Assembly: GCA_918026815.1 (NCBI GenBank)
Contig: CAKJVC010000207.1
Location: forward strand, 1 to 64,000
Length of the DNA stretch: 64,000 nt
Source of the DNA: Chalara sp. BL73
Lineage: Eukaryota > Ascomycota > Leotiomycetes > Helotiales
Direction: 5' to 3'
Below the pieces are notes generated by a model. It worked only from the letters and a program-made list of their open reading frames with translations, made no database searches and was not told the DNA's origin. This document shows positions 1 to 64,000 of this stretch, piece after piece. The translations under genes and the position numbers were made by a program. Positions within the stretch are counted from its first letter, which is position 1, and every line of letters starts with the position of its first letter.

Positions 1-127
1 CCCCTAACCCTAACCCTAACCCTAACCCTAACCCTAACCCTAACCCTAACCCTAACCCTAACCCTAACCCTAACCCTAACCCTAACCCTAACCCTAACCC
101 TAACCCTAACCCTAACCCTAACCCTAA
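1..127. repeat. Telomere repeat array (CCCTAA)21
   Basis: Twenty-one perfect CCCTAA units run from base 2 to 127 with one extra C in front. The C-rich strand reads 5' to 3' from base 1, so base 1 is the physical left end of a chromosome. The array stops abruptly and is followed directly by AT-rich DNA, with no degenerate telomere-like units. Confidence 0.98.
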
Positions 128-1439
128 CACTATTGTTGCAAAAATTTGTTTTTCGCGTATTGTTGCTTATTTAATTATTTTCGATATTATGCGATTTATT
201 CGATTGTACTTTCGCAAAATTTTTACTTTAAATTTACAATTCTATTTTTTTTAAAATAACTCTAAAAATTACTGCGTAGTTTATATAATTATTTTTTTAC
301 CGGAAATAAAGTTTTTTTTAGTGCGACGCGTTGTAATTCGCTTTGCGATTGCTAGTGTTAATGTCGCCGCATACTTACTTTTTTACTTTTACGCTACATA
401 TTTCAACAACTGCTATTTTAAACTTTTTAAATAAAATTTTTTTAAATGCTTTATTATATGCTTAATTACCGGAAATTTTAATACACGACTTTATGTTAAA
501 CAATACAACTAATTTCACTTTTTATAAATGTTTTTGCCGACTGCGTTTAATTATAATAATTATGTAATCTAAACTACGTTTTTAACTGCGCAACATTTCA
601 ACTGTTTAAAATAACATTTACTACTAATTAAAATGTTTTAGAAATTTAAAAATAATGTTTTTAATATTTGTTTTACTACTTTTAATTTTTTTTTTTTTCC
701 GATGAATTTATTCTATTAAAACTATTTTATTAACGCTTGCGCTTGCTTTTTGCTATAACTTTACTTTTTTTGAACTTGTTCGTTATGTGTAACTATTTTT
801 AAACTTGATAATTATAACTTGGACTTTTCCGGGTTTGCTTTTGGCGCATCGTACTGCTAGCTTCGAGTTACGCGTAGTAAATATGCTTTGTAATAGTTTA
901 GACTTACTTTGCTTTTTTTTCGGCTTACTTTTTTCTTTTTTCTTTTTTTTTATTAACTTTAATTCGAACATACTTTTGACCCGAGCAACTATAATAAATA
1001 AAATAATCATTAAAAACTCTTTTTTTTTTTTTTTTTTTTTTTTTTGCCGGGCGGCGCGCTTAATACGAACGAATTCGAGTTATATTTTAATTTTTTTTTT
1101 CAAATAAAAAATTCGTGAATAACATATTTACCGGAAATATATTTTTTACACTGTTATTTGCATTTCTTTTTTTGTTAAGCGCTTAATACGGACGAGTTAT
1201 AAAGTTAAAAAAAGAATAAATAAAAAATTATACTAACAAAGTCAAAAAAAAAGAAAAAAGCAAAGAATTAAGCTTGACAAAAGTTTAAGTAAAGTATAAT
1301 TAAAAAGAAAAGTAATAAAATAAGCATTTTTTTATAAAGCCAAGCTAATAAATAGTTTTATTATATATTACATTTTATTTTATTTTATTTAGAAGTAAAA
1401 TATATACGTAAAATTATATATCAAAAGTTTTAATATAAT
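128..1439. other. AT-rich subtelomeric DNA, no gene
   Basis: Very AT-rich and full of TpA steps and T tracts (for example 1019-1045). Short reading frames here are low-complexity Phe/Lys/Asn strings and look like chance. The composition fits RIP-mutated repeat DNA between the telomere and the helicase relic. No recognisable coding signal was seen. Confidence 0.7.
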
Positions 1440-4400
1440 TCAAACTGAATTAAAGCTGCTGCGGCAACTTTAATTTTCAAAATCGCTTTGCTTTTGCCGA
1501 AACTAGTCGTTCGACTACACTACTTAAAAAACTCGTTTACATTTGTAAATGTTCGTTGAAATTGCTTTTTTAGCTACTGCTCGGCTTTGCTTTTATAAAA
1601 AATACTGTAGCAAAGCAGCATAACAATATTTATATAAAAGCAGCTCGAACAGCTGCTTTTTGAGTCTGCTCGCAAACAAACGGCCTAAGGATTATAGTAC
1701 TAATAGCACGCGTAGTACAAAGTAATCTACGGCTTTTTTTAGTTCTGGTTTTTAACGCGATTACGAGCTTCAAAAAACTCGAACCGGCGCTAATATGTAA
1801 AAAAAGCGTAGTTCCAAGCATTGCCGAATACTTTACAGAATAAACACGTGCTTTAAACTGCAAGCAAGTTCTTTTAGTACCGGCTAAACTCGAAGCCGGC
1901 TAAACGCTTTTTTTTTTGGATAGCTGTACTGCTAGTATGCTAAAAAGCCGGCTCGAGAAACAAAGCAGTAAAATCCAGAGTAAAAGCTGGACCGGCGCTG
2001 CATATGTCGTATACAACGTTTTCGTTAACCTGGCATTGTCGCTAGTACGGCTTTAAGTCGAAGTGCTCGCTTAAGCATGCCCGGCGGCAGTCCTGGCTGA
2101 GCAAATAGCAGTGTAAAGCTTTTTTTTCGACTACGGTACTTTTTGCGGCTTGTGGCTTTTACGTAAGTAAAAAAAGAACTAGCGAGTACGCTTTTTTTCC
2201 GTTTCGCTCAGTTCGGCCAGACTTTTGGGCGAAGTCTACTAAAAACGACGGCTCGTTAACGTGTATAACTAAACAAACGTAAGCATAGTCGAAGCTAGCG
2301 CTTAGTGCAGACGTAGCTACGATATACGGCTAGTCCGAAAAAGCAAGCTACATTTTCAGCAGTTTTTCTTTTTGTTCAGCTGTGCTTATATCGGCAGTGT
2401 ACTAAAAGCAGTAAAGTAGTTCAGCTAGCGTAACAGCATTTTCTTTTGTTTAAACATATAAAATGATTTTATTTCGAGCTCGATTTAAAAGCTGGCTATT
2501 TTTTTACGCGTTTTTTGCTTTTTGCGCGCTTTTTTCGAGCAGACTTTTTCGCTTAGTAGCTCGCTAAATTATATAAAACAGATTTCGCCGGTTCGTCGAT
2601 GCTCGAATTACTTTGAGATTAACTAAGTTGTTTTGCTTTTCAAACGTAGCTTGCATTGTCGGTAGCAGCGTAACTGTTAAGTAAACAAACTGTATACGGA
2701 CGTTGCGGATTAGCGCTAAGTCGACTATAGCTTAGCGATACGCAGACGCGGTTACGGTTAAATGAGCTTTATTAAACACAATCCGGCCGAAGTTTTGCGT
2801 AGCGGCGAGCTTGTAAATGTAAGTCCGAAACTGCTTTGTGCTTGCAGTTTTAGTTGTTACAAACACTAAAAGTGCATCCCGTAGCTCGCTAAGCGCTTAC
2901 ACTAAGTAGTCTATTTCTAGCTTTCGCACTCGGCGAAGCAGATTTTTACGTAAAGACACGAGCGGCAAAACCAAGATCGTTACTCTAGCGTTAAGAAAAA
3001 TGCAAAGCAGCATAAAAAGCAAGCTTTTTTTTTTACTAGTAGTTATAACAATTACTATTTGTTCAGTCTATGACATTATAGTTGTTATAGCCCGCTTTTA
3101 AGCGGCTGACTTTTATTGCAGCGTGTTATTTTAATACAGCTTTTTTGCACTTTTTAGTAAAACCGCGGCTAACTACTTCTTTCGCGGCCGGTAGACTTTT
3201 ATAGCGATTTTCTTCAGCATTTGCGGACTATTTACGTTTTTACTGTTTCGCTTTTTTTTTCTAGCAGGTCTAAGCAGCTGATCAAGTTTTTACTAGTTTT
3301 TCCACAAAGTTGAAGCACGCAGATTCCGGCGAATAAAGCTATTTTACACGTTCTCGAAATTAGCATTTTATTAGTTTGCATAAACGCAGTTAACTGTTCG
3401 CGTACTATAGTTTCGCTGCTTAGTTATAACCCGAATATTAGCTTTAATTTTTTCAGCGTTTTCGTTTTCGGTTATATTATCGACTTTAAAGCATTCAATA
3501 TCGGCTGCAAACTTAGTTTTAACAATGTTGACCGTTATTTGCCGCTAGTTAGCAATACGCAGCCGAAAAATGCCAGTTCGAGCACACGCTTGCTTTATGC
3601 ACTGCGTCAGCCGGTTGTTAGCTTAAACTTTACCGTTTTTTTACTATAAGTACAAAAAAATAACAGCATATAAAGCGAACTAGCGGAAAAAGACTTGACG
3701 GAGCGGAATAACAACTATTAAGTAGTCGAGCAAAAAGTTTTTAATAAATAAAAGCAAAAACCGAATATTATTTTTGAACTTGCTTGTTTGCTGCTGACTT
3801 TTGTAGTACGTTGTATGCAACATTACAAGCTCGTGCTTAAAGTAAACGTTTCGCCGCTGTTGAGTATTACGCTAAGTAACAAAAAACAGCTCGCTTTCGC
3901 GCAACGGTTAGCCAAAACTTATATGAATCAAAACAAAAAGCCGTTTTAAGAACTCGTCGGCAACGGCTTCGTACTGTTTAATTGCTTTCGCTCGCCAGAC
4001 GATAGTGCTATCCGCTGTAGTATCCAAGAAAGATTCCTGCAGCGGCTTCGAGTTTTAAATAACGGTCAGCAAAGACCGAGTTAGCGGTTTCAGAAGTTCG
4101 ACATTTTTTCGGTGTTAGCTAATAAACCAGCTAAAAGCATCGGCATTCAAGTTGTTCTTTAAAGCTTAAGCACGCATTTGTAGCAAGCTTTAAGTTTCGA
4201 ACATCAGCTCGTTATACAGCAAGCGTTAAGCCTGCTAGAATTCCGACAACAACAGCTGTAGTACGTGATTTATATGCAAATCGACGTTTTTGTATATCAG
4301 AATTTTCTCGTCGAGATTTTATTGCGCTTAGTAAAGCTTTATAGCCTTTTTCGAGACCGCGAACAATAATAACCGCTAGCCGAAAATTTCGTTTATTGAA

Positions 4401-5860
4401 GTTTCGGTGTTTTGTTTTAAAAACTGCGCGCAATACTGCTCGATACGTTAGAGCGTATAGCCGAGCTTTATTTTTTTTAAACAAACACTCGCGTAGAAAA
4501 TAATTAGCTGCACTGTCCAGATTACGCTAAATAAGCAACTGTTGTAATTACTTGGCTTTTTTTAAGTTTTAGAGTACAGCTTAATGCTTAGCATAGCGCA
4601 GAAGCTAAACAGCGAAAAGCTGTACCGATAGCTTTCGGATTCGTAGCAGATCAGTGCTATCGAAAAAACCGACATAGCATTTCGCAACGCAGGCCGGTTT
4701 TAATCGACAGCATTTTGGACAGCCGCTTTCCAGCTTTTCGCCTAAGTATCAGTAAGCTGAATGCAGCTTTTAAAAGTCCGCTGGTCGTTATTTGCTGTGT
4801 CGAAATAGCCGCTGCAGTACGCTACGCGGTAGCAATAAGTCAAAAACTGTTTTTAGTACTCAAAGTTGGTTTTAAGCGTATCGAGCTTTTTTTTAAAGTC
4901 GAACGCGCAGATTTTTTGCTCTGGAGCAGCAGCAGTATAAAAGCGGCTTAACGCCAACTGCCGTAGCCAAGTCAATATACAATTCGAACTATCGAAGCAC
5001 CAGCTGTGCGTTTTAGTAAAGATTTTATTTATTACTTCTAGTATTAAAAATAACTCGAGCTTGTTGTCGGCATTTTTTGGCACGCTAAAAAATGCTTGGA
5101 TCTCGTTTTTTTTCAAGCTTCGCGTATGTTTTTCGATACCGGTCCGTCTGAGCTATAGCATTACGGCGGATTTATAGCTATCGAAGCTATAAACAATATT
5201 AGTTTCTGCTGTAGTATTTTTTTTTGCGACAGCCGCATTTTTGTCGAGCAGCTTAAAAAAGGTTGCTTTTTTCAAATTCAGCCGTTTAATCCTAGTTTCA
5301 GCATTCTTTAAAGTGTAGTTAGCACTATTTACTACAAAGTACCGGATATACTGCTTTTCGGCAAAAAAAGTCTGCACGTTGTATACTTGTTACAACGGGC
5401 ATTTTGTTTTGTGCCACGCGAGCTTTTGCTAATAAACTTTAGACACGTGCCGCTGAATCGCTTTTCTATTCCGGGTCAAGTAATCTGTGCAAGTAAAGCA
5501 CTAATAAGCGTCGAGCAGCGGCAGCCCGGAAATAAAAGCAACCGGCCACGTCGCCGGTGCAGCATCGGCCGCTCGTAACTTGTAGCTGCGAAACAGCTTA
5601 ACTTGTGCTTTTAACAACGGCTTTTTCAGGCAATGCAGTAGCTGCTTTAAGTGTCGAACCCAGACTTTTCGTCCTGGCCGGAAGCAATAGCCACATACTG
5701 TACAAAGCAGCACTTGCCACTCCGGCAAGTACACAAACGCGTTTTTTATTAATACTACTGTTCGCCCGCCTACCCAGCGCACGCAACCTGGCAGCGAAAG
5801 CGCGGGGGCCCCGCGGGGAGCAGCTTGGATTTATGGTGCAGGATTTATGGTGCAAATGGC
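1440..5860 (-). pseudogene. RIP-destroyed telomere-linked RecQ-type helicase (TLH)
   Basis: Reading the minus strand across stops recovers a whole TLH-like protein. Order: a C2H2-like N-terminal segment near 5650-5735 (LPEWQVLLCTVCGYCFRP), a second Cys/His segment near 5450-5500, a V..VQTFF...RYFVV block near 5330-5390, an IHI..G.PLRESEL block near 3850-3960, then the RecQ core. In the core a decayed Walker A lies near 3023-3045, LVLPLVSLRK near 2940-2970, decayed DEAH near 2760-2785 (RIVFNKAH), motif III near 2654-2692 (FVYLTVTLLP), PYIVATSALSASFDY near 2290-2330 and motif VI near 2196-2226 (SGRTERNG). A Cys-containing tail (CLFCKVFGNAWN) follows near 1790-1830. Lesions are mostly transitions: Gln and Trp codons became stops and Walker A glycines became Lys codons. 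The frame points toward the telomere. Certain as a helicase relic; exact ends are approximate. Confidence 0.87.
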
Positions 5861-5994
5861 CCGTGCTTCCCCCTGATTCAGGGGCATTTCGCTTACGAAA
5901 TTTGGGATTTACGCCGCAAATCCGGCGATTGCTACTGGTAGGCGGTTGGTCACGTGATGTCTACGTTTACCTGGTTGGGCCTAGCGCTACCTGA

Positions 5995-6156
5995 GCGACG
6001 ACGACCTCGCCGCGCGCGCCAGCGACGACGACCTCGCCGCGCGCGCCAGCGACGGCGGGGCCCTGATTCCAGGCCGGCGGGCGTAAGTCGCGGCAAAAAG
6101 GGGGCCGGCGCGCGGGAGGGCGGGGCGTCGCCGTCGCTGTCGCCGTCGCTGTCGCG
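5995..6156. repeat. GC-rich tandem repeats beside the helicase 5' end
   Basis: Two perfect 27-bp units (5995-6021, 6022-6048; GCGACGACGACCTCGCC then CGCGCGCGCCA) plus a partial third, then a 12-bp repeat GTCGCCGTCGCT twice with a partial third at 6127-6156. This is the only strongly GC- and CpG-rich block in the first 9 kb. It lies just upstream of the helicase relic, where its promoter or 5' leader would be. Confidence 0.85.
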
Positions 6157-6219
6157 AAAGTGGCCCGGCTCTGGAACTGGCCCGGCCGCCTCTCGACAAG
6201 CCGCAAAAAATTAAAACTT

Positions 6220-7345
6220 GCTTTGCAAATTTTATTTGTTTATAAAAAGTTTTGTTTAAAGTTTAACAAATTTGTGCTTGTTTATACACGCGCAGCTCGG
6301 CTTAATTTTACTTGTTTACGTTAACGATATAATGCTTACAGCGTTTAAAACAACTAACGTTAAATAATTCGACAATTACTTCTTTTCGCGATTTATAGCT
6401 AAAAACTTAAAAAAAATCAAAAAAATTTTAAGTATACAAATTACTCGAAACTGAAAAACAAAAAAATTATAAATCGATTAAAAACAGTATTTAAACGCTG
6501 TTTTAAATCGTTACAAGTTTATATATAGCATTTATAAAAAAAAGCTTATTTTTATTAAAAACTACAACAATTTGCAGCTTGCAAAATTTAATAATTAACG
6601 AATTAACGTTAACAAATACTAACAAGTTATAAACAGTTTAATATACAGTATAGTTTATATTCGCTTAAACAAAACTTTTTGTTTTGAAAAACTTAATTAG
6701 TTTATAAAAAATTTCGCAAACTACTATAATAACGCGTTTAAAAAATTTATGCAATATTTACGAACTACTGTAGTATAAAAAGTACGATACGAGCCAAAAA
6801 AAAACCGCAATTTAGTATTTTATTTAAACGCCGACTAAACAAAAAACAAAACAAACCGTAAAAGCATTTTAAGTAATATTATTATATTTTACAAAAAGCT
6901 TGTTTCTTGAAAAAGTATAAAGTAAACTTCGGTAACTGTATTTAGCACGAAATTAAAATACGTTGCAATAGTTATATACGCTAAAACGAGCTAATAGTTA
7001 ATACAAATTTTTTGTAATATAAAACATACAAAGTATATCGAAAAACTTTCGCGAACTGTAAAAATCCGTAAAAACAATTAAAAAGCGCTAGCTTTAATTA
7101 AAAACTTTTATTTGCACAAACGCTCGAAATACATCGATATTTGCTATTATTATATTCGTGACTTAGCCGAAAAAAAACAAATACAAATAACGTACGTATT
7201 TACAAAATCTATATTCGCAAATAAACTAACGAAGCTTTTTAAATGTATCGTTTTCGAAAAGTACTGCCGCTTATTAAAGCTAGTAAAAAGACGAAAACGG
7301 CTTTTTGCTCGAAAAAAAAACGCTAAAATTAAGTAAAAGCAAAAA
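6220..7345 (+). pseudogene. 3' end of a Ty1/copia polyprotein, RIP-decayed
   Basis: The plus strand, read through many stops, gives the copia end of reverse transcriptase and RNase H: a Y.QVINSLIYS..YIR block near 6630-6680, a QYLRTTV block near 6750-6770, KNKTNRKSI near 6835-6865, and the cleanest part at 7112-7336 (HKRSKYIDICYYYIRDL, then ITYVFTKS and KLTKLF), matching the conserved RSKHID.RYH.IR and DGLTKPL patterns. Only the 3' part is recognisable. Decay is by transitions and stops. It is opposite in direction to the helicase relic. Confidence 0.8.
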
Positions 7346-7415
7346 AACAAAAAAAAGCAGTAAAAAAATAGTACAAATTAAGTATATGCTTTATTACAAG
7401 TGTGCTAAGTAAAAG

Positions 7416-7740
7416 TGTTAAGAATTAGTAGTATAGCTTACTTGTAAAACATAAGCTATACTTTATGTAATAGCTTAGTTATTAGTAAAAGGGTCGCACT
7501 TTTTTTACTGAGCACCTCCGTAAAGCTCTTTAATAAATCAATCCATTCTCCCTGAACCACTGCGATTGGGCAGACTTTGCGTACAGCACAAGCTTCCCTT
7601 CCCCAAGTTGACTGTAGTCAACTTAGCATACTTATTTTAATATCCTTAGTACTTTAGACCTATAAGGCAATTACAATCAGCCTATTGTACGCACTCCCAT
7701 ATGCCTCTATTCTAGCCCGTGATTCCTTGCGTCGTTACAC
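7416..7740 (+). mobile_element. Probable LTR of the copia remnant
   Basis: Begins TGTTAAGAAT after a purine-rich stretch, about 70 bp past the end of the pol remnant, and may end near CGTTACA at 7740. The first 85 bp is AT-rich like the pol remnant, while 7500-7740 has ordinary composition. The 3' end and target duplication could not be fixed, so the call rests mainly on position and the TG start. Confidence 0.35.
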
Positions 7741-9026
7741 TTTTTGTGTATTAAATATAAAAAACAAGCTTCGAAGCGACATGTGCTTAATAAAAAGTTC
7801 GAATACTGCTGCGCTAAGTAAAAGCTCGGTAAGTAAAAGCAAAAACACAAGCGAAAGTTCAATACTATTTTCGACAATTATATTATTTTTAATTAAATTA
7901 AGCACAACTTTTAATTTTTGTAACGAAATAAACTGCGTTAACTAAAAAACGAAATCAAACAAAAAAGCGATTAATTAGCTGCGTGTAGTTACGCGCGTTC
8001 TAGTGTCGGCCGATTTAGTATTTACAGCTAATAAAAGCTTTTTGCTTTTTTTAAGCTTATATATTAATAACTATTCGGTATATTTTTCGAGCGCAATAAG
8101 TTTAGCTTTTAAAACTAATTAATAATTCGGGTTTTTAAACAGTTTCGACATATTTACTATTAGCAGCTAAATAATACTTGCGACACTTTGTTTAAAAAGC
8201 TGCTTAGTTTTTAGTTTCGTTTAATTAAATAGTTTAAAAAGTTATATTAAAGTTAAAGTCAAATATGTAATAGTTGTATTAATTGTAACATTATATACAT
8301 TAATAATAATAATAATAAACGAATTTTCGTATTTCGAATAATTACATAATATAACGAATTAAAAAGTTTTTTTAGTTAATCGCTTACTTTACTTAACTGC
8401 TTAAAAAATATAGTAAAAACACTAAAAAAAATTAAAAAATTTAATGTAAATTAACTCGAAAATTACTGTAGCAATATTTAAGTTCTGATTAAATAATGTT
8501 GTTGTGGCAAAATTCTAATAAAACCAAAATTTGGGCGGTTGACTAAAGTGAGCGGCTGACTAAGGAAGCCTTCGAAGCGTGCACGTGCCATCATGTCGTA
8601 AGCGCACGGGCCAGTTGAAAAATGTCGGAAGCCAAATCCTAACCTTGAGCCGGCTATTCTAGTCGGCTAAACAAAAAACTTCGGAATTTCAGCGCTTAGC
8701 CAAAGAAACGCTAGTGTTACAAAAACATTTTGCTCGTATATATTCGGAACATTTCGCAAAACGCTCTTTTTTTGGATCAGCAATACACTTCAAAAAAAAA
8801 ATTTTGCACCGAATACACAAAAACATTTTTTTACTAACAAACTCGATAAAATTAGCTAATTCGAACTTTTTACGAAATTTTTTTTTAAATAAATTTTTAC
8901 TACGATTTTTAATTCTGCTCGTGCGCTAAAGTACCATAGTAAAAAAAGAAAAAAGCTATATTTTTGGCGCGAGATTTCTTTATTTGTATTTAAGCGTAAA
9001 AGCACGCTAAAACAAAAAAGGAATAG
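7741..9026. other. AT-rich repeat DNA with a possible Fot1/pogo-type fragment
   Basis: Mostly AT-rich and stop-filled. A block of ordinary composition at about 8535-8660 holds GGCGGTTGACTAA and GCGGCTGACTAAGG, a duplicated motif of the kind seen in terminal repeats of Fot1/Pot-like Tc1-mariner elements. A 71-codon frame at 8714-8929 follows but carries no domain I recognise. No intact gene. Confidence 0.4.
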
Positions 9027-9373
9027 TGTCACGAACCGAATTTTAAAACTCGCTAAAACTTCAAAAAAAAAGCCTTAGAACGTTTTAGCGTTTCAAGACT
9101 AATAAAAATTTTAAAAATATAAATTTTAAAATTAGCCAGTGTTTTAAGACTTTTAAGTAAGTAAAAAAACGAACGGCTTTTTGGCTTTTAAAAGCTGCGA
9201 CTATGTCACGTGATAAAGTCCAAAAAAGTTTTAAAAGTTTATATAAACTTTAAAAACTCCAAAAAACTCCAGCGCAACTATAGTATATAAGTAGTCGTAA
9301 GTTTTATAGTTTAGGAGCTTCGTGCTTAACTTTATTATAGTTTAGCAATATAGTTTTTGTTATACTTGTAACG
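9027..9373 (+). mobile_element. Solo gypsy-type LTR (decayed)
   Basis: Starts TGTCACGAACC and ends near TTGTAACG. It contains CACGTGATAAAG, a TATATAAG promoter-like box near 9286 and a short Leu/Phe-poor 3' half, the layout of fungal gypsy LTRs. Transition-type decay and AT richness suggest RIP. No internal element sequence lies beside it, so it is a solo LTR or a fragment. Confidence 0.5.
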
Positions 9374-9473
9374 TTTCACTTCTATGTGAGAAGCAGTGCC
9401 TAGCTTATTTCATATATACCATACCAACCAACGAGCTCCAAGCCAGCTACTCAGGCCCAAGGCTACCCAGTAC

Positions 9474-9700
9474 GTTACATGTGATCGTGACATGAATAGA
9501 GATCTCGATCCGTGGATTTAGATAGAAGGACTCAGAGGTGTAAACAACTATCAATTGTTATAACTAAGAGAACAAGCTACAGGCAGAAGAAGGGAAAGAA
9601 GGCAGTGTTCTATATGCAGGAACTGACCGAAGGTCAGGATAGGTGAGCTTTGCGGTGTCCGGTGCTGAGCCCCTAAGCGGAAAAGACCAGGGCCGTGACA
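9474..9700 (-). mobile_element. Solo LTR, same family as 44713-44945
   Basis: On the minus strand it starts TGTCACGGCCCTGG and contains TAGCTTGTTCTCTTAGTTAT followed by AACAATTGATAGTT, TTACACCTCTGAGTCC and ACGGATC, all shared in order with the plus-strand copy at 44713-44945. The middle is divergent. It has not suffered RIP as its left neighbours have. It sits between the RIP zone and the first gene. No clear target duplication remains. Confidence 0.75.
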
Positions 9701-9929
9701 GAGCTGTTTTTATAAATACCATCTTCTTGGCCATCCTTGCCGTGCTCACGTATCCACCCAATGACCCTCAACGTGGATCGGTTCTGTGACATAAGGTTAA
9801 TAAAAGCGGTGGTCAATTCCAAAATTCTGCACTTACGGATATCACAGTCACCATACCATACAAAAAAAACGGAATTGACGGTCAGTTCTACGATTTTTAC
9901 GGGAGATAATGTTAGGCTGTAGTGGAAAA

Positions 9930-12534
9930 TCACACTAGTATTATATCCGTCAGGCTTTGGTTTTCGAGAGCCATAATGTAATTTGCCTCTCCATGCATCA
10001 TCCCATGGACATAAGCCTCCCCAATGAAGGTATATCGATTACCGCCCTGATCTGCGACCTTTCTAAGCAAGTAAGGAACACTCCCCCCAGCAAGAATGCA
10101 CACAGAATCCCCAGCATCAAGTGATTTTGGACCAGAACCGAGGAAGGGATATGGCGAAGTCCGGAAAAGCTTACGACCTGGCATGAACTGACCAAATCGC
10201 CTAGTCCAGAGCGTGATCCCGCCTATATCGGCACTGTGCTGAAGCATGTCGGAGAATATGTCGAACACGGGCAAGAATTGAGTCAATGTTTTGGACACCT
10301 TTTCCGGAGGTAACTTTGCAACCAGTGGATCCGCGGAACTCAGTGTGTTGACTGTCCCATCCTCCGCGACAGCTCTGATATCTTGCACTCTGGTAAATCC
10401 TTCGAACTCGCTCTCGGCAAAGATCTCGTAGGCCTGGTACAATTTGTCCAAAGTAGTGTGAGGTCCACTTTCTTCGTCGGGTAGGGGGGAGCTGGCTAAT
10501 TTAGAATGATCCTTTTTCGCCTCAACTGCGCTAGAGTGAATCTTTGAGAAAAGAAGTTGCATCTTGGCTATTACGGTATTGGCGAAGGCAAAGCCGGCTT
10601 TGATCGGCGCTGGATGTTGGCCTTCCCAGGTGTCTGCAATCAATGTGCGCCACAAGACTTCCACATGGGTCTGTAGTCTGGCATTTGCCAACCAAGGTTT
10701 GGAAGACTCAGACATTGGAAGGAGTTCTTTTTCCCCTTCATTCGCAGAATCCCCACTGGAAGTATTTTCTAGAAATATCATGTTTGATTAGCGTCTTGAT
10801 GTTGTACGCTGATATTTGTTGCTAACCTTTTTGTGTCTCAACCCCTTGCAGATATCCTCCTTCTATTTTCAATTCCAATTTGCCCGATAGTCCCTCTGTA
10901 ATTTCGTCCGCACGGTGTTGTATATCGGCCGTGTATAAATGCGGCAAGTCCCAGAGTAGCTCAATAAGTTCCCCTAAATCGTAGTCCTTATCGAACTCTG
11001 CGACATCTTCGACGGCGCCAAGTATGTATCCCTGTAATTGTAGAGACGGTGCGGGTTCCATCAATAATCTGTAGCTAAATTGAAGCCTATCAGCAGCGCA
11101 GAATTGAGACGCCGCTGCAGAGATATTGCTGAATCGCTGAGGGAACATTTCGGCGGAGTAATCAGGTACCCAAGAAGGAAGATTTTTCAGCGACTTTCGA
11201 GATTGGTCTTGGACTTCCCCAAGGAAAATCAGGTTCTGGGTCTGCTCCAAGTGGTAGGATATGGCATCCAGGTATACTGTTTGGATGGATTTTCCATAAT
11301 CCGGAACGATGACTTTGGTTGGTGCGAGCCCCAGGAAACCGTAAACTCGATCTCTTGGCTCTGAAGCGAAGGATGAGCGAAACGATGCCATCAATCCTGT
11401 CAGATCTAGGACCTCCGGATTAGAGATATATGTAAGATATTTATCTTTTATTCCCAAGCCTGCTCTTACATGAGCAATTCCCACAACGGCTTGAGGTGGA
11501 TAAAAGTGAGAAGGAGACTGAGTCTGGTACAGATACGGCTGGCTGGCGGTCTCGCCTTGCTGACTGGCTTGACCTTGCGAATTGTTTTTCATATATCTTG
11601 CGACCAGCACCTCGATACGGTCATATATTCTCGACTTATCGAGAGCAATACAAATGCGGACCAGTTGCGACCAAGACAGCATGACCATGCCGCAGAGAAC
11701 AACAGATCGGGCTGCTAGAGCTACTTCCTGAATAGTCCAGACACGCATAAACCAGCTGCGATTAAGAAAGGCATATACTGCAATCCAATCTGTCTCACTC
11801 ATTTGAGGAAATATAGACTTTTTGTGGCCCCCGGACTCTATGACAAAAGGCTCTGCTCTCATAGAGTGTGTTTTCTCTGGAGTAAGCTCGTGGATGCGGG
11901 AGAAGGCCGTGCCGGCCGTCCGGGTAAAGATATCGTCCCTTCCCAGCCAGATGATGGTCATTTGTGCTTTTGCGTAAATCTGATCCATAATTCTAACCTG
12001 AGAGTTGCGTTCGTCAATGTTTTGTTGATGTATACAAATTGCGTCAATCCAGATGTGGTCCGCACGATCACTGCCATGAGCAGTCTTGTAACTGCCCTGG
12101 CTAGGAACCCTCCGGATAGCAAGGAATGCCTCATATAGGTTGCGAGTCACAACAATTGGTTTCCCGTCACAGAGAACATGGCAGGGTTGTTCAAACAGCT
12201 TTCGCTGCTGATTCGCTTCATCTTCATTCTGGTAGACCGTGATGGGGTTCCCCCACGTGTAAGATAGCGCATCATATCTTGGGTCGTCATCAAGGCACGC
12301 AATGTTAACTGAGATCCTGACTGGATCATGATCATTGTAAATCGGTGTGGGACATGGACCTGTGGAACGTGGTTGTATCTGTAAGAGCCGAATGTGTCTA
12401 ACGGATGGAAGAGGTGAGTATTGGTAACTATCCGTGGCACTATCGTTAAGCGACAGCTTCTCCATGATTACCGGAACCGATAGAAGCCACTGAAGAAAAA
12501 GCTTTATTAAGATGTGCAACGTTGTGGTAGACAT
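9930..12534 (-). CDS. Heterokaryon incompatibility (HET) domain protein
   Basis: Two exons, 12534-10827 and 10768-9930, giving 848 residues. The 58-bp intron starts GTTAGC, has a GCTAATC branch and ends TTTCTAG; it joins in frame (phase 1). HET domain landmarks: YDALSYTWGNP (about 87-97), WIDAICIHQQNIDERNSQV (about 162-180), RVWTIQEVALA (about 264-274), RDRVYGFLGLAP further on. The C-terminal part has the usual conserved LDAGDSVCILAGGSVPYLLR and GEAYVHGMMHGEA. HET proteins trigger regulated cell death after fusion of unlike individuals. The first 23 residues are hydrophobic and untypical; Met24 (ATG at 12465) may be the real start. No lesion seen, so it looks functional. Its partner or trigger is unknown. 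Confidence 0.88.
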
Positions 12535-13019
12535 CCGTCCAGTGAAAGGTCTGATTGCAGTTGTTAAAATTGCAAGGCGGAGCGAGCGTCACGAGATTTA
12601 AGGAAAAGGGGCGTTATTCTACAAGCCTAAATAATAAGGCATTATACGAATGGCGAGATCCGAATCGCTCGAATTGCTACATTCGAGCAGTGCGGCCTCT
12701 GTACAAAATGGATAAATAGAGTAGTTAACCCATCGCTATAAAATCAGCTTGAGATACACTGTCAAAGTTCACATCTAGTAGCAACGGTTGCGTTCGGACC
12801 ATTGCCAGGGTGTAATATAGGGTGAGGGTAAAGATGATATTTTGTAAGTTTATGATGTTTTCCACTTCTAACATCACCGTAGGTAGCACTACACTTATTT
12901 GTAAAGTTCTACGTTTATTGTGGTTGAAAATATGCTTAATGAAAAGTTGGTGTTGTAGTATTGCTGTTCGGCCACCGCCAAATTTCAGGGGCTTTCCGAA
13001 TTAAATTTTTTTAACTCGC
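12535..13019. other. Intergenic, upstream of the HET gene
   Basis: Ordinary composition, no coding frame of substance. A 60-codon frame at 12822-13004 shows no family resemblance. It holds the HET promoter region; I see no convincing single TATA box. Confidence 0.5.
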
Positions 13020-13413
13020 TTAAACTTCCCAGGATGCGTGGGCATCCTGGGACGGCCTGGCGTCCTGAGGCACGACATCCTGGGACATCGTGATGTCCTG
13101 AGATGCCGTTTGTGACAAGGCGTACAGCTACTATAAAGGCGTACGGCCTAGACTATCGTAGGCTCCGATTGATAAAATGCTTTTCGGGGATACCGACCTT
13201 TAAAGCTCGGTGGTTCCGTAAGTCAAGAATACAGCACTATTGGGCACTGTAAGCACTGTTATAGGATATAAGGAAGCGCCAGAGCTCCCTGGGGAAAGGC
13301 AAGCTTGAGTTTATCTGCTAGACTGACAAGCATACTTCTAGTATCGATACATCACTGTTACGTGTTCTTACCTGTTATATTGCAATCCCTCCTGTTGCCC
13401 TCTATTTGTTACA
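13020..13413 (-). mobile_element. Copia-type LTR-like repeat, inverted copy of 44964-45415
   Basis: On the minus strand it begins TGTAACAAATAGAGGGCAAC and includes GGTATCCCCGAAAA and TAGGCCGTACGCC, in the same order as the plus-strand copy at 44964-45415. The distal part (about 13028-13110) is a small G/C-rich array of CATCCTGGGAC-like units, replaced in the other copy by TGTAGCTGC-like units, so the tail is hypervariable. A TGTAACA start is common in copia LTRs. No target duplication identified. Confidence 0.6.
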
Positions 13414-14201
13414 GAGAGCTATAATACATCCATGTGGTCCGTGCGTCGCGGTGTGTGCTATTCACTCATACCAACAATAATATATTATATATTCGAGTTT
13501 CAGCCGATTAGCGACTTTTTTTGGCGTAACTCTAATAAATGGACTTAAATAAACTTGACTTTCTCGGCAAATCCACACTAAAGTTTGTATGGGGAAACAA
13601 ATGGACTTCAGTCAAGTTCATTTTGGCACCCAGGATAGGATAGGCCCAAAACGGACTGCTCAAAAACGTCAATAAGCACCCTGCCTTATGTAAAGGCGCT
13701 AAAGGTTCGATTAATTCAAAAGGGGTAAATTAAGCGACCCGCTTTTATCAATTATTTACGATGCTATTTTTTCTTTTGTCAACACCACAAATGCAAATAA
13801 CGCGCTGATGCAATGTATTAGCCGGAAAAGGATCTACCGGGGTCGGTGGATGAGCATTTAAAAAAGAACGGGCGTGAGGCGACCACTTTTGCGCCATCGA
13901 CCCGTCGGACGACAATTTCCATCGCCTAACCCTAACCGCCCATCCGCCCTTCAGGTAGGCAAAATGAGTAGACCCACCTCAGAGACCAAACCCACGAATC
14001 AGAGCTCGAAAAACTCGGAGGGAGGGCTCCCCCCGAGATGGAATAACGGTACAGAGATCCTCTCTGGTTTCTACTGTAGGATATTCCTACTGAGCTTAAG
14101 GTCCCAGATCACGTGGCATTGACACCAGAGCATATGGAGTTATCGAAACCAGACCTGATCAACCCCATTCGAGCTTTGTGTACGTCTGCTCACTCCTTGT
14201 T
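13414..14201. other. Intergenic, transposon-like patches
   Basis: No convincing gene. A frame at 13874-14122 (82 codons, Pro/Arg/Ser-rich) has no domain I can name. Two telomere-like units CCTAACCCTAACC occur at about 13926-13938, too short to call an interstitial telomere. The stretch separates the HET gene from the NLR gene; both genes are on the minus strand. Confidence 0.45.
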
Positions 14202-17200
14202 CTAGCTTTCTGGCTGCTTATTGGTTTCTGTAAGGAATGTTGATACTAGCGCATCGGTCTGCACCGGAGCAGCAGAGTCATGTACTGACAGGCCGATCAT
14301 GACTTGGGCCCTATCCTGAATCATAATGTTCTCGATGCGTACCTGGATAAGCGAAAGAATGGTTTTATATATTTCTTTGGGCAGCTTCAAATCGACACTG
14401 TCCGCCGGGACGCTGATAAGAGCTTTCGCATTATCTTCGATATGGATGTTCTTAAATTTGTCACCAGCAAATACAAGCTGGCTTTTATCAATTGCGAGGA
14501 TGTTTCCCGCTTCAATGGCTGCTTGGTTCGGATATTGCTCACTTGGACTGCTTTGGGGCCAATCTGGGTGACCAGTACTCTGAAGGCTTGTGTTTGGCGT
14601 CCTTCGCATATACTGACCTTGTGCTGGTAGGTTAAAAAGACCTCGTTCAAACTCTTCTGCAGTCAAAGGGGGCTGATCAGGAAGAGACTGATAGTAGGCT
14701 TGGGTCCACTCTCTGATGTACTGCTGCAGCACCTCTAGTACTCCTGGTAGACAATCCCAACGTGCCTTGTCACATACAGAAGCCCCTTGTTTGTTTCTAG
14801 CCCAAGGATCAGCTCCATGACTGAGAAACAGCTCGACTATGTCTGCCTTTTGAGTAGCTTGAAGATCCCGTCCCGAAGCGGCGTAGACGCCTTCGTTAGG
14901 TTGCCAAAGCCCTTCAACCTCAACAATTACACCGATATATGCGTTTGCTCGGTCTTGGATTAAGCAATTGTCAATGAACATCTTCTCCGGCTTCGGACTC
15001 ACGACGGCCCACATCAACGGACTCCAGCCATCAAGGTCGAAGTCGTCAACCACTGCTCCTCGTACGATTAATTCCTTGCATACATTGAAAAAGCCTCTTT
15101 CAGCTGCAAAAGATAAGACAGATCTATTGCGAGGCCCCCGTTCGTGCACAGTCTCGTCGGTGATCAGTTGACACAGCCATTGGTCGTCCGTGAAGACGTT
15201 CTCCGCCTTTGTAGATACATGACGCCACTCAGATTCCTTAATCTGTATCACGAAGCCCATGAAACCCTGAGAGCGGTCCTCCAGCATTACGTCCGAGAGT
15301 GTCACTATGTGACTAGAGCCTAACAATACTTCCAAAAGGGCTCTAGCCGGAGGAGGCACCCCTTTTCGGAGTAGCATCGTGACAATGCTTCCTAATTGTT
15401 TTTTAGCGGCTAAAATGATCAGTTGGGTGCCCATCTCCTGCAAGTCGGCTTCTGAATGTAAATTAATAAGCAGTTCCAGGCATTGAAGGTCTGTCCGAAG
15501 TCGTATTCCGTCCATCCACATTTTTTTGGCCTGTGCAAATCGGGGCGTAAGGCGAAAGCTCGTGCTAGTAAGGAACTGGCCTGAATCTGTCATAAGAACG
15601 TCGTTGATAGAGTTCTCCATCCATCCAAAGTCATCGCCAAGTGCCCAACGCAGCGTCGTATGCCCAAGCTTGTCTTGACGCGTCAGCAATGCCCCATTGA
15701 AAACAACCTTCTCGATCATCATTGGATTCCGGCTTAGTATGCTCCAGTGAAGAGCAGTAAATCCTTCTTCGTCTTCTTCCTCGATCGAAACGCCGTCTTT
15801 AAGTACCATTTCTAGCAACTTTTGAAGACCCATTGCTGTTACCAGGTGGATTGTGGAAACTGGGCGCCATTTGAAGTTCTCGCGGTCATCCTCAGAAATA
15901 AAATACCATAGATACAGCATTCCTATAATGGTTAGTCGAGATGTCGAGCCGAAAATTCGATTGAATTCATCAAGTAGATCTTGATTAGATGCTTGCTGAG
16001 CGTGAGTTGAGAAATTTTCGATGGTGTAAGATGTGAGAGGGGATTTTCTCATGATTTCTTGGAGTATATCTGCTTCGAATTGCTGTTGACCATCCATATT
16101 GCCGGCGGCACTAATATGATGAGTCAAAATAGTGTCAAGATAGTGGAGGCATGTGAAGGCAATACTCTGGTGCGGATTTTCGAAACCCAGAGAGTCGAGG
16201 TGATCCAGGACGAATGCATGTACCGTTGGGTGGTTGAAACTGACGTTGTTACTTGCCTTGCCTACCTGAACTAATCCCCTACAAGATGCAACAATTCGTT
16301 TCTTTGGCAACAGCGAGTGGGTGCCTCCTGCGATTTCGATACCTCTAGACAATGCCAACACGTGTTGAATGAGCTGAATCGATAAGTTGTGAGGTGAGCA
16401 TGCTAGCCATAGGAGGACTTCTCGAGCGAGTGCCTTTTTTGAATCATCTTTTAGAATTTGATCCCATAAGCCTTTGTAGATGTGATGAATATTTGGTGAC
16501 AAATTCTGAATAAAGCGTTCCAGGTCATCGAGAGTTCCGGGGCTGGTCCCATCTATCAGTTCAAGATGGTGTTGTGCCCGAAGAAATCCCCAAAGACCCT
16601 CGGCCTTTTCAAACAAGGCATCCAAAAGCTTCTCCTTGACCTGAGGCTTTTCTTCTTCGCTCAAGTCTTCAATCAAGTCACATATAGATACTCTGTCCTC
16701 CATCTGGGTGCTGATAAACTCCCTCAAGTCACTGGCTCGTGTCTTAATCTCACAGAGACTAGCTTTGGATAACGGGCCAAGCTGTGGACATTCCATATAG
16801 GATGTGAACAAGGAACGAACGCCTCTGCGCCTTTCTCCGAACTTGCACACTTTCTTCACGAAATCAACTTGCGTTTGATTATCCATTTCATCAAGTCCGT
16901 CAACTACAATATAGACATTTCCAAACTCTGAAACTTCAGCCAGTAAGATATTTAAAAGCTCACGACCAGGGGGTTGCGAGCCATTAGAAACCTGACATCG
17001 GAGGTAGAGTTCTTTGAGCGCAGACGAGCTCTGACGACGATACTGAATCACCTGTGCCAATAATGCTGCAAAGCGGAGGTCGCAAGAGTGAGCAGGTTTC
17101 GGCTGTACGTAGTGGTAGATCACTATACTCGGCTGCTGTTGTTCACGAAGGATCTTTTGGAGATAATTGACAACGACGCTCCTTAACGGTTGTCAGAGGA

Positions 17201-18648
17201 CCCACAGATGTCATGGGGATAGAAAAAAGCACTTGCATCAGCGATGTCTTCCCACAACCGCCTACAACCGTCAGGAATGAAACCACAGTTAGAGCTCACA
17301 ACTTACGTATACCATGGCAGTAGAGCAACCCAGCTTCTGATGTGAGCCACTTGGTGAACTCGTCTGTATGAAGAAACCACTCGCCAGCACCATCCTGCAT
17401 TTGCAGTAAGAGATCATTCTGGAAAGGGACGAAATCAAGATCCTCATTCTTAGATGTGAGCCATGAAAATATATCTAGCCAGCTTGGCTCACGCACAGGC
17501 ACTACATACATGGATCAGTGGTTAACTTCAGACCTGGAAAGGTCTCACAGAACCTCACCTCTATCCTCTGTAATATATTGAACATTCTCAGGAATGCCCA
17601 TCTGCAGTTGACCAAGGAAAGCCTTGGCACATGATGCGGCAGTCATCGCAGCCCATTCTTGCCACTGCTTATTTTTGTGGCTGTCCGCATAGTCGCAGCC
17701 TGCTTTGATGACAACTGTAGGGAACGTGCTCCACACCCCAGCTCCCTCCATTTCAAAAGCTATCACACCATGTTCTTCAGTAACTCTGTCCCGCATAGCG
17801 CCGTTCTTCATCACCTTGTTGCCGGAAGCCACTTTTCCATGATAGATTCGTGGAAAGAATGAAGGTTCAGATTTCAATGATTCACCTGCCTCGGCATCAA
17901 CAATCTCTCGTACAGGCCTTCCAAGAATGAGTTCTTCTTTGGAACAACCAATTTTATCGCATAGAGAGTCGAAAGCCTCTTGACAATAATCCTTCGCAGC
18001 ACAGTCTTTGCACACGCGATTGCGATGCTCGTGGATATAATCCGCCTCATACAAAAAATCTGTCGCACGACCAGGATACCCGAAAGCCCGGGATTTGATG
18101 GATTTGTGCTCCATCAACGAGCATAAATTGACATTAACTTGGTGGCAAAAGAATTCCCAAGGTTCAGGTGTGAGAAGTTGCTTAAATCCCCGGAGCATAG
18201 CGTCGGAAGCCTTTTGCAACATGTTTTTGCTCTTGAAGCCGGAAGGATACTCCTTGCCTCTAGTATATTGGATGACCTCGCTGCTTATGACTACATCCCC
18301 CAATACGGCCTGATCCTTTCCAATTTTGGGAATAATACCACATATGCCCACCACAAAGCAAAGCTTAATGTTTTGGAAACTGCGCTGCATATCCTTGGCC
18401 ACCTCTTTAGCCTCCACGTCTCCCATGTCGGCTAGATGGGCAAGAACGATATGGTAGTCGCAAATTGTTCCAAAACTGTAACTATTCCCATCACCTTTAG
18501 CCGTCTTGGGCCACGCCTTTTTGTCCAGGAAGAAGTGATCGAAGGACGATTGAACAGCGACAGCTTCGTGGGCTAATGCACAGACGATGCCGATCGTGTA
18601 CTCGTCGGGGTCTAGGAGGGGTTTTGGCTTAGGGGTTTTCGCAGACAT
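14202..18648 (-). CDS. PNP_UDP-NACHT-ankyrin NOD-like receptor (fungal NLR)
   Basis: Exons: 18648-17559, 17501-17307, 17261 to about 17233, and about 17170-14202; introns of 57 and 45 bp with GTGAGG and GTAAGT donors. Residues 1-363 are a purine nucleoside phosphorylase-like domain (IGIVCALAHEAVAV; VVGICGIIPK; FEMEGAG near 298-304; CDYADSHKNKQWQEWAA). Then DGAGEWFLHTDEFTKWL, the linker usual before NACHT, Walker A GIRGCGKTS and Walker B VYIVVDGLDEMD. The C-terminal half has ankyrin repeats (GFTALHWSILS; GWSPLMWAVV; VELFLSHGADPWARN). About 1,410 residues. Between Walker A and the rest of NACHT the frame slips one base: a 51-bp intron with a good CTGAC branch is visible, but canonical ends do not restore the frame, so it is a non-canonical splice, a sequence error or a disabling mutation. 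Likely role: non-self recognition or cell death signalling. Confidence 0.82.
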
Positions 18649-18847
18649 TTTGTGATACCAAGTATAGTGTATAGAGAGTTTGGCAATTCTGGTGATAGAT
18701 ATATCCTTAGCAATTGGATATATCTATCTTTGGACATCCCTCAGCCTTGCGATTTCGACGATGCCCAATCGAGGACACCCACGTTGCTTACCCATTGTCC
18801 CGTGGGAAGGCTGCATTGTACTAGGGGACTAATGGAGTTATTATTTA

Positions 18848-19719
18848 CGGCAAATTTCTGAAATACCATCGAAAAGTCGATAAATATCTCAAATACCACT
18901 ACCGAATTTGGAGGCTCTCGGGGCATACTACTGTTTCGAATCAGTGGTATGTTAAATATCTGCCGACAAAATGATGGTATTTCAGAAAGATTAGTAGTTA
19001 CACGTAGTTTTTCTGAAATCAGCAAATATCTTATATACTATAGTTATAGTGCGTTAAGATTATTGCTGTAGCAATACAATTGCTTAAATACGTTGTAGCA
19101 ATTACGTTGTAGCAATTACGCTGTAACAACTACGCTGTAGCAACTACGCTGTAGCAACTACAATACACGTTGTAGTGATATACACTGCAACAATTACAAT
19201 TACAATTACAAATTAAATATATTATCTATTAATTTATATCGATATGTTATAACTATGCTGCTACTTTACGTATTGTTACAGTGTGTATTGTAATTGATAC
19301 AGCGTGTACTATAATTGCTACAGCGTAGTTGCTATAGCGTGTATTGTAATTAATACAGCGTGTACTGTAGTTGCTACAGCGTAGTTGATACAGCGTAATA
19401 GCTACAGCGCAACCACCACAACGTACTAAACTCGTAATTGTAATTGCAAGTATATTATTGTAACGCGTATTGCTACAGCGTAATTGTAATTGTGTTGCTA
19501 TAGCGTATATTGTAATTGTTACAATGTATTTATAACGTGCTTACAGCGTGTTAGAAGCTTTCTCAAATACCATCAAAAATTTAAAAGTGCTGGAGGCTTT
19601 CTCAGATGCCATCAATTATTCTGAAATACTATTATTTGTGGTATATAGGAAAGCCTCCAAATTCGGTGTGGTATTTCAAATATTTATCGACTTTTTGGTG
19701 GTATCCGATAAATTTGCCG
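18848..19719. mobile_element. MULE-like foldback element, copy 1 (872 bp)
   Basis: Terminal inverted repeats start CGGCAAATTT at 18848 and end AAATTTGCCG at 19719, about 70 bp each and imperfect (both contain AGTCGATAAATAT and CCGAATTTGGAGGCT). A perfect 9-bp target duplication TATTATTTA lies at 18839-18847 and 19720-19728. The interior is a degenerate minisatellite of GTAGCAACTACG-type units on the left and the same units inverted on the right. No transposase. Nine-bp duplications and long inverted repeats point to Mutator-like non-autonomous elements. It lies between the NLR gene and the methyltransferase gene. Confidence 0.85.
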
Positions 19720-19728
19720 TATTATTTA

Positions 19729-20044
19729 GGTGGCAACCGAGCGTGCCCCACCTAAACCTTTTTACCTTGTATTCCAGACATCTCTGCATGCAAAAAGAAA
19801 AAAAAAACAGCCCCGAGCTTTATGCACCAGAACGGGGTGTTTTGATGTGGGGCGTGCTTTGTCACGGGATCTTGGTTAGTAAAGCGTCTGATTTATGAAA
19901 TAACCACTAAGTTGTTCATCCCCATTCCTAAGAAAGGCACGGAGTTTATGCCATCCTTATACATGTCCGAGCTCCTTATATGTTCATAATATCTCGCTTC
20001 TTATTCATTTCAATTGTTCGGCCCGCCTGAAAATCAAGTTTATT
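19729..20044. other. Promoter region of the methyltransferase gene
   Basis: A stretch of about 320 bp between the foldback element and the methyltransferase start. No gene. The element ends only about 325 bp from the ATG and so may bring or disturb regulatory sites. Confidence 0.4.
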
Positions 20045-20956
20045 ATGACATCCACAAAGGCCACCACTGCTCCTCCTTTTACCCCACTTGAGATAGGAAC
20101 TCGTGATAAATCTGTAGGATGGTACACGCCAACTCTCGAGAATATTTCCGAACCTCAGAGAGATTTATTAGAGAACTACAGTCATATCGCCCCAGATCGC
20201 GTGATTCCTCACATCTTGGAAGTGGTACAATGACCAAGTTTTCCTGGTGTTCGATATTTGACGACTGACCTCAAATAGCGTGATCGAGCTTGGGAAATCT
20301 ACCCTTATCCATGTATTGGACAACTCCGCTTTATTGATCTCAGCATTTGTCGCTCGCCTTCCTATTCGCTGGTCTTGAAGCGCCTTAAAGAAGGGGCCTC
20401 GTTGCTCGATCTCGGGTGCTGCTGCGCCCAAGATCTCCGGAAGCTGGTCCATGACGGTGCACCATCTGAGAACTTGTGGGGTGCAGAGCTGAAAGGTGAC
20501 TTCTTGGAATTGGGTTATGAACTCTTTCTGGATAGAGAGGCACTCAAGGCTCATTTCATGGAGGCAGATGTCTTTGACGCTGAAGGGCCGTTAAAGCAGC
20601 TGAAAGGGAAAATGGATTTTATCCATATTGGTCTCTTCCTGCATTTGTTTGACTTGGAAGGCCAAATAAAGGCTTGTGAGCGGATTGTGTCTTTGATGAA
20701 GCCTGAAAAGGGGTGCCTCATTTTGGGACAACAGATTGGTAGTTTGGAACCTGGACCCATGGCTGTTGGAAGCAAGATGTACAAGCACAATGTAGAAAGC
20801 TTCGAGAAAATGTGGAAAGAGGTTGGGGAAAGAACAGGAAGCGAGTGGAAGGTCAACGCGAATAACGATACGGGATTAGGCGTCGACCAAAACAAACGTG
20901 CTTGGGATGACCCAGACACAAGGCGGCTTGTCTTTGAGATAAAAAGAGTCAGTTAA
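20045..20956 (+). CDS. SAM-dependent methyltransferase (secondary-metabolite type)
   Basis: Exons 20045-20224 and 20279-20956, 285 residues. The 54-bp intron (GTACAA...AAATAG, CTGACC branch) joins LEV to RDRAWEIYPYPCIG in frame. Motif I is LLDLGCCCAQDLRKL at about 112-126, followed by LWGAELKGDFLELG (motif II region) and DFIHIGLFLHLFDLEGQ (post-motif). The N-terminal PYPCIGQLRFIDLSI and the overall size match class I methyltransferases that decorate fungal polyketides and meroterpenoids, usually methylating a carboxyl or hydroxyl group in the cytosol. No synthase gene is seen nearby, so if it belonged to a cluster it is now alone. The substrate is unknown. Confidence 0.8.
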
Positions 20957-22249
20957 AGATATTTCTAGACATTATAGAAATAACTAACGTTAGAGACTTT
21001 GTACCACGTGGCATAAAGATGTTGGAAGATACTAGAACCCGAGTGGCAATACTTATCTGCTATAAAATTACATGCGTCCCTAGGACTCTCATTAAATAAA
21101 GATAAAAGAAAAAAGTGGTATGTATTAAGAGTCTAATAGTCAATTCTATATTTTAAGCGTTGGCCCTTGTTTTAATTGTAGATATTAAATTCTCCCTGAT
21201 GATTGTCCCTAAATAATGGTTTCTTCCCAAATAGCTACTCAAGTAGCTCGATAATCAGGAGCTAGCCAGAGAATATTCGCAACGCCTTCTACGATCCAAG
21301 AATTTAAAATATTTAAAGACGGTAGCAGCTTTCCGTAGGGCGAGAAGGCGACCGAAAAGATAATGATGCATGGCCCTCAAGTGTCTGCAGTACAGTACTC
21401 TGATATACTTGCACTTTAGGCTTTCTTTAGATCCAAGTGGGATAATACTTCTCAAATGATATTCGAATAATACTATTCCCTAGAGCAAAGACAAGGGCTC
21501 TAGATAAATGAAGAGACTATTTTTGGGTTCCGTCGACCTATACTCAAAGCGTCTGGTGAGCTTCCTCCAGCCTTTTATTTTAACAGGTATAAAAGGCTAG
21601 GGTCTATCCTGCAAAGCTGATTCCCAGTATGGCAGTAGATCCAAAAAGATAAGAGTCAAGGCCGGTAGTGTATTTCGAGCGCAGGATCACTTCAAGAGCG
21701 AGAAAGGATGTGGACTTGCTTCTGCGACAGAACGGCAAGGCTGGGCATTTAGGTTTATAAAATCGAGTTCAAATGATATATATCTACTCGCAAATACGAA
21801 CATTAATCTCGAAATGGCCTCAAAATAGCAATAGGAAGAGACTGAAATTGGACCCAAAGCAGAAATGTTTACAGTTGAAGGGTCTGCACCTGAAAGCTAA
21901 AGGCATGCACCTTATTGCAGGGATCCTACTTACAGTTAGTGTATTTAGGTTACTTCACTTCATGATATTCCAGAATATGACTTAATCTTTAGAATGCCTA
22001 GTACTCAAGCATATTTTATCCATTAATACTTAGCATGTGGTTCTCACTCTTAAAATTACAATTGAAAACAATTCTTCAACGTGACCATTGCCTGACATGG
22101 TTAGTGTGAAGAGCTTCAGTTCACACGCGAGTTGGATCAGGAATAGCGTACTTGAGAGCTATATACTCAGGGCATCCTTTATACTTGTCAATACAACTTT
22201 TGGACTCCTACTACTCTGACATACGGTTTAAGTTTCTTTTAGCTTTTCC
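20957..22249. other. Intergenic, no gene recognised
   Basis: Moderately AT-rich, many stops in all frames. Short frames at 21255-21455 and 21773-21985 show no domain. I see no tRNA-like fold or clear repeat. Confidence 0.45.
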
Positions 22250-22888
22250 TATACTACGAAAGAACCGAGTGCACTAGCCGCAAATCTCCTGTCCTGTCTT
22301 AATGCCGATCTATTTTGTTGCTTTAATTTCCAACCCCCTTGTCCAAAAATCTCTTGTTTCCAAAACCCTTTGTCCTCCAAATTCTCTGTTCCCAATTTCA
22401 TAGTCCTCATCATATAAGTCCTTGAAGGCCACACCTTCTCCCACACAAATAGTGTACGCTAACTTCGCACACTCGGCTACTTGCGGCAAGAGATATGGTG
22501 CAAAAGTTGAATGTGCGTTGTATAGGCAAATCTACATCCTAATCGTGTCGTCCATTATGATCCTTCACTTCTCAACACGAAAGGCTTCGACAGGTGAAAG
22601 AGGCAGCCCTGTGCCTTCAATTTTAAACCCGAAGGATTCTAGGGCTTTGAGCGACATAGCAACGGCCTTCTCTGCATTTCGTTGCTCAGAGTAAATCAAC
22701 ACTAGATGGACATACGGCTTTCGCAACAATAACTTCGGGACATTGGTCGGTGGACGCTTGTATGTCTGAACGATGGTAGTCAAGATTCGCTCGGCTTTGG
22801 CCGTGTTGATATTTGTTGCATCCAAAACATTTATCAAATCTCCAAGCAAGGATTTCTCTTCTTTAATAGTTTCTTTGGTGTGTTGTTC
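22250..22888 (-). pseudogene. C-terminal fragment of a SET/TPR-type protein
   Basis: The minus strand opens after a TGA near 22888 and reads a TPR-like helix pair (VHLVLIYSEQRNAEKAVAMS, then LKALESFGFKIEG), then meets TGA at 22565. In another frame at about 22405-22530 it continues with FAPYLLPQVAECAKLAYTIC and VGEGVAF, the helical tail usual after fungal SET-domain proteins with a C-terminal TPR-like region. The SET part is missing. Stops plus a frame change make it a relic. The family assignment is from memory of this pattern and is moderate. Confidence 0.5.
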
Positions 22889-23710
22889 GAATCAAAACAT
22901 AGTCAATGCTGCCAACGTGATTTCAGGACAAGAGATCTAAGGCGAAAGCGCAAGGACTTTTTCTCTGCTTCGTCCCATTTTGCTATGGCTTACGTTTGAA
23001 TACGTCGCCCTCGAGCACGGCGCATGGACGACATTCAGGGACGGAGTTCGATTGGGACAATAATTAATCACCTCAAAGTCGCAGGCCGACGTGTAGACTG
23101 GCCGAGCTCACACAAGACATGGTAAATCAGAAAAGAAAGTGGAATCTTAAGTTTAGCAAACCCAGCCCTAAGCCTTCGTCCGGTCACAGGATAGGTGGCT
23201 CAGGTTTGTGATGCACCAAGAGGTGCCTGATCCCACATTTCATCTGCCTGGTCACATTCCCATGTACTCCATGTATTCATGGACCAGCACTAGAACTCAG
23301 ACACAAGTCTCGTGTGCTTCTTCTCTTTTATTTATCAGGGAATCGAAAGTCTTTCCAAATGGATGGCCCAGATCACGGAAACGCAGAGCGAAGCAATAAA
23401 GCTCGAAAACCAAATCTTCATAATTCCAATGCACTGGATATGGCTACTGTTTGTAGGATAGGCGAGACCGTGTTAGCAATGTACGGCTCTGCTGATGTCA
23501 GTAGCATTTTCATTGATAGTACCGAGCAAAGCTTTACTCATACCCAAACTAAGTACTTGGACTGCCTAACCTATTATAACACATGTTGAATAGCAACAAA
23601 CTATTCAGGATTAAGTCTTCTCCCCGCTTGCCTACTGAGCATTGCCGAAATGTTTCCTGCAAATCTTAGGCTTTGTCACGGAGGATGTGACTTGCCTTAA
23701 AGCGCAGTTT
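22889..23710. other. Upstream of the HET pseudogene, no intact gene
   Basis: Ordinary composition. Frames at 23208-23399 and 23314-23589 may hold remains of the 5' part of the HET pseudogene but show no conserved motif. Confidence 0.4.
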
Positions 23711-25212
23711 ACAAAACTCTGAGTCATTGCTGGGGCAAACGGGCCGTAATGATGAAATTATTAGAATGCAATTATCTTTCCATAATGGAACGAATTGTCT
23801 ATGCTCAATTACCAAAGACCTTTCGGGACGCCATAATTGCCAGCAAAAAGCTTGGTGTAGGGTATCTCTGGGCCGACCCACTTTGCATCATACAAGATAG
23901 CATAAGTGACTGGCAACGAGAAGCTTCCCTTATGCATCAGGTTTACACAACTGGCATCTGTAACATTTCAGCGACGGCCGCATTGGACAGCTCTGAGGGG
24001 CTCTTCTTCCCACGAGATCCAGCGACTCTCCGGCAGCTCTGTTTTCAGGCTTGCATGGATGGTGCGAAAGGTTACTTCAGTCCTTGCGATGAGGGCTTAT
24101 GGGAGAAATCCTCTACCAATGCTCCCCTGAATGGCAGAGCATGGGTGCGTCAGGAGCGGATACTTGCCAAACGGAATCTTCATTTCGCTCGCGGCCAGAT
24201 CTTTTTGGGAGTGCTGTGAGCTTTTGGCTTGTGAAACACTCCCTACTGGCTTTTCTGTTCAATGGGATAACATGTCATTATAGTAAGATATTTCGAGGGG
24301 TTTCGCCTCCCGCTTCGTTACAAGAGTCCCGAGAGACCTCACATTTCCTCCCAACGATGAAACAGTGAATTTGGCGTACCAGATATGGGAAAAGATCATT
24401 GGTCTCTTCTGCCGAGGTGATCTTACTTTTGAGACTGAGAAGCTGACTGCCATTGGAAACTTGGCCAAATTAATGAATGAGACGCTGCTCGACGTCTACC
24501 TTGCTGGCTTGTGGAAGAGGAGTCTTGTTGCCCAGCTTTTGTGGTACTGTGACGGCTCCACAGAGACTATAGAGCGTGGCCCATACATTGCACCTAGCTG
24601 GTCATGGGCGACAGTTAGAGGGAGAATTCCTAAATCATACTTGATGCCGAAAGAGGGATCTACTGCCTTAACTAAAATTATAACTGCGTACACCAGTTTA
24701 GCCTGTGGTAACAAATATGGACAGGTGACAGGAGGCTGTATCACCACACGAGGGAAGCTTGCATGGCTGAAGCTGCATAAGCGACCAAGAGTGCTTGCCA
24801 GCCTCGAAGATCCTGCTGAGGTCGTAGAAGGGGCTATTCCTTCATTGGGTGCGAACAGACTAGTAGGCGCGAGTAGAAGTCACCCTTTTGGTCAACCCCT
24901 ACAGTTTCGTTAGGATGACAAATACTGCCCTCCACACGAGTGTCTTACCTCTTACCAATCTACTTATACAAATCCAATCATTCCGTACCCAGCTCGGAGC
25001 CCAATAGGCTTCAGAGCGTGATTTTGAAGTCTTCTGGTGGGAGACCAGCAAAACCTGTGGAACGCTGCGGTGTTTTTGAAGCCTTCAATCAAAATTACGT
25101 TCATAGAGTGATGGAAGGTTGCAAATATTTTAGCACGGTAGAGGGAGCAGACGGGTTCAAGTCTGACGATGACAGTAATGTTGGCAAAATCTATTGGATA
25201 TCAATTTTTTAG
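23711..25212 (+). pseudogene. Frameshifted HET-domain gene
   Basis: Starts at YKTLSHCWG (23711; the HET core entry) and runs through PKTFRDAI..SKKLGVGYLWA, CIIQDSISDWQREASLM, CNISATAALDSSEGLFF and AWVRQERILAKRNLHFARGQ. At about 24195 one extra T in a T run turns FWEC into a premature TGA; removing it in reading restores FWECCELLACET. Further stops occur near 24281-24286. The downstream half continues at 24365-24913 (LVAQLLWY; YIAPSWSWATV) and, after another frame change, 24940-25212 (ERCGVFEAF). At least three lesions, so it is dead. It is of the CWG/IIQDS HET subtype, different from the intact HET gene at 9930-12534. Confidence 0.8.
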
Positions 25213-25609
25213 AATCCGAAGTTTAAATATAGAAAATATTTATGTGGAAGCCGTATCAGATGTTGTGTATTTTATCAGCCACCGGTTTTCTAAATGTAGC
25301 AAGTGCCGCTTTCCGGGTCCCAGTATCATCACCCAAGTGGTGTCCGCCATAATGGGTACTTTGAACTATTTGGATGGTCCTCTCGCGCGACCATTAGTAA
25401 ACACAGTGAGATGGTCAGCTGGCGGAAACTTTGATCTGCCTCTTGATTCTTGAGCTCACTCTCGATTGAGTCTTAAGACCTGGATACATTTCTCATCAGC
25501 CGCGTTTCACGCGGAGGCGCTTCACGGAGAGGGGGTGGACGGTTAGCGATTTCGCGGCGATTGTGCCGCTGGCGAACCAGGTGGGGTATCATGCTTTACG
25601 TTTTGCGAT
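25213..25609. other. Intergenic, upstream of the ankyrin gene
   Basis: Follows the HET pseudogene; the last 120 bp are GC-richer and probably the promoter and leader of the ankyrin gene. No other feature seen. Confidence 0.4.
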
Positions 25610-25639
25610 CATCACCATCATCATCATCACCACCACCAC
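25610..25639 (+). repeat. CAT/CAC triplet tract in the leader of the ankyrin gene
   Basis: Ten triplets of CAT or CAC in a row end 10 bp before the ATG at 25649. It would be untranslated if the ATG is correct. Triplet slippage could vary leader length. Confidence 0.7.
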
Positions 25640-25648
25640 GACATAGCT

Positions 25649-26581
25649 ATGGCGCAATTGACCATGGCAGATCTAAAGGAATTCCCAAGCTCCTACGACT
25701 CGCCCAGAGATGTAGGTGATGTGCTCGTAGGCGAGGATACCGCCCGCCTTCTTATTGAAGCAAGCTTGTCTGGCAATGACTTGACCTTACAAAGCTTGCT
25801 ATCGCAGCCACAATGGATCAAGACAATGCTCGAAAAACCGCACTGTATCTATGATGAGAGTCGTCCAAGTCAAGGTCCAAACGATGCGCGCGAGGTGACG
25901 GCAAGGCAAATGTCAAACCTTGAACGGGCTTTGACAGTAGCGGCTCAGAATGGCCAAGCTGCTGTTGTGTCAATATTACTTGACTTCGCAACAACCCAAG
26001 GCATTGACGCTTCTGATGTTATAACGAGATCGATAATTAATAAGATCATCGACGGTGGGCACGCCGCTGTATTCAAGGCACTAGCATCTGTAGACCCGAA
26101 TATCATCAACTTCCCCATCGGCCACGGTACGCTGCCACTTTACGAGGCCGTGAGGCGAAGGCAAACCGATGTGGTCGCTATGCTGCTCGAGCTTGGGGTG
26201 GATCCGTTGCATCCTGTTGTTGAGCAGTCGAAAAAACTTGGGAGCTACAACTCGTCTCTGATGTCTCTCGCCGCAATGGCTGAAGGTCCGCGTATGACTG
26301 AGATGCTGTTGGATCACGGTGCCCCTGTCGCTTATACTGGGGCGTTACATTCCGCTGCACATCGCGGCCATCTTGATACTATGCGCCTCCTCATGCAGCA
26401 TGGCGCGGACGTGAACGAGGTCCTTTCCGATTGGCGGAGTTGGACGCCGATGCATTTTGCCGCCTCTAAGGGCCAAGTCGATGCCATGAAGTTGCTGGAG
26501 CACAGTGGGGCACGCTCCGACTTGGAGGACGTGGATAGGAAGACACCTGCTCAACTGCTGGAGGAGCGTAACACTGTTTAG
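25649..26581 (+). CDS. Ankyrin repeat protein
   Basis: A single uninterrupted frame of 310 residues. Residues 1-90 are a variable leader with EASLSGNDLTLQSLLSQ, itself ankyrin-like. Ankyrin repeats follow: ALTVAAQNGQAAVVSILLDF, LYEAVRRRQTDVVAMLLELG, LHSAAHRGHLDTMRLLMQHG and MHFAASKGQVDAMKLLEHSG, ending near residue 295. No transmembrane segment, signal peptide or enzymatic domain. Intronless and GC-richer than its surroundings, with no lesions. Ankyrin stacks bind other proteins; such solitary genes are common near HET and NLR genes. Partner and role are unknown. The start could also be Met6. Confidence 0.82.
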   Translation: MAQLTMADLKEFPSSYDSPRDVGDVLVGEDTARLLIEASLSGNDLTLQSLLSQPQWIKTMLEKPHCIYDESRPSQGPNDAREVTARQMSNLERALTVAAQNGQAAVVSILLDFATTQGIDASDVITRSIINKIIDGGHAAVFKALASVDPNIINFPIGHGTLPLYEAVRRRQTDVVAMLLELGVDPLHPVVEQSKKLGSYNSSLMSLAAMAEGPRMTEMLLDHGAPVAYTGALHSAAHRGHLDTMRLLMQHGADVNEVLSDWRSWTPMHFAASKGQVDAMKLLEHSGARSDLEDVDRKTPAQLLEERNTV

Positions 26582-29088
26582 CACTAGCACACACCGACAA
26601 TGGGCAATGTTGCTGGGCATCGAGCAAAGTGCTTATGGAAGAGTATCAAGATATGGTGGAGAGCACAGCTAATATGAGCATATGATACGGTGGTCCAGGA
26701 TAGTCTAAAGTGGTCGAAATTCTGAACACTATAACTGGGCGGTTTCCCTACTAGCGGCCTCGGGTTAGGGAGGCTATTGAAGCTACCAAAGGCTACCAAA
26801 GCTACGAAAGCTACAACGCTACGGCAGCTGGCGGTCGGGCTGGCCAGGGCGCGGTGCCTACAACATTTATTCAAGGAGCGAAGCGAAGCTAAGCGAAGTA
26901 TTTTCTAGGTTGGACTTAACTCAATCTTTTCTCAGAGCTTACAAAAAGGTTTCATTTTTCTAAACTTAGTAACTAATTATTGATAAACGGCTGGAGGGCT
27001 ACCTCTCCCTTGTCCTCCATCTCCCCTGCCACGCTGAAGGCGTGCAGGACTCCCTGGTGAAATAAACCACCTCGTGACTGCTGCCAGTCCTTGCGCTGAT
27101 GATAAGGCATTCTTGTAGTTACTCGTGCCAGCACGTGATGGACAATTTTTCCGGAATTAGATTGAGCCAATCAAAACGATTTGAATTTATTTTACATTAT
27201 ATATAGAGACAAGTTAACATAGTTGTAGCTTAGTTAATTACAGCCGTTTTAATAAATAATTATAACGAATAAATTTTTTTTGTTTTTTTGTTTTTCAAAT
27301 AACGCTTAATATATACGTAAACACTTTTAACACGTAACGTAACTCGAATACTAAAATGTAAGTATTAATTTGTTTAAGTTGCAACTAAACGTTTTTGGCT
27401 CCTTTGGCTACAGATCATCAACGATATATATGTCGTGGGATCAACTTATATACAATGTATCTATTGAAATGCAATCCATTTGACAAATAAATACAAGAGA
27501 GCTCCCAATAAGCTGTAACAAGTAAGCTCGGATTGCCGTGTGGTAGGCGAAGTAACTGCTACTATCATTGTGGCTTTGAGAATGGAATGTGTAATAAAGT
27601 GGACTACTCTCTATAGTAATGATCACATTGAAGAATTAATGGTATGGAATGAACAGCGATTGCGAGATGGATCTTTCCGTGTTGGAAACCAGCATTTAGG
27701 CTGGTTGGGAAATGAAACGTCTGAAGTGTTGGTGGCTTTGACATCCAACTCGGTAACAAGATTTCACCACTCACCTACCAGCAGCACAGCCTGGAAATGT
27801 TGGTATGTTTATGTACCACTGTAATGTCCAAAGTTCCGTCGATTCAGACTAGAATATAACATCACTGCCCCACTTACCCCTGGAAAGAGTGATCCGTCTG
27901 GACACCATAAATAGGGACAACCAACATAACCAGCCACGAGATTCGGTTGAATTCTACATCCTCAAAATAGTAGTCGGTTTGTTAACTCATAGCTTCACAG
28001 CAATCCGAATACACAAATCCATAATGTGGCTATTTGTTATAATTCTTGGATCTGCTCAGGAGGAGTCCTAGCTGAAGACAATACATATGACATCCAGAGT
28101 ATTGAGTCAGAAGAGCAAACAAGGAATCATTAGAGTGTGGGCTTCGCCGCAATCTTTCTTTTTTCTTGGGATCTACCCGATGCTTAACCCTGGACGATAG
28201 CTATATGAAGTCACCCAAGTAGACTATCGACACCCATGCAAATGCCGCAAAAGCGTAGTGTGGTTCTGTTTTACAAGGCTCCCGTTTCGTTAATTTTATT
28301 ACACAGCCTGGGTTCCATGTAATGATCTATTTTGGTTCATTAGACTCAAAGAGAAAGCTTTCTTTGGATTTATTTGGCAATCATAAGCTTCACTTTGTTG
28401 TACATTTAAAGATTTACGATTAAAGTTCAGATGTGTTTGGTCCATCTTGGAAAAGGCGCCGCATTTGAGATTTAGACTCTCGCTTGAGGAATCTAAGGTT
28501 AATCATATATCTACTGGTCTTGGTTCCGTTCTATCATTGTAAGGGAATCTCAGCACGTAATGTGTGCTGAGTGTTGCTCCTTCGAGCAACTAGACCTGCG
28601 TGGGCCGGCTTTATACTACCTACATAATGTTTACTGCCTAATCACAGTTGTTGTGCTCTGAGATTGGAGATCAACTTCATTGGCAGCTCTCTATTGGCCC
28701 ATTTTGAACCTGAAAATCCTAACTTTGAATGGATTTACCAGTCCTCTTCCTTTAGGAGAACCAACAGCGTGGCGCGAGGCTGTTTGTTGTTCCTCAATAC
28801 AATCCAGCATATTTTGGAATGCTCCCGAGAGGAATATGGAGATAATTTTCTCAATCTGATCAATACTTGGTTACTGCCGCTAATTGTATATAATGTACGA
28901 GAGTATAGCACTGAAACAAATTTATCGAAATATTCATATCCACAGTATCTTCTCAATCCCACAGCTTCTCACGCATTTTTTAGTCCAAATTTCTCCAATT
29001 TTCCTATTTCATTGTCAATTTCTCTTTCCTGGATATCTCTTTAGTCTCAGTAGCGAACAATATCTTCTAAGCCTTCTTTTCACCAATC
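26582..29088. other. Gene-poor stretch with transposon-like patches
   Basis: No firm gene. At about 26740-26910 there are short direct repeats (GCTACCAAAG, GCTACGAAAG and GCGAAGCGAAGC units); 27180-27400 is AT-rich with TpA excess like the RIP zone, suggesting a decayed element. A 94-codon frame at 27540-27824 and one at 28664-29044 lack domains; the second overlaps the promoter of the secreted-protein gene and is doubtful. Confidence 0.4.
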
Positions 29089-30893
29089 ATGCGGGTCTCT
29101 CTCGCGATCATAGCCAGTTTGGCTATCAATAGTCTAGTTGATGCTATACCAGTAGCAGCCTCTGGTCCAGACTTTCGCTTACATCATGGCCGGCTTTTTG
29201 AACGAGTGCCGCCAAAGAACACTGTTGACAACCAAAAAAAAGTTGGCGGAACTGGAGGTACAAGTTCAAGTATTCCACCTGCTTCAAAGCCAGGAGGTAG
29301 TCCGGCTACAGCCGCCGGAGCTTCCGGTGCCCAAAGTGATGCAGTCCGTCCCGCTTACAAACAAGTGACTGTTACGGGGAAAAGGTACAGTACCATGAAC
29401 CATCCTGCTGGCCCGAATCTAGCTAAACGACCTAATGCCATCGACATCATGACCGATCCAGAACTCAAAGGAATTGGTGGAGCCTATATTGCGGAAACCT
29501 GGCAAAGTCAAGCTTGAAGTCAAGAACACAGTTGGAGCGAGTCCGATAGAGGGTTTGTGAACATGTTGGTGCCTATTGCTCGGCAATTACTTACATTTAC
29601 CTAGTTGATCATGTTGCTGAAACGCAATTGATGACCCAATTTATACAGTGGCTTCAAGATACGAAGAAATGGTCAAAAAACAAGATTGAGGGAATCTTCT
29701 TAGCAAACCATGATCCCGTGTTCTGGTATAAGGCCAATAGGTCGCCCAGAGATCTCATTCCAAAGGCAGACTACTCATCTGGTCAGTACCAAGGCTCTTT
29801 TTTACAACACGTCCTTTATCAGTTTGGCAACTCGGAAAAGTTATCCCGTCTTAGTGTTTTAAGTACTTCTCTTAATAACAGGAAAGGTAAACTTTGGAGT
29901 GGTTTTACTAGGTCAGAAAATAAAGGCCTTGATGGCGCATACGCTGTGATGCAACTAAATGAGTATCAGGAGAAGACGAGTAAGGCATTCTGTGAAACCA
30001 TTGAAGGTGTCTGGACAGTCTTCAATAGGTTCCGTAATGGGAGAAAGCAGGCAGTAATGCCGATATCAGGAGGAGGACCCCCCCACGCAGGTGCTCCAGC
30101 TATCCCTTTTAGACCAAAGAAAAATCCGGGCACATCTAAGCCAGCACCCGTGCCTGTTACTCCAAAAAAGCAGCCAATTCGCCCAACTCGAAACTAGAAC
30201 ATACTACCACCTGTTTACAACGAGATCACACCTGGCAGGAAGTCTTCAGTAGAAACTCCCCAGAAACTCCAGAAAGACCCAGTATTCGACACACAAATAA
30301 AGTTCAGTGGAGATGCTGTACATGGGCCTTTAGAACGCTCATACAATGGTCCAATGGACATTCCGCTAGACGATCTCTGGGCAGAATTTATAAAGGGCAA
30401 GATCCCCAAGGTCGAAAATGACTTCAAATTGGCCCTCCAAGAATACGAGACAACAAGAGACAAGGCAGTAGAGGCAGAAAAAGATGCAATCAAAAAATAC
30501 AAGTTCACCTTTGGAGCTAAGTTCCTGGAATGTCCGTGCCTTAAGAAAAGTCCTACGCCGATCCAGAAGCATCTTGGCACTGCCGCGTCAGCGGCTGGCG
30601 ACCCTACCAAATCTGGCGCTGACGACCCGAAAGGTAAGAAAAAAGAAAAGGATGACGATCCTGACGCGTCAAAGCCTGGTCAGAGCAGTACTGGCAGCAA
30701 GGATAAGAACCCTGCAGGTACAAACGATAATACAGACAAGCCCGACGATAAGGCTGTGAAGAAGCCCACTAAAGATGACTCAGCTGGTGCAGGAGACGTT
30801 AAGAAGAAGAAGCTATTGCCTGCAGGTATAACTATTAAACCTCCAAAGAAAGGCGGTAAGAGGGACTCTTCCGAAAAGGATACATTCCTCTAG
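29089..30893 (+). CDS. Secreted protein with low-complexity tail, split by one in-frame TAG
   Basis: Start context CAATCATG. Exon 1 (29089-29506) begins with a signal peptide (VSLAIIASLAINSLVDAIPV). A 98-bp intron (GTCAAG...ACCTAG, 29507-29604) joins ETWQ to DHVAETQLMTQFIQWLQ in frame. Exon 2 runs open to TAG at 30195-30197, and the same frame continues open to 30893. The central part (GSFLQHVLYQFGNSEKLSRL, then NNRKGKLW) resembles a region found C-terminal in some fungal secreted chitinase-like proteins; that link is weak. The tail from about 30600 is Lys/Asp/Pro/Ser-rich and disordered. The TAG may be a nonsense mutation, or lie at the end of a 48-bp intron (GTGCCT...AACTAG, 30150-30197) whose removal keeps the frame. 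Function unknown. Confidence 0.55.
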
Positions 30894-31592
30894 AGCACGG
30901 ATGCAAAGAAATACGGAGTTAAGAGTCCGGCTTGTTAAGCAGTGGAATTCTGCTCATAGAAGCGTTAGTTGGCCAAAGCTGAAACGGTGAGCCGTTCGAA
31001 GGTGCCCATTAAATGGCCTGACAAGCTAAATGAAACAGAGACAGAGCCTTGATAAGGCTAACCCAAGCCATGAAGCTGTCCCAATAAGGTTTTGTTTGTA
31101 TTGTTTGGGCATGAAATCAAGGTACCTGGATAAAAGATTTTGGATGGCCTCTTCTGATTTACACGACGTTAAAAGTTTGGGCTGTTACTTCTGGAGTTGC
31201 TTTTCTGGTGTGTTTGCTTTTTTTAACAAGTTGGTTAAAATATATGACATGGAGTTTTCTCTTTAGTCTTTCTCTTATACCTAAATATCTGCCTGAAGCC
31301 AACATACCCGTGAGAGCATCCACAAATTGAAGAAAATAAAACTGTTCTTGAATGTTTGTGCAGCTCAGGGGTTTAAAGGAGCCTCGACCTCTAAAAACCA
31401 AGGAAAATAAAGATAGTTCTGAATGGTGAAACAATATCAAGATACAACGATACAATGCTCTGTAGAGGAGAGACAACAAGCGGTCCCTCCGCCCTAGATA
31501 AATTACCGGGGAACAGCATGTAAAGCCTGTTCTATGCATGGTTCCTTAATACATAGAATTCCGTTTAATTCCCCACACCCTAGTTCAAAAGT
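30894..31592. other. Convergent intergenic region
   Basis: Lies between the 3' ends of the secreted-protein gene and the F-box gene. Frames at 31030-31266 and 31159-31539 overlap on opposite strands and show no domain. Nothing else seen. Confidence 0.45.
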
Positions 31593-32519
31593 TTAGAATC
31601 TTGACTTCCAGCTTTCTATCATATCCTTCTCAGAATTTATGGGCAGAATCTCAATATTGATCTGAAGCGCGACATGATACCTCTCCGAAGACCGCAGCAT
31701 TGCCCTCGTCCTACGACAGCGAATGTCCTCCTCTAGCGACAATACATCGGCGTAAATTTCACCCATCCTCCTTGGGAATCCCTTGCCATCCGGATTCATA
31801 CTCCTCGTCCTTTTGCCTTCGAGGTAATCACCGTTGGCACGAAAGCAATTCCAAATTTCTCTCGGCGGTGGCAGCATAGGAAGCATTCTTCTCCAACTAG
31901 CCTCTGGCTGTATAAATCTCTCGTCTTTCTCGATCTTGCGCCAATTCCACTCATGATAAATCCACACCTCTTCATCCTCACGCCAATCACCTCCTCGCCA
32001 ATCTTCATCATCTGAGTCTCCATCCGGGCCCGGTCCCCAATCCATAAAGCATCCCGGCTCGGGATTTTCGCCGCTCGAATAGCCAAGAAGCGGGAGGAAG
32101 GGATTTATCTTGGCGTATGTGTACCAATAATCGCCCTCACCCCAGGGCTGTAGGAAGAGGTAGTGCTGAATGTTTTTGTTCGTGTCAATGACAGATTTCC
32201 AGGTTCTGTTGACGCGAGGCGCGTCACAAAGGAGGGTCTGTTCGGGGCAGTATTTGAGTATCATAGTAAGGAGTTCGACCGTGTTGAAGACGCGCGTAGA
32301 GGCGAATTCGGATTCTGTGGTGGTAGATGGTAGGACCTGAACAGAACTTGCTGCTTCCTCCTGTTCTGGTAGATTAACATCTCCTGGCGTGCTTCCCGGT
32401 TGAACAGGATCAACACCTCTGCCCAACACAATAGATAACGAAGACTCTAATTTTAGCTTGCTATTCGCGACTTCACGGCCTACCTCCCTCGATTTCTCAG
32501 GGATCTCTTGAGATACCAT
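31593..32519 (-). CDS. F-box domain protein
   Basis: One uninterrupted frame of 308 residues. The N-terminal 75 residues are variable and Ser/Pro/Glu-rich. The F-box is at about 77-115 (RVFNTVELLTMILKYCPEQT, then LLCDAPRVNRTWKSVID), followed by IQHYLFLQPWG, an acidic stretch with DGDSDDEDW and the ASWRRMLPMLPPPREIW block common in fungal F-box proteins. F-box proteins bring substrates to an SCF ubiquitin ligase through Skp1. No substrate domain (WD40 or LRR) is present. It looks intact. A 17-bp minisatellite starts about 190 bp upstream of its ATG. Confidence 0.8.
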   Translation of the reverse strand: MVSQEIPEKSREVGREVANSKLKLESSLSIVLGRGVDPVQPGSTPGDVNLPEQEEAASSVQVLPSTTTESEFASTRVFNTVELLTMILKYCPEQTLLCDAPRVNRTWKSVIDTNKNIQHYLFLQPWGEGDYWYTYAKINPFLPLLGYSSGENPEPGCFMDWGPGPDGDSDDEDWRGGDWREDEEVWIYHEWNWRKIEKDERFIQPEASWRRMLPMLPPPREIWNCFRANGDYLEGKRTRSMNPDGKGFPRRMGEIYADVLSLEEDIRCRRTRAMLRSSERYHVALQINIEILPINSEKDMIESWKSRF

Positions 32520-32712
32520 TTGGGTGGTGGTCGTTAATGTTGTGGAGTTGGTATGGTTGTGGTCCTATACTAAGATTGTGATTGGCTGAGGAGTGATGGC
32601 TTCTATTGTGTCCTTAGAAGCTTTACTGCGAATGGGCAACATTTCATAGGAGCAGAGCCTGTTTGAAGAGTGACGTCTAGCGCTCTTGCTAAAGTGTGAA
32701 GTAAATCAAGGC

Positions 32713-32831
32713 GTGATGTTGTTGGAAGTGTGATGTTGTTGGAAGTGTGATGTTGTTGGAAGTGTGATGTTGTTGGAAGTGTGATGTTGTTGGAAGTGTG
32801 ATGTTGTTGGAAGTGTGATGTTGTTGGAAGT
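32713..32831 (+). repeat. 17-bp minisatellite, 7 perfect units
   Basis: Unit GTGATGTTGTTGGAAGT repeated seven times without mismatch, then a partial unit. It lies upstream of the minus-strand F-box gene. Perfect identity suggests recent expansion. Confidence 0.95.
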
Positions 32832-33676
32832 GTGGCGTACGTACTTGGAGGTGTGATTTTGTTGCGGAGCTGCGGTATGTTTATTTTAGGGATATGATTT
32901 AAAGGAGGTAAACAAACAAGGCTGAAATTAAGCGACTATTAAATATCCGGGGTGGCTGATAGCGCATTAAATTCAAGGCCGAAGAGACCAAACACATAAT
33001 GCTTACTCTCAGGCGTAATTAGAAAGCTTGCTTTCTTACTAAAGTCAGGACCCAGTGCGTGGGTGCACGGACTTAGCTTGCATATTAATATAAAGTTTAA
33101 GTTCGCAGTCGATTATCGCGTGTACAATATCGATGCGATAGTGTTCTTAGTGTAAGTGCATAGTATGTAAAGTCTATAGTGAAGTGGTTGAAAAACAGTG
33201 TAAAAGCAGCGTTCCGAGCATTTTATAATTATTGGCTGTACCTGGTGTGGAGACAAAGTGTCATACTAGGTGCCCGGCCGAGATTTTGTTGGAATATTCG
33301 GGCGTGTGCAAAGACTCCAGAGTTTAACTCTAGTTTTGCACACTGGTAATTGATTTTGTTTCTCCATAGTCGTGATTTGAAATAGTTATAGCCATACTGG
33401 TGGTTAATGAACATGGGACACGCATATAAATAAATGGCGAAGATAGTAAATGGTACTTTCAATTTCATTACAATACGAAGGGGTATGAGATACTCGATGA
33501 ATTGCATTTGCTCCAGTCAGACTGATAACAAATCCCTCAAGCAATACTCTCCCCCGACCCTACAGCCAAAAGGCTTCCCTATTCAGCAAAATTCGTAAGG
33601 ACTGACCTGTCACTCCTCGTCTCAACATGCATCCTCCCACCGAACCACATTCTTGCACCTAACCATCCCCTTCCAA
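32832..33676. other. Intergenic, no gene
   Basis: Lies between the minisatellite and the 3' end of the wall-protein gene. A 92-codon minus frame at 33229-33507 has no domain and no signal peptide. Nothing else supported. Confidence 0.4.
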
Positions 33677-34405
33677 CTACATCATCCCCAAAAACGCAAT
33701 CACGAAAGCACCGACAAGTCCAGTCCCAACCGAAACTCCCCACTTCCCAGCCAAATTCACCTCAATGAAAGTCGGAGCCGGGGTCGCACTCGGCGTAGCA
33801 GGTGGGGAAGGCGGCGTGTTCCCCGGGCCCGTCGTCAACGTCGTCGACGTCGTCGTCCGATTCCCAGTCGGCACCGGCAGAGCCGTAGTCGGGAACGTAA
33901 CGCTTGGCAAGACGCAAGTGCAAGTCGTAGTCGGGCAGACTTCCGTGCTGGTGTAGGTGGTGGTTTGGCCAGTGCAGGTCACGGACGCCGGGCATGTGGT
34001 TAGGGTGGTGATGTGTGTTTTTGTCTCGGTTCTGGTTGTGTTGGGATAGACGGTTGGGGGTGTGGGGGTAGGTGTGGAATAGGGAGGTGGGGGGGTGGTG
34101 GTTGGCGGTGGTGTGTGCGTCGGGAAGCAATCCTCTATGGCTGTGATGTAGGAGGTAGCTCCGCAGCTAGTCGGGCATGCTGTCTGGCAGACAGTTGTAG
34201 TGGGGATCGTGGTACAGCCGCACGATTGGGTGATGGGCTTGATTTCAAGACAGGCGAGGACGGTGCAGGTTGAGTAGGCGCCGTGGCAGTCTGAGGTCGA
34301 AGTGAGAGTAGCGCACGTGGTCCCGGATTCGTAGCCTGTTCCGAAAACAGAGACGGGCAGAGTCGCGAGGACTGTAGCGATGGAAACGAGTGTCGAGAAC
34401 TGCAT
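33677..34405 (-). CDS. GPI-anchored Thr/Pro-rich cell wall protein
   Basis: I chose the ATG at 34405, which gives 242 residues and puts a signal peptide first (MQFSTLVSIATVLATLPVSV); the open frame extends further upstream but that part lacks such features. A Cys-rich domain follows (about 28-95, with CTVLACLEIKP and CQTACPTSCGA), then a Thr/Pro-rich stalk (TPPPTTTPPPPYSTPTPTPP) likely to be O-mannosylated, a second Cys group (CPTTTCTC), more Thr/Pro, and a hydrophobic C-terminus (VGAFVIAFLGMM) as needed for GPI attachment. Predicted place: plasma membrane or cell wall. No enzymatic motif; role may be adhesion or surface masking. Codons are GC-rich relative to the neighbourhood. Confidence 0.8.
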   Translation of the reverse strand: MQFSTLVSIATVLATLPVSVFGTGYESGTTCATLTSTSDCHGAYSTCTVLACLEIKPITQSCGCTTIPTTTVCQTACPTSCGATSYITAIEDCFPTHTPPPTTTPPPPYSTPTPTPPTVYPNTTRTETKTHITTLTTCPASVTCTGQTTTYTSTEVCPTTTCTCVLPSVTFPTTALPVPTGNRTTTSTTLTTGPGNTPPSPPATPSATPAPTFIEVNLAGKWGVSVGTGLVGAFVIAFLGMM

Positions 34406-36178
34406 GGTTGTACAGTCCTGGAGGTGCGGTTTGTGCAAGTTAACGAATGTGTAGGGATTTTTGTTTGTTTTGTTTGTGGAGAGAGGGAACAAAGGTCTAT
34501 GCAGGGCGGGTGTCCCTGCTTTAAGATGCGTTTCTCTGCACTGTACCTTTGATCGTTGGCGTTGGCCGCCACGATACTTAGGTTGGGTTGGTTGGCGACA
34601 GAAAAAATAGGCTGTCACTTGTTACAGTTCTTCCTCGTATTCGACAGGGCGAGCGTTGGCCCGTCTGATGGAGGGGACCAATGCGGGGTAGGGTCTGACC
34701 AATAAGAGGGCGTGCCTAGTGTGCAGTGGGAAGCGGAAAGCTGCCAAAACAGAAATAACCGGGCAACAGGGCGGGAAAAATAAAAATTATTGATTTGGGC
34801 TTCTCTGCAGCTCGTATCCAAGGCTCCTTGGCTGTATATTGCTCTTGATCCTGCGCCGCGATGGCCCTGGAAGCATAGTTGGACTTCCAACGCACCGTAA
34901 CTCAGTCCTTCGTGCTGACTCCGAGATGCATTTGCCCTCAGCGATGAGTATAAAAGTCAACACTGTGGCCAAGGGCAAAGATGAGAGAGAGAGACCTGCG
35001 TGGTGCAAGATCTACCTCGACACTTGTGAAGCATTGAAGCATGAACCCTCGTCGTCCATCCACCCACAATGCCGTCGCGACTCTTTCTAGTCGTAAAAAG
35101 AGGCACAGCTCTCCTGCGGGATTATGCCCTAGAAGCTTCGCGACGTGTGTCAGCCCGTATTCCTTCCGTTGAGATGGTAGCTGTTATAAAGATTCACATG
35201 CAGTTGATGCTCGCTTGCGCAGACTCAAGACCGCCAGGATCAGAGGCATGAACTCTTGAACAGTACGCTGGGTAGTATGGATTTCGGAGTTCGTGGCTGC
35301 AATGTTGCGGCTGAAGCTGCAGATAGAGTCTAAATGAAGAAAATGTTAGATTGACGGATTTGTGGATAGAGCTGTCCGTAATTATGGAGGGAATAGCCTC
35401 TGGAAGGGCTACAATCGGTCTCTGCACATACATTGCGTCGGTGCAGGCGAGAGGGTCTCTTGTATTTGGGCAGAGAGTATGGACACGAATACCTGCTTTA
35501 TGGATCTCGCAGGCGATAATTTCGACAAGGCACATTATGTAGAAAGCTGCAAAGAAGCTCAGGAGAGTCGAGAAGACTTGTTTATAAAGAAGTAAACCTA
35601 TTTCAAATCTTGTTGCGCTATTCTGTGATTGATTTTTAGTTTTAAGTTTATTATAGCTGACTATGAATCATGTGACGTTAAGCTGTACTGCATTTTCAGA
35701 GCGTAAATTGCGCATTTGCTAAGCCCCTCTTAGCGGGGCTGGCGGCGCAGTTTGCGGAACAAGATGAGGTAAATACAGAGCCTCGTGATGTGAAGGCAAG
35801 CAGGGATGGAACTTATTGGAATTTCTATTCTTCATTAAACGACCTAATAACGAATAAAGTAGGTTCTATGTTGTGGACCTAATGCTGGGAGTAGCGGCAA
35901 CGAGAGTGCTACGTTTCCTATTGTCAATTCAAAAGTAAATAAAACTCGAAAATAAAGGTAAGCTAGTTTCGAGAAAAAAAGTAAAAAAAGTGAAAATGCC
36001 TGAAATCGATCAGTGTGAGAAATGATTTTGATTACTTGATTACCGAACCTATTAATCAAAATCAATGTCTTAAATCAAAGCATCTAGAATAGTTCCACTA
36101 TCGATATTTTTTCTAGCTCGAAGAGATGCACATTACTGATAATCGGATAGTGTATTCTTAAAACGATCGCTGAAATGG
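34406..36178. other. Intergenic, only doubtful small frames
   Basis: The first 200 bp hold the wall-protein promoter. Minus frame 35194-35535 (113 codons, starting with a short hydrophobic run and holding several Cys) could be a small secreted protein relic but has no supporting pattern. Plus frames at 34839-35090 and 35362-35595 look like chance. 35800-36170 is AT-rich. Confidence 0.35.
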
Positions 36179-36693
36179 TTAACTACCTAATGTATTATTT
36201 CTTGGAATCACCCAGATATGCTTGTGGACATTGGCTGGAAACGCAGCTTGACCGCCCTCAGCCTCGAGTTTCTGGACACGCTCGCGCATCCCAGCCAGAG
36301 CATCTCGGTTCGCAAAAATAGCGCCATTCACGCTCCCAAGAAGTTCTTTGTATTGTCCGGAGAGAAGCGTCTCCAGCTCCTCTCGAACGGCCTTCATGAC
36401 GTCGGGGCGAATTTGCTCTCCAACACCTTCCTCGCGACGTTGTTCACCTTTTGGTTGGCGTTCGGGTTCTATCTAGCAGTTAATTACTCCGCTCAACAAA
36501 ACCGAAAGAGCCCCTGAGGAGTCGTCGGCCTGCATCTAGTTTCTTACCTGCATGTTGGCTTTCAGATCAATCAAAAGCGTCCACTATTGCGAGGACATCT
36601 TCAGATTCTACTCTGGGTGCTCTGCCTGTATACCTTTGTAATACGGTCGGCCATGCGAGCCAACTCGGCCTCTTGATCAAATTGAGTCGGCAT
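36179..36693 (-). CDS. Small three-exon protein with coiled-coil character, unknown function
   Basis: Exons 36693-36634, 36583-36548 and 36472-36179, all joined in phase 0: 129 residues. Introns of 50 bp (GTATAC...CAATAG) and 75 bp (GTAAGA...TTAACTGCTAG). The protein starts MPTQFDQEAELARMADRITK and is rich in Glu, Arg, Lys and Leu with heptad-like spacing in REELETLLSGQYKELLGSVN and MRERVQKLEAEGG. No signal peptide, membrane segment or catalytic motif. The clean splice phases favour a real gene, but I do not recognise the family. Confidence 0.5.
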
Positions 36694-39600
36694 GTTACTA
36701 CGTGTCTGTGGGTTGGTTTTTCAGTCGCTCATGGCTCGATGATCGTCTCTGCTGTAATAGGAAGATATGCTGAGCTGAATATGAGTGATGGCAGTCGGGG
36801 AAGCGTAACGGTTATCAACCTTTTGAGATTAACCAATTATGTGCTATAGGCTGCTTGTGGTACATAGCGGCCATTATTTAGGCATCTACTTCGCAAAAAC
36901 GACTAATGGGAGCCCAATATAGCAGTGATAGTCAATTGAATAGGTTACTATCAGCCTGTCACAACACTCGAGGCTAAAAATGGCCAGGCTCCGCATTATG
37001 GCCGACGATTTTTACAAATCGGGCAACAGTTGCCAAGCATACTTTCTAGTCCACAAGACTCTTACATTGGTTGCCACCCCGATGGGGGACTGAATTCCTT
37101 AGAACAAAACTGGAGAATGTAACTTATTTAAATGCTTTTATCTTATCTAAAACTAGAGGTAAAACTATTTACCAAAGCGTAGAAAATTAACGAACGAGTC
37201 CAATAGCGATGCAGAAATTCAAGTAGAAATTGGTCAAATATGCCACAATAAGATTTATCGATGATATTTTATGTCTAAATCAAAGCACAATACTTGCACT
37301 ACAATAACTCGAGCTTTTGATATGTAAATTATCAATTAATGCTGAGAAATTCCACGGGATATTTGCCGTGTAGGGATGTCGGTTAAACCGGAAGCCCGGG
37401 ACCATTCGTCGTCTGACATGAACTTTCTGGCCCAACGAACCGTCTCACAAGGGGATTTGGCGACAAAAAGGGTCTGGAGATGTTGGAGATGTTGGGGGTC
37501 TTGAACGAGGGCTGCTGAGGCGTTGATATTTTTGAAAAGAGCTAAGGAATGTTGGATCCACAGTACAAAATAGGAGTCCTCCTCGCCATATCCTCAGAGA
37601 GGGCTTGAGGCCTGCAGGCCCCATAGTTAGCACAATTGAACTAAGAAGACCGTCGTTGGGGAACAGCTGAAATCTCTTATACCACAGAGAGTATGGTTTT
37701 GCGGCAGGGCTGCCTAATGAGCGACCCCTAACTGGACTGCTTTTCAAACCTCAGTACCTGATAAGCCTATAGACAAAGCTGTGTCCACAAAGCAACAAAC
37801 AATCCCATTACGAGTAACAGCACGAAGTAAGAAGAGTATCAAAGGGTATAAAATTGGGAACAATAATTATTATTATATATATTTAATTAACCTTCTGGCG
37901 CTTGAATTCCCAAGAAAAAAGACCCCGCATGTTCATGAGTTATAACACTCAAACTAACACCAACCGAATATATCCCCAATGTAAGTCTTTTATTGAGTCT
38001 GATAATTCGAATGATTTATCAATACGAGAAGTCGTGTCGGCTGTTTGAATCTCTGGCCTAGGGAGAAATTGATCAGACGGGAAGTTGTAGCTGCATTCCT
38101 CGCCAAGAGTTTCTCCTAGAAGCGCCCGAGCGTCAAGAGTGACCAGGTTTGCTATACATAAACTCTGGCTTGTCAAATCTATTTCTAATGTTTGTTGTCG
38201 TTTGGTAGTTAGCGATCACTGATCTTTGTCAATACCACTAAACTCCGGCTCAGGTGGACTCATCAGCGTTCACATAAAAGTGCGCCAAAGATTCTTCGCC
38301 GTTATATTTTCCATAACACATGGCTCCTACCAATATCTCAAAGCCCTGGCATCCAGTGGATGATCTTCTGGGAAGTGTACTGTTGTGTTATAGTATAACA
38401 TGATTAAGTCGCATAAAGCGAAAGATCTAATCCTCCAAGTTTCAGGGTGTAAAGCAAGGATTCTCCATTATAAGCATCATGAATCGAAGACTGCATCCAC
38501 AAAGCATTCTCTCCCGCCCATGTGCTTTCCTATTTCCTCTGCCACTTTCGTTGGGAGTCGAGAGTGGGCCTATAGTCATCCTTATCCATATCTTCTGACA
38601 ACGAGTACTAGTCCCATGCAGACTGCGGCACAATATAGCATGTATGAATCCCAGGCCCCACGACCGTTCTATTCGCCTATTCTCCTCCTATACCACTGAT
38701 TACACAGCAGGAGCCCCGCATCTCTGCCGCATTCCTAAAGTTATCCATTGCTTTCTTCGCATCCTGGTTATTTAGAGGATTACCGGTAGAACCAACAACC
38801 ATACATCTACCAATAGAGCTCTACTAGTAAAGCGAGAATCACGTATGTACCTTAGAGGCTATACTTAAAGGAGGCATAGCCTAGAGTAGAACTAAGTCGC
38901 TTCAGAGCAAACAGGGAGCCATATCCATTAAAATAGATCAGATAGTCAGTCGTAACTCTTTGAGCCAGTGAAAGATAATGACGCGGAAAAATATACTGTT
39001 GTTCAGCAAAGGCCAAATTCCGCACTACTTGTAGACTGCAGTTCTATGTCGGATTTGATCAAATAAGGGAGTGAAGAGTCTCAATCCGAAATAAAACATT
39101 GTGCACTTTCTCTGCCTACTAGCCCAATTTTCAAAGACTGTTCTGACTATATTGCAAGATATCAGACGGTTGCCAGATATAACAAGTCCACAATTAATCC
39201 AGAGCTTTACTTTTATGCTTGATCAGTAAGCCAAGGGTGTACTCACACTTATATAAAGGGCCAACTGTTAAAATATAGCCAAGACTCCATTGATGGCTAG
39301 TTCTTGCTTAATTTTAATGTTACGGTACGCCGAGCTTTGCCAAGGCGCCTATTTGGAAACCATGAGCCTCCAAAAGCGCCACAAAACAAGCCTTTCCGCT
39401 AGCTAAATTTAGAACGTGACTGCCCCTTGCAATTGTTCCCTTGCATTACTATGCCAAAACTTTGACCATTGTTTCCTAAGTAAGGAAAGGCAAAATAGGA
39501 AGTATTAGATTTACTGTTTCAATTGTACCAATAAATAGGCTTCAGAATTCAAGCTTTGCTATTAGAAAGGATATATACATGACCCTTAAATTAAGAATAA

Positions 39601-40269
39601 AGAGAGAGCTTGGGAGATGCGGCAACCATATGCGCACGCTCAATTGCGTTGGCTTGGTCACACACTTCGGAGTTTGTATTAATTAAGCTTATATTTAGCC
39701 GGCAGTATAAGAACCGTGACACCTAGTTACACTAAAACAGTATTCTTTTTCTTAATTGTTCAGTTAAAATAGATAGAAATGCCGCAAAACCAAGCGATTT
39801 GAAATCATTAACCATAAAATATGCCCGCAAAGAGTCAAAATAAACATTGTATAACTGTTCCCAGACTAGCTTAGCGCAGTAATGGCCTCTTATCAGAACC
39901 TTCTGAAATAGTTCAAAATTATTAATAGTTCTAAACCTTAAAATAAAGTAACCCTTCCCGAGTACCCACCCATGTCTCGGCGCAGCCATTATAGGTCCAT
40001 AATTTAATAACCTGAGGAGACCGAAATGTGCTGCTATACAAAGTAAGCCGAAGTGCTGTAGAGATGTAATCAAACTCCGCATTATTCAGGGTGTAAATAC
40101 TAGGTTCCCTTGTTAGCTAGATAATTAGATCGATTTTGATGGAATTAGTCGGGTAATCATGGAGAAGATTCCTCCGGATCGACAACTTATGGCAGTCGCA
40201 AGGTTGAATTTGTCTCAATGCTCCATATTTACTATTCGAGATGTGCCATCAAGTATTGAATCCGAAAGG
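36694..40269. other. Long gene-poor stretch
   Basis: About 3.6 kb without a supportable gene. Short frames at 37445-37747 (minus), 37949-38176 (minus), 38400-38699 (plus) and 39732-40082 (minus) have no domain, signal peptide or splice pattern that I can support. AT content is moderate, with AT-rich islands near 37150 and 37870. No tandem repeat or inverted-repeat element was recognised. Confidence 0.45.
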
Positions 40270-40277
40270 TATAAATT
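40270..40277 (+). promoter_or_regulatory. TATA-like box of the cysteine-rich secreted protein gene
   Basis: TATAAATT about 114 bp before the ATG at 40391, followed by a C/T-rich stretch at about 40368-40388 (CACTCTATTCTCACTCCGTC) typical of a fungal transcription start region. Placement is inference. Confidence 0.45.
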
Positions 40278-40390
40278 AGAGCCCATCCCCTTATTCTCGC
40301 CGATACCATTCATCGAGCAAGCTCCTTCAGAATCTAACTGGCCGCCGATATTCCTACCAAATTCGTCACTCTATTCTCACTCCGTCCAAA

Positions 40391-40822
40391 ATGCAGCTAT
40401 CTTTGCTCTTCGCCCTTTACCTTGCTCTGTGCGTAAACGCATGGAGTTTCGACGTCACCACAAAGAATAACTTCTGTGGCAAGCGTCGCTCTTTCTACAG
40501 TGTGAAAGCCGAAAATGGCTGCTACCCTCTTCCGGGTGGTATTGGCGGCAATGTCCATTCCTTCGCCTTCTGCTCCATGGCGTGGACCCGCTGCTCTATC
40601 TCATTCCACTCGAAACTTGGATGCTCTGGAGAGAACTTAGGTTCTGCAACTGCTGCCCTTCCATCAAAATTCTGGGAGAAGAAGTCAGTATCAGCGGCGG
40701 GAAGCAAGATGAAAAGCTTCCGAATTCAAGGCTGCAAGGAAATCCCGATCATCAGCACCAATCTGGACGTCCAAACTTGTTACTCTAAGTTAACTACGAC
40801 ACCTCCGTGGGAAAATTGTTAG
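40391..40822 (+). CDS. Small cysteine-rich secreted protein, effector candidate
   Basis: An intact single-exon frame of 143 residues. A signal peptide ends near residue 17 (LLFALYLALCVNA|W). The mature part has eight cysteines (29, 44, 61, 68, 78, 115, 130, 143), an even number that suits four disulfides, the last being the final residue. No transmembrane segment, GPI signal or repeat. The mature start WSFDVTTKNNFCG is seen in other fungal secreted proteins of this size, but I cannot name a family. Isolation in a subtelomeric gene-poor region, with TATA and CT box, fits an effector or antimicrobial protein. Host target, if any, is unknown. Confidence 0.72.
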   Translation: MQLSLLFALYLALCVNAWSFDVTTKNNFCGKRRSFYSVKAENGCYPLPGGIGGNVHSFAFCSMAWTRCSISFHSKLGCSGENLGSATAALPSKFWEKKSVSAAGSKMKSFRIQGCKEIPIISTNLDVQTCYSKLTTTPPWENC

Positions 40823-41457
40823 GCAGGTGAAATATTTGGGCTTCCAGTGTGGAGATTGAAGCCTGTATAGGGGACTATGGAAGCTGATGGTGCTTATGGG
40901 GTTATGACTAGTTTGCATGGGGGAGGGGTTGGCTTATGGGCTATTATCAAGATCGGACGACGAAGAGGAATGGGCTGCCGTGTAGTAGGTGGAAATCGAG
41001 GATGATGTCCACGGAAGATGAAGTATTTTATTTTGACTGTTTTTCTTTTGTAGATAGAGGGTATAAACCGCTTTAGAGGATTTTGCCTAGCTTTTGACTG
41101 AATTCAGACTTTCTACCTATCTTGCTTAATAAATCTCACTATTTTATTAATCTGACCAGTGATGGCATTTCGATTTACCCAAATTTAGTTAGATTATTAG
41201 CACATTATTTAGGTGCCGGCATCATTGTTCTTAAGATTTGAGACGCCGTCCATTCTGGCCTTGAAAATAGAACTATATCGTTAGATTTGCACCTTTTCAA
41301 ACCTCTACTCGGGACAACGTACTGCATGACATAACTACCATACGCTTAAAACGCAAAATCGGATAATAGAACATAAAAATTGATCCGATTTCAAATCGCA
41401 ATTAGAAATCACGTATTAGTTTACGAAAAAATACTTAACAAAAAAAACAAAGCAATA
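40823..41457. other. Intergenic between secreted protein and MITE
   Basis: 3' flank of the cysteine-rich protein gene, then AT-rich DNA from about 41100. No gene seen. Confidence 0.45.
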
Positions 41458-41833
41458 CATTTCTAGCTGACTTTCCTGGCCGACCTGATTAATCTAGCTA
41501 GCATAACTAACATTTCTGGCTAACGCTTCTAGCTAGTTGTATTGCAATTGAGTAACAATAAAGAATAAAAGAAATAATCTCAAAAAGAGGGGTAATATGT
41601 ACAGGAAGTAAGGAAAGTTACACGTGACTCTACTTTACATGACTTTCTTTACTTCCTGTACATATTACCCCTCTTTTCGAAAGTATCTTGATATTTATTA
41701 TTATAATACGACTACTTTTTACGGTGCACCTGTATTTTAACATAACTATAATGGCTTACTAGAAACGTTAGCTGGGAATGTTAGTTATGCTAGCTAGATT
41801 AATCAGGCCGGCCAGGAAAGTCAGCTAGAAGCG
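41458..41833. mobile_element. MITE with nested palindrome (376 bp, TA target)
   Basis: Terminal inverted repeats of about 68 bp (41458-41525 and 41766-41833; both contain TTCTAGCTGACTTTCCTGGC on the outward strand). A TA dinucleotide flanks each end, as for Tc1/mariner insertions. The outermost bases differ by transitions only. Inside, a second inverted repeat of about 35 bp (41583-41618 and 41643-41678, with GGGGTAATATGTACAGGAAG) flanks a 24-bp spacer. No coding capacity. The superfamily call is tentative because only TA is left as target evidence. Confidence 0.72.
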
Positions 41834-44305
41834 TAAGGGTCAATGACTATTATATTTATAGCTATAACTACCGTAAATCAGCAATTCCTAGTTTCAAAAC
41901 GCAGCAGCACAACGCGAACCTCTAGGCTTAAATCTTTATTTTACAGCTCCCTCCTAGAACTATTGGCGAAAAAGACTAGGCCTAGGTCCAGCTTAACGCT
42001 ACTCCAAAGGCTAGTGCTTTGCAAAATAATCTAGTAACTGGAGAACTGTCCGATTTCCAGCTGGGATTAAACTTCCAACACTTTTTATTTCTCGCCCTGA
42101 ACACCCAGATCGTAAACCCGAACACTAAGTCCGTGCACCCCCATTTGGATCGCTATTTCAATAAAATAATCAGTTATTAATTTAATTTCATTTATTATTG
42201 TTTAATTTTTGAATCTATTAACTTTCAAGTGATAATGCGTTAATACGTCGAACAAGATTTGCTTACAGCTTTTGATAACGTCAGAAATAGCAAGTCAGTA
42301 AAATTAACTAGTAAAATGTTACGATTGTCGCAACAGGATCATGGCTTAGGGGCCTGAGGCTCGGTAGGCAAAGCTTAAAGATACATATAATCATCAAAAA
42401 AATCAGATACATTCTGAGCCGTCTGTGTGAAAATGCTGGTTCCAAAGATCCGAGTAACTAAGTAATGTTGATATATGGAAAATATATCGCGAGTTTGCTC
42501 TTAAGGGAGATATTGATTCAATCAGGGATTATCGCCGGCTTGACGTTGAAATGATGCAAGCTATGCTCTATACTCAACACGAAACTGTTATATTGGACGA
42601 GAGAATATCTAATGCAGACTTTTCGGGAGGGTCGTGGAGCAGTTAACTCAACGCCTTGAACATTTTAGTGTGTAACTTCGATCTTACCAGCTCCCTTAAT
42701 ACCTTCCATATTCAATAGAGCGTTTTCCAAATACTCACTGTTTAGCAACTCTCATTAAGTCGCACAAGGAACTTGGCAGTATAAGACAGCAAGGTCAAGA
42801 AGAAAGTAGGCGAATTGGTCGATTGCTCGCCGCTACGTTGCATGAACCGCGGTCCTGATATGCTGCAGGTGTATCGGACCTCGTCGGTCTCCGAGTAGAA
42901 TCTGAAAAGACATAAATTAATCTCGATAGTACCCTTCGAATATTCTTGCAAATGAAGGCGCTTGCAAGCTCTATCAATAGGACTAATAGAGAAAGGAGGG
43001 AATAAAGTATATAGGGGCGAATAAGATACTCCCACAGGCAAGTAGAATATTCTATTTACGGTAACACTCTCACTGGAAGTAGCGGTAGGCACCCTTTATT
43101 GTATCTTTCTACGTACTAATTAAGTAATATAAACAGGTGGTATCCAAAGAATCATTGAAACTTGTCGCCGTTAGGAACGCTACATCTCCCCTTCGACAGA
43201 CAGCATTACTCACATAATATTCGCCCTCCTTGGAGCACTCATTTCGCTCGCTCCAAAGGCCACCATGGTGTACTACCGGTTGAAAAATCATCTCGTTAGA
43301 ATAAACATTGCATTCAGACATTTTGTCGCTGTGCTCTTAGCCAAGGCATCGAAGGCATTGAATCAGGGACTGTTGGCTGTGACAGCTGTTTACACAGCAG
43401 TCTTGAGAGACTTTATTGGCAATGCGATTAATGATCCATAAATACGGATTGTGTTTCAATGATACTGAAGATTAGGGGTTACTAAATATAGCGAAAAGTG
43501 AACGTGCCTTATTGCTCAGAAACTATGAAATTCCGATGTTTCATTGCAAAGATTCTTTAGTCAGGTCCAATATGACTATGGTTGACTGACTGACCATGTG
43601 TATCGTGTTCTTTGTTGTCAGCAAACGTAGTTCTGCTATACTAGCACTACAGGCATAGGTGTGCTATACAAAAAGCATGGCGAAGCAACCACCCCGTTCC
43701 TGGAATTGTTTCAACGATTGTAGCGTGCAAGTTTGAACCCCGAACCTGATGTTGTGGAAGATTGCGGGATTAAGGAGGTGTTTATTTAGAGAAGAGCTAT
43801 CTTGAGTACGATACCGCTGATTGTCAAAATTCAAGAAAGTGTCCAAAGTTTTGTACCGCAAACCCTGCTTCCACTTATCCTCCCAGAGCATTGCTTGTTC
43901 AACACTCCTTTCGTAGACCTCCTCTACTTGTAGCACAATTTCCCGATATATTTGGGTAGATGCTAAATACTATCCTGGGCTAGTCTTGTAATCCTGGAGG
44001 AGTCTGTCCTAGAGGAGATCAGGAAATCATATGGGATGTGTGAGAATTCATAATATTTCTCCAAAGCCAAGACTCTTTGCTGGTAATTCAATCTTAACCC
44101 CATCCTATCTATGATTTAGACTTTAGAAATATGAATTCACAGGTTAAAAAGCCTAGCGTGTATATTGATATGGGAGCTTTGGAAGGTTGTAGCCTAGTGC
44201 ATATCTTTGGTAGTGAGTAGAAACCGGACGATGTGTAAAATGTCATCAAAATCAAGTGGCGTGAAAAAAGGGAGTAGCAGCCCTACGTCAGGGTGTCTGT
44301 ATACA
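41834..44305. other. Gene-poor stretch with possible relics
   Basis: No firm gene. A 57-codon open segment at about 42476-42652 (plus, IYREFALKGDIDSIRDYRRL) reads like real coding sequence but has no start or known fold. Minus frames 43109-43321 and 42742-43092 could be two exons of one small Cys-containing protein (NAVCRRGDVAFLTA; FYSETDEVRYTCSISG), but the junction is unclear and no signal peptide is visible. Minus frame 43664-43936 shows nothing recognisable. Confidence 0.35.
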
Positions 44306-44712
44306 TAATAAGTACGGCAAATTTCTCAGATACCACCACTGAATTTGGAGGCTTTCCCATATTCCACAAAGGATGGTATTTCAGAAAGCTATCAAATAAT
44401 TGATGGTACCTGAGAAAGCTTCCAACACTTTAAATTTTTGATAGTATTTGAGAAAGCTTCTAAAACTCCCTGTAAGCATGTTATAAGTACTCTGTAGCAA
44501 CTACAATACACGCTATAGCAATACAATTACAATTACGAGTTAACTACGTTGTAGCAATTACGCTGTAGCAACTACAACACATGCTGTAACGACTACGGTA
44601 CACCTTGTAGCAATTACAAGAAACGCCGTAGCGATGCATACTGCAACAATACAATTACAACTTAAATATATTACATATTAATTTATATCGATATATTGTA
44701 TACTGCTACTTT

Positions 44713-44945
44713 GTGTCACGGCCCTGGCCCTATTTCGCTTAAAGCCCTTTAGGGTTCGGCCCCTGGCACCACAGGGCCTCGCTTACACTGGCCCCTAGCC
44801 AGCTTCCTGTATATAAAGCATTGCTTTTTCTCTTTTTCTATTTGTAGCTTGTTCTCTTCGTTATAACAATTGATAGTTATTCACACTTTTGAGTCTCTTT
44901 CCTGAGATCTACGGATCCAGATCCCTGTTCGCCTTGAGTTGTTAC
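44713..44945 (+). mobile_element. Solo LTR nested in foldback element copy 2
   Basis: Begins GTGTCACGGCCCTGG and ends GAGTTGTTAC. A 5-bp duplication ACTTT lies at 44708-44712 and 44946-44950. It has a TATATAAAG box near 44809 and shares ATAACAATTGATAGTT with the inverted copy at 9474-9700. The 5-bp duplication fits LTR integration. It interrupts minisatellite sequence, so it arrived after the foldback element. Confidence 0.8.
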
Positions 44946-44963
44946 ACTTTATATATTGCTACA

Positions 44964-45415
44964 ACTTGTGTGTAACAGAGGGCAGCAGGAGAGATCGCAA
45001 TATAGCAAGTAAGGACACGATATTATGAGAACACGCGACTGGCAATGCAAAAGTAATAGTATTGTATTGATATGGAATGTAAGCTTATCAATTTATAAAA
45101 GACACAAGCTTGCCCTTTTTCAAAGAGTTCTAGCTTCTTTTTATACTTTTCACTTTTCGACTGTTCTGTAATTTTTACTTACAGAGTCACCAAGCTTTTA
45201 GCTTTAGTATCCCCGAAAATACTATAGCAGCTGAAGCCCGCAATAGTTTAGGCCATACGCCCTTGTAGTGGCTGCAAGCCTGTAGCTGCTGTAGCTGCAA
45301 GCTTATAGCTGGCAATAAGCTGGTTACGCTGTTTGCAGCCTAGAAAGTACCGCAGCTGAAAACCTTAATTTTTCCCATAAGGACTTTCATTCTACATCCG
45401 GGGCCTTGAACTGGT
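44964..45415 (+). mobile_element. Copia-type LTR-like repeat nested in foldback element copy 2
   Basis: Starts TGTAACAGAGGGCAGCAGGA and includes GTATCCCCGAAAATAC and TAGGCCATACGCC, in the same order as the inverted copy at 13020-13413. The distal part has GCTGTAGCTGCAAGC-like units. Foldback minisatellite resumes at about 45420 (GTTGCTACAGTG). The exact 3' end is uncertain. Confidence 0.6.
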
Positions 45416-45782
45416 TTCACGGATCCTGGTTGCTACAGTGTGTTGTAGTTGCTACAGCGTAATTGCTACAACGTATTTAACTCGTAATTGTAATTGTATT
45501 TGCATTGCTATAGCGTGTGTTGTAGTTGCTACCGCGTGCACTGTAAATGCTATAGCGTAAACTTTAACGCAACAAAACGACAGTATATAAATTATTTACC
45601 GATCTCGGAAAAACTACGTGTAACTACTAATTTTTCTGAAATACTATTATTTCGTCGACAGATATTTAACGTACTACTGTTTTGAAACAGTAGTATGCCC
45701 AGAAAGCTTCCAAATTCAGTAGTGGTATTTAAGACATTTACTGACTTTTCGATAGTATTTCAGAAATTTGCCGTAATAAGTA

Positions 45783-46281
45783 ACAGGCCTAGAGGCGTCA
45801 CATTTCAATGGTTGTAATCAATACTAATGCCTCAAAATTTAGTTTACGAGCCGCCGCGCTTTTAGATGGTCTAGGAGAAGCATTCAATGAAGGAAGTGAA
45901 TTAGACTACTCCAAAGCGCCTAGTGAGGTTAAGGGAAAAAGAGCTTGCGGAACAGAGAGGGGAGTATATTTATGGCAGTAGCTATACCTACAAACAAGTT
46001 AGTGGGCTATCATGTTTAATTCTATTCCATTTCACCATCGACTGCATAGTCCAGAGGGCAGTAATTCTTAAAATGGCCTCCGAAACTGGAAATACTATAG
46101 GATTTAGCGTATAAGCATAAATATCCAGATCTAACTTGAAAAAGAAGCGTAGTAAAACTGAGGCGCTTGGAGAAGTGGAGTTTATTGACTACTTAAAAGT
46201 GTACAAATTTGGTTTACCCTTTCCTAAAATTTTCAAAAAGAAAGTACCACAGCCCCCCCTGTGCATCTACATATACAGTGG
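45783..46281. other. Intergenic, no gene
   Basis: Right flank of foldback element copy 2. A 63-codon frame at 45923-46114 has no domain. Nothing else seen. Confidence 0.4.
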
Positions 46282-46418
46282 GTAACAGTGGTATAATACG
46301 AGAGAATCTAAAGCTAAAGAAGAGAGAGGAGCCCGGGTGAAGCGGGATCTATATACTTGAGAAGCTCTGGGAGCGCGTCTAAAGTAAGTAACGTGTTCTT
46401 CAGGGACGGGACGTGACA
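46282..46418 (-). mobile_element. Possible short solo LTR
   Basis: On the minus strand it starts TGTCACGTCCCGTCC, has AGTATATAG and CTCTCTCTTCTTTAGCTTTA, and ends near CACTGTTACC, the same order of parts as the LTR at 44713-44945 but a different sequence. No target duplication found, so it may be a truncated relative. Confidence 0.4.
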
Positions 46419-47401
46419 GAAAAATGTATGAACTTTAGGCACCAGCGCACAGGCAAAAGCGCATTGCGATCCTAAATGAGACACCGATGCAGGAAACTTA
46501 TGCGAGGGACGTTCTTGGCGGTCCCAAGAATGTTAATGCATAGCCGGAAGACAGGAGTGCGTTAGTTTACCGGTCAGATACAACGGGCAGGCTTCCACAG
46601 AGCAGGCAATGCAAGTACAATAACTAGTGTCATTTCGCTTGTGTTGTGGTTGCGCTGAGGAGGAGCCTCTCGTTAAAGTTCGCCAAGAATCTGATAGTTG
46701 AAAAATCCATGCAACATTTCGGGCATGATCCACATTCGGAACAGGAAATTTGCCCACCAAGCTACTGCTGTGACTTATTTTGATCATCTTGCTTTGTGTG
46801 AGGCTGCTATAGGGTAGCGCCACGCCAGGTGGGCTTCCAGCTTTGCGGTGCCCAGCTTGGTACGGTGAGCCCTGCAGGTTTTCATCGACACTGGAGGTGG
46901 TCACGCTAAAGCTGAGAATAGTTTAGCAAATTATATTCTAAACTGGGCTGCGGCAATTCTGTCCTAGAGCTCGTTACAATTTCGATTCACTGATTTAAAT
47001 TTAAAGAGATGTTAAAATTATATGCGTGGTCGCTTTAGCTCATGACACCAAAGATGCATTGTTAAGTAGTCATCAATATTATAAGTGCAAAAACAATAGA
47101 TTGGTTATAAAGAGAGGCGGTGAAACAGACTGCATATGGCTACCTCAGACCCTCACTTTCCATAAAAGACAGGACTTTGTTCCTATACCTTTCCTTCCCC
47201 TACCTGGCAATATCTAGCTAGCTACCAACCTATATGCTTGTTGACGGAGTAAATACGTAACAAAAGAAGTATATTCAACTCCTGAAAATTCTCAATCAAA
47301 ACCTCCAAAAAGAGTGTACCCCTATGGCCGGCCTCCGCCTCTCCAGAATCCCGCACAACATCTCTACGACCCATGGAGATTCCATTCACTAGTATCTACT
47401 T
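46419..47401. other. Intergenic, no gene recognised
   Basis: A 123-codon minus frame at 46533-46904 is Ser-rich and shows no signal peptide or domain. A 63-codon plus frame at 47026-47217 is also unsupported. Downstream of the small secreted SH3-like gene. Confidence 0.4.
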
Positions 47402-47949
47402 CTAACATGGACCCATTCCATAGCAGTCTACACCCATCAAAGTCAGCACAGCCCTGAAATCCTTATTTCGAGCAAAACTTACTCTGCACATATGCCGCGG
47501 CAATGAAATCACTGGTTGACAAGTAGAACCACAAGCTGTAAATTTTATCAGTCTAAGTCCCCCCCAACCATTATCTGCCGCAGAACTCCGCTCCATACAA
47601 TCCACCATCTTCATTCACTTCGCTCACTGCATAAGGAAAAAATTAAAATTAAAACATACCTAGTGCTTCCCACAATATCCCCCCAAGCATAACAACGAAC
47701 GGTCACACTTGCTCCAAGGGCAAAGCGACCGGTTACAGGACATGTATTAGTACTGGCTCTCGCACAGCTTTGGCGCGGTGCATTAGCAGTCGTTACCGCG
47801 CAGGTTACACTGGCACGTTCATCCAAGGGAACAGGGGCGGGATCTGCATCTGGGATCGCTACTGGAGCGGGGATTGGATCCGCGATGGGAGTTGCGAGGA
47901 TGGCGATTGATAGGAGGGAAAGGAGGAAGGTTGCAAATATGAACTTCAT
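47402..47949 (-). CDS. Small secreted SH3-like cysteine protein
   Basis: Proposed exons 47949-47656, 47552-47483 and 47427-47402, 129 residues. Signal peptide MKFIFATFLLSLLSIAILAT, an Ala/Pro/Asp linker with PVPLDERA (a likely Kex2-type processing site), then VTCAVTTANAPRQSCARAST, GRFALGASVTVRCYAWGDIV and, after intron 1, WFYLSTSDFIAAAYV. This is the pattern of secreted fungal SH3-like (SH3b) modules. Intron 2 (47428-47482) has GTAAGT, a GCTGAC branch and TGTAG, giving a Cys-ending tail CYGMGPC. For intron 1 the strong donor GTATGT (47659) puts the next exon out of frame, while the weak donor GTTTTA (47655) keeps it; this is unresolved. Role could be effector-like or wall-related. Confidence 0.55.
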
Positions 47950-49593
47950 TTCGTTGCGTTTGTATTAAGGTTAGACTGTTCAATATATGATAGTTTCAAA
48001 GTTTGGACCAAAAGTTTTAATTGTGAGGAGTTCTGGTAGAGATTCGATACGGAAGATGGAACTGAGCTTGATATTTATATTTCTCAACGCCACGCTTTCC
48101 CTCATCCTTCAGCTCATTTTAGCCCACCTCTAAGTCACCAATCTCTGAAATCGGGTTGTCACACATATTTTACAGTAAGCACGGATAAACTCTCCCCGCC
48201 AGCTGAATTTCAGAGGCTAGGGAATAGAAGCATTCACACTCGGTCGTCCAAATCAAGAGGGTGGCAACTGAAATGGAAGTCCATTCCCAGCAAAATGTCA
48301 CTATGGGATCGGATTAGATTGCCAAGATAAAGCCTTAGATGGAGTCTTGGAGGCGATGCAGTCATGAGACAATTCAAAGTCGATTTATTTAAGATCTTGG
48401 CAGTAATGTGCCTCACCTAGCTTTTGAGCCTTATTGGGCATTTTATGCTAAAAGAATAGCCCCCCGAAGATGTGCATTAAGGAAAGGACAAAAATGTGGA
48501 AGTTGCCAAGACGTAGCTTGCATCTGTTATCAAGGCAATATTCAGCTACTGAAAAATTTAAACTTGGAGTCATTGCAGCTGTGAAGTGGGCCTCTTTCCT
48601 AAAAGGGCATTACGATTCATGGTCGAAAAAAACAATGCTACTCTTTAGTTTTAGGTTACAAAGCTAAAATGGATGGCCTACATGTGGGATGGCCACGTGT
48701 TTTAGGAAGACTTTTGGGGAGGGGGAGATGGATCCAAGTTAAAGCCAATATTAAGGCTGCTAGCACTTTCGTGGGATGAGAAAGCAATATTTTGTTCTAG
48801 CTCGTCGAAAATATGGGTAGGATTGCAAACTTTCCGAATAAACGTTGTTTAGCAGGATGTATATCGTAGTGATAATCAGAAGAGTCTAGTTCCCGGCTTC
48901 TGGAGCATATTTCAACATACCATCGTGTTGCACTTCTGAGCAAGTTTGTTCCTATTCTCATTATTGTATTTCCTTGAATATGGAGAGCGAATATTTCTAA
49001 ATTTTTGACACTACGAAGAAACTCGCCATGCATTTAGCCAACCCCGGCACTATTAAGCCTTACACTTGGCCTGTGGTCTATAGTCTCAAGGTACAGCCCT
49101 AAGCAATATGGTAGTTTCCCAGATTACAGTTAAGCCTAAATTTTGCCCGACTCGTATTCGGCGACTAGCGCTGCATGGAATTAGATTGCAGATTTTATTT
49201 GACGTAATATGGTTCCTGGAGGTGAAGCGCGCTGGCTGCCATCTAGTCACTAGTAATATATATTGTTGATTACTTGATCTCTTCCCCATTTACTTATCCT
49301 CACGTTTTGAAAGGAATACAAAGGCTACTTCACCTAAATTGTCTAGAACGAAGCAGCATATCAAACTTTTGCTATCAAAAGCCTCCCCTGTCTTAGCATC
49401 ACTCTGAAGAATAGATTCCGAGATAGCGATTTTCTTTTCTATTATCGATTTCATTTCCTTGCGATGGCTTGTGAAAATCTACGTGAGAGTTGGCGCGACC
49501 GTGTTGAGTAACTTAATTAGTATACAAATTACAAAAATAGCCTGATAATTCTGTCTTTTCTTCTTCTTTTTTTAACAACTTGGCTTTCTACTC
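47950..49593. other. Intergenic, no gene recognised
   Basis: The first 200 bp hold the promoter of the SH3-like gene. Frames at 48234-48416, 48470-48667, 48797-49033 and 49086-49289 are short and without domain. T-rich tract near 49555-49575 just past the esterase 3' end. Confidence 0.45.
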
Positions 49594-51433
49594 TTAAGTA
49601 TTCAAATGTTTCCATAATTTAGCCCAAAACTTCAACTGCTCTTGTCTCCAGTCGTCTCTTTCAACCACACTCTCCCTAAGCTTAAAAACCAAGTTACTTG
49701 GATTTATTGAGTAGTCCGGCCAGCGAGGCGCATTTTTGAAGCCATGATTGTTTGGATCTAAGTCATGTACAAATGACACCCAACTCTTTGCCATTAAATC
49801 AGCTAGTTGATGATAGCTTTTATATGGCCCAATCCAGTTAGAATTTTTGATGCTCGCAGAGCTATCAATGTTAAAGACAAAACAGATTTCGGCATAGTGC
49901 GTTGCATATACAGGAGCCTCCGTGGCAACCAACTCTTCAACGCCATTCCATGGCGTTACATCGAAGCGATAGCTGTATACCGGCTGTCTCTTCTCTTCTG
50001 CAAGTGAAGAATAAAATTCTGTCATAAATCGTCGCCCTGAATGAATTACCAAGTCGCCAACAATGGCTGCACCACGTTTATACATGTAGCCCTGATCTGC
50101 AAAACGTTCGGCGCCAGTGTTGAATGGGCAACCCTGGGCAGGATCATCCGGGTACAATTCCATCCCTTTTTTAACAGTGGAATTGTCCAGACCGTTGCCC
50201 AGTTGGGATAAAAATCGGTAGACGTCTACATCACTATTTAGCGTCTTGCGAGGACCGAAGAAGGTTGCAGTCCCTTCGTCGGTGTTGCTTCCAGCTAGTA
50301 TGGCAACATTCGCAACAAGACCCTTGTCAAAGGACTCCGAGGGCAGTCTGCTAAGAAAATGTCCATCAAGAATTGGGGTCATAACGAAGGGCTCGAATGC
50401 GTGGAACAGAACTTCGTACGGGACAGTTCGAAGACAGTTTAATGAATCCTCGACATTCATGCAACCCACCGTGGCTGTGATATTATCATATATAGGTTGG
50501 TACGTAGCGTTGAGCTGGTTAATAGATGTGACTAGACGAATAAGCATTTAGTGGTTGATCTCAGGTGAGTTTCGGAAAGCCATAATCTTACTTCCTGGTC
50601 CTAGCGCATTACCGCTTTGCAGGATGGCAGCACGAAACAAGCCATCGTTCTTGCCATCGAAACCAGTAAGATGGTATCCAATACTGAAGCCCCCAGCAGA
50701 TTCACCCGCAATTGTTACTTTGGCTGGATCACCACCAAATGCGTGAATGTTCTCATGTATCCATTGGAGAGCAAGTCTCTGGTCGAAGAGACCTATATTC
50801 GACGCCCCAGCTTCTACCACTTCTTTAGAAGCGAGAAAACCCCAGCCTCCAACACGATAATTGATCATTACAGAAATAATTGGCTTCCCAATCAGTACCG
50901 AGTCTCGGACCAAATAAGACGTGTTATATCGAGGATCAGCACTCCCTCCAGCATCAAAGCCTAGCGCGAGATATTTTTCAGGCGTCAATTAAGCCAGAGA
51001 GAACTGGACACTTACCTCCTCCATAAATCCACACAAACACCGGAAGCCTATCTCTACGGGTAGTGTCTGTTGGTCGTATAATATCGAGAGTAAGGCAGTC
51101 CTCTCCAAGCCGAGGGAGGGCGGCCGCAAATCCAGCATAGCTTGGACATGAAGGAGAGCGAACTGTCGCATCTCGAGTACCCGTCCAACTTGCATTATAT
51201 GGGGTTGGGTGACGAAGGCGGAGATTGCGGACAGGGGGTGCTGCGAATGGAACTCCTAGAAATAAATCTTCGTGGAAAGATGGTAAATACAGTCCTCGGA
51301 GAGTACCATTCTTAACTTTCGCTTGAGGGGCGTATTGTGGCTGACTTCCTGTCTTCCAAGCATGCAAAGAGGCAACATCTTGCACTGCCAAAGACAATAC
51401 TAGTAGGATATTGAATATTGTGAAAGAAATCAT
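49594..51433 (-). CDS. Secreted type-B carboxylesterase/lipase
   Basis: Exons 51433-51016, 50960-50592 and 50531-49594; introns of 55 bp (GTAAGT...GCTAG) and 60 bp (GTAAGA...GTCTAG), both phase 1; 574 residues, the usual length. Signal peptide ISFTIFNILLVLSLAVQDVA. Family marks: LRGLYLPSFHEDLFLGVPFA, GEDCLTLDI, IYGGGFDAGG after splicing (oxyanion hole), VTIAGESAGG with the nucleophile Ser, AGSNTDEGT with the acidic residue, and ATHYAEICFVFN with the likely catalytic His. It hydrolyses carboxylic esters outside the cell; lipids, plant esters and detoxification targets are all possible. It is divergent from the GH43 gene, 1.15 kb apart, so joint induction on plant cell wall material is plausible. 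Intact. Confidence 0.9.
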
Positions 51434-52510
51434 ATTGTGATGACACTACCAAACTTTTGGCTGCGAGATAGGCTCCGGCTCACTATTTCAGGACGGAATT
51501 GGCCTCCCTCAAGAATATCTCTTGGCTTGGATAGAAACATAATTCACCACTAACTCAAAGCCACATAAAGTTTATATTTTCAAGTTGGGGGGCTTTTTGT
51601 CTGAGGTATTGCTGGTATGTCTTTGGTGAATTTGGCCGGAACAAATAGCTTCGGATGTGGGGCCGGTCATCCTCCCGGCGGCCATTCCCATTTCACCTGA
51701 TGCTTGGACCCGCTTTCTCAATCGGGGGTGAAGATTGACCCCGCACTTTCAGGTTCTCCAACCTTTTCCTCAATACGGAAGTGTGAATTTGCTGTAAGCA
51801 GTTGGATTTAGGCATGTAACTTCACGTAAGCAAAAAAAAAAAAAAAAAGGACATTTCTTTTAAAAAGCCCATAAGAATAATAAGCATTAAAATTTTCTCA
51901 TTCGAGAGCTTTCTATAATCTCTTGACAAAGTCCTGCGCAAAAGTAGCGAAATAGGAAATATATGTTGCGAGAGGAACTATGTTCGGCCCATGCTCACGC
52001 AGAGTCAGCCTCAGGAGGACTCAAAATATCGTATGAGTTTGGCCGCCAGAAGTGAAAGCCTGGAAGGAAAATCCTCAACAGAGTACAGCGAGTCGCAGGT
52101 CCCAAACTATTTGCTTTATCTACAACTCTTCATCTTCTCAATTCCCTATTTTTCCATTCTCTGAGGAAACTAAATCTCCTTTCTCGAACTGGATCCTTCA
52201 CCGTTGTTGGAGCTTCCGATACCGGCCGGAGCATAACGTATTTAACCACACAGGGAGTTATATTTGTGAGGAAAAGTTTGAACAGATAAAGCCGACCAGA
52301 CATCCAATTCTTGGATTGTAGTAAGATCATATTTTATACGGCTGATACGTGAATTGGCCGTGCCAAATGCCGGACCGAATTTTAGAACCAAAATTTATGG
52401 GAGACTTCGCCGCTACTTATTCCGTATTATGGGGCTGATAGTGGGGAAGCTATTTGCACTTGCTTCTTCTATGAGCGCAAACAAACAAAAATAATTAGTC
52501 TGGCTGAGCC
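51434..52510. other. Divergent promoter region between esterase and GH43 genes
   Basis: 1.1 kb shared upstream region. A 17-A tract lies at about 51833-51848. Frames at 52052-52321 and 52130-52330 overlap on opposite strands and look like chance. No specific regulator site can be claimed without a motif search. Confidence 0.45.
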
Positions 52511-52516
52511 TATAAG
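52511..52516 (+). promoter_or_regulatory. TATA-like box of the GH43 gene
   Basis: TATAAG 63 bp before the ATG at 52579. Position fits a fungal core promoter; not otherwise proven. Confidence 0.35.
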
Positions 52517-52578
52517 AAACAGGTCGCTATAGTGAATCCAGATTTGATATCGTATGCCTCCTGCGGACAACTCTTAGC

Positions 52579-54466
52579 ATGTGGTTCCCACCGTCCTCTT
52601 ACTTTGGTATTCTGTTATTTGTTCAATGGGCGGCTGCTATCAAGAACCCCATTATTTCCGGGTGGAATCCAGACCCGGCGATCTTGCGTGTTGGGAGCAC
52701 CTACTATATTGCAACATCAACGTTCGAATACTTTCCCGGTATAGCATTGTACAAATCTAGAGACCTCGCAAATTGGGAACTGTTTTCTCACGCTCTTACA
52801 ACCCAAAAACATGCACAACTATACGGAGTCCCTACCGGTGCAGGTTTGCTACTCAAAGATGAATTGACCACGGTACCCAGCTGATTATGATATAGGGGTG
52901 TGGGCGCCATCACTGAGTTATATAGATGGGATATTCTACCTTGCCTCGATGACAAGATGGACATATGATCCTACAGCTCGTGTTTGGCCGCGGGTGTATT
53001 TCATTACTTCAAAAGACATGATCACATGGTCTGACCCAATATGGTGTGAACCTTGGGGCATTGATCCTAGCTTGTTCCGGGACCCCGTTAGCGGCAAAAC
53101 ATATCTGAACTTGATGGCGCCAAACAACAACGTCGACAGAATCTGGGGAATATACCAATGTGAGGTGAGCTTGGCTACAGGAGATTGTATAGGCGAATAC
53201 AGAAGTTTGTGGAATGGGACCTTACCACACAATGCTTCCGCTCGCGATGAAGGCCCAAAAATGTTTTTCAAAGATAATTTCTATTACTTGTTGATTGCAG
53301 AGGGTGAGCCACTATGAGAGTAGCGAAAAATAATTTGGCAACTAACAGATGCAACGCAGGCGGGACAGATGACTTGCATCGCGCTACGATTGCAAGATCT
53401 TTGTCACCTAAAGGACCGTGGATAGCAGCACCAAATAATCCAATACTTTTCAATGGAGCTTACGGCTTTAATAACTTGACGGTGCAGTCTACAGGACATG
53501 CGACAATTATAGATACTCCATCTGGTGACTGGTATGCTGCATTTCTCGCTCGTCGAAAGATTAACGGATCCTCTCCTCTGGGACGTGAGACATTCCTCAC
53601 AACTGTGACATGGAGCAATGGTTGGCCAACTTTGAACAATGGGCAACCCATCCTGCTTTCTGAGAGCTTTGGCAAATCGCCAGATCAGATGAGTCCCCCA
53701 GCTCCATTTCTCGACGATTTCTCAAAAACAAATCTTGACGTTTCTTGGTATCAGCTAAGGACGCCATATACTAGAAACTTTCACTTGACACAGGAGGGAA
53801 AAAAGTGTCAAAACTCATGCGGAAAAGGATCTACATCTGCTTCCGGCTTGGCATTTAGCCCTAATGTCTTTTCATTAAGTGATCGTGATGTCCCGGCAGC
53901 GATTTTGAGGAAGCAAAAATCTTTAAACATGACTTTCTCTGCAACCCTACTTCCCACCACTGGCCCTTTGGGTTACCTACAAAGTGTAGGAATATCATCG
54001 TACTTAAGCGAGTTCCAACATCAAGATATAGGAATTAGAGGGTGTGTAAACAGTACCGGCATGTGTTTCTATACCTCCGTTTTAAGGAATGGAAGTTTAA
54101 CGGTACGTGGTGGACACACCCCTTCTTAGGCAGTAACTCTTAACATAACCTGTGTAGACTAGCGAACTCTCACTAAATTATACCAAAATTCCCAACAACA
54201 CAACGTTACATATTCGTGCAACCCCTCTTAGCTACAGTCTTGGATTTAGCATTAACCAACAACAAACAACGTGGATGGCCAACATTTCATCAGCATGGCT
54301 AAGTTTTGCACCAGCCGGCTTTTTTGTCTTCGAAGGGGCAAGTTTTGCGCTGTTCGCGAGCGGAAATGGGAACCCCTGGCCTGTGACTGCACCAAAGGTG
54401 GGCTTCCAGCAGGTTGTTGAGGAATACTTTGATGAAAACATCCCAGACTATAATAGATGGGAGTGA
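52579..54466 (+). CDS. Secreted GH43 glycosidase (beta-xylosidase/arabinofuranosidase type)
   Basis: Exons 52579-52843, 52896-53303, 53360-54102 and 54158-54466; introns of 52, 56 and 55 bp with GTTTGC, GTGAGC and GTACGT donors; 574 residues. Signal peptide (FGILLFVQWAAA), then the GH43 five-blade propeller: NPDPAILRVG with the base Asp, EYFPGIALYKSRDLANWE, GVWAPSLSYIDGIFYLA, GIDPSLFRD with the pKa-tuning Asp, RDEGPKMF with the acid Glu, and AEGGTDDLHRATIARS across intron 2. The C-terminal 220 residues match the beta-sandwich that follows in fungal beta-xylosidase-like GH43 proteins. Likely substrates are xylo-oligosaccharides or arabinose side chains of plant xylan. All catalytic residues are present and all junctions are in frame. 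Confidence 0.92.
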
Positions 54467-55679
54467 GCATAGTGGTTTTAAAGGAGGGCGAGACTGGCGT
54501 TAGGCCATTAGCCCTGGGTATATTCACGGAATTGAAAAATGCACATGTAAAAGAAAATATGCATGTGCCGATATCTCAAATCCGAATTCGTATTATTGCT
54601 GCTTCGTTTCTAGTCTTGATGCTACGATCATCAGTGCATCTGTTTGGAAACATCGGGCTCAAATTTCTTAGAGTAAATTTAGTATACGGCTTGGATAAAA
54701 CTCAGGAGGAAGAATGTTTTACGTTGTTCTACGCTACTTTATAGCAAAACAAAACTCGTGGAAGACACCAAACAAGCGAAGTAACCAAGTTAAGGAAAAC
54801 CTAGAGAAAGCGGCTGATACTTGCCGCTGAGAGTGAACCCGATGAGATTAAATCCAGACTAGCGGGTCCATGAAAGCGGGCATAAAATTTCTGCTATAAG
54901 GTCTTGAGTGAAATGACCTTTTAATCATAATCAAGGTCGACACATCGGTCACTTTAGGCTCATTACTGAGGTTCCTATATAATAATGTAATAAAGTGAGC
55001 AGTGCACAGGCGTAATACTAACATAGTCCTAACATAATCCTAAGAAATTGTAATAAGACTTATCGGTAATCTAATTCAGCAAGCCATTCTACAATAAAGC
55101 TGAGAACCAAACATTAATTTGTTAGGTCATACAAAGAAACAAATTCATTCCATTTTGCCGTCCTATCTCATCTGCATTCATAGTTGCATACTAGAGAATT
55201 GAGCCCTTACCCAGATTTCCCTTGCGAACTGTCGTTAAAGCGGTACTTTAATAATAAAATATTAAGTGGAATATTTACATTTGCGCCAGGGTAGTCATCA
55301 GGCAGATGCGGCAAGGCTGCTTTTTTCCTAGTTGAAAATTAGCAGCAAGGTGGATGCCTGACTTCTGGTGATTTTTACTTTCTTCTATTTATATCCAGAG
55401 CATTAAATGCTAGTGACTGCCGAGAAGAAGGAAGTCTTAACGAATATAGTGGTTAAGATCATTTCTGATATATGCCGGAAGATATACATAATAATGTTTA
55501 CAAATCGCAGCATGTCCGAAAAACTACAATGAGAGTTTCCCAGAGTAAAAAAACGGCGATCCTTGAACTCTTTTTTTCAAATAATCAAATGTTCTTCCCT
55601 GGGTTGTGTTAAAAAAATAGTAAAAGCGATATAATATTGAATTTTGTGATGTTGACGTTATAGAGTATATTACAATATA
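54467..55679. other. Intergenic, no gene
   Basis: 3' flank of the GH43 gene. A plus frame at 54457-54744 overlaps the GH43 stop in another frame and is not supported. The remainder is AT-rich with no feature. Confidence 0.45.
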
Positions 55680-55851
55680 CAGTCAAACCTGGTTATATCG
55701 GAACGCTCGGTTCCAGGCTAACATCCGATATAAGGAGGTTTCCAATGTCTCCAGGTTCTATATACCCAGCTGACAATTAATTGTTCTAGACATCCTTCCG
55801 ATAAAAAGAGGTTTCCGATATAAGGGGTTCCGATATAACCAGGTTTGAATG
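55680..55851. mobile_element. Pogo/Tc1-mariner-type MITE (172 bp)
   Basis: Inverted ends CAGTCAAACCTGGTTATATC and, on the other strand, CATTCAAACCTGGTTATATC, each continuing GGAAC, flanked by TA at 55678-55679 and 55852-55853. The GATATAAGG and CCGATATAA words recur inside. Too short to code; typical non-autonomous pogo-like element. Confidence 0.88.
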
Positions 55852-57601
55852 TAATGCCTGCTAGTCGAGTGACAATAGGTGTACAAGTGTGAATGGAACA
55901 TTAATGGTGTTCCTCGCAACAAACCCATAAGGGAGAGAAAATATATTAGTAACATTATATCACCCCTGAACATCTCCAAATTCATTATTCGTAGCTCATC
56001 CCTTTGTTTTAATTCTACTATGGAAGTCTAGTGAAACACTATCTAACATGAAAACCAAACAGATCAATTGCGGTGAAACGGGTGTCACGAAATATCATGA
56101 ATCAAGTCCTGCTTCTTTGCTGTTGCAGATGGCGCCTTGGGCTTCGATTTTTAAATCCTAAGTCGAGTGATATACCCTCCGCTGATGCTCTTGTGTGTCT
56201 AGGACAACATATCGCTTGGTTCCCCAAACGTTTATTTGAACAGTCTTTCCGTCTTTGTCCAATATATTTCGATCAGTCGCTATCGGGTCGCCTGCCTTCA
56301 TATCGTTGATCTTCTTCGGAAATAGATCTAACCCTAAAATCGGATACCGAGACCCATACTTTACGGGAATTAAGCAACCCTCTTCCGGACTTCAATTTGG
56401 TAGAGTAACTCATTAGCTGTCACATAAAAGAGGTGTAATAATATCACAAGCACTACTCATTCGTAGATGATATAGATGTGCTCATCTATTGAACCTATCT
56501 GTCGAAGAGTAGCGACACTTATATGTGCAGAAACAGTAACATCTAAAGCATTAACCCCGACTCTCTTGTTTCGATCTTGAAAGCATATTCTTATCGTGTG
56601 GATAGCTTTAGCCTAAACTATCCCGGGGACAGAATATATGATACCGCTCATGCGGTAATCTAGTGGAAGGGGCCAATCTCATTAATAGCGGTATTAACTG
56701 ATTTCAAGAATTTGAACTTTGGGCCTAAGTAGTCTCTTAATTGCTCTGCTCTCTCAAACCCTTCGCAAGCTGTTCATAGATTCTCAGCTCAATATGCCTC
56801 CCTACATGCCTTTCGCATGGAGATAGATTATGAACATCCAAGTGCGGACGAACTTCCAATTCGCTCTTGCTTAATCACGATTCGGGTCTTGCCCTTATTT
56901 TCGAACTCACCGCAGCTGTCCTACCATTTTCCTAGCCAAGATATCTTGACGTTTCGCTACAACGCTGTTACTATGTTACAGTAAGGTAAAGACGAAACCC
57001 CATGGTGTGATGCTTGCGCTATAGGTGGGACTACTGAGTAGCAGACGCCGAGACAGAGAATAATATAAGTAGCCACGATCTCAGGTCTTTCATTCAGACT
57101 AGGTTTTAAACGTAGACTGATGGATTCACAACCAGATCGAAGACACATGAATATACTAACCACAATAATCGTTAACCGCGCAAGATTAATCGCCAGAGCA
57201 CAGAAAGCAAAGCCTTTGCTTCGCCACTATTTTCCTCGAAACAGCAATTTTCTTCCCCAAGACAATGAGTGGCCTTAACGCACTTGCACAACGCCGGCTA
57301 AGCATAGGGCCACTAGACTCGTTGCTGAATATGTAAAGAACATTCGGAGAATCTGCAGGTCCCCCTATTTGATTGTATCAAAGTGTTATTTGGTTTTAGT
57401 ACGTGCGACGCATGTTACTAATCGAATGCTCTTGACTAAGAGATATAAAAATCTCAACGTGATAAGCCACAAATACTCCATCACCGGAGGTGCAAAACAA
57501 CCTTTGCTGACACTAGCCTTCCAGCAAGCATATCACCTGACGACATTAGGATTTGAATGCATGCAGAGAGCTGGATTGCTCGCACGATAGGTATTTACAA
57601 C
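55852..57601. other. Intergenic, no gene recognised
   Basis: Short frames at 56073-56309, 56957-57163 and 57369-57590 have no domain. Contains only ordinary sequence as far as I can see. Confidence 0.45.
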
Positions 57602-58709
57602 TCACCTCCACTTGCCGTCAACTACATCATCTAGAATGCGCCAGGCATCTGCCACAGCCCTCATCTCCACCACATCGTCCTCTAAGAAATATCCGTTGTC
57701 GAAGCAATGACCAACACCATCCACAACGACCAATCGTGCGACACTTTGGCCAACTTCCGTTACAAACTGCTCACTTAATTCCATGGGTCCATCAGGGTCG
57801 TTGTTACCGTGCAGTAACACGCATTTCGGAAAGTCTGGCCCGACTTCAATTTTTACTTCAACGTTCTTAAATATTTCTGGATATAGATTTTCCTGCACAT
57901 AGAAATCGTAAAGATCAGGTCTCACAGCGCTACTCTCTGCTAAATTCCCATCGTCGGAGTTCGTGACATGGTCCCGATTAGCCGTTAGATCCTCATTTAG
58001 AGACCGTAGGTCAAAAGAACGTTTTACGGGTGTATATCCCGTATAGACTTCAGGGCTATTGAGCAGAGCCTCGAATTTCTCGCGAGGTTGCTGCTCGTCA
58101 CCCCAGATAATGTGGCTGGTGTTGAAGAACGATTGCTTAAAGGAGGGAATGCCATAATATGAGAGAATAGCAAGAGGATGTGGAGAAAGCTCCCGGTAAT
58201 ATCTGGCTGCAAGGAAAGCAAGATATGACCCTTCTTTCATTAGTATATACTTTAATATATCAAGATTCATTAGCCAATTTAATCAGCTTACCAGCACTCG
58301 CTCCTGACACTATCACCCTTCTGCTTTTCCTTGCCATGACATATCCTCGAGCGCCGCTTGAATTGTTCAGAAGACTTGCCAGACGGCCACCGACCACAAA
58401 CTCATATGCGTCTTTCATGTCCTGCAAGATGTCCTCCGCACTTGTTTGAGGCAGTAGTCGATAATCTGCACTGACTAGTGTCCATTCCCGCGACAGGCAC
58501 GCTTGTACAAAAGATGGATTGATAAACTTTCGCGAGAATGCTGTCAAGCCGCCAGCGTGGAAGAAAAGCACAACAGGCGTAGTGTCGGCAGAAGCTTTGC
58601 CTGAGTAGGCCGGTGTATAGATATCAGCTAGAATCTGCTTTCCATCAAGGAGAGTTTTGTATGGAACTGTTTGAACATTAGGGTAATCTTCGCCGAATGT
58701 TTCCCCCAT
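57602..58709 (-). CDS. Alpha/beta-hydrolase (esterase-lipase, hydrolase_3-like)
   Basis: Exons 58709-58292 and 58233-57602, 349 residues; the 58-bp intron (GTAAGC, GGCTAATG branch, GAAAG) sits within the nucleophile elbow and joins GASAG to EGSYLAFLAARYY in frame. Marks: VVLFFHAGG (oxyanion strand), WTLVSADYRLLPQTSAEDIL, VIVSGASAG (nucleophile Ser), LLHGNNDPDGP (acidic residue) and GVGHCFD (His). No signal peptide, so intracellular. Such proteins hydrolyse small esters or lactones and often sit in metabolite clusters; the actual substrate is unknown. A GTGAGT at the stop codon region could be a further donor but would add no coding. Intact. Confidence 0.83.
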
Positions 58710-59024
58710 GTTGGATAAATCAAATGTCGCGTATAGAAGTCAGCAGTTGTGTTTGCAGGAAAGCTTGATGTTAAATGTGGTCCTTCTTGAATGCTCGAGG
58801 CTTAGCGTCAATCAACCTTTGAAGCTTTTATGATTGGTTGGTTGTCAAATATGCTCCATAATAAAAATGTAGTTAGACCGCCAAGTAAACTAAGTGAGGA
58901 GAAATTGAGGACACCAAAATATCTCATCTTCAAATGAGACCTGGTATAAGTTAGAAATTATTCAAAGGTCAGATCATAGACATTTCAGTGCCAAGTCCAT
59001 CAGCAAAAGACAGCGACATTCGCC
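58710..59024. other. Divergent intergenic region
   Basis: Lies between the hydrolase gene (minus) and the SDR relic (plus). No feature beyond promoters expected. Confidence 0.4.
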
Positions 59025-59321
59025 ATGGCGCTCAGTTCTCTAAAATCTTAGTACATTCAGTTCTTTCCTCAACCAGGAACATTTCTTGAATCGCCCATCT
59101 CCTTAGAGCTAAGTGAAAATGTTGTTCTCGTTACTGGTGGAAACGCTGAAGTTGGGTTTGCCATTGTGTGGATGTTGTACTCTAAGACCGTCATGATATA
59201 CATTGTTAACCGCTCAAAAGAACAAGGCGAAACCGCCGTTCAGAATATCACAGTTCTTGATCCCCCCAAAGCTGCAAATATAGATCTTCTCGTTCCAGAC
59301 CTCAAGATCCTGTATCTGTAA
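59025..59321 (+). pseudogene. N-terminal fragment of a short-chain dehydrogenase/reductase
   Basis: From ATG 59025 the frame reads an SDR leader (YIQFFPQPG), NVVLVTGGNAEVGFAIVWML, IYIVNRSKEQGETAVQNI and NIDLLVPDLKIL. A TAG sits at codon 9 (59049-59051), the Rossmann TGGNxGxG has Glu in place of the second conserved Gly, and the frame ends at TAA 59319-59321. The YxxxK catalytic half is absent. Clearly a relic. It is divergent from the intact hydrolase gene. Confidence 0.72.
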
Positions 59322-61313
59322 AAGGTTTGCACGTTTCTGAAAATTGATCCACGGGACATGAGACAGGTTCCATTTGCGCCCAAAACCAAATTGATACCAT
59401 ATTTTATGGATGTCATGCTCTATTGCTTCACCTCCTGACCTAAAAAAGTTCTCTGCTCCCCAAATCCGGGGCCTTCCGTCTGTCATTATCGTGGTAAAAA
59501 TTTGAGCCATAATGTATGTGGTTTTAATCATGGCGCCATTAATTCTTGGGTCTCCCACAACTTTGATCGGATGTGAAGGCAAGATTTCGGCGGCGCTCGT
59601 CATGCGAGATACTGAGGGCATTAAACTTCCTCTAGCATTGAAACTAAAGTCTGCTTGGCTGCTATCTTCGATTACCATTTTGTCGGCATTGTTGGTTGAT
59701 ATTGTGTGTAAATACCTTTCTATCAGAACAGTACCCTCAATTCACAATTTCGACGCAAAGACTGTTTGAGATGGTCGGCGTGATATGCCGATAAATCAGT
59801 GAAACACTCAATCTGGATAGAGTATCGCTAAATATCCTTATCAGTAGTGGTTTCTGAGAAGAGCGCTATTAGATTGATGCATTACTATCATCTGCCATTC
59901 TGTGCAACATTCGACGCTCGCCGTTCCTCGGCTTCGTTTGGTTATGGCCCCTACATGATTGAACGAATATTTGAGAGATTGAGAGGCGATGCTGACGCTG
60001 GAATGTGCAAAATAGGGAGATAATGATAGGTATAACCTGATAAGTGCCGCGTATATACTGCTGAGACAAAGGCTTGCACATATCACTTAGAGTTCAATTC
60101 CCCATTTCGTATCGATCATGCAACACGTTAAATTGTCATTCGGCAAGTAGGCCCTTCGAAAATGGAACCTGTACAACCTTATCGTCCCCCATTTATCTTA
60201 AACTTCTTCCCCAAATGTTATCCACCAAGTAAACACTCTTGTATGTCATTTGGCCATATCGGTTCATCTTCGTCATTCATGGTATCTAAAGCCAGCGTCC
60301 GAAGAAGCTACTTGTCTTCATATTTCCGTGCCTCTTTCTGACTGCGCACGGCATACCGTAGCTCGATACCAAGTCTATTGGATATTTTGTGCACTATTTG
60401 CGCGGCGCGTTGTCAGCAACTGTTGTGTATAGGTATCCAGCATGTCATTAACAGGCGGTTATTGGTTCTGTGGGTGGTGTCCAGGAAAGAATCATCGCTG
60501 GCTCAGCAATTGGCGGGGTAACAAACAACCCTGCTTGTTTTAACTTCAATCCAGCTCCAGTGCTATTCCTGTTCATCGTTCAGATCTTTCGACATGAGGC
60601 TCGTTCTGATGCTTGCCGCTTGTTGATGAAGCCTGCAATATGCCACGATACGGCGAGTGGGAATGCTTGCATCGCCTGCTGAAGAATAGTCTTTCCACTG
60701 CTGGCACAGAAAGAAGGTTGCTGAAGACTCGGTGAACCGCCCCTCAATGTTTTGCAAAAGTGATAGACTGTAATGGTGATCAATGATCGTATTCAAGGTA
60801 AAAGTTTTAAATAAGCCGCGCTTAGAAAAATGCCGAGATGGTCAAAGCCCAGGCGTCCTTGGCAAAGATGTCTGGGATTTGATCAAGAATATCCAACCAT
60901 ATATTGATCATGCTGTTGCTCCTGTGGATCATTTTTGACTATAATTACGTCAAAATTTAGCACTTCGGCTTATCTACACGAGCTGCGCGTCTATATTACA
61001 TGTTCTACGGGTGATCCAAAGGACCTTATAGAGCTTCCTGCAAGCCCTGGAAGTGGACAGCTTTCCCAAGATTATTATAACAGGCTGAAAGCTTCCTGCA
61101 GAACAGCGCTTTCCTTTAAGCTCCCTCTCGTTACTATTACATGGACATAGTCTGAGGGCCAGCTCCAAACGGGAGTCGTCAAATCCCTGAGCTGCACATA
61201 TCTTGGCTTAAACGCCGGCTGAAAGACACTCACATCTTAATATTTACAATCGCGTTCGCGTTCGCGTCGTTTCACGCCTATGCCGACATCGTCAATTGAC
61301 AGTCTTCTTCGCC
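59322..61313. other. Gene-poor stretch with unassigned frames
   Basis: A 154-codon minus frame (59214-59678) overlaps the SDR relic on the other strand and shows no known domain. Frames at 59512-59769, 60470-60682 and 60935-61150 are likewise unassigned. A short open segment near 60840-60940 (KDVWDLIKNIQPYIDH) reads like coding DNA but has no context. Several may be relics of one metabolic cluster; I cannot support a gene. Confidence 0.35.
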
Positions 61314-63652
61314 ATGGCAGAACTCATTGGGCTTGGGGCCTCTGTTCTAAGCATAGCAGCGTTGGGTGCCAGCATTGTCACGAGATTAAGAACATTTTCC
61401 AGCTCATATTCCGGCGCTGACCAGAAAATGGCTGACCTTGCTGCTGATATTGCGCTTACTGCATCTATTCTCACGGAGATAGGACATACATTTGAGGAAT
61501 ATGAAAAAGAATTTCATCTGAAAGCTGATAATTTTGCCAGAGCTAAGGCGACCTGTGAAAAAAACTTTGAGCGCCTGGAAAAGGCGCTTCGACAGGCTAG
61601 AAAGTCTGAGACCGCGGATTTCACTATTCTAGGCAAGAATTTGTTGACCGGGGAGCAACAGCCAATAAGGCCGTGGGAAAAGCTAAAATATGCACTTGGT
61701 GGGGATCAAGAACTGAAGGAATTGGTAATGTCAAGTAAGTTCTCCCACGTCCAAGATCACAATGTGAGAGGCACAGTGGTAATTAGTCGTTTGGCCTACA
61801 CGCTCCAAATATTAATCCCTTTGAAACGTCCAAAGAGTCTCCCAGACTGATTCTCTTTTTTTTCTAGTTGAGGCAGGGAAATCAAACCTTCAGCTGCTGC
61901 TCGACTCCATCAATTTACTCGTGCTGAAGAAACTCAATACGAAGTGCGTGATTCATGCCGCGCTGCATCATACCCAATACTAACACTGGTATAGACATCT
62001 GTTGAATGCAGACCAAGCCGAAGATCTCCAGATTCTTATCAAGCACATTCCTCTCCTCTTCAAGAGTCTGCAACAGTCTGACTTTGTTAATACGATACCA
62101 TCTAAAACTACCCCCCTTCCAACTAGAGCTGGCCCGGGAAATGGAACGGTCCATGATGGTGAGATTGGTGGCGACTCTGATAAAAGCAAGAATCTCTCAT
62201 CAACGGCCCCTGTCTTTACGAGACACAATCTTGAGTCTTCCAATGAGCTAGAAGACATTGACTCAATCAACAGCAAGGCAGCAGTCAACCAAAAGACACA
62301 GGTTTTTTCTGGCTTGCAAGCCAACGGCCCCACCATCGCCGACAATACTAAGCAGTCGATCATGGACAGAGGAGACTCTGACATTCGTTTTGAGGGAAGG
62401 TAAGCGGGAAATCTTCTATGTTGTGCTACCAAGTTCTCTGCAATAGAGGATGTGTGTACTAATAACGTTTAGTTCGCTTCGTACTAGCCGCGACTTCTAC
62501 GAAGGTTGGCTCTTGGCAAACAGATATCGATCAAAACAATTAGAGCCTACTGTTGTAAAGTTTTGTGGACTACGGATTAAAGTTCATCGTCCGTTGACCG
62601 ATTGGGACAGGGACCGAATGGATGACTGCTCTATCACGCCATTCTCTCTCGATGAAGCATGGCTGAAAAAGAAGATAGCGGTGGTTAATGATAGAAAAAC
62701 CCAAGCAGAAAGTCGGAAGCTGATCAGGTCAACAATCAGCAGTTTCACTATATCTGCCAGGGAAGAGATTCAACGGCTGCTCCAATGGCGAAATGATTCC
62801 GCCCCCAAGCCTTATGCATGGCAAGTTGAAGCTATCGCGAAATACAACGAACATATGGAGGCTTCGCTTGCGACAGGCAGCCAGTGGATTTTGATCCTGA
62901 AAGGCGGATTGCTGAGCTCTGACAATGGGATTCTGCCCACGCGTGATCGCAATCCTTGGCTGCTGGCGCCACCCTCCAACCCACCAACATATAATCTTGG
63001 TCAAGTTGATCCACAACGACGATACGACATCAATATTCCGTTTCACGATGACCGACCAACATATACAAGGATGTCACGGAGGCACGTCTCGTTGGAGACA
63101 TTGAACCAGTTTCGAGTCGCTTTTGAGCTCGACAAGGTATGTTCCGTAGAGAGATTTTCTCTTTCCAAGATCTGACAAGCATAACAGGATCCTGAATATG
63201 TTCTGATTAAGAGATGGGTCCCTGAGGATGAGCAGGATGCAATATGGACGCACACTCGCGACTTAAGAGAACGCCGGAGGCACTCCGCGCAAGTATCTCT
63301 TACTAAGCCTTCCGTTAGCGAGCTTTCCACAGACTCTTCCGTCAAACTTGAGTATTTCGTGAAGAGTAAGCCTAGGCCTAAGTGGAAATTCAAGAAAGGC
63401 AAAAAGAGCCAAGTCGCGGTTCCCGAGGAGGAAAAGGAAGGGGAGCCCAGGATAATCAGAGAAGGCGATTCTGAAATGAACGGGTTGTATGGAAGCCCCC
63501 GGATATATGACTTTGATGCCGAGGCAGGTCAGCGTGGTGCTGCGTTACATGGTAACGATTTACTACCACAAGATGAGGCGGAGAGGTTGATAGATGAGTT
63601 CTTGGAGACATTTGTGGAGGGCAGTAGCGACGCGAAGACCTCCAACGACTAA
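61314..63652 (+). CDS. Protein with fungal STAND-type N-terminal domain (PigL_N-like)
   Basis: Five exons: 61314-61734, 61868-61943, 61995-62399, 62473-63136 and 63188-63652; introns of 133, 51, 73 and 51 bp with standard ends and a clear TACTAAC branch in the second and third; 676 residues. I chose MAELIGLG (61314), the usual start of this domain. Residues 1-145 (IGLGASVLSIAALGASIVTR; KMADLAADIALTASILTEIG) match the N-terminal domain found on fungal STAND proteins. A Ser/Thr/Asn-rich linker follows (about 190-300), then SRDFYEGWLLANRYRSK, LEPTVVKFCGLRIKVHRPLT and DPEYVLIKRWVPEDEQDAIW, a conserved C-terminal region of unknown role, and a Lys/Glu tail. No NACHT or NB-ARC P-loop is present. Probably a cytosolic adaptor in recognition or signalling. 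Confidence 0.8.
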
Positions 63653-64000
63653 GTAGTATGAATTGTTGTTCAACATGCGTGTGGGCTGACCACAATGGGC
63701 TTGGACCATGACCGACCTAGAACAGAACGAACTTGGGAAGTAGTAAACATGAGTGAACTCTTCATGCCAGTCCAGAATCATGTCTGCAATGTGTCCTTTA
63801 GGAGAATCCTACTCATTTGACGATACCTTGATCCGCGACCATTTCGGGTCCTCGTCTGCATCCCCTCTCAAAAGAATACAAGTCCCGAAGAAGTCCATGC
63901 TTCCATGATTAGCCGATGATGATATACCTTCCCTAATCCTTCACACCCCCCTCATTCCATGGCACGCGAAGTAGCAAACTGCCAAATCAAGACATGATCT
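63653..64000. other. 3' flank at window end
   Basis: Follows the STAND-domain gene. A minus frame overlapping it (63563-63781) is not supported. No gene is seen before the window ends. Confidence 0.45.

Follow-up and report, generated by a model that had tools for sequence, protein, structure and literature searches.

A probable non-autonomous Mutator-like foldback element with inverted minisatellite arms in the ascomycete Chalara sp. BL73

Introduction

In a stretch of 64,000 nucleotides from the helotialean fungus Chalara sp. BL73 (assembly GCA_918026815.1, contig CAKJVC010000207.1, positions 1 to 64,000 of the forward strand; hereafter the window), a short element carries inverted ends and an interior made of a minisatellite and its own inverse. 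Which type of transposase could have moved such an element, and how could an interior of this kind have arisen? Here, we compared the element with its relatives in the source assembly (58.66 Mb, 199 contigs). It is, with high confidence, a non-autonomous Mutator-like (MULE) foldback transposon of 872 bp, which was most likely mobilised by a MULE transposase and whose arms most likely grew from a short seed.

Results

Anatomy of the 872-bp element

The element covers window positions 18848–19719 and is flanked on both sides by TATTATTTA (18839–18847 and 19720–19728, plus strand), an exact 9-bp match that bears out the perfect target duplication claimed in the initial annotation. The inverted ends, for which a length of about 70 bp had been given, were recovered as outer inverted repeats of 72 nt with 86% pairing. 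The left end (18848–19019, plus strand) comprises the outer inverted repeat in its first 72 nt and a subterminal region, and is homologous to positions 1–172 of the autonomous element described below (85%). It is followed by the left inner part (19020–19066, plus strand), which on reading of the sequence opens with the end-like motif CAGCAAATATCTTATATACTATAG (19020–19043), resembling the ends of the second TIR subfamily; in the related copies C121 and C14 this motif is intact as CGGCAAATAT. Further inside lies the left minisatellite arm (19067–19200, plus strand), whose units of about 14 bp (TACGCTGTAGCAAC) run inward, then an AT-rich centre (19201–19271, unstranded), which resembles other family members by eye and with some sequence matches, and finally the right minisatellite arm (19272–19519, minus strand) with TACAGCGTAG-type units, the inverse of the left one; the borders of both arms and of the centre are approximate. 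The right subterminal region and the right inverted end (19519–19719, plus strand) are homologous to positions 2337–2396 and 2407–2580 of the autonomous element (84–85%), with a minisatellite seed at the inner edge of this segment.

Tandem Repeats Finder reported an array of TACGCTGTAGCAAC at 19089–19161 and inverse arrays at 19272–19396 and 19456–19519. We counted 18 unit matches (7 forward, 11 inverse), whereas none of 50 order-1 Markov shuffles contained more than one. All seven forward units lie left of the centre and all eleven inverse units right of it, with the centre picked to separate them, so that the right half proved to be the inverse of the left, as had been described. Folded as a single strand with DNA parameters, the element reached –188.1 kcal/mol, whereas 20 dinucleotide shuffles gave –91.8 ± 5.74 kcal/mol (z = –16.8). 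The element therefore has the feature of the foldback class, i.e., long inverted ends with inner tandem repeats and a strand that folds back on itself. No transposase is encoded within its 872 bp.

Surroundings and second copy in the window

The gene surroundings of the element extend over window positions 14202–18648 and 23749–24219. A minus-strand ORF that encodes a PNP_UDP_1 domain has the element 190 bp upstream and is followed by an ankyrin-repeat ORF in an NLR-like layout, and an ORF with a HET domain is found on the opposite side. Since a telomere-like (CCCTAA)n array is present at the contig end (window 2–132), the element is probably subtelomeric, at about 19 kb from this end. The HET and PNP_UDP_1 domains, this telomere repeat and the C-to-T decay described below point to a filamentous fungus. 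The window also contains a perfect 17-bp tandem repeat, GTGATGTTGTTGGAAGT, with 7.2 copies at 100% matches (32713–32834).

A second copy of 1459 bp (44315–45773, minus strand) has like ends and an inverted minisatellite and is flanked by identical 9-bp duplications, TAATAAGTA, at 44306–44314 and 45774–45782 (plus strand). Its extra length stems largely from an insert at about 44714–45435, composed of two dispersed repeats with many genome copies each: one of about 235 bp (44714–44946), which looks like a candidate solo LTR, and one of about 460 bp (44974–45435).

The 9-bp duplication in the family

End-pattern searches of the genome returned 113 sites for one form of the end (up to three mismatches) and 91 sites for the second form (up to two mismatches), and the reversed-pattern control gave zero end sites in the genome. 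The 59 loci analysed comprise both window copies and 57 retrieved stretches, including 20 + 20 picked from these searches; L044, L047 and L048 were replaced by longer stretches and left out. Pairing of all end-like sites 60–4000 bases apart yielded 624 pairs, among which exact flanking repeats of 9 bp were found 29 times, as opposed to 8 bp (8), 7 bp (1), 6 bp (1) and 5 bp (9), and repeats of 10, 11 or 12 bp not once. Thus, the genome search for like ends with 9-bp duplications, which had been suggested in the initial annotation, detected them at 34 of the 59 loci (29 exact, five with one mismatch), and the duplications of the family, mostly of 9 bp, lie in the range of 8–10 bp by which MULEs are recognised. 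L033 and L049 are 99.7% identical and share the same imperfect duplication, and therefore probably represent one insertion that was copied together with its surroundings.

The other 25 loci gave no end pair with a 9-bp duplication (L009, L019, L023, L026, L028, L030, L032, L035, L040, L045, L046, L053, L054, L056 and L058–L068). Among the reasons observed are lost or mutated ends, and some stretches have a single end site whose partner may be located outside. Copies lacking the duplication, which had been named as a finding that would speak against the proposed mechanism, consequently do exist (2 of 15 full-length copies, 25 of 59 loci), many of them with lost or mutated ends.

All 34 duplications contain at most one G or C, a composition shared by 19% of the 9-mers in the near flanks and 7% of those in the window. 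The observation that the duplications begin and end with TA is correct for both window copies and does not hold in general (3 of 34). Two members, at 301–382 in L039 and at 301–382 in L050, have 82 bp and contain little beyond their ends; the 9-bp duplication is perfect in one of them and has a single mismatch in the other. Such elements may represent the minimal mobile unit of the family.

An apparently autonomous MULE with similar ends

The genome contains at least 125 matches to the element (40 of 63 candidates scored). Each of its two ends is about 84–86% identical to 2.58-kb elements, i.e., similar rather than the same, and at a minimum of 16 places a left and a right end lie about 2.6 kb apart. 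These 16 places and four short relatives were retrieved for a full-length comparison. Both ends could be defined at 15 of the 16 places (the left end of L023 is damaged), and 13 of these 15 copies have exact 9-bp duplications, L009 and L019 being the exceptions. Fourteen of the 15 aligned full-length copies (L009–L022; C22, C129, C98, C49, C154, C5, C182, C109, C80, C62, C27, C21, C7 and C127) show zero substitutions in comparison to the majority over 2580 bases, with gap columns in L014 (one) and in L009 and L011 (69), and 12 of the 14 carry exact duplications. The 2580-bp element would therefore have moved very recently, and the pattern suggests that an apparently active transposon, mobile now or until very recently, has undergone a burst in the very recent past.

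Thirteen of the 14 substitution-free copies have an open frame of 662 codons, counted from stop to stop; in L014 this frame is split. Its translation has six Pfam matches in total, including MULE (PF10551, 64.8 bits), DBD_Tnp_Mut (MuDR DNA-binding), SWIM and Transposase_mut, each above the cut-off, and by eye a CCHC-like motif. A protein search with this transposase gave 41 relatives, the three best of which by E-value are 54–61% identical. The two hits of a PDB sequence search (E 0.17 and 0.96) are not meaningful, and scans of viral contigs and other genome contigs (3 and 12 pattern-matching stretches) confirmed no transposase relative. The Mutator-like source proposed in the initial annotation is accordingly supported by the presence, in the same genome, of a MULE that is apparently autonomous and has similar ends as well as 9-bp duplications, and by the prevalence of 9 bp in the family; the autonomous partner looked for is the 2580-bp element, with ends that are similar (about 85%).

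Three further full-length members (L041–L043) have a longest frame of at most 137 codons. The fifteenth aligned copy, L024 (C51:268865–271463), differs from the other copies at 476 positions; provided that the latter hold the older state, 449 of the 476 changes are C-to-T or G-to-A, with CA and CT sites hit about equally. This decay looks like repeat-induced point mutation (RIP), and the 14 burst copies are free of RIP-like changes of the L024 type. For the 872-bp element itself, which also has a high TA/AT index, RIP-like C-to-T decay was not adopted as the cause of its divergence, because the changes between the autonomous element and both of its ends are mixed.

Origin and distribution of the minisatellite arms

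At least four unit matches were found in 14 of the 34 elements with a duplication, and in 13 of the 34 the count also exceeded the best of 50 shuffles; in the full-length member L042 it only equals the shuffle best. In all 13 array-bearing elements, the mean position of the forward units is to the left of that of the inverse units, in L052 barely so and with a single forward unit. Among eight elements examined closer, six show a clean separation of the two arms, with L033 and L051 as exceptions. The array is absent from five short members (L034, L037, L038, L039 and L050), and the 2580-bp class has three unit matches, with shuffle maxima between 2 and 6, so that judged by unit count alone its seed is weak.

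At its inner edge, the right arm can be aligned with positions 2337–2396 of the autonomous element (85%), where the run TTACAGCG-TACCTACAACG-TGCTTACAGCG is located just inside the right end. Searched against the genome, the interior matched nine places, eight of which have at least one family end, with C95 as the exception; since simple repeats and highly frequent words are left out of this search, it may have passed over a free source of the array. Minisatellite units thus occur in elements with ends and duplications, and the edge of the right arm matches the autonomous right end. The minisatellite is therefore best read as an inward extension of the inverted repeats, in line with other foldback elements.

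Alignment scores of same-side arms among the 872-bp element, C121 and C14 range from 104 to 168, whereas the two arms of one element score only 48–68 with each other. From this difference, we infer that the inverted arrangement predates the divergence of these three copies and that their arms are not kept alike. Between more distant copies, arms on the same side and arms on opposite sides score about equally. Homogenisation of the arms is hence not supported in the three closest copies, and for more distant ones the test says little.

Empty sites

Flank joins of seven elements (14 prepared) were searched in the own genome. The target of L036 (a member of 1236 bp) has uninterrupted relatives, which are located within tandem arrays at C9 and C59; the alignment of the join spans the junction, e.g., over 126 columns at 79%, of which about 23 bases lie on the left side. 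The same search gave no empty site for either window copy, L010, L031, L055 or L057, and a 2601-base search around the first window copy returned no flank match (40 of 66 candidates scored). Long tandem arrays with related units are located at C9 (96-bp period) and C59 (L070, 205–2625, and L069), and it is the C9 array that was hit by L036.

Discussion

The 872-bp element can be described almost wholly as two composite inverted repeats that meet at the AT-rich centre. Each consists of an outer end common with the autonomous element, a subterminal region whose end-like motifs recur every 30 bp, and an inner arm made of about 14-bp units. Most likely, the MULE transposase of the 2580-bp relatives, or that of an extinct sister, recognised these ends and excised the element in trans, and insertion at an A/T-rich site via 9-bp staggered breaks would account for the duplication. 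For the inner arms, the most likely course is that a short seed, as found in the autonomous element's right subterminal region, was amplified in tandem, and that an inverted duplication, which would predate the closest of the present copies, placed the two arms face to face.

Although the 2580-bp relatives encode the enzyme most likely to move the element, a present-day link between the two is less certain: the ends are only about 85% alike, the nearest relative of the 872-bp element is 87.6% identical to it, so that it has no close copy, and among the end sites listed no autonomous copy carries its CGGCAAATTT end. The element may therefore represent an ancient remnant from a sister lineage. 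Since elements with similar ends code for a MULE transposase, its class is nevertheless known, though the family looks undescribed.

Other explanations mainly concern the interior. It might be a second family element nested in the first, with the motif about 173 bases in as its left end and its other end later lost. In fact, CGGCAAATAT stands at this site in C121 and C14, with a decayed form in the window copy. However, on reading the interior by eye neither a matching right end nor a second 9-bp duplication was noticed, end-like subterminal motifs at 30-bp steps are common in the family, and C129 and C69 by eye resemble the same core bounded directly by their own outer ends, which together make nesting rather unlikely. 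A further option is that the hairpin is the working part of the element and is transcribed to double-stranded RNA that silences the MULE family. In maize, Muk is an inverted duplicate that silences a MULE family. The very strong folding and the similarity of the ends to the autonomous copies would suit such a role; yet in the window copy, C121 and C14 an arm resembles its counterpart in the other elements more than the opposite arm of its own element, which argues that pairing is not kept up, and seven Rfam hits, all to miRNA families, remained below the gathering score. We therefore regard a silencing function as very improbable.

Alternatively, the interior could be a host minisatellite captured by a MULE in the manner of a Pack-MULE and thus be separate in origin from the ends. 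A long array is missing from the autonomous element, foreign sequence is frequent in MULEs (PMC5225508), and C95 (L032) contains the array with no family end within the 1501 bases examined. Against this, eight of the nine interior-matching places returned by the search outside simple repeats and very frequent words have at least one family end, and the inner edge runs collinear with the right end of the autonomous element, so that capture appears unlikely. As foldback shape alone does not reveal the superfamily (PMC3169594), a transposase of another type, e.g., that of the P-type element Galileo, could also be considered; with similar ends enclosing a MULE transposase, and MULE rather than P-type domains in the partner, this has hardly any probability left.

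The preferred reading, a MULE foldback element with arms grown from a seed, could be extended further. The inverted minisatellite might have been built from the one-sided autonomous seed by fold-back repair at MULE excision, and kept as an extra ladder of transposase-binding sites or as a source of double-stranded RNA restraining the family. This extension is speculative and, in our opinion, unlikely; if it were true, with a fold-back-repair origin and functional arms, it would be the first such foldback MULE system in a fungus, with an autonomous member still spreading.

How does the family relate to known systems? The initial annotation had considered the interior unusual. This is not supported: inner tandem repeats in inverted ends mark foldback elements, and several MULE families possess them, among them the animal elements Tm1 (PMC3169594) and Muta1 (PMC5225508), which have short tandem repeats. 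The statement that no named family fits is right insofar as a literature text search, covering the titles and abstract openings listed, found no fungal foldback MULE and no named fungal family; it is too wide in that a known kind of element, the foldback MULE, does fit. Thus, the family is apparently new for fungi, though ordinary in kind.

Tm1, a Mutator/Foldback family of root-knot nematodes, agrees with our family in its 9-bp duplications, in composite inverted ends whose short tandem units, mostly of 14 bp, vary in number, in the presence of coding and non-coding members and in a MULE transposase (PMC3169594). It differs in host, in a Phantom-type protein with a FLYWCH finger, in asymmetric 7-bp terminal motifs, in its low copy number and apparent inactivity, and by eye in an unrelated-looking unit sequence (PMC3169594). 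Its terminal motifs CGGTTAA and CCTACCC are absent from our element, which ends in CGGCAAAT on both sides, and FLYWCH is not among the six Pfam matches of the partner's 662-codon translation. Muta1 of the mosquito Aedes aegypti is likewise a MULE with identical copies (seven) and many non-autonomous relatives, and its long ends with 12-bp subterminal tandem repeats place it in the type 2 foldback class (PMC5225508). In contrast to our family, these repeats lie within the ends of the autonomous element, the transposase has 504 aa and two exons, duplications are of 8 or 9 bp, and movement was demonstrated in yeast (PMC5225508).

FARE of Arabidopsis (as cited in PMC4486113 and PMC3169594) and MuTAnT of Medicago also combine foldback ends with a MULE transposase or classification; they belong to plants, MuTAnT targets TA microsatellites, and the consulted text describes no inverted minisatellite core (PMC4486113). 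Among fungal MULEs, the available portions of the reports on the Hop group (PMC6446971) and VdMULE (PMC3441728) mention no foldback arrays. The table of Hop-group members includes CCHC and SWIM fingers, similar to the partner described here, and the same MULE survey notes minisatellites in Rehavkus and aphid Phantom elements (PMC6446971). Finally, Tetris of the fly Drosophila virilis is a non-autonomous foldback element with internal tandem repeats and 8–10-bp duplications, whose TIR-220 repeats may stem from its own end sequence; it differs in its units, which are apparently longer, and in that no transposase partner was found (PMC4079207). In Chalara sp. BL73, a foldback element occurs together with its likely enzyme source in a single genome, whereas for Tetris this link is missing. 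Moreover, this fungus contains both a short seed within an autonomous MULE and the expanded, inverted form of that seed, so that the growth of foldback ends is open to study.
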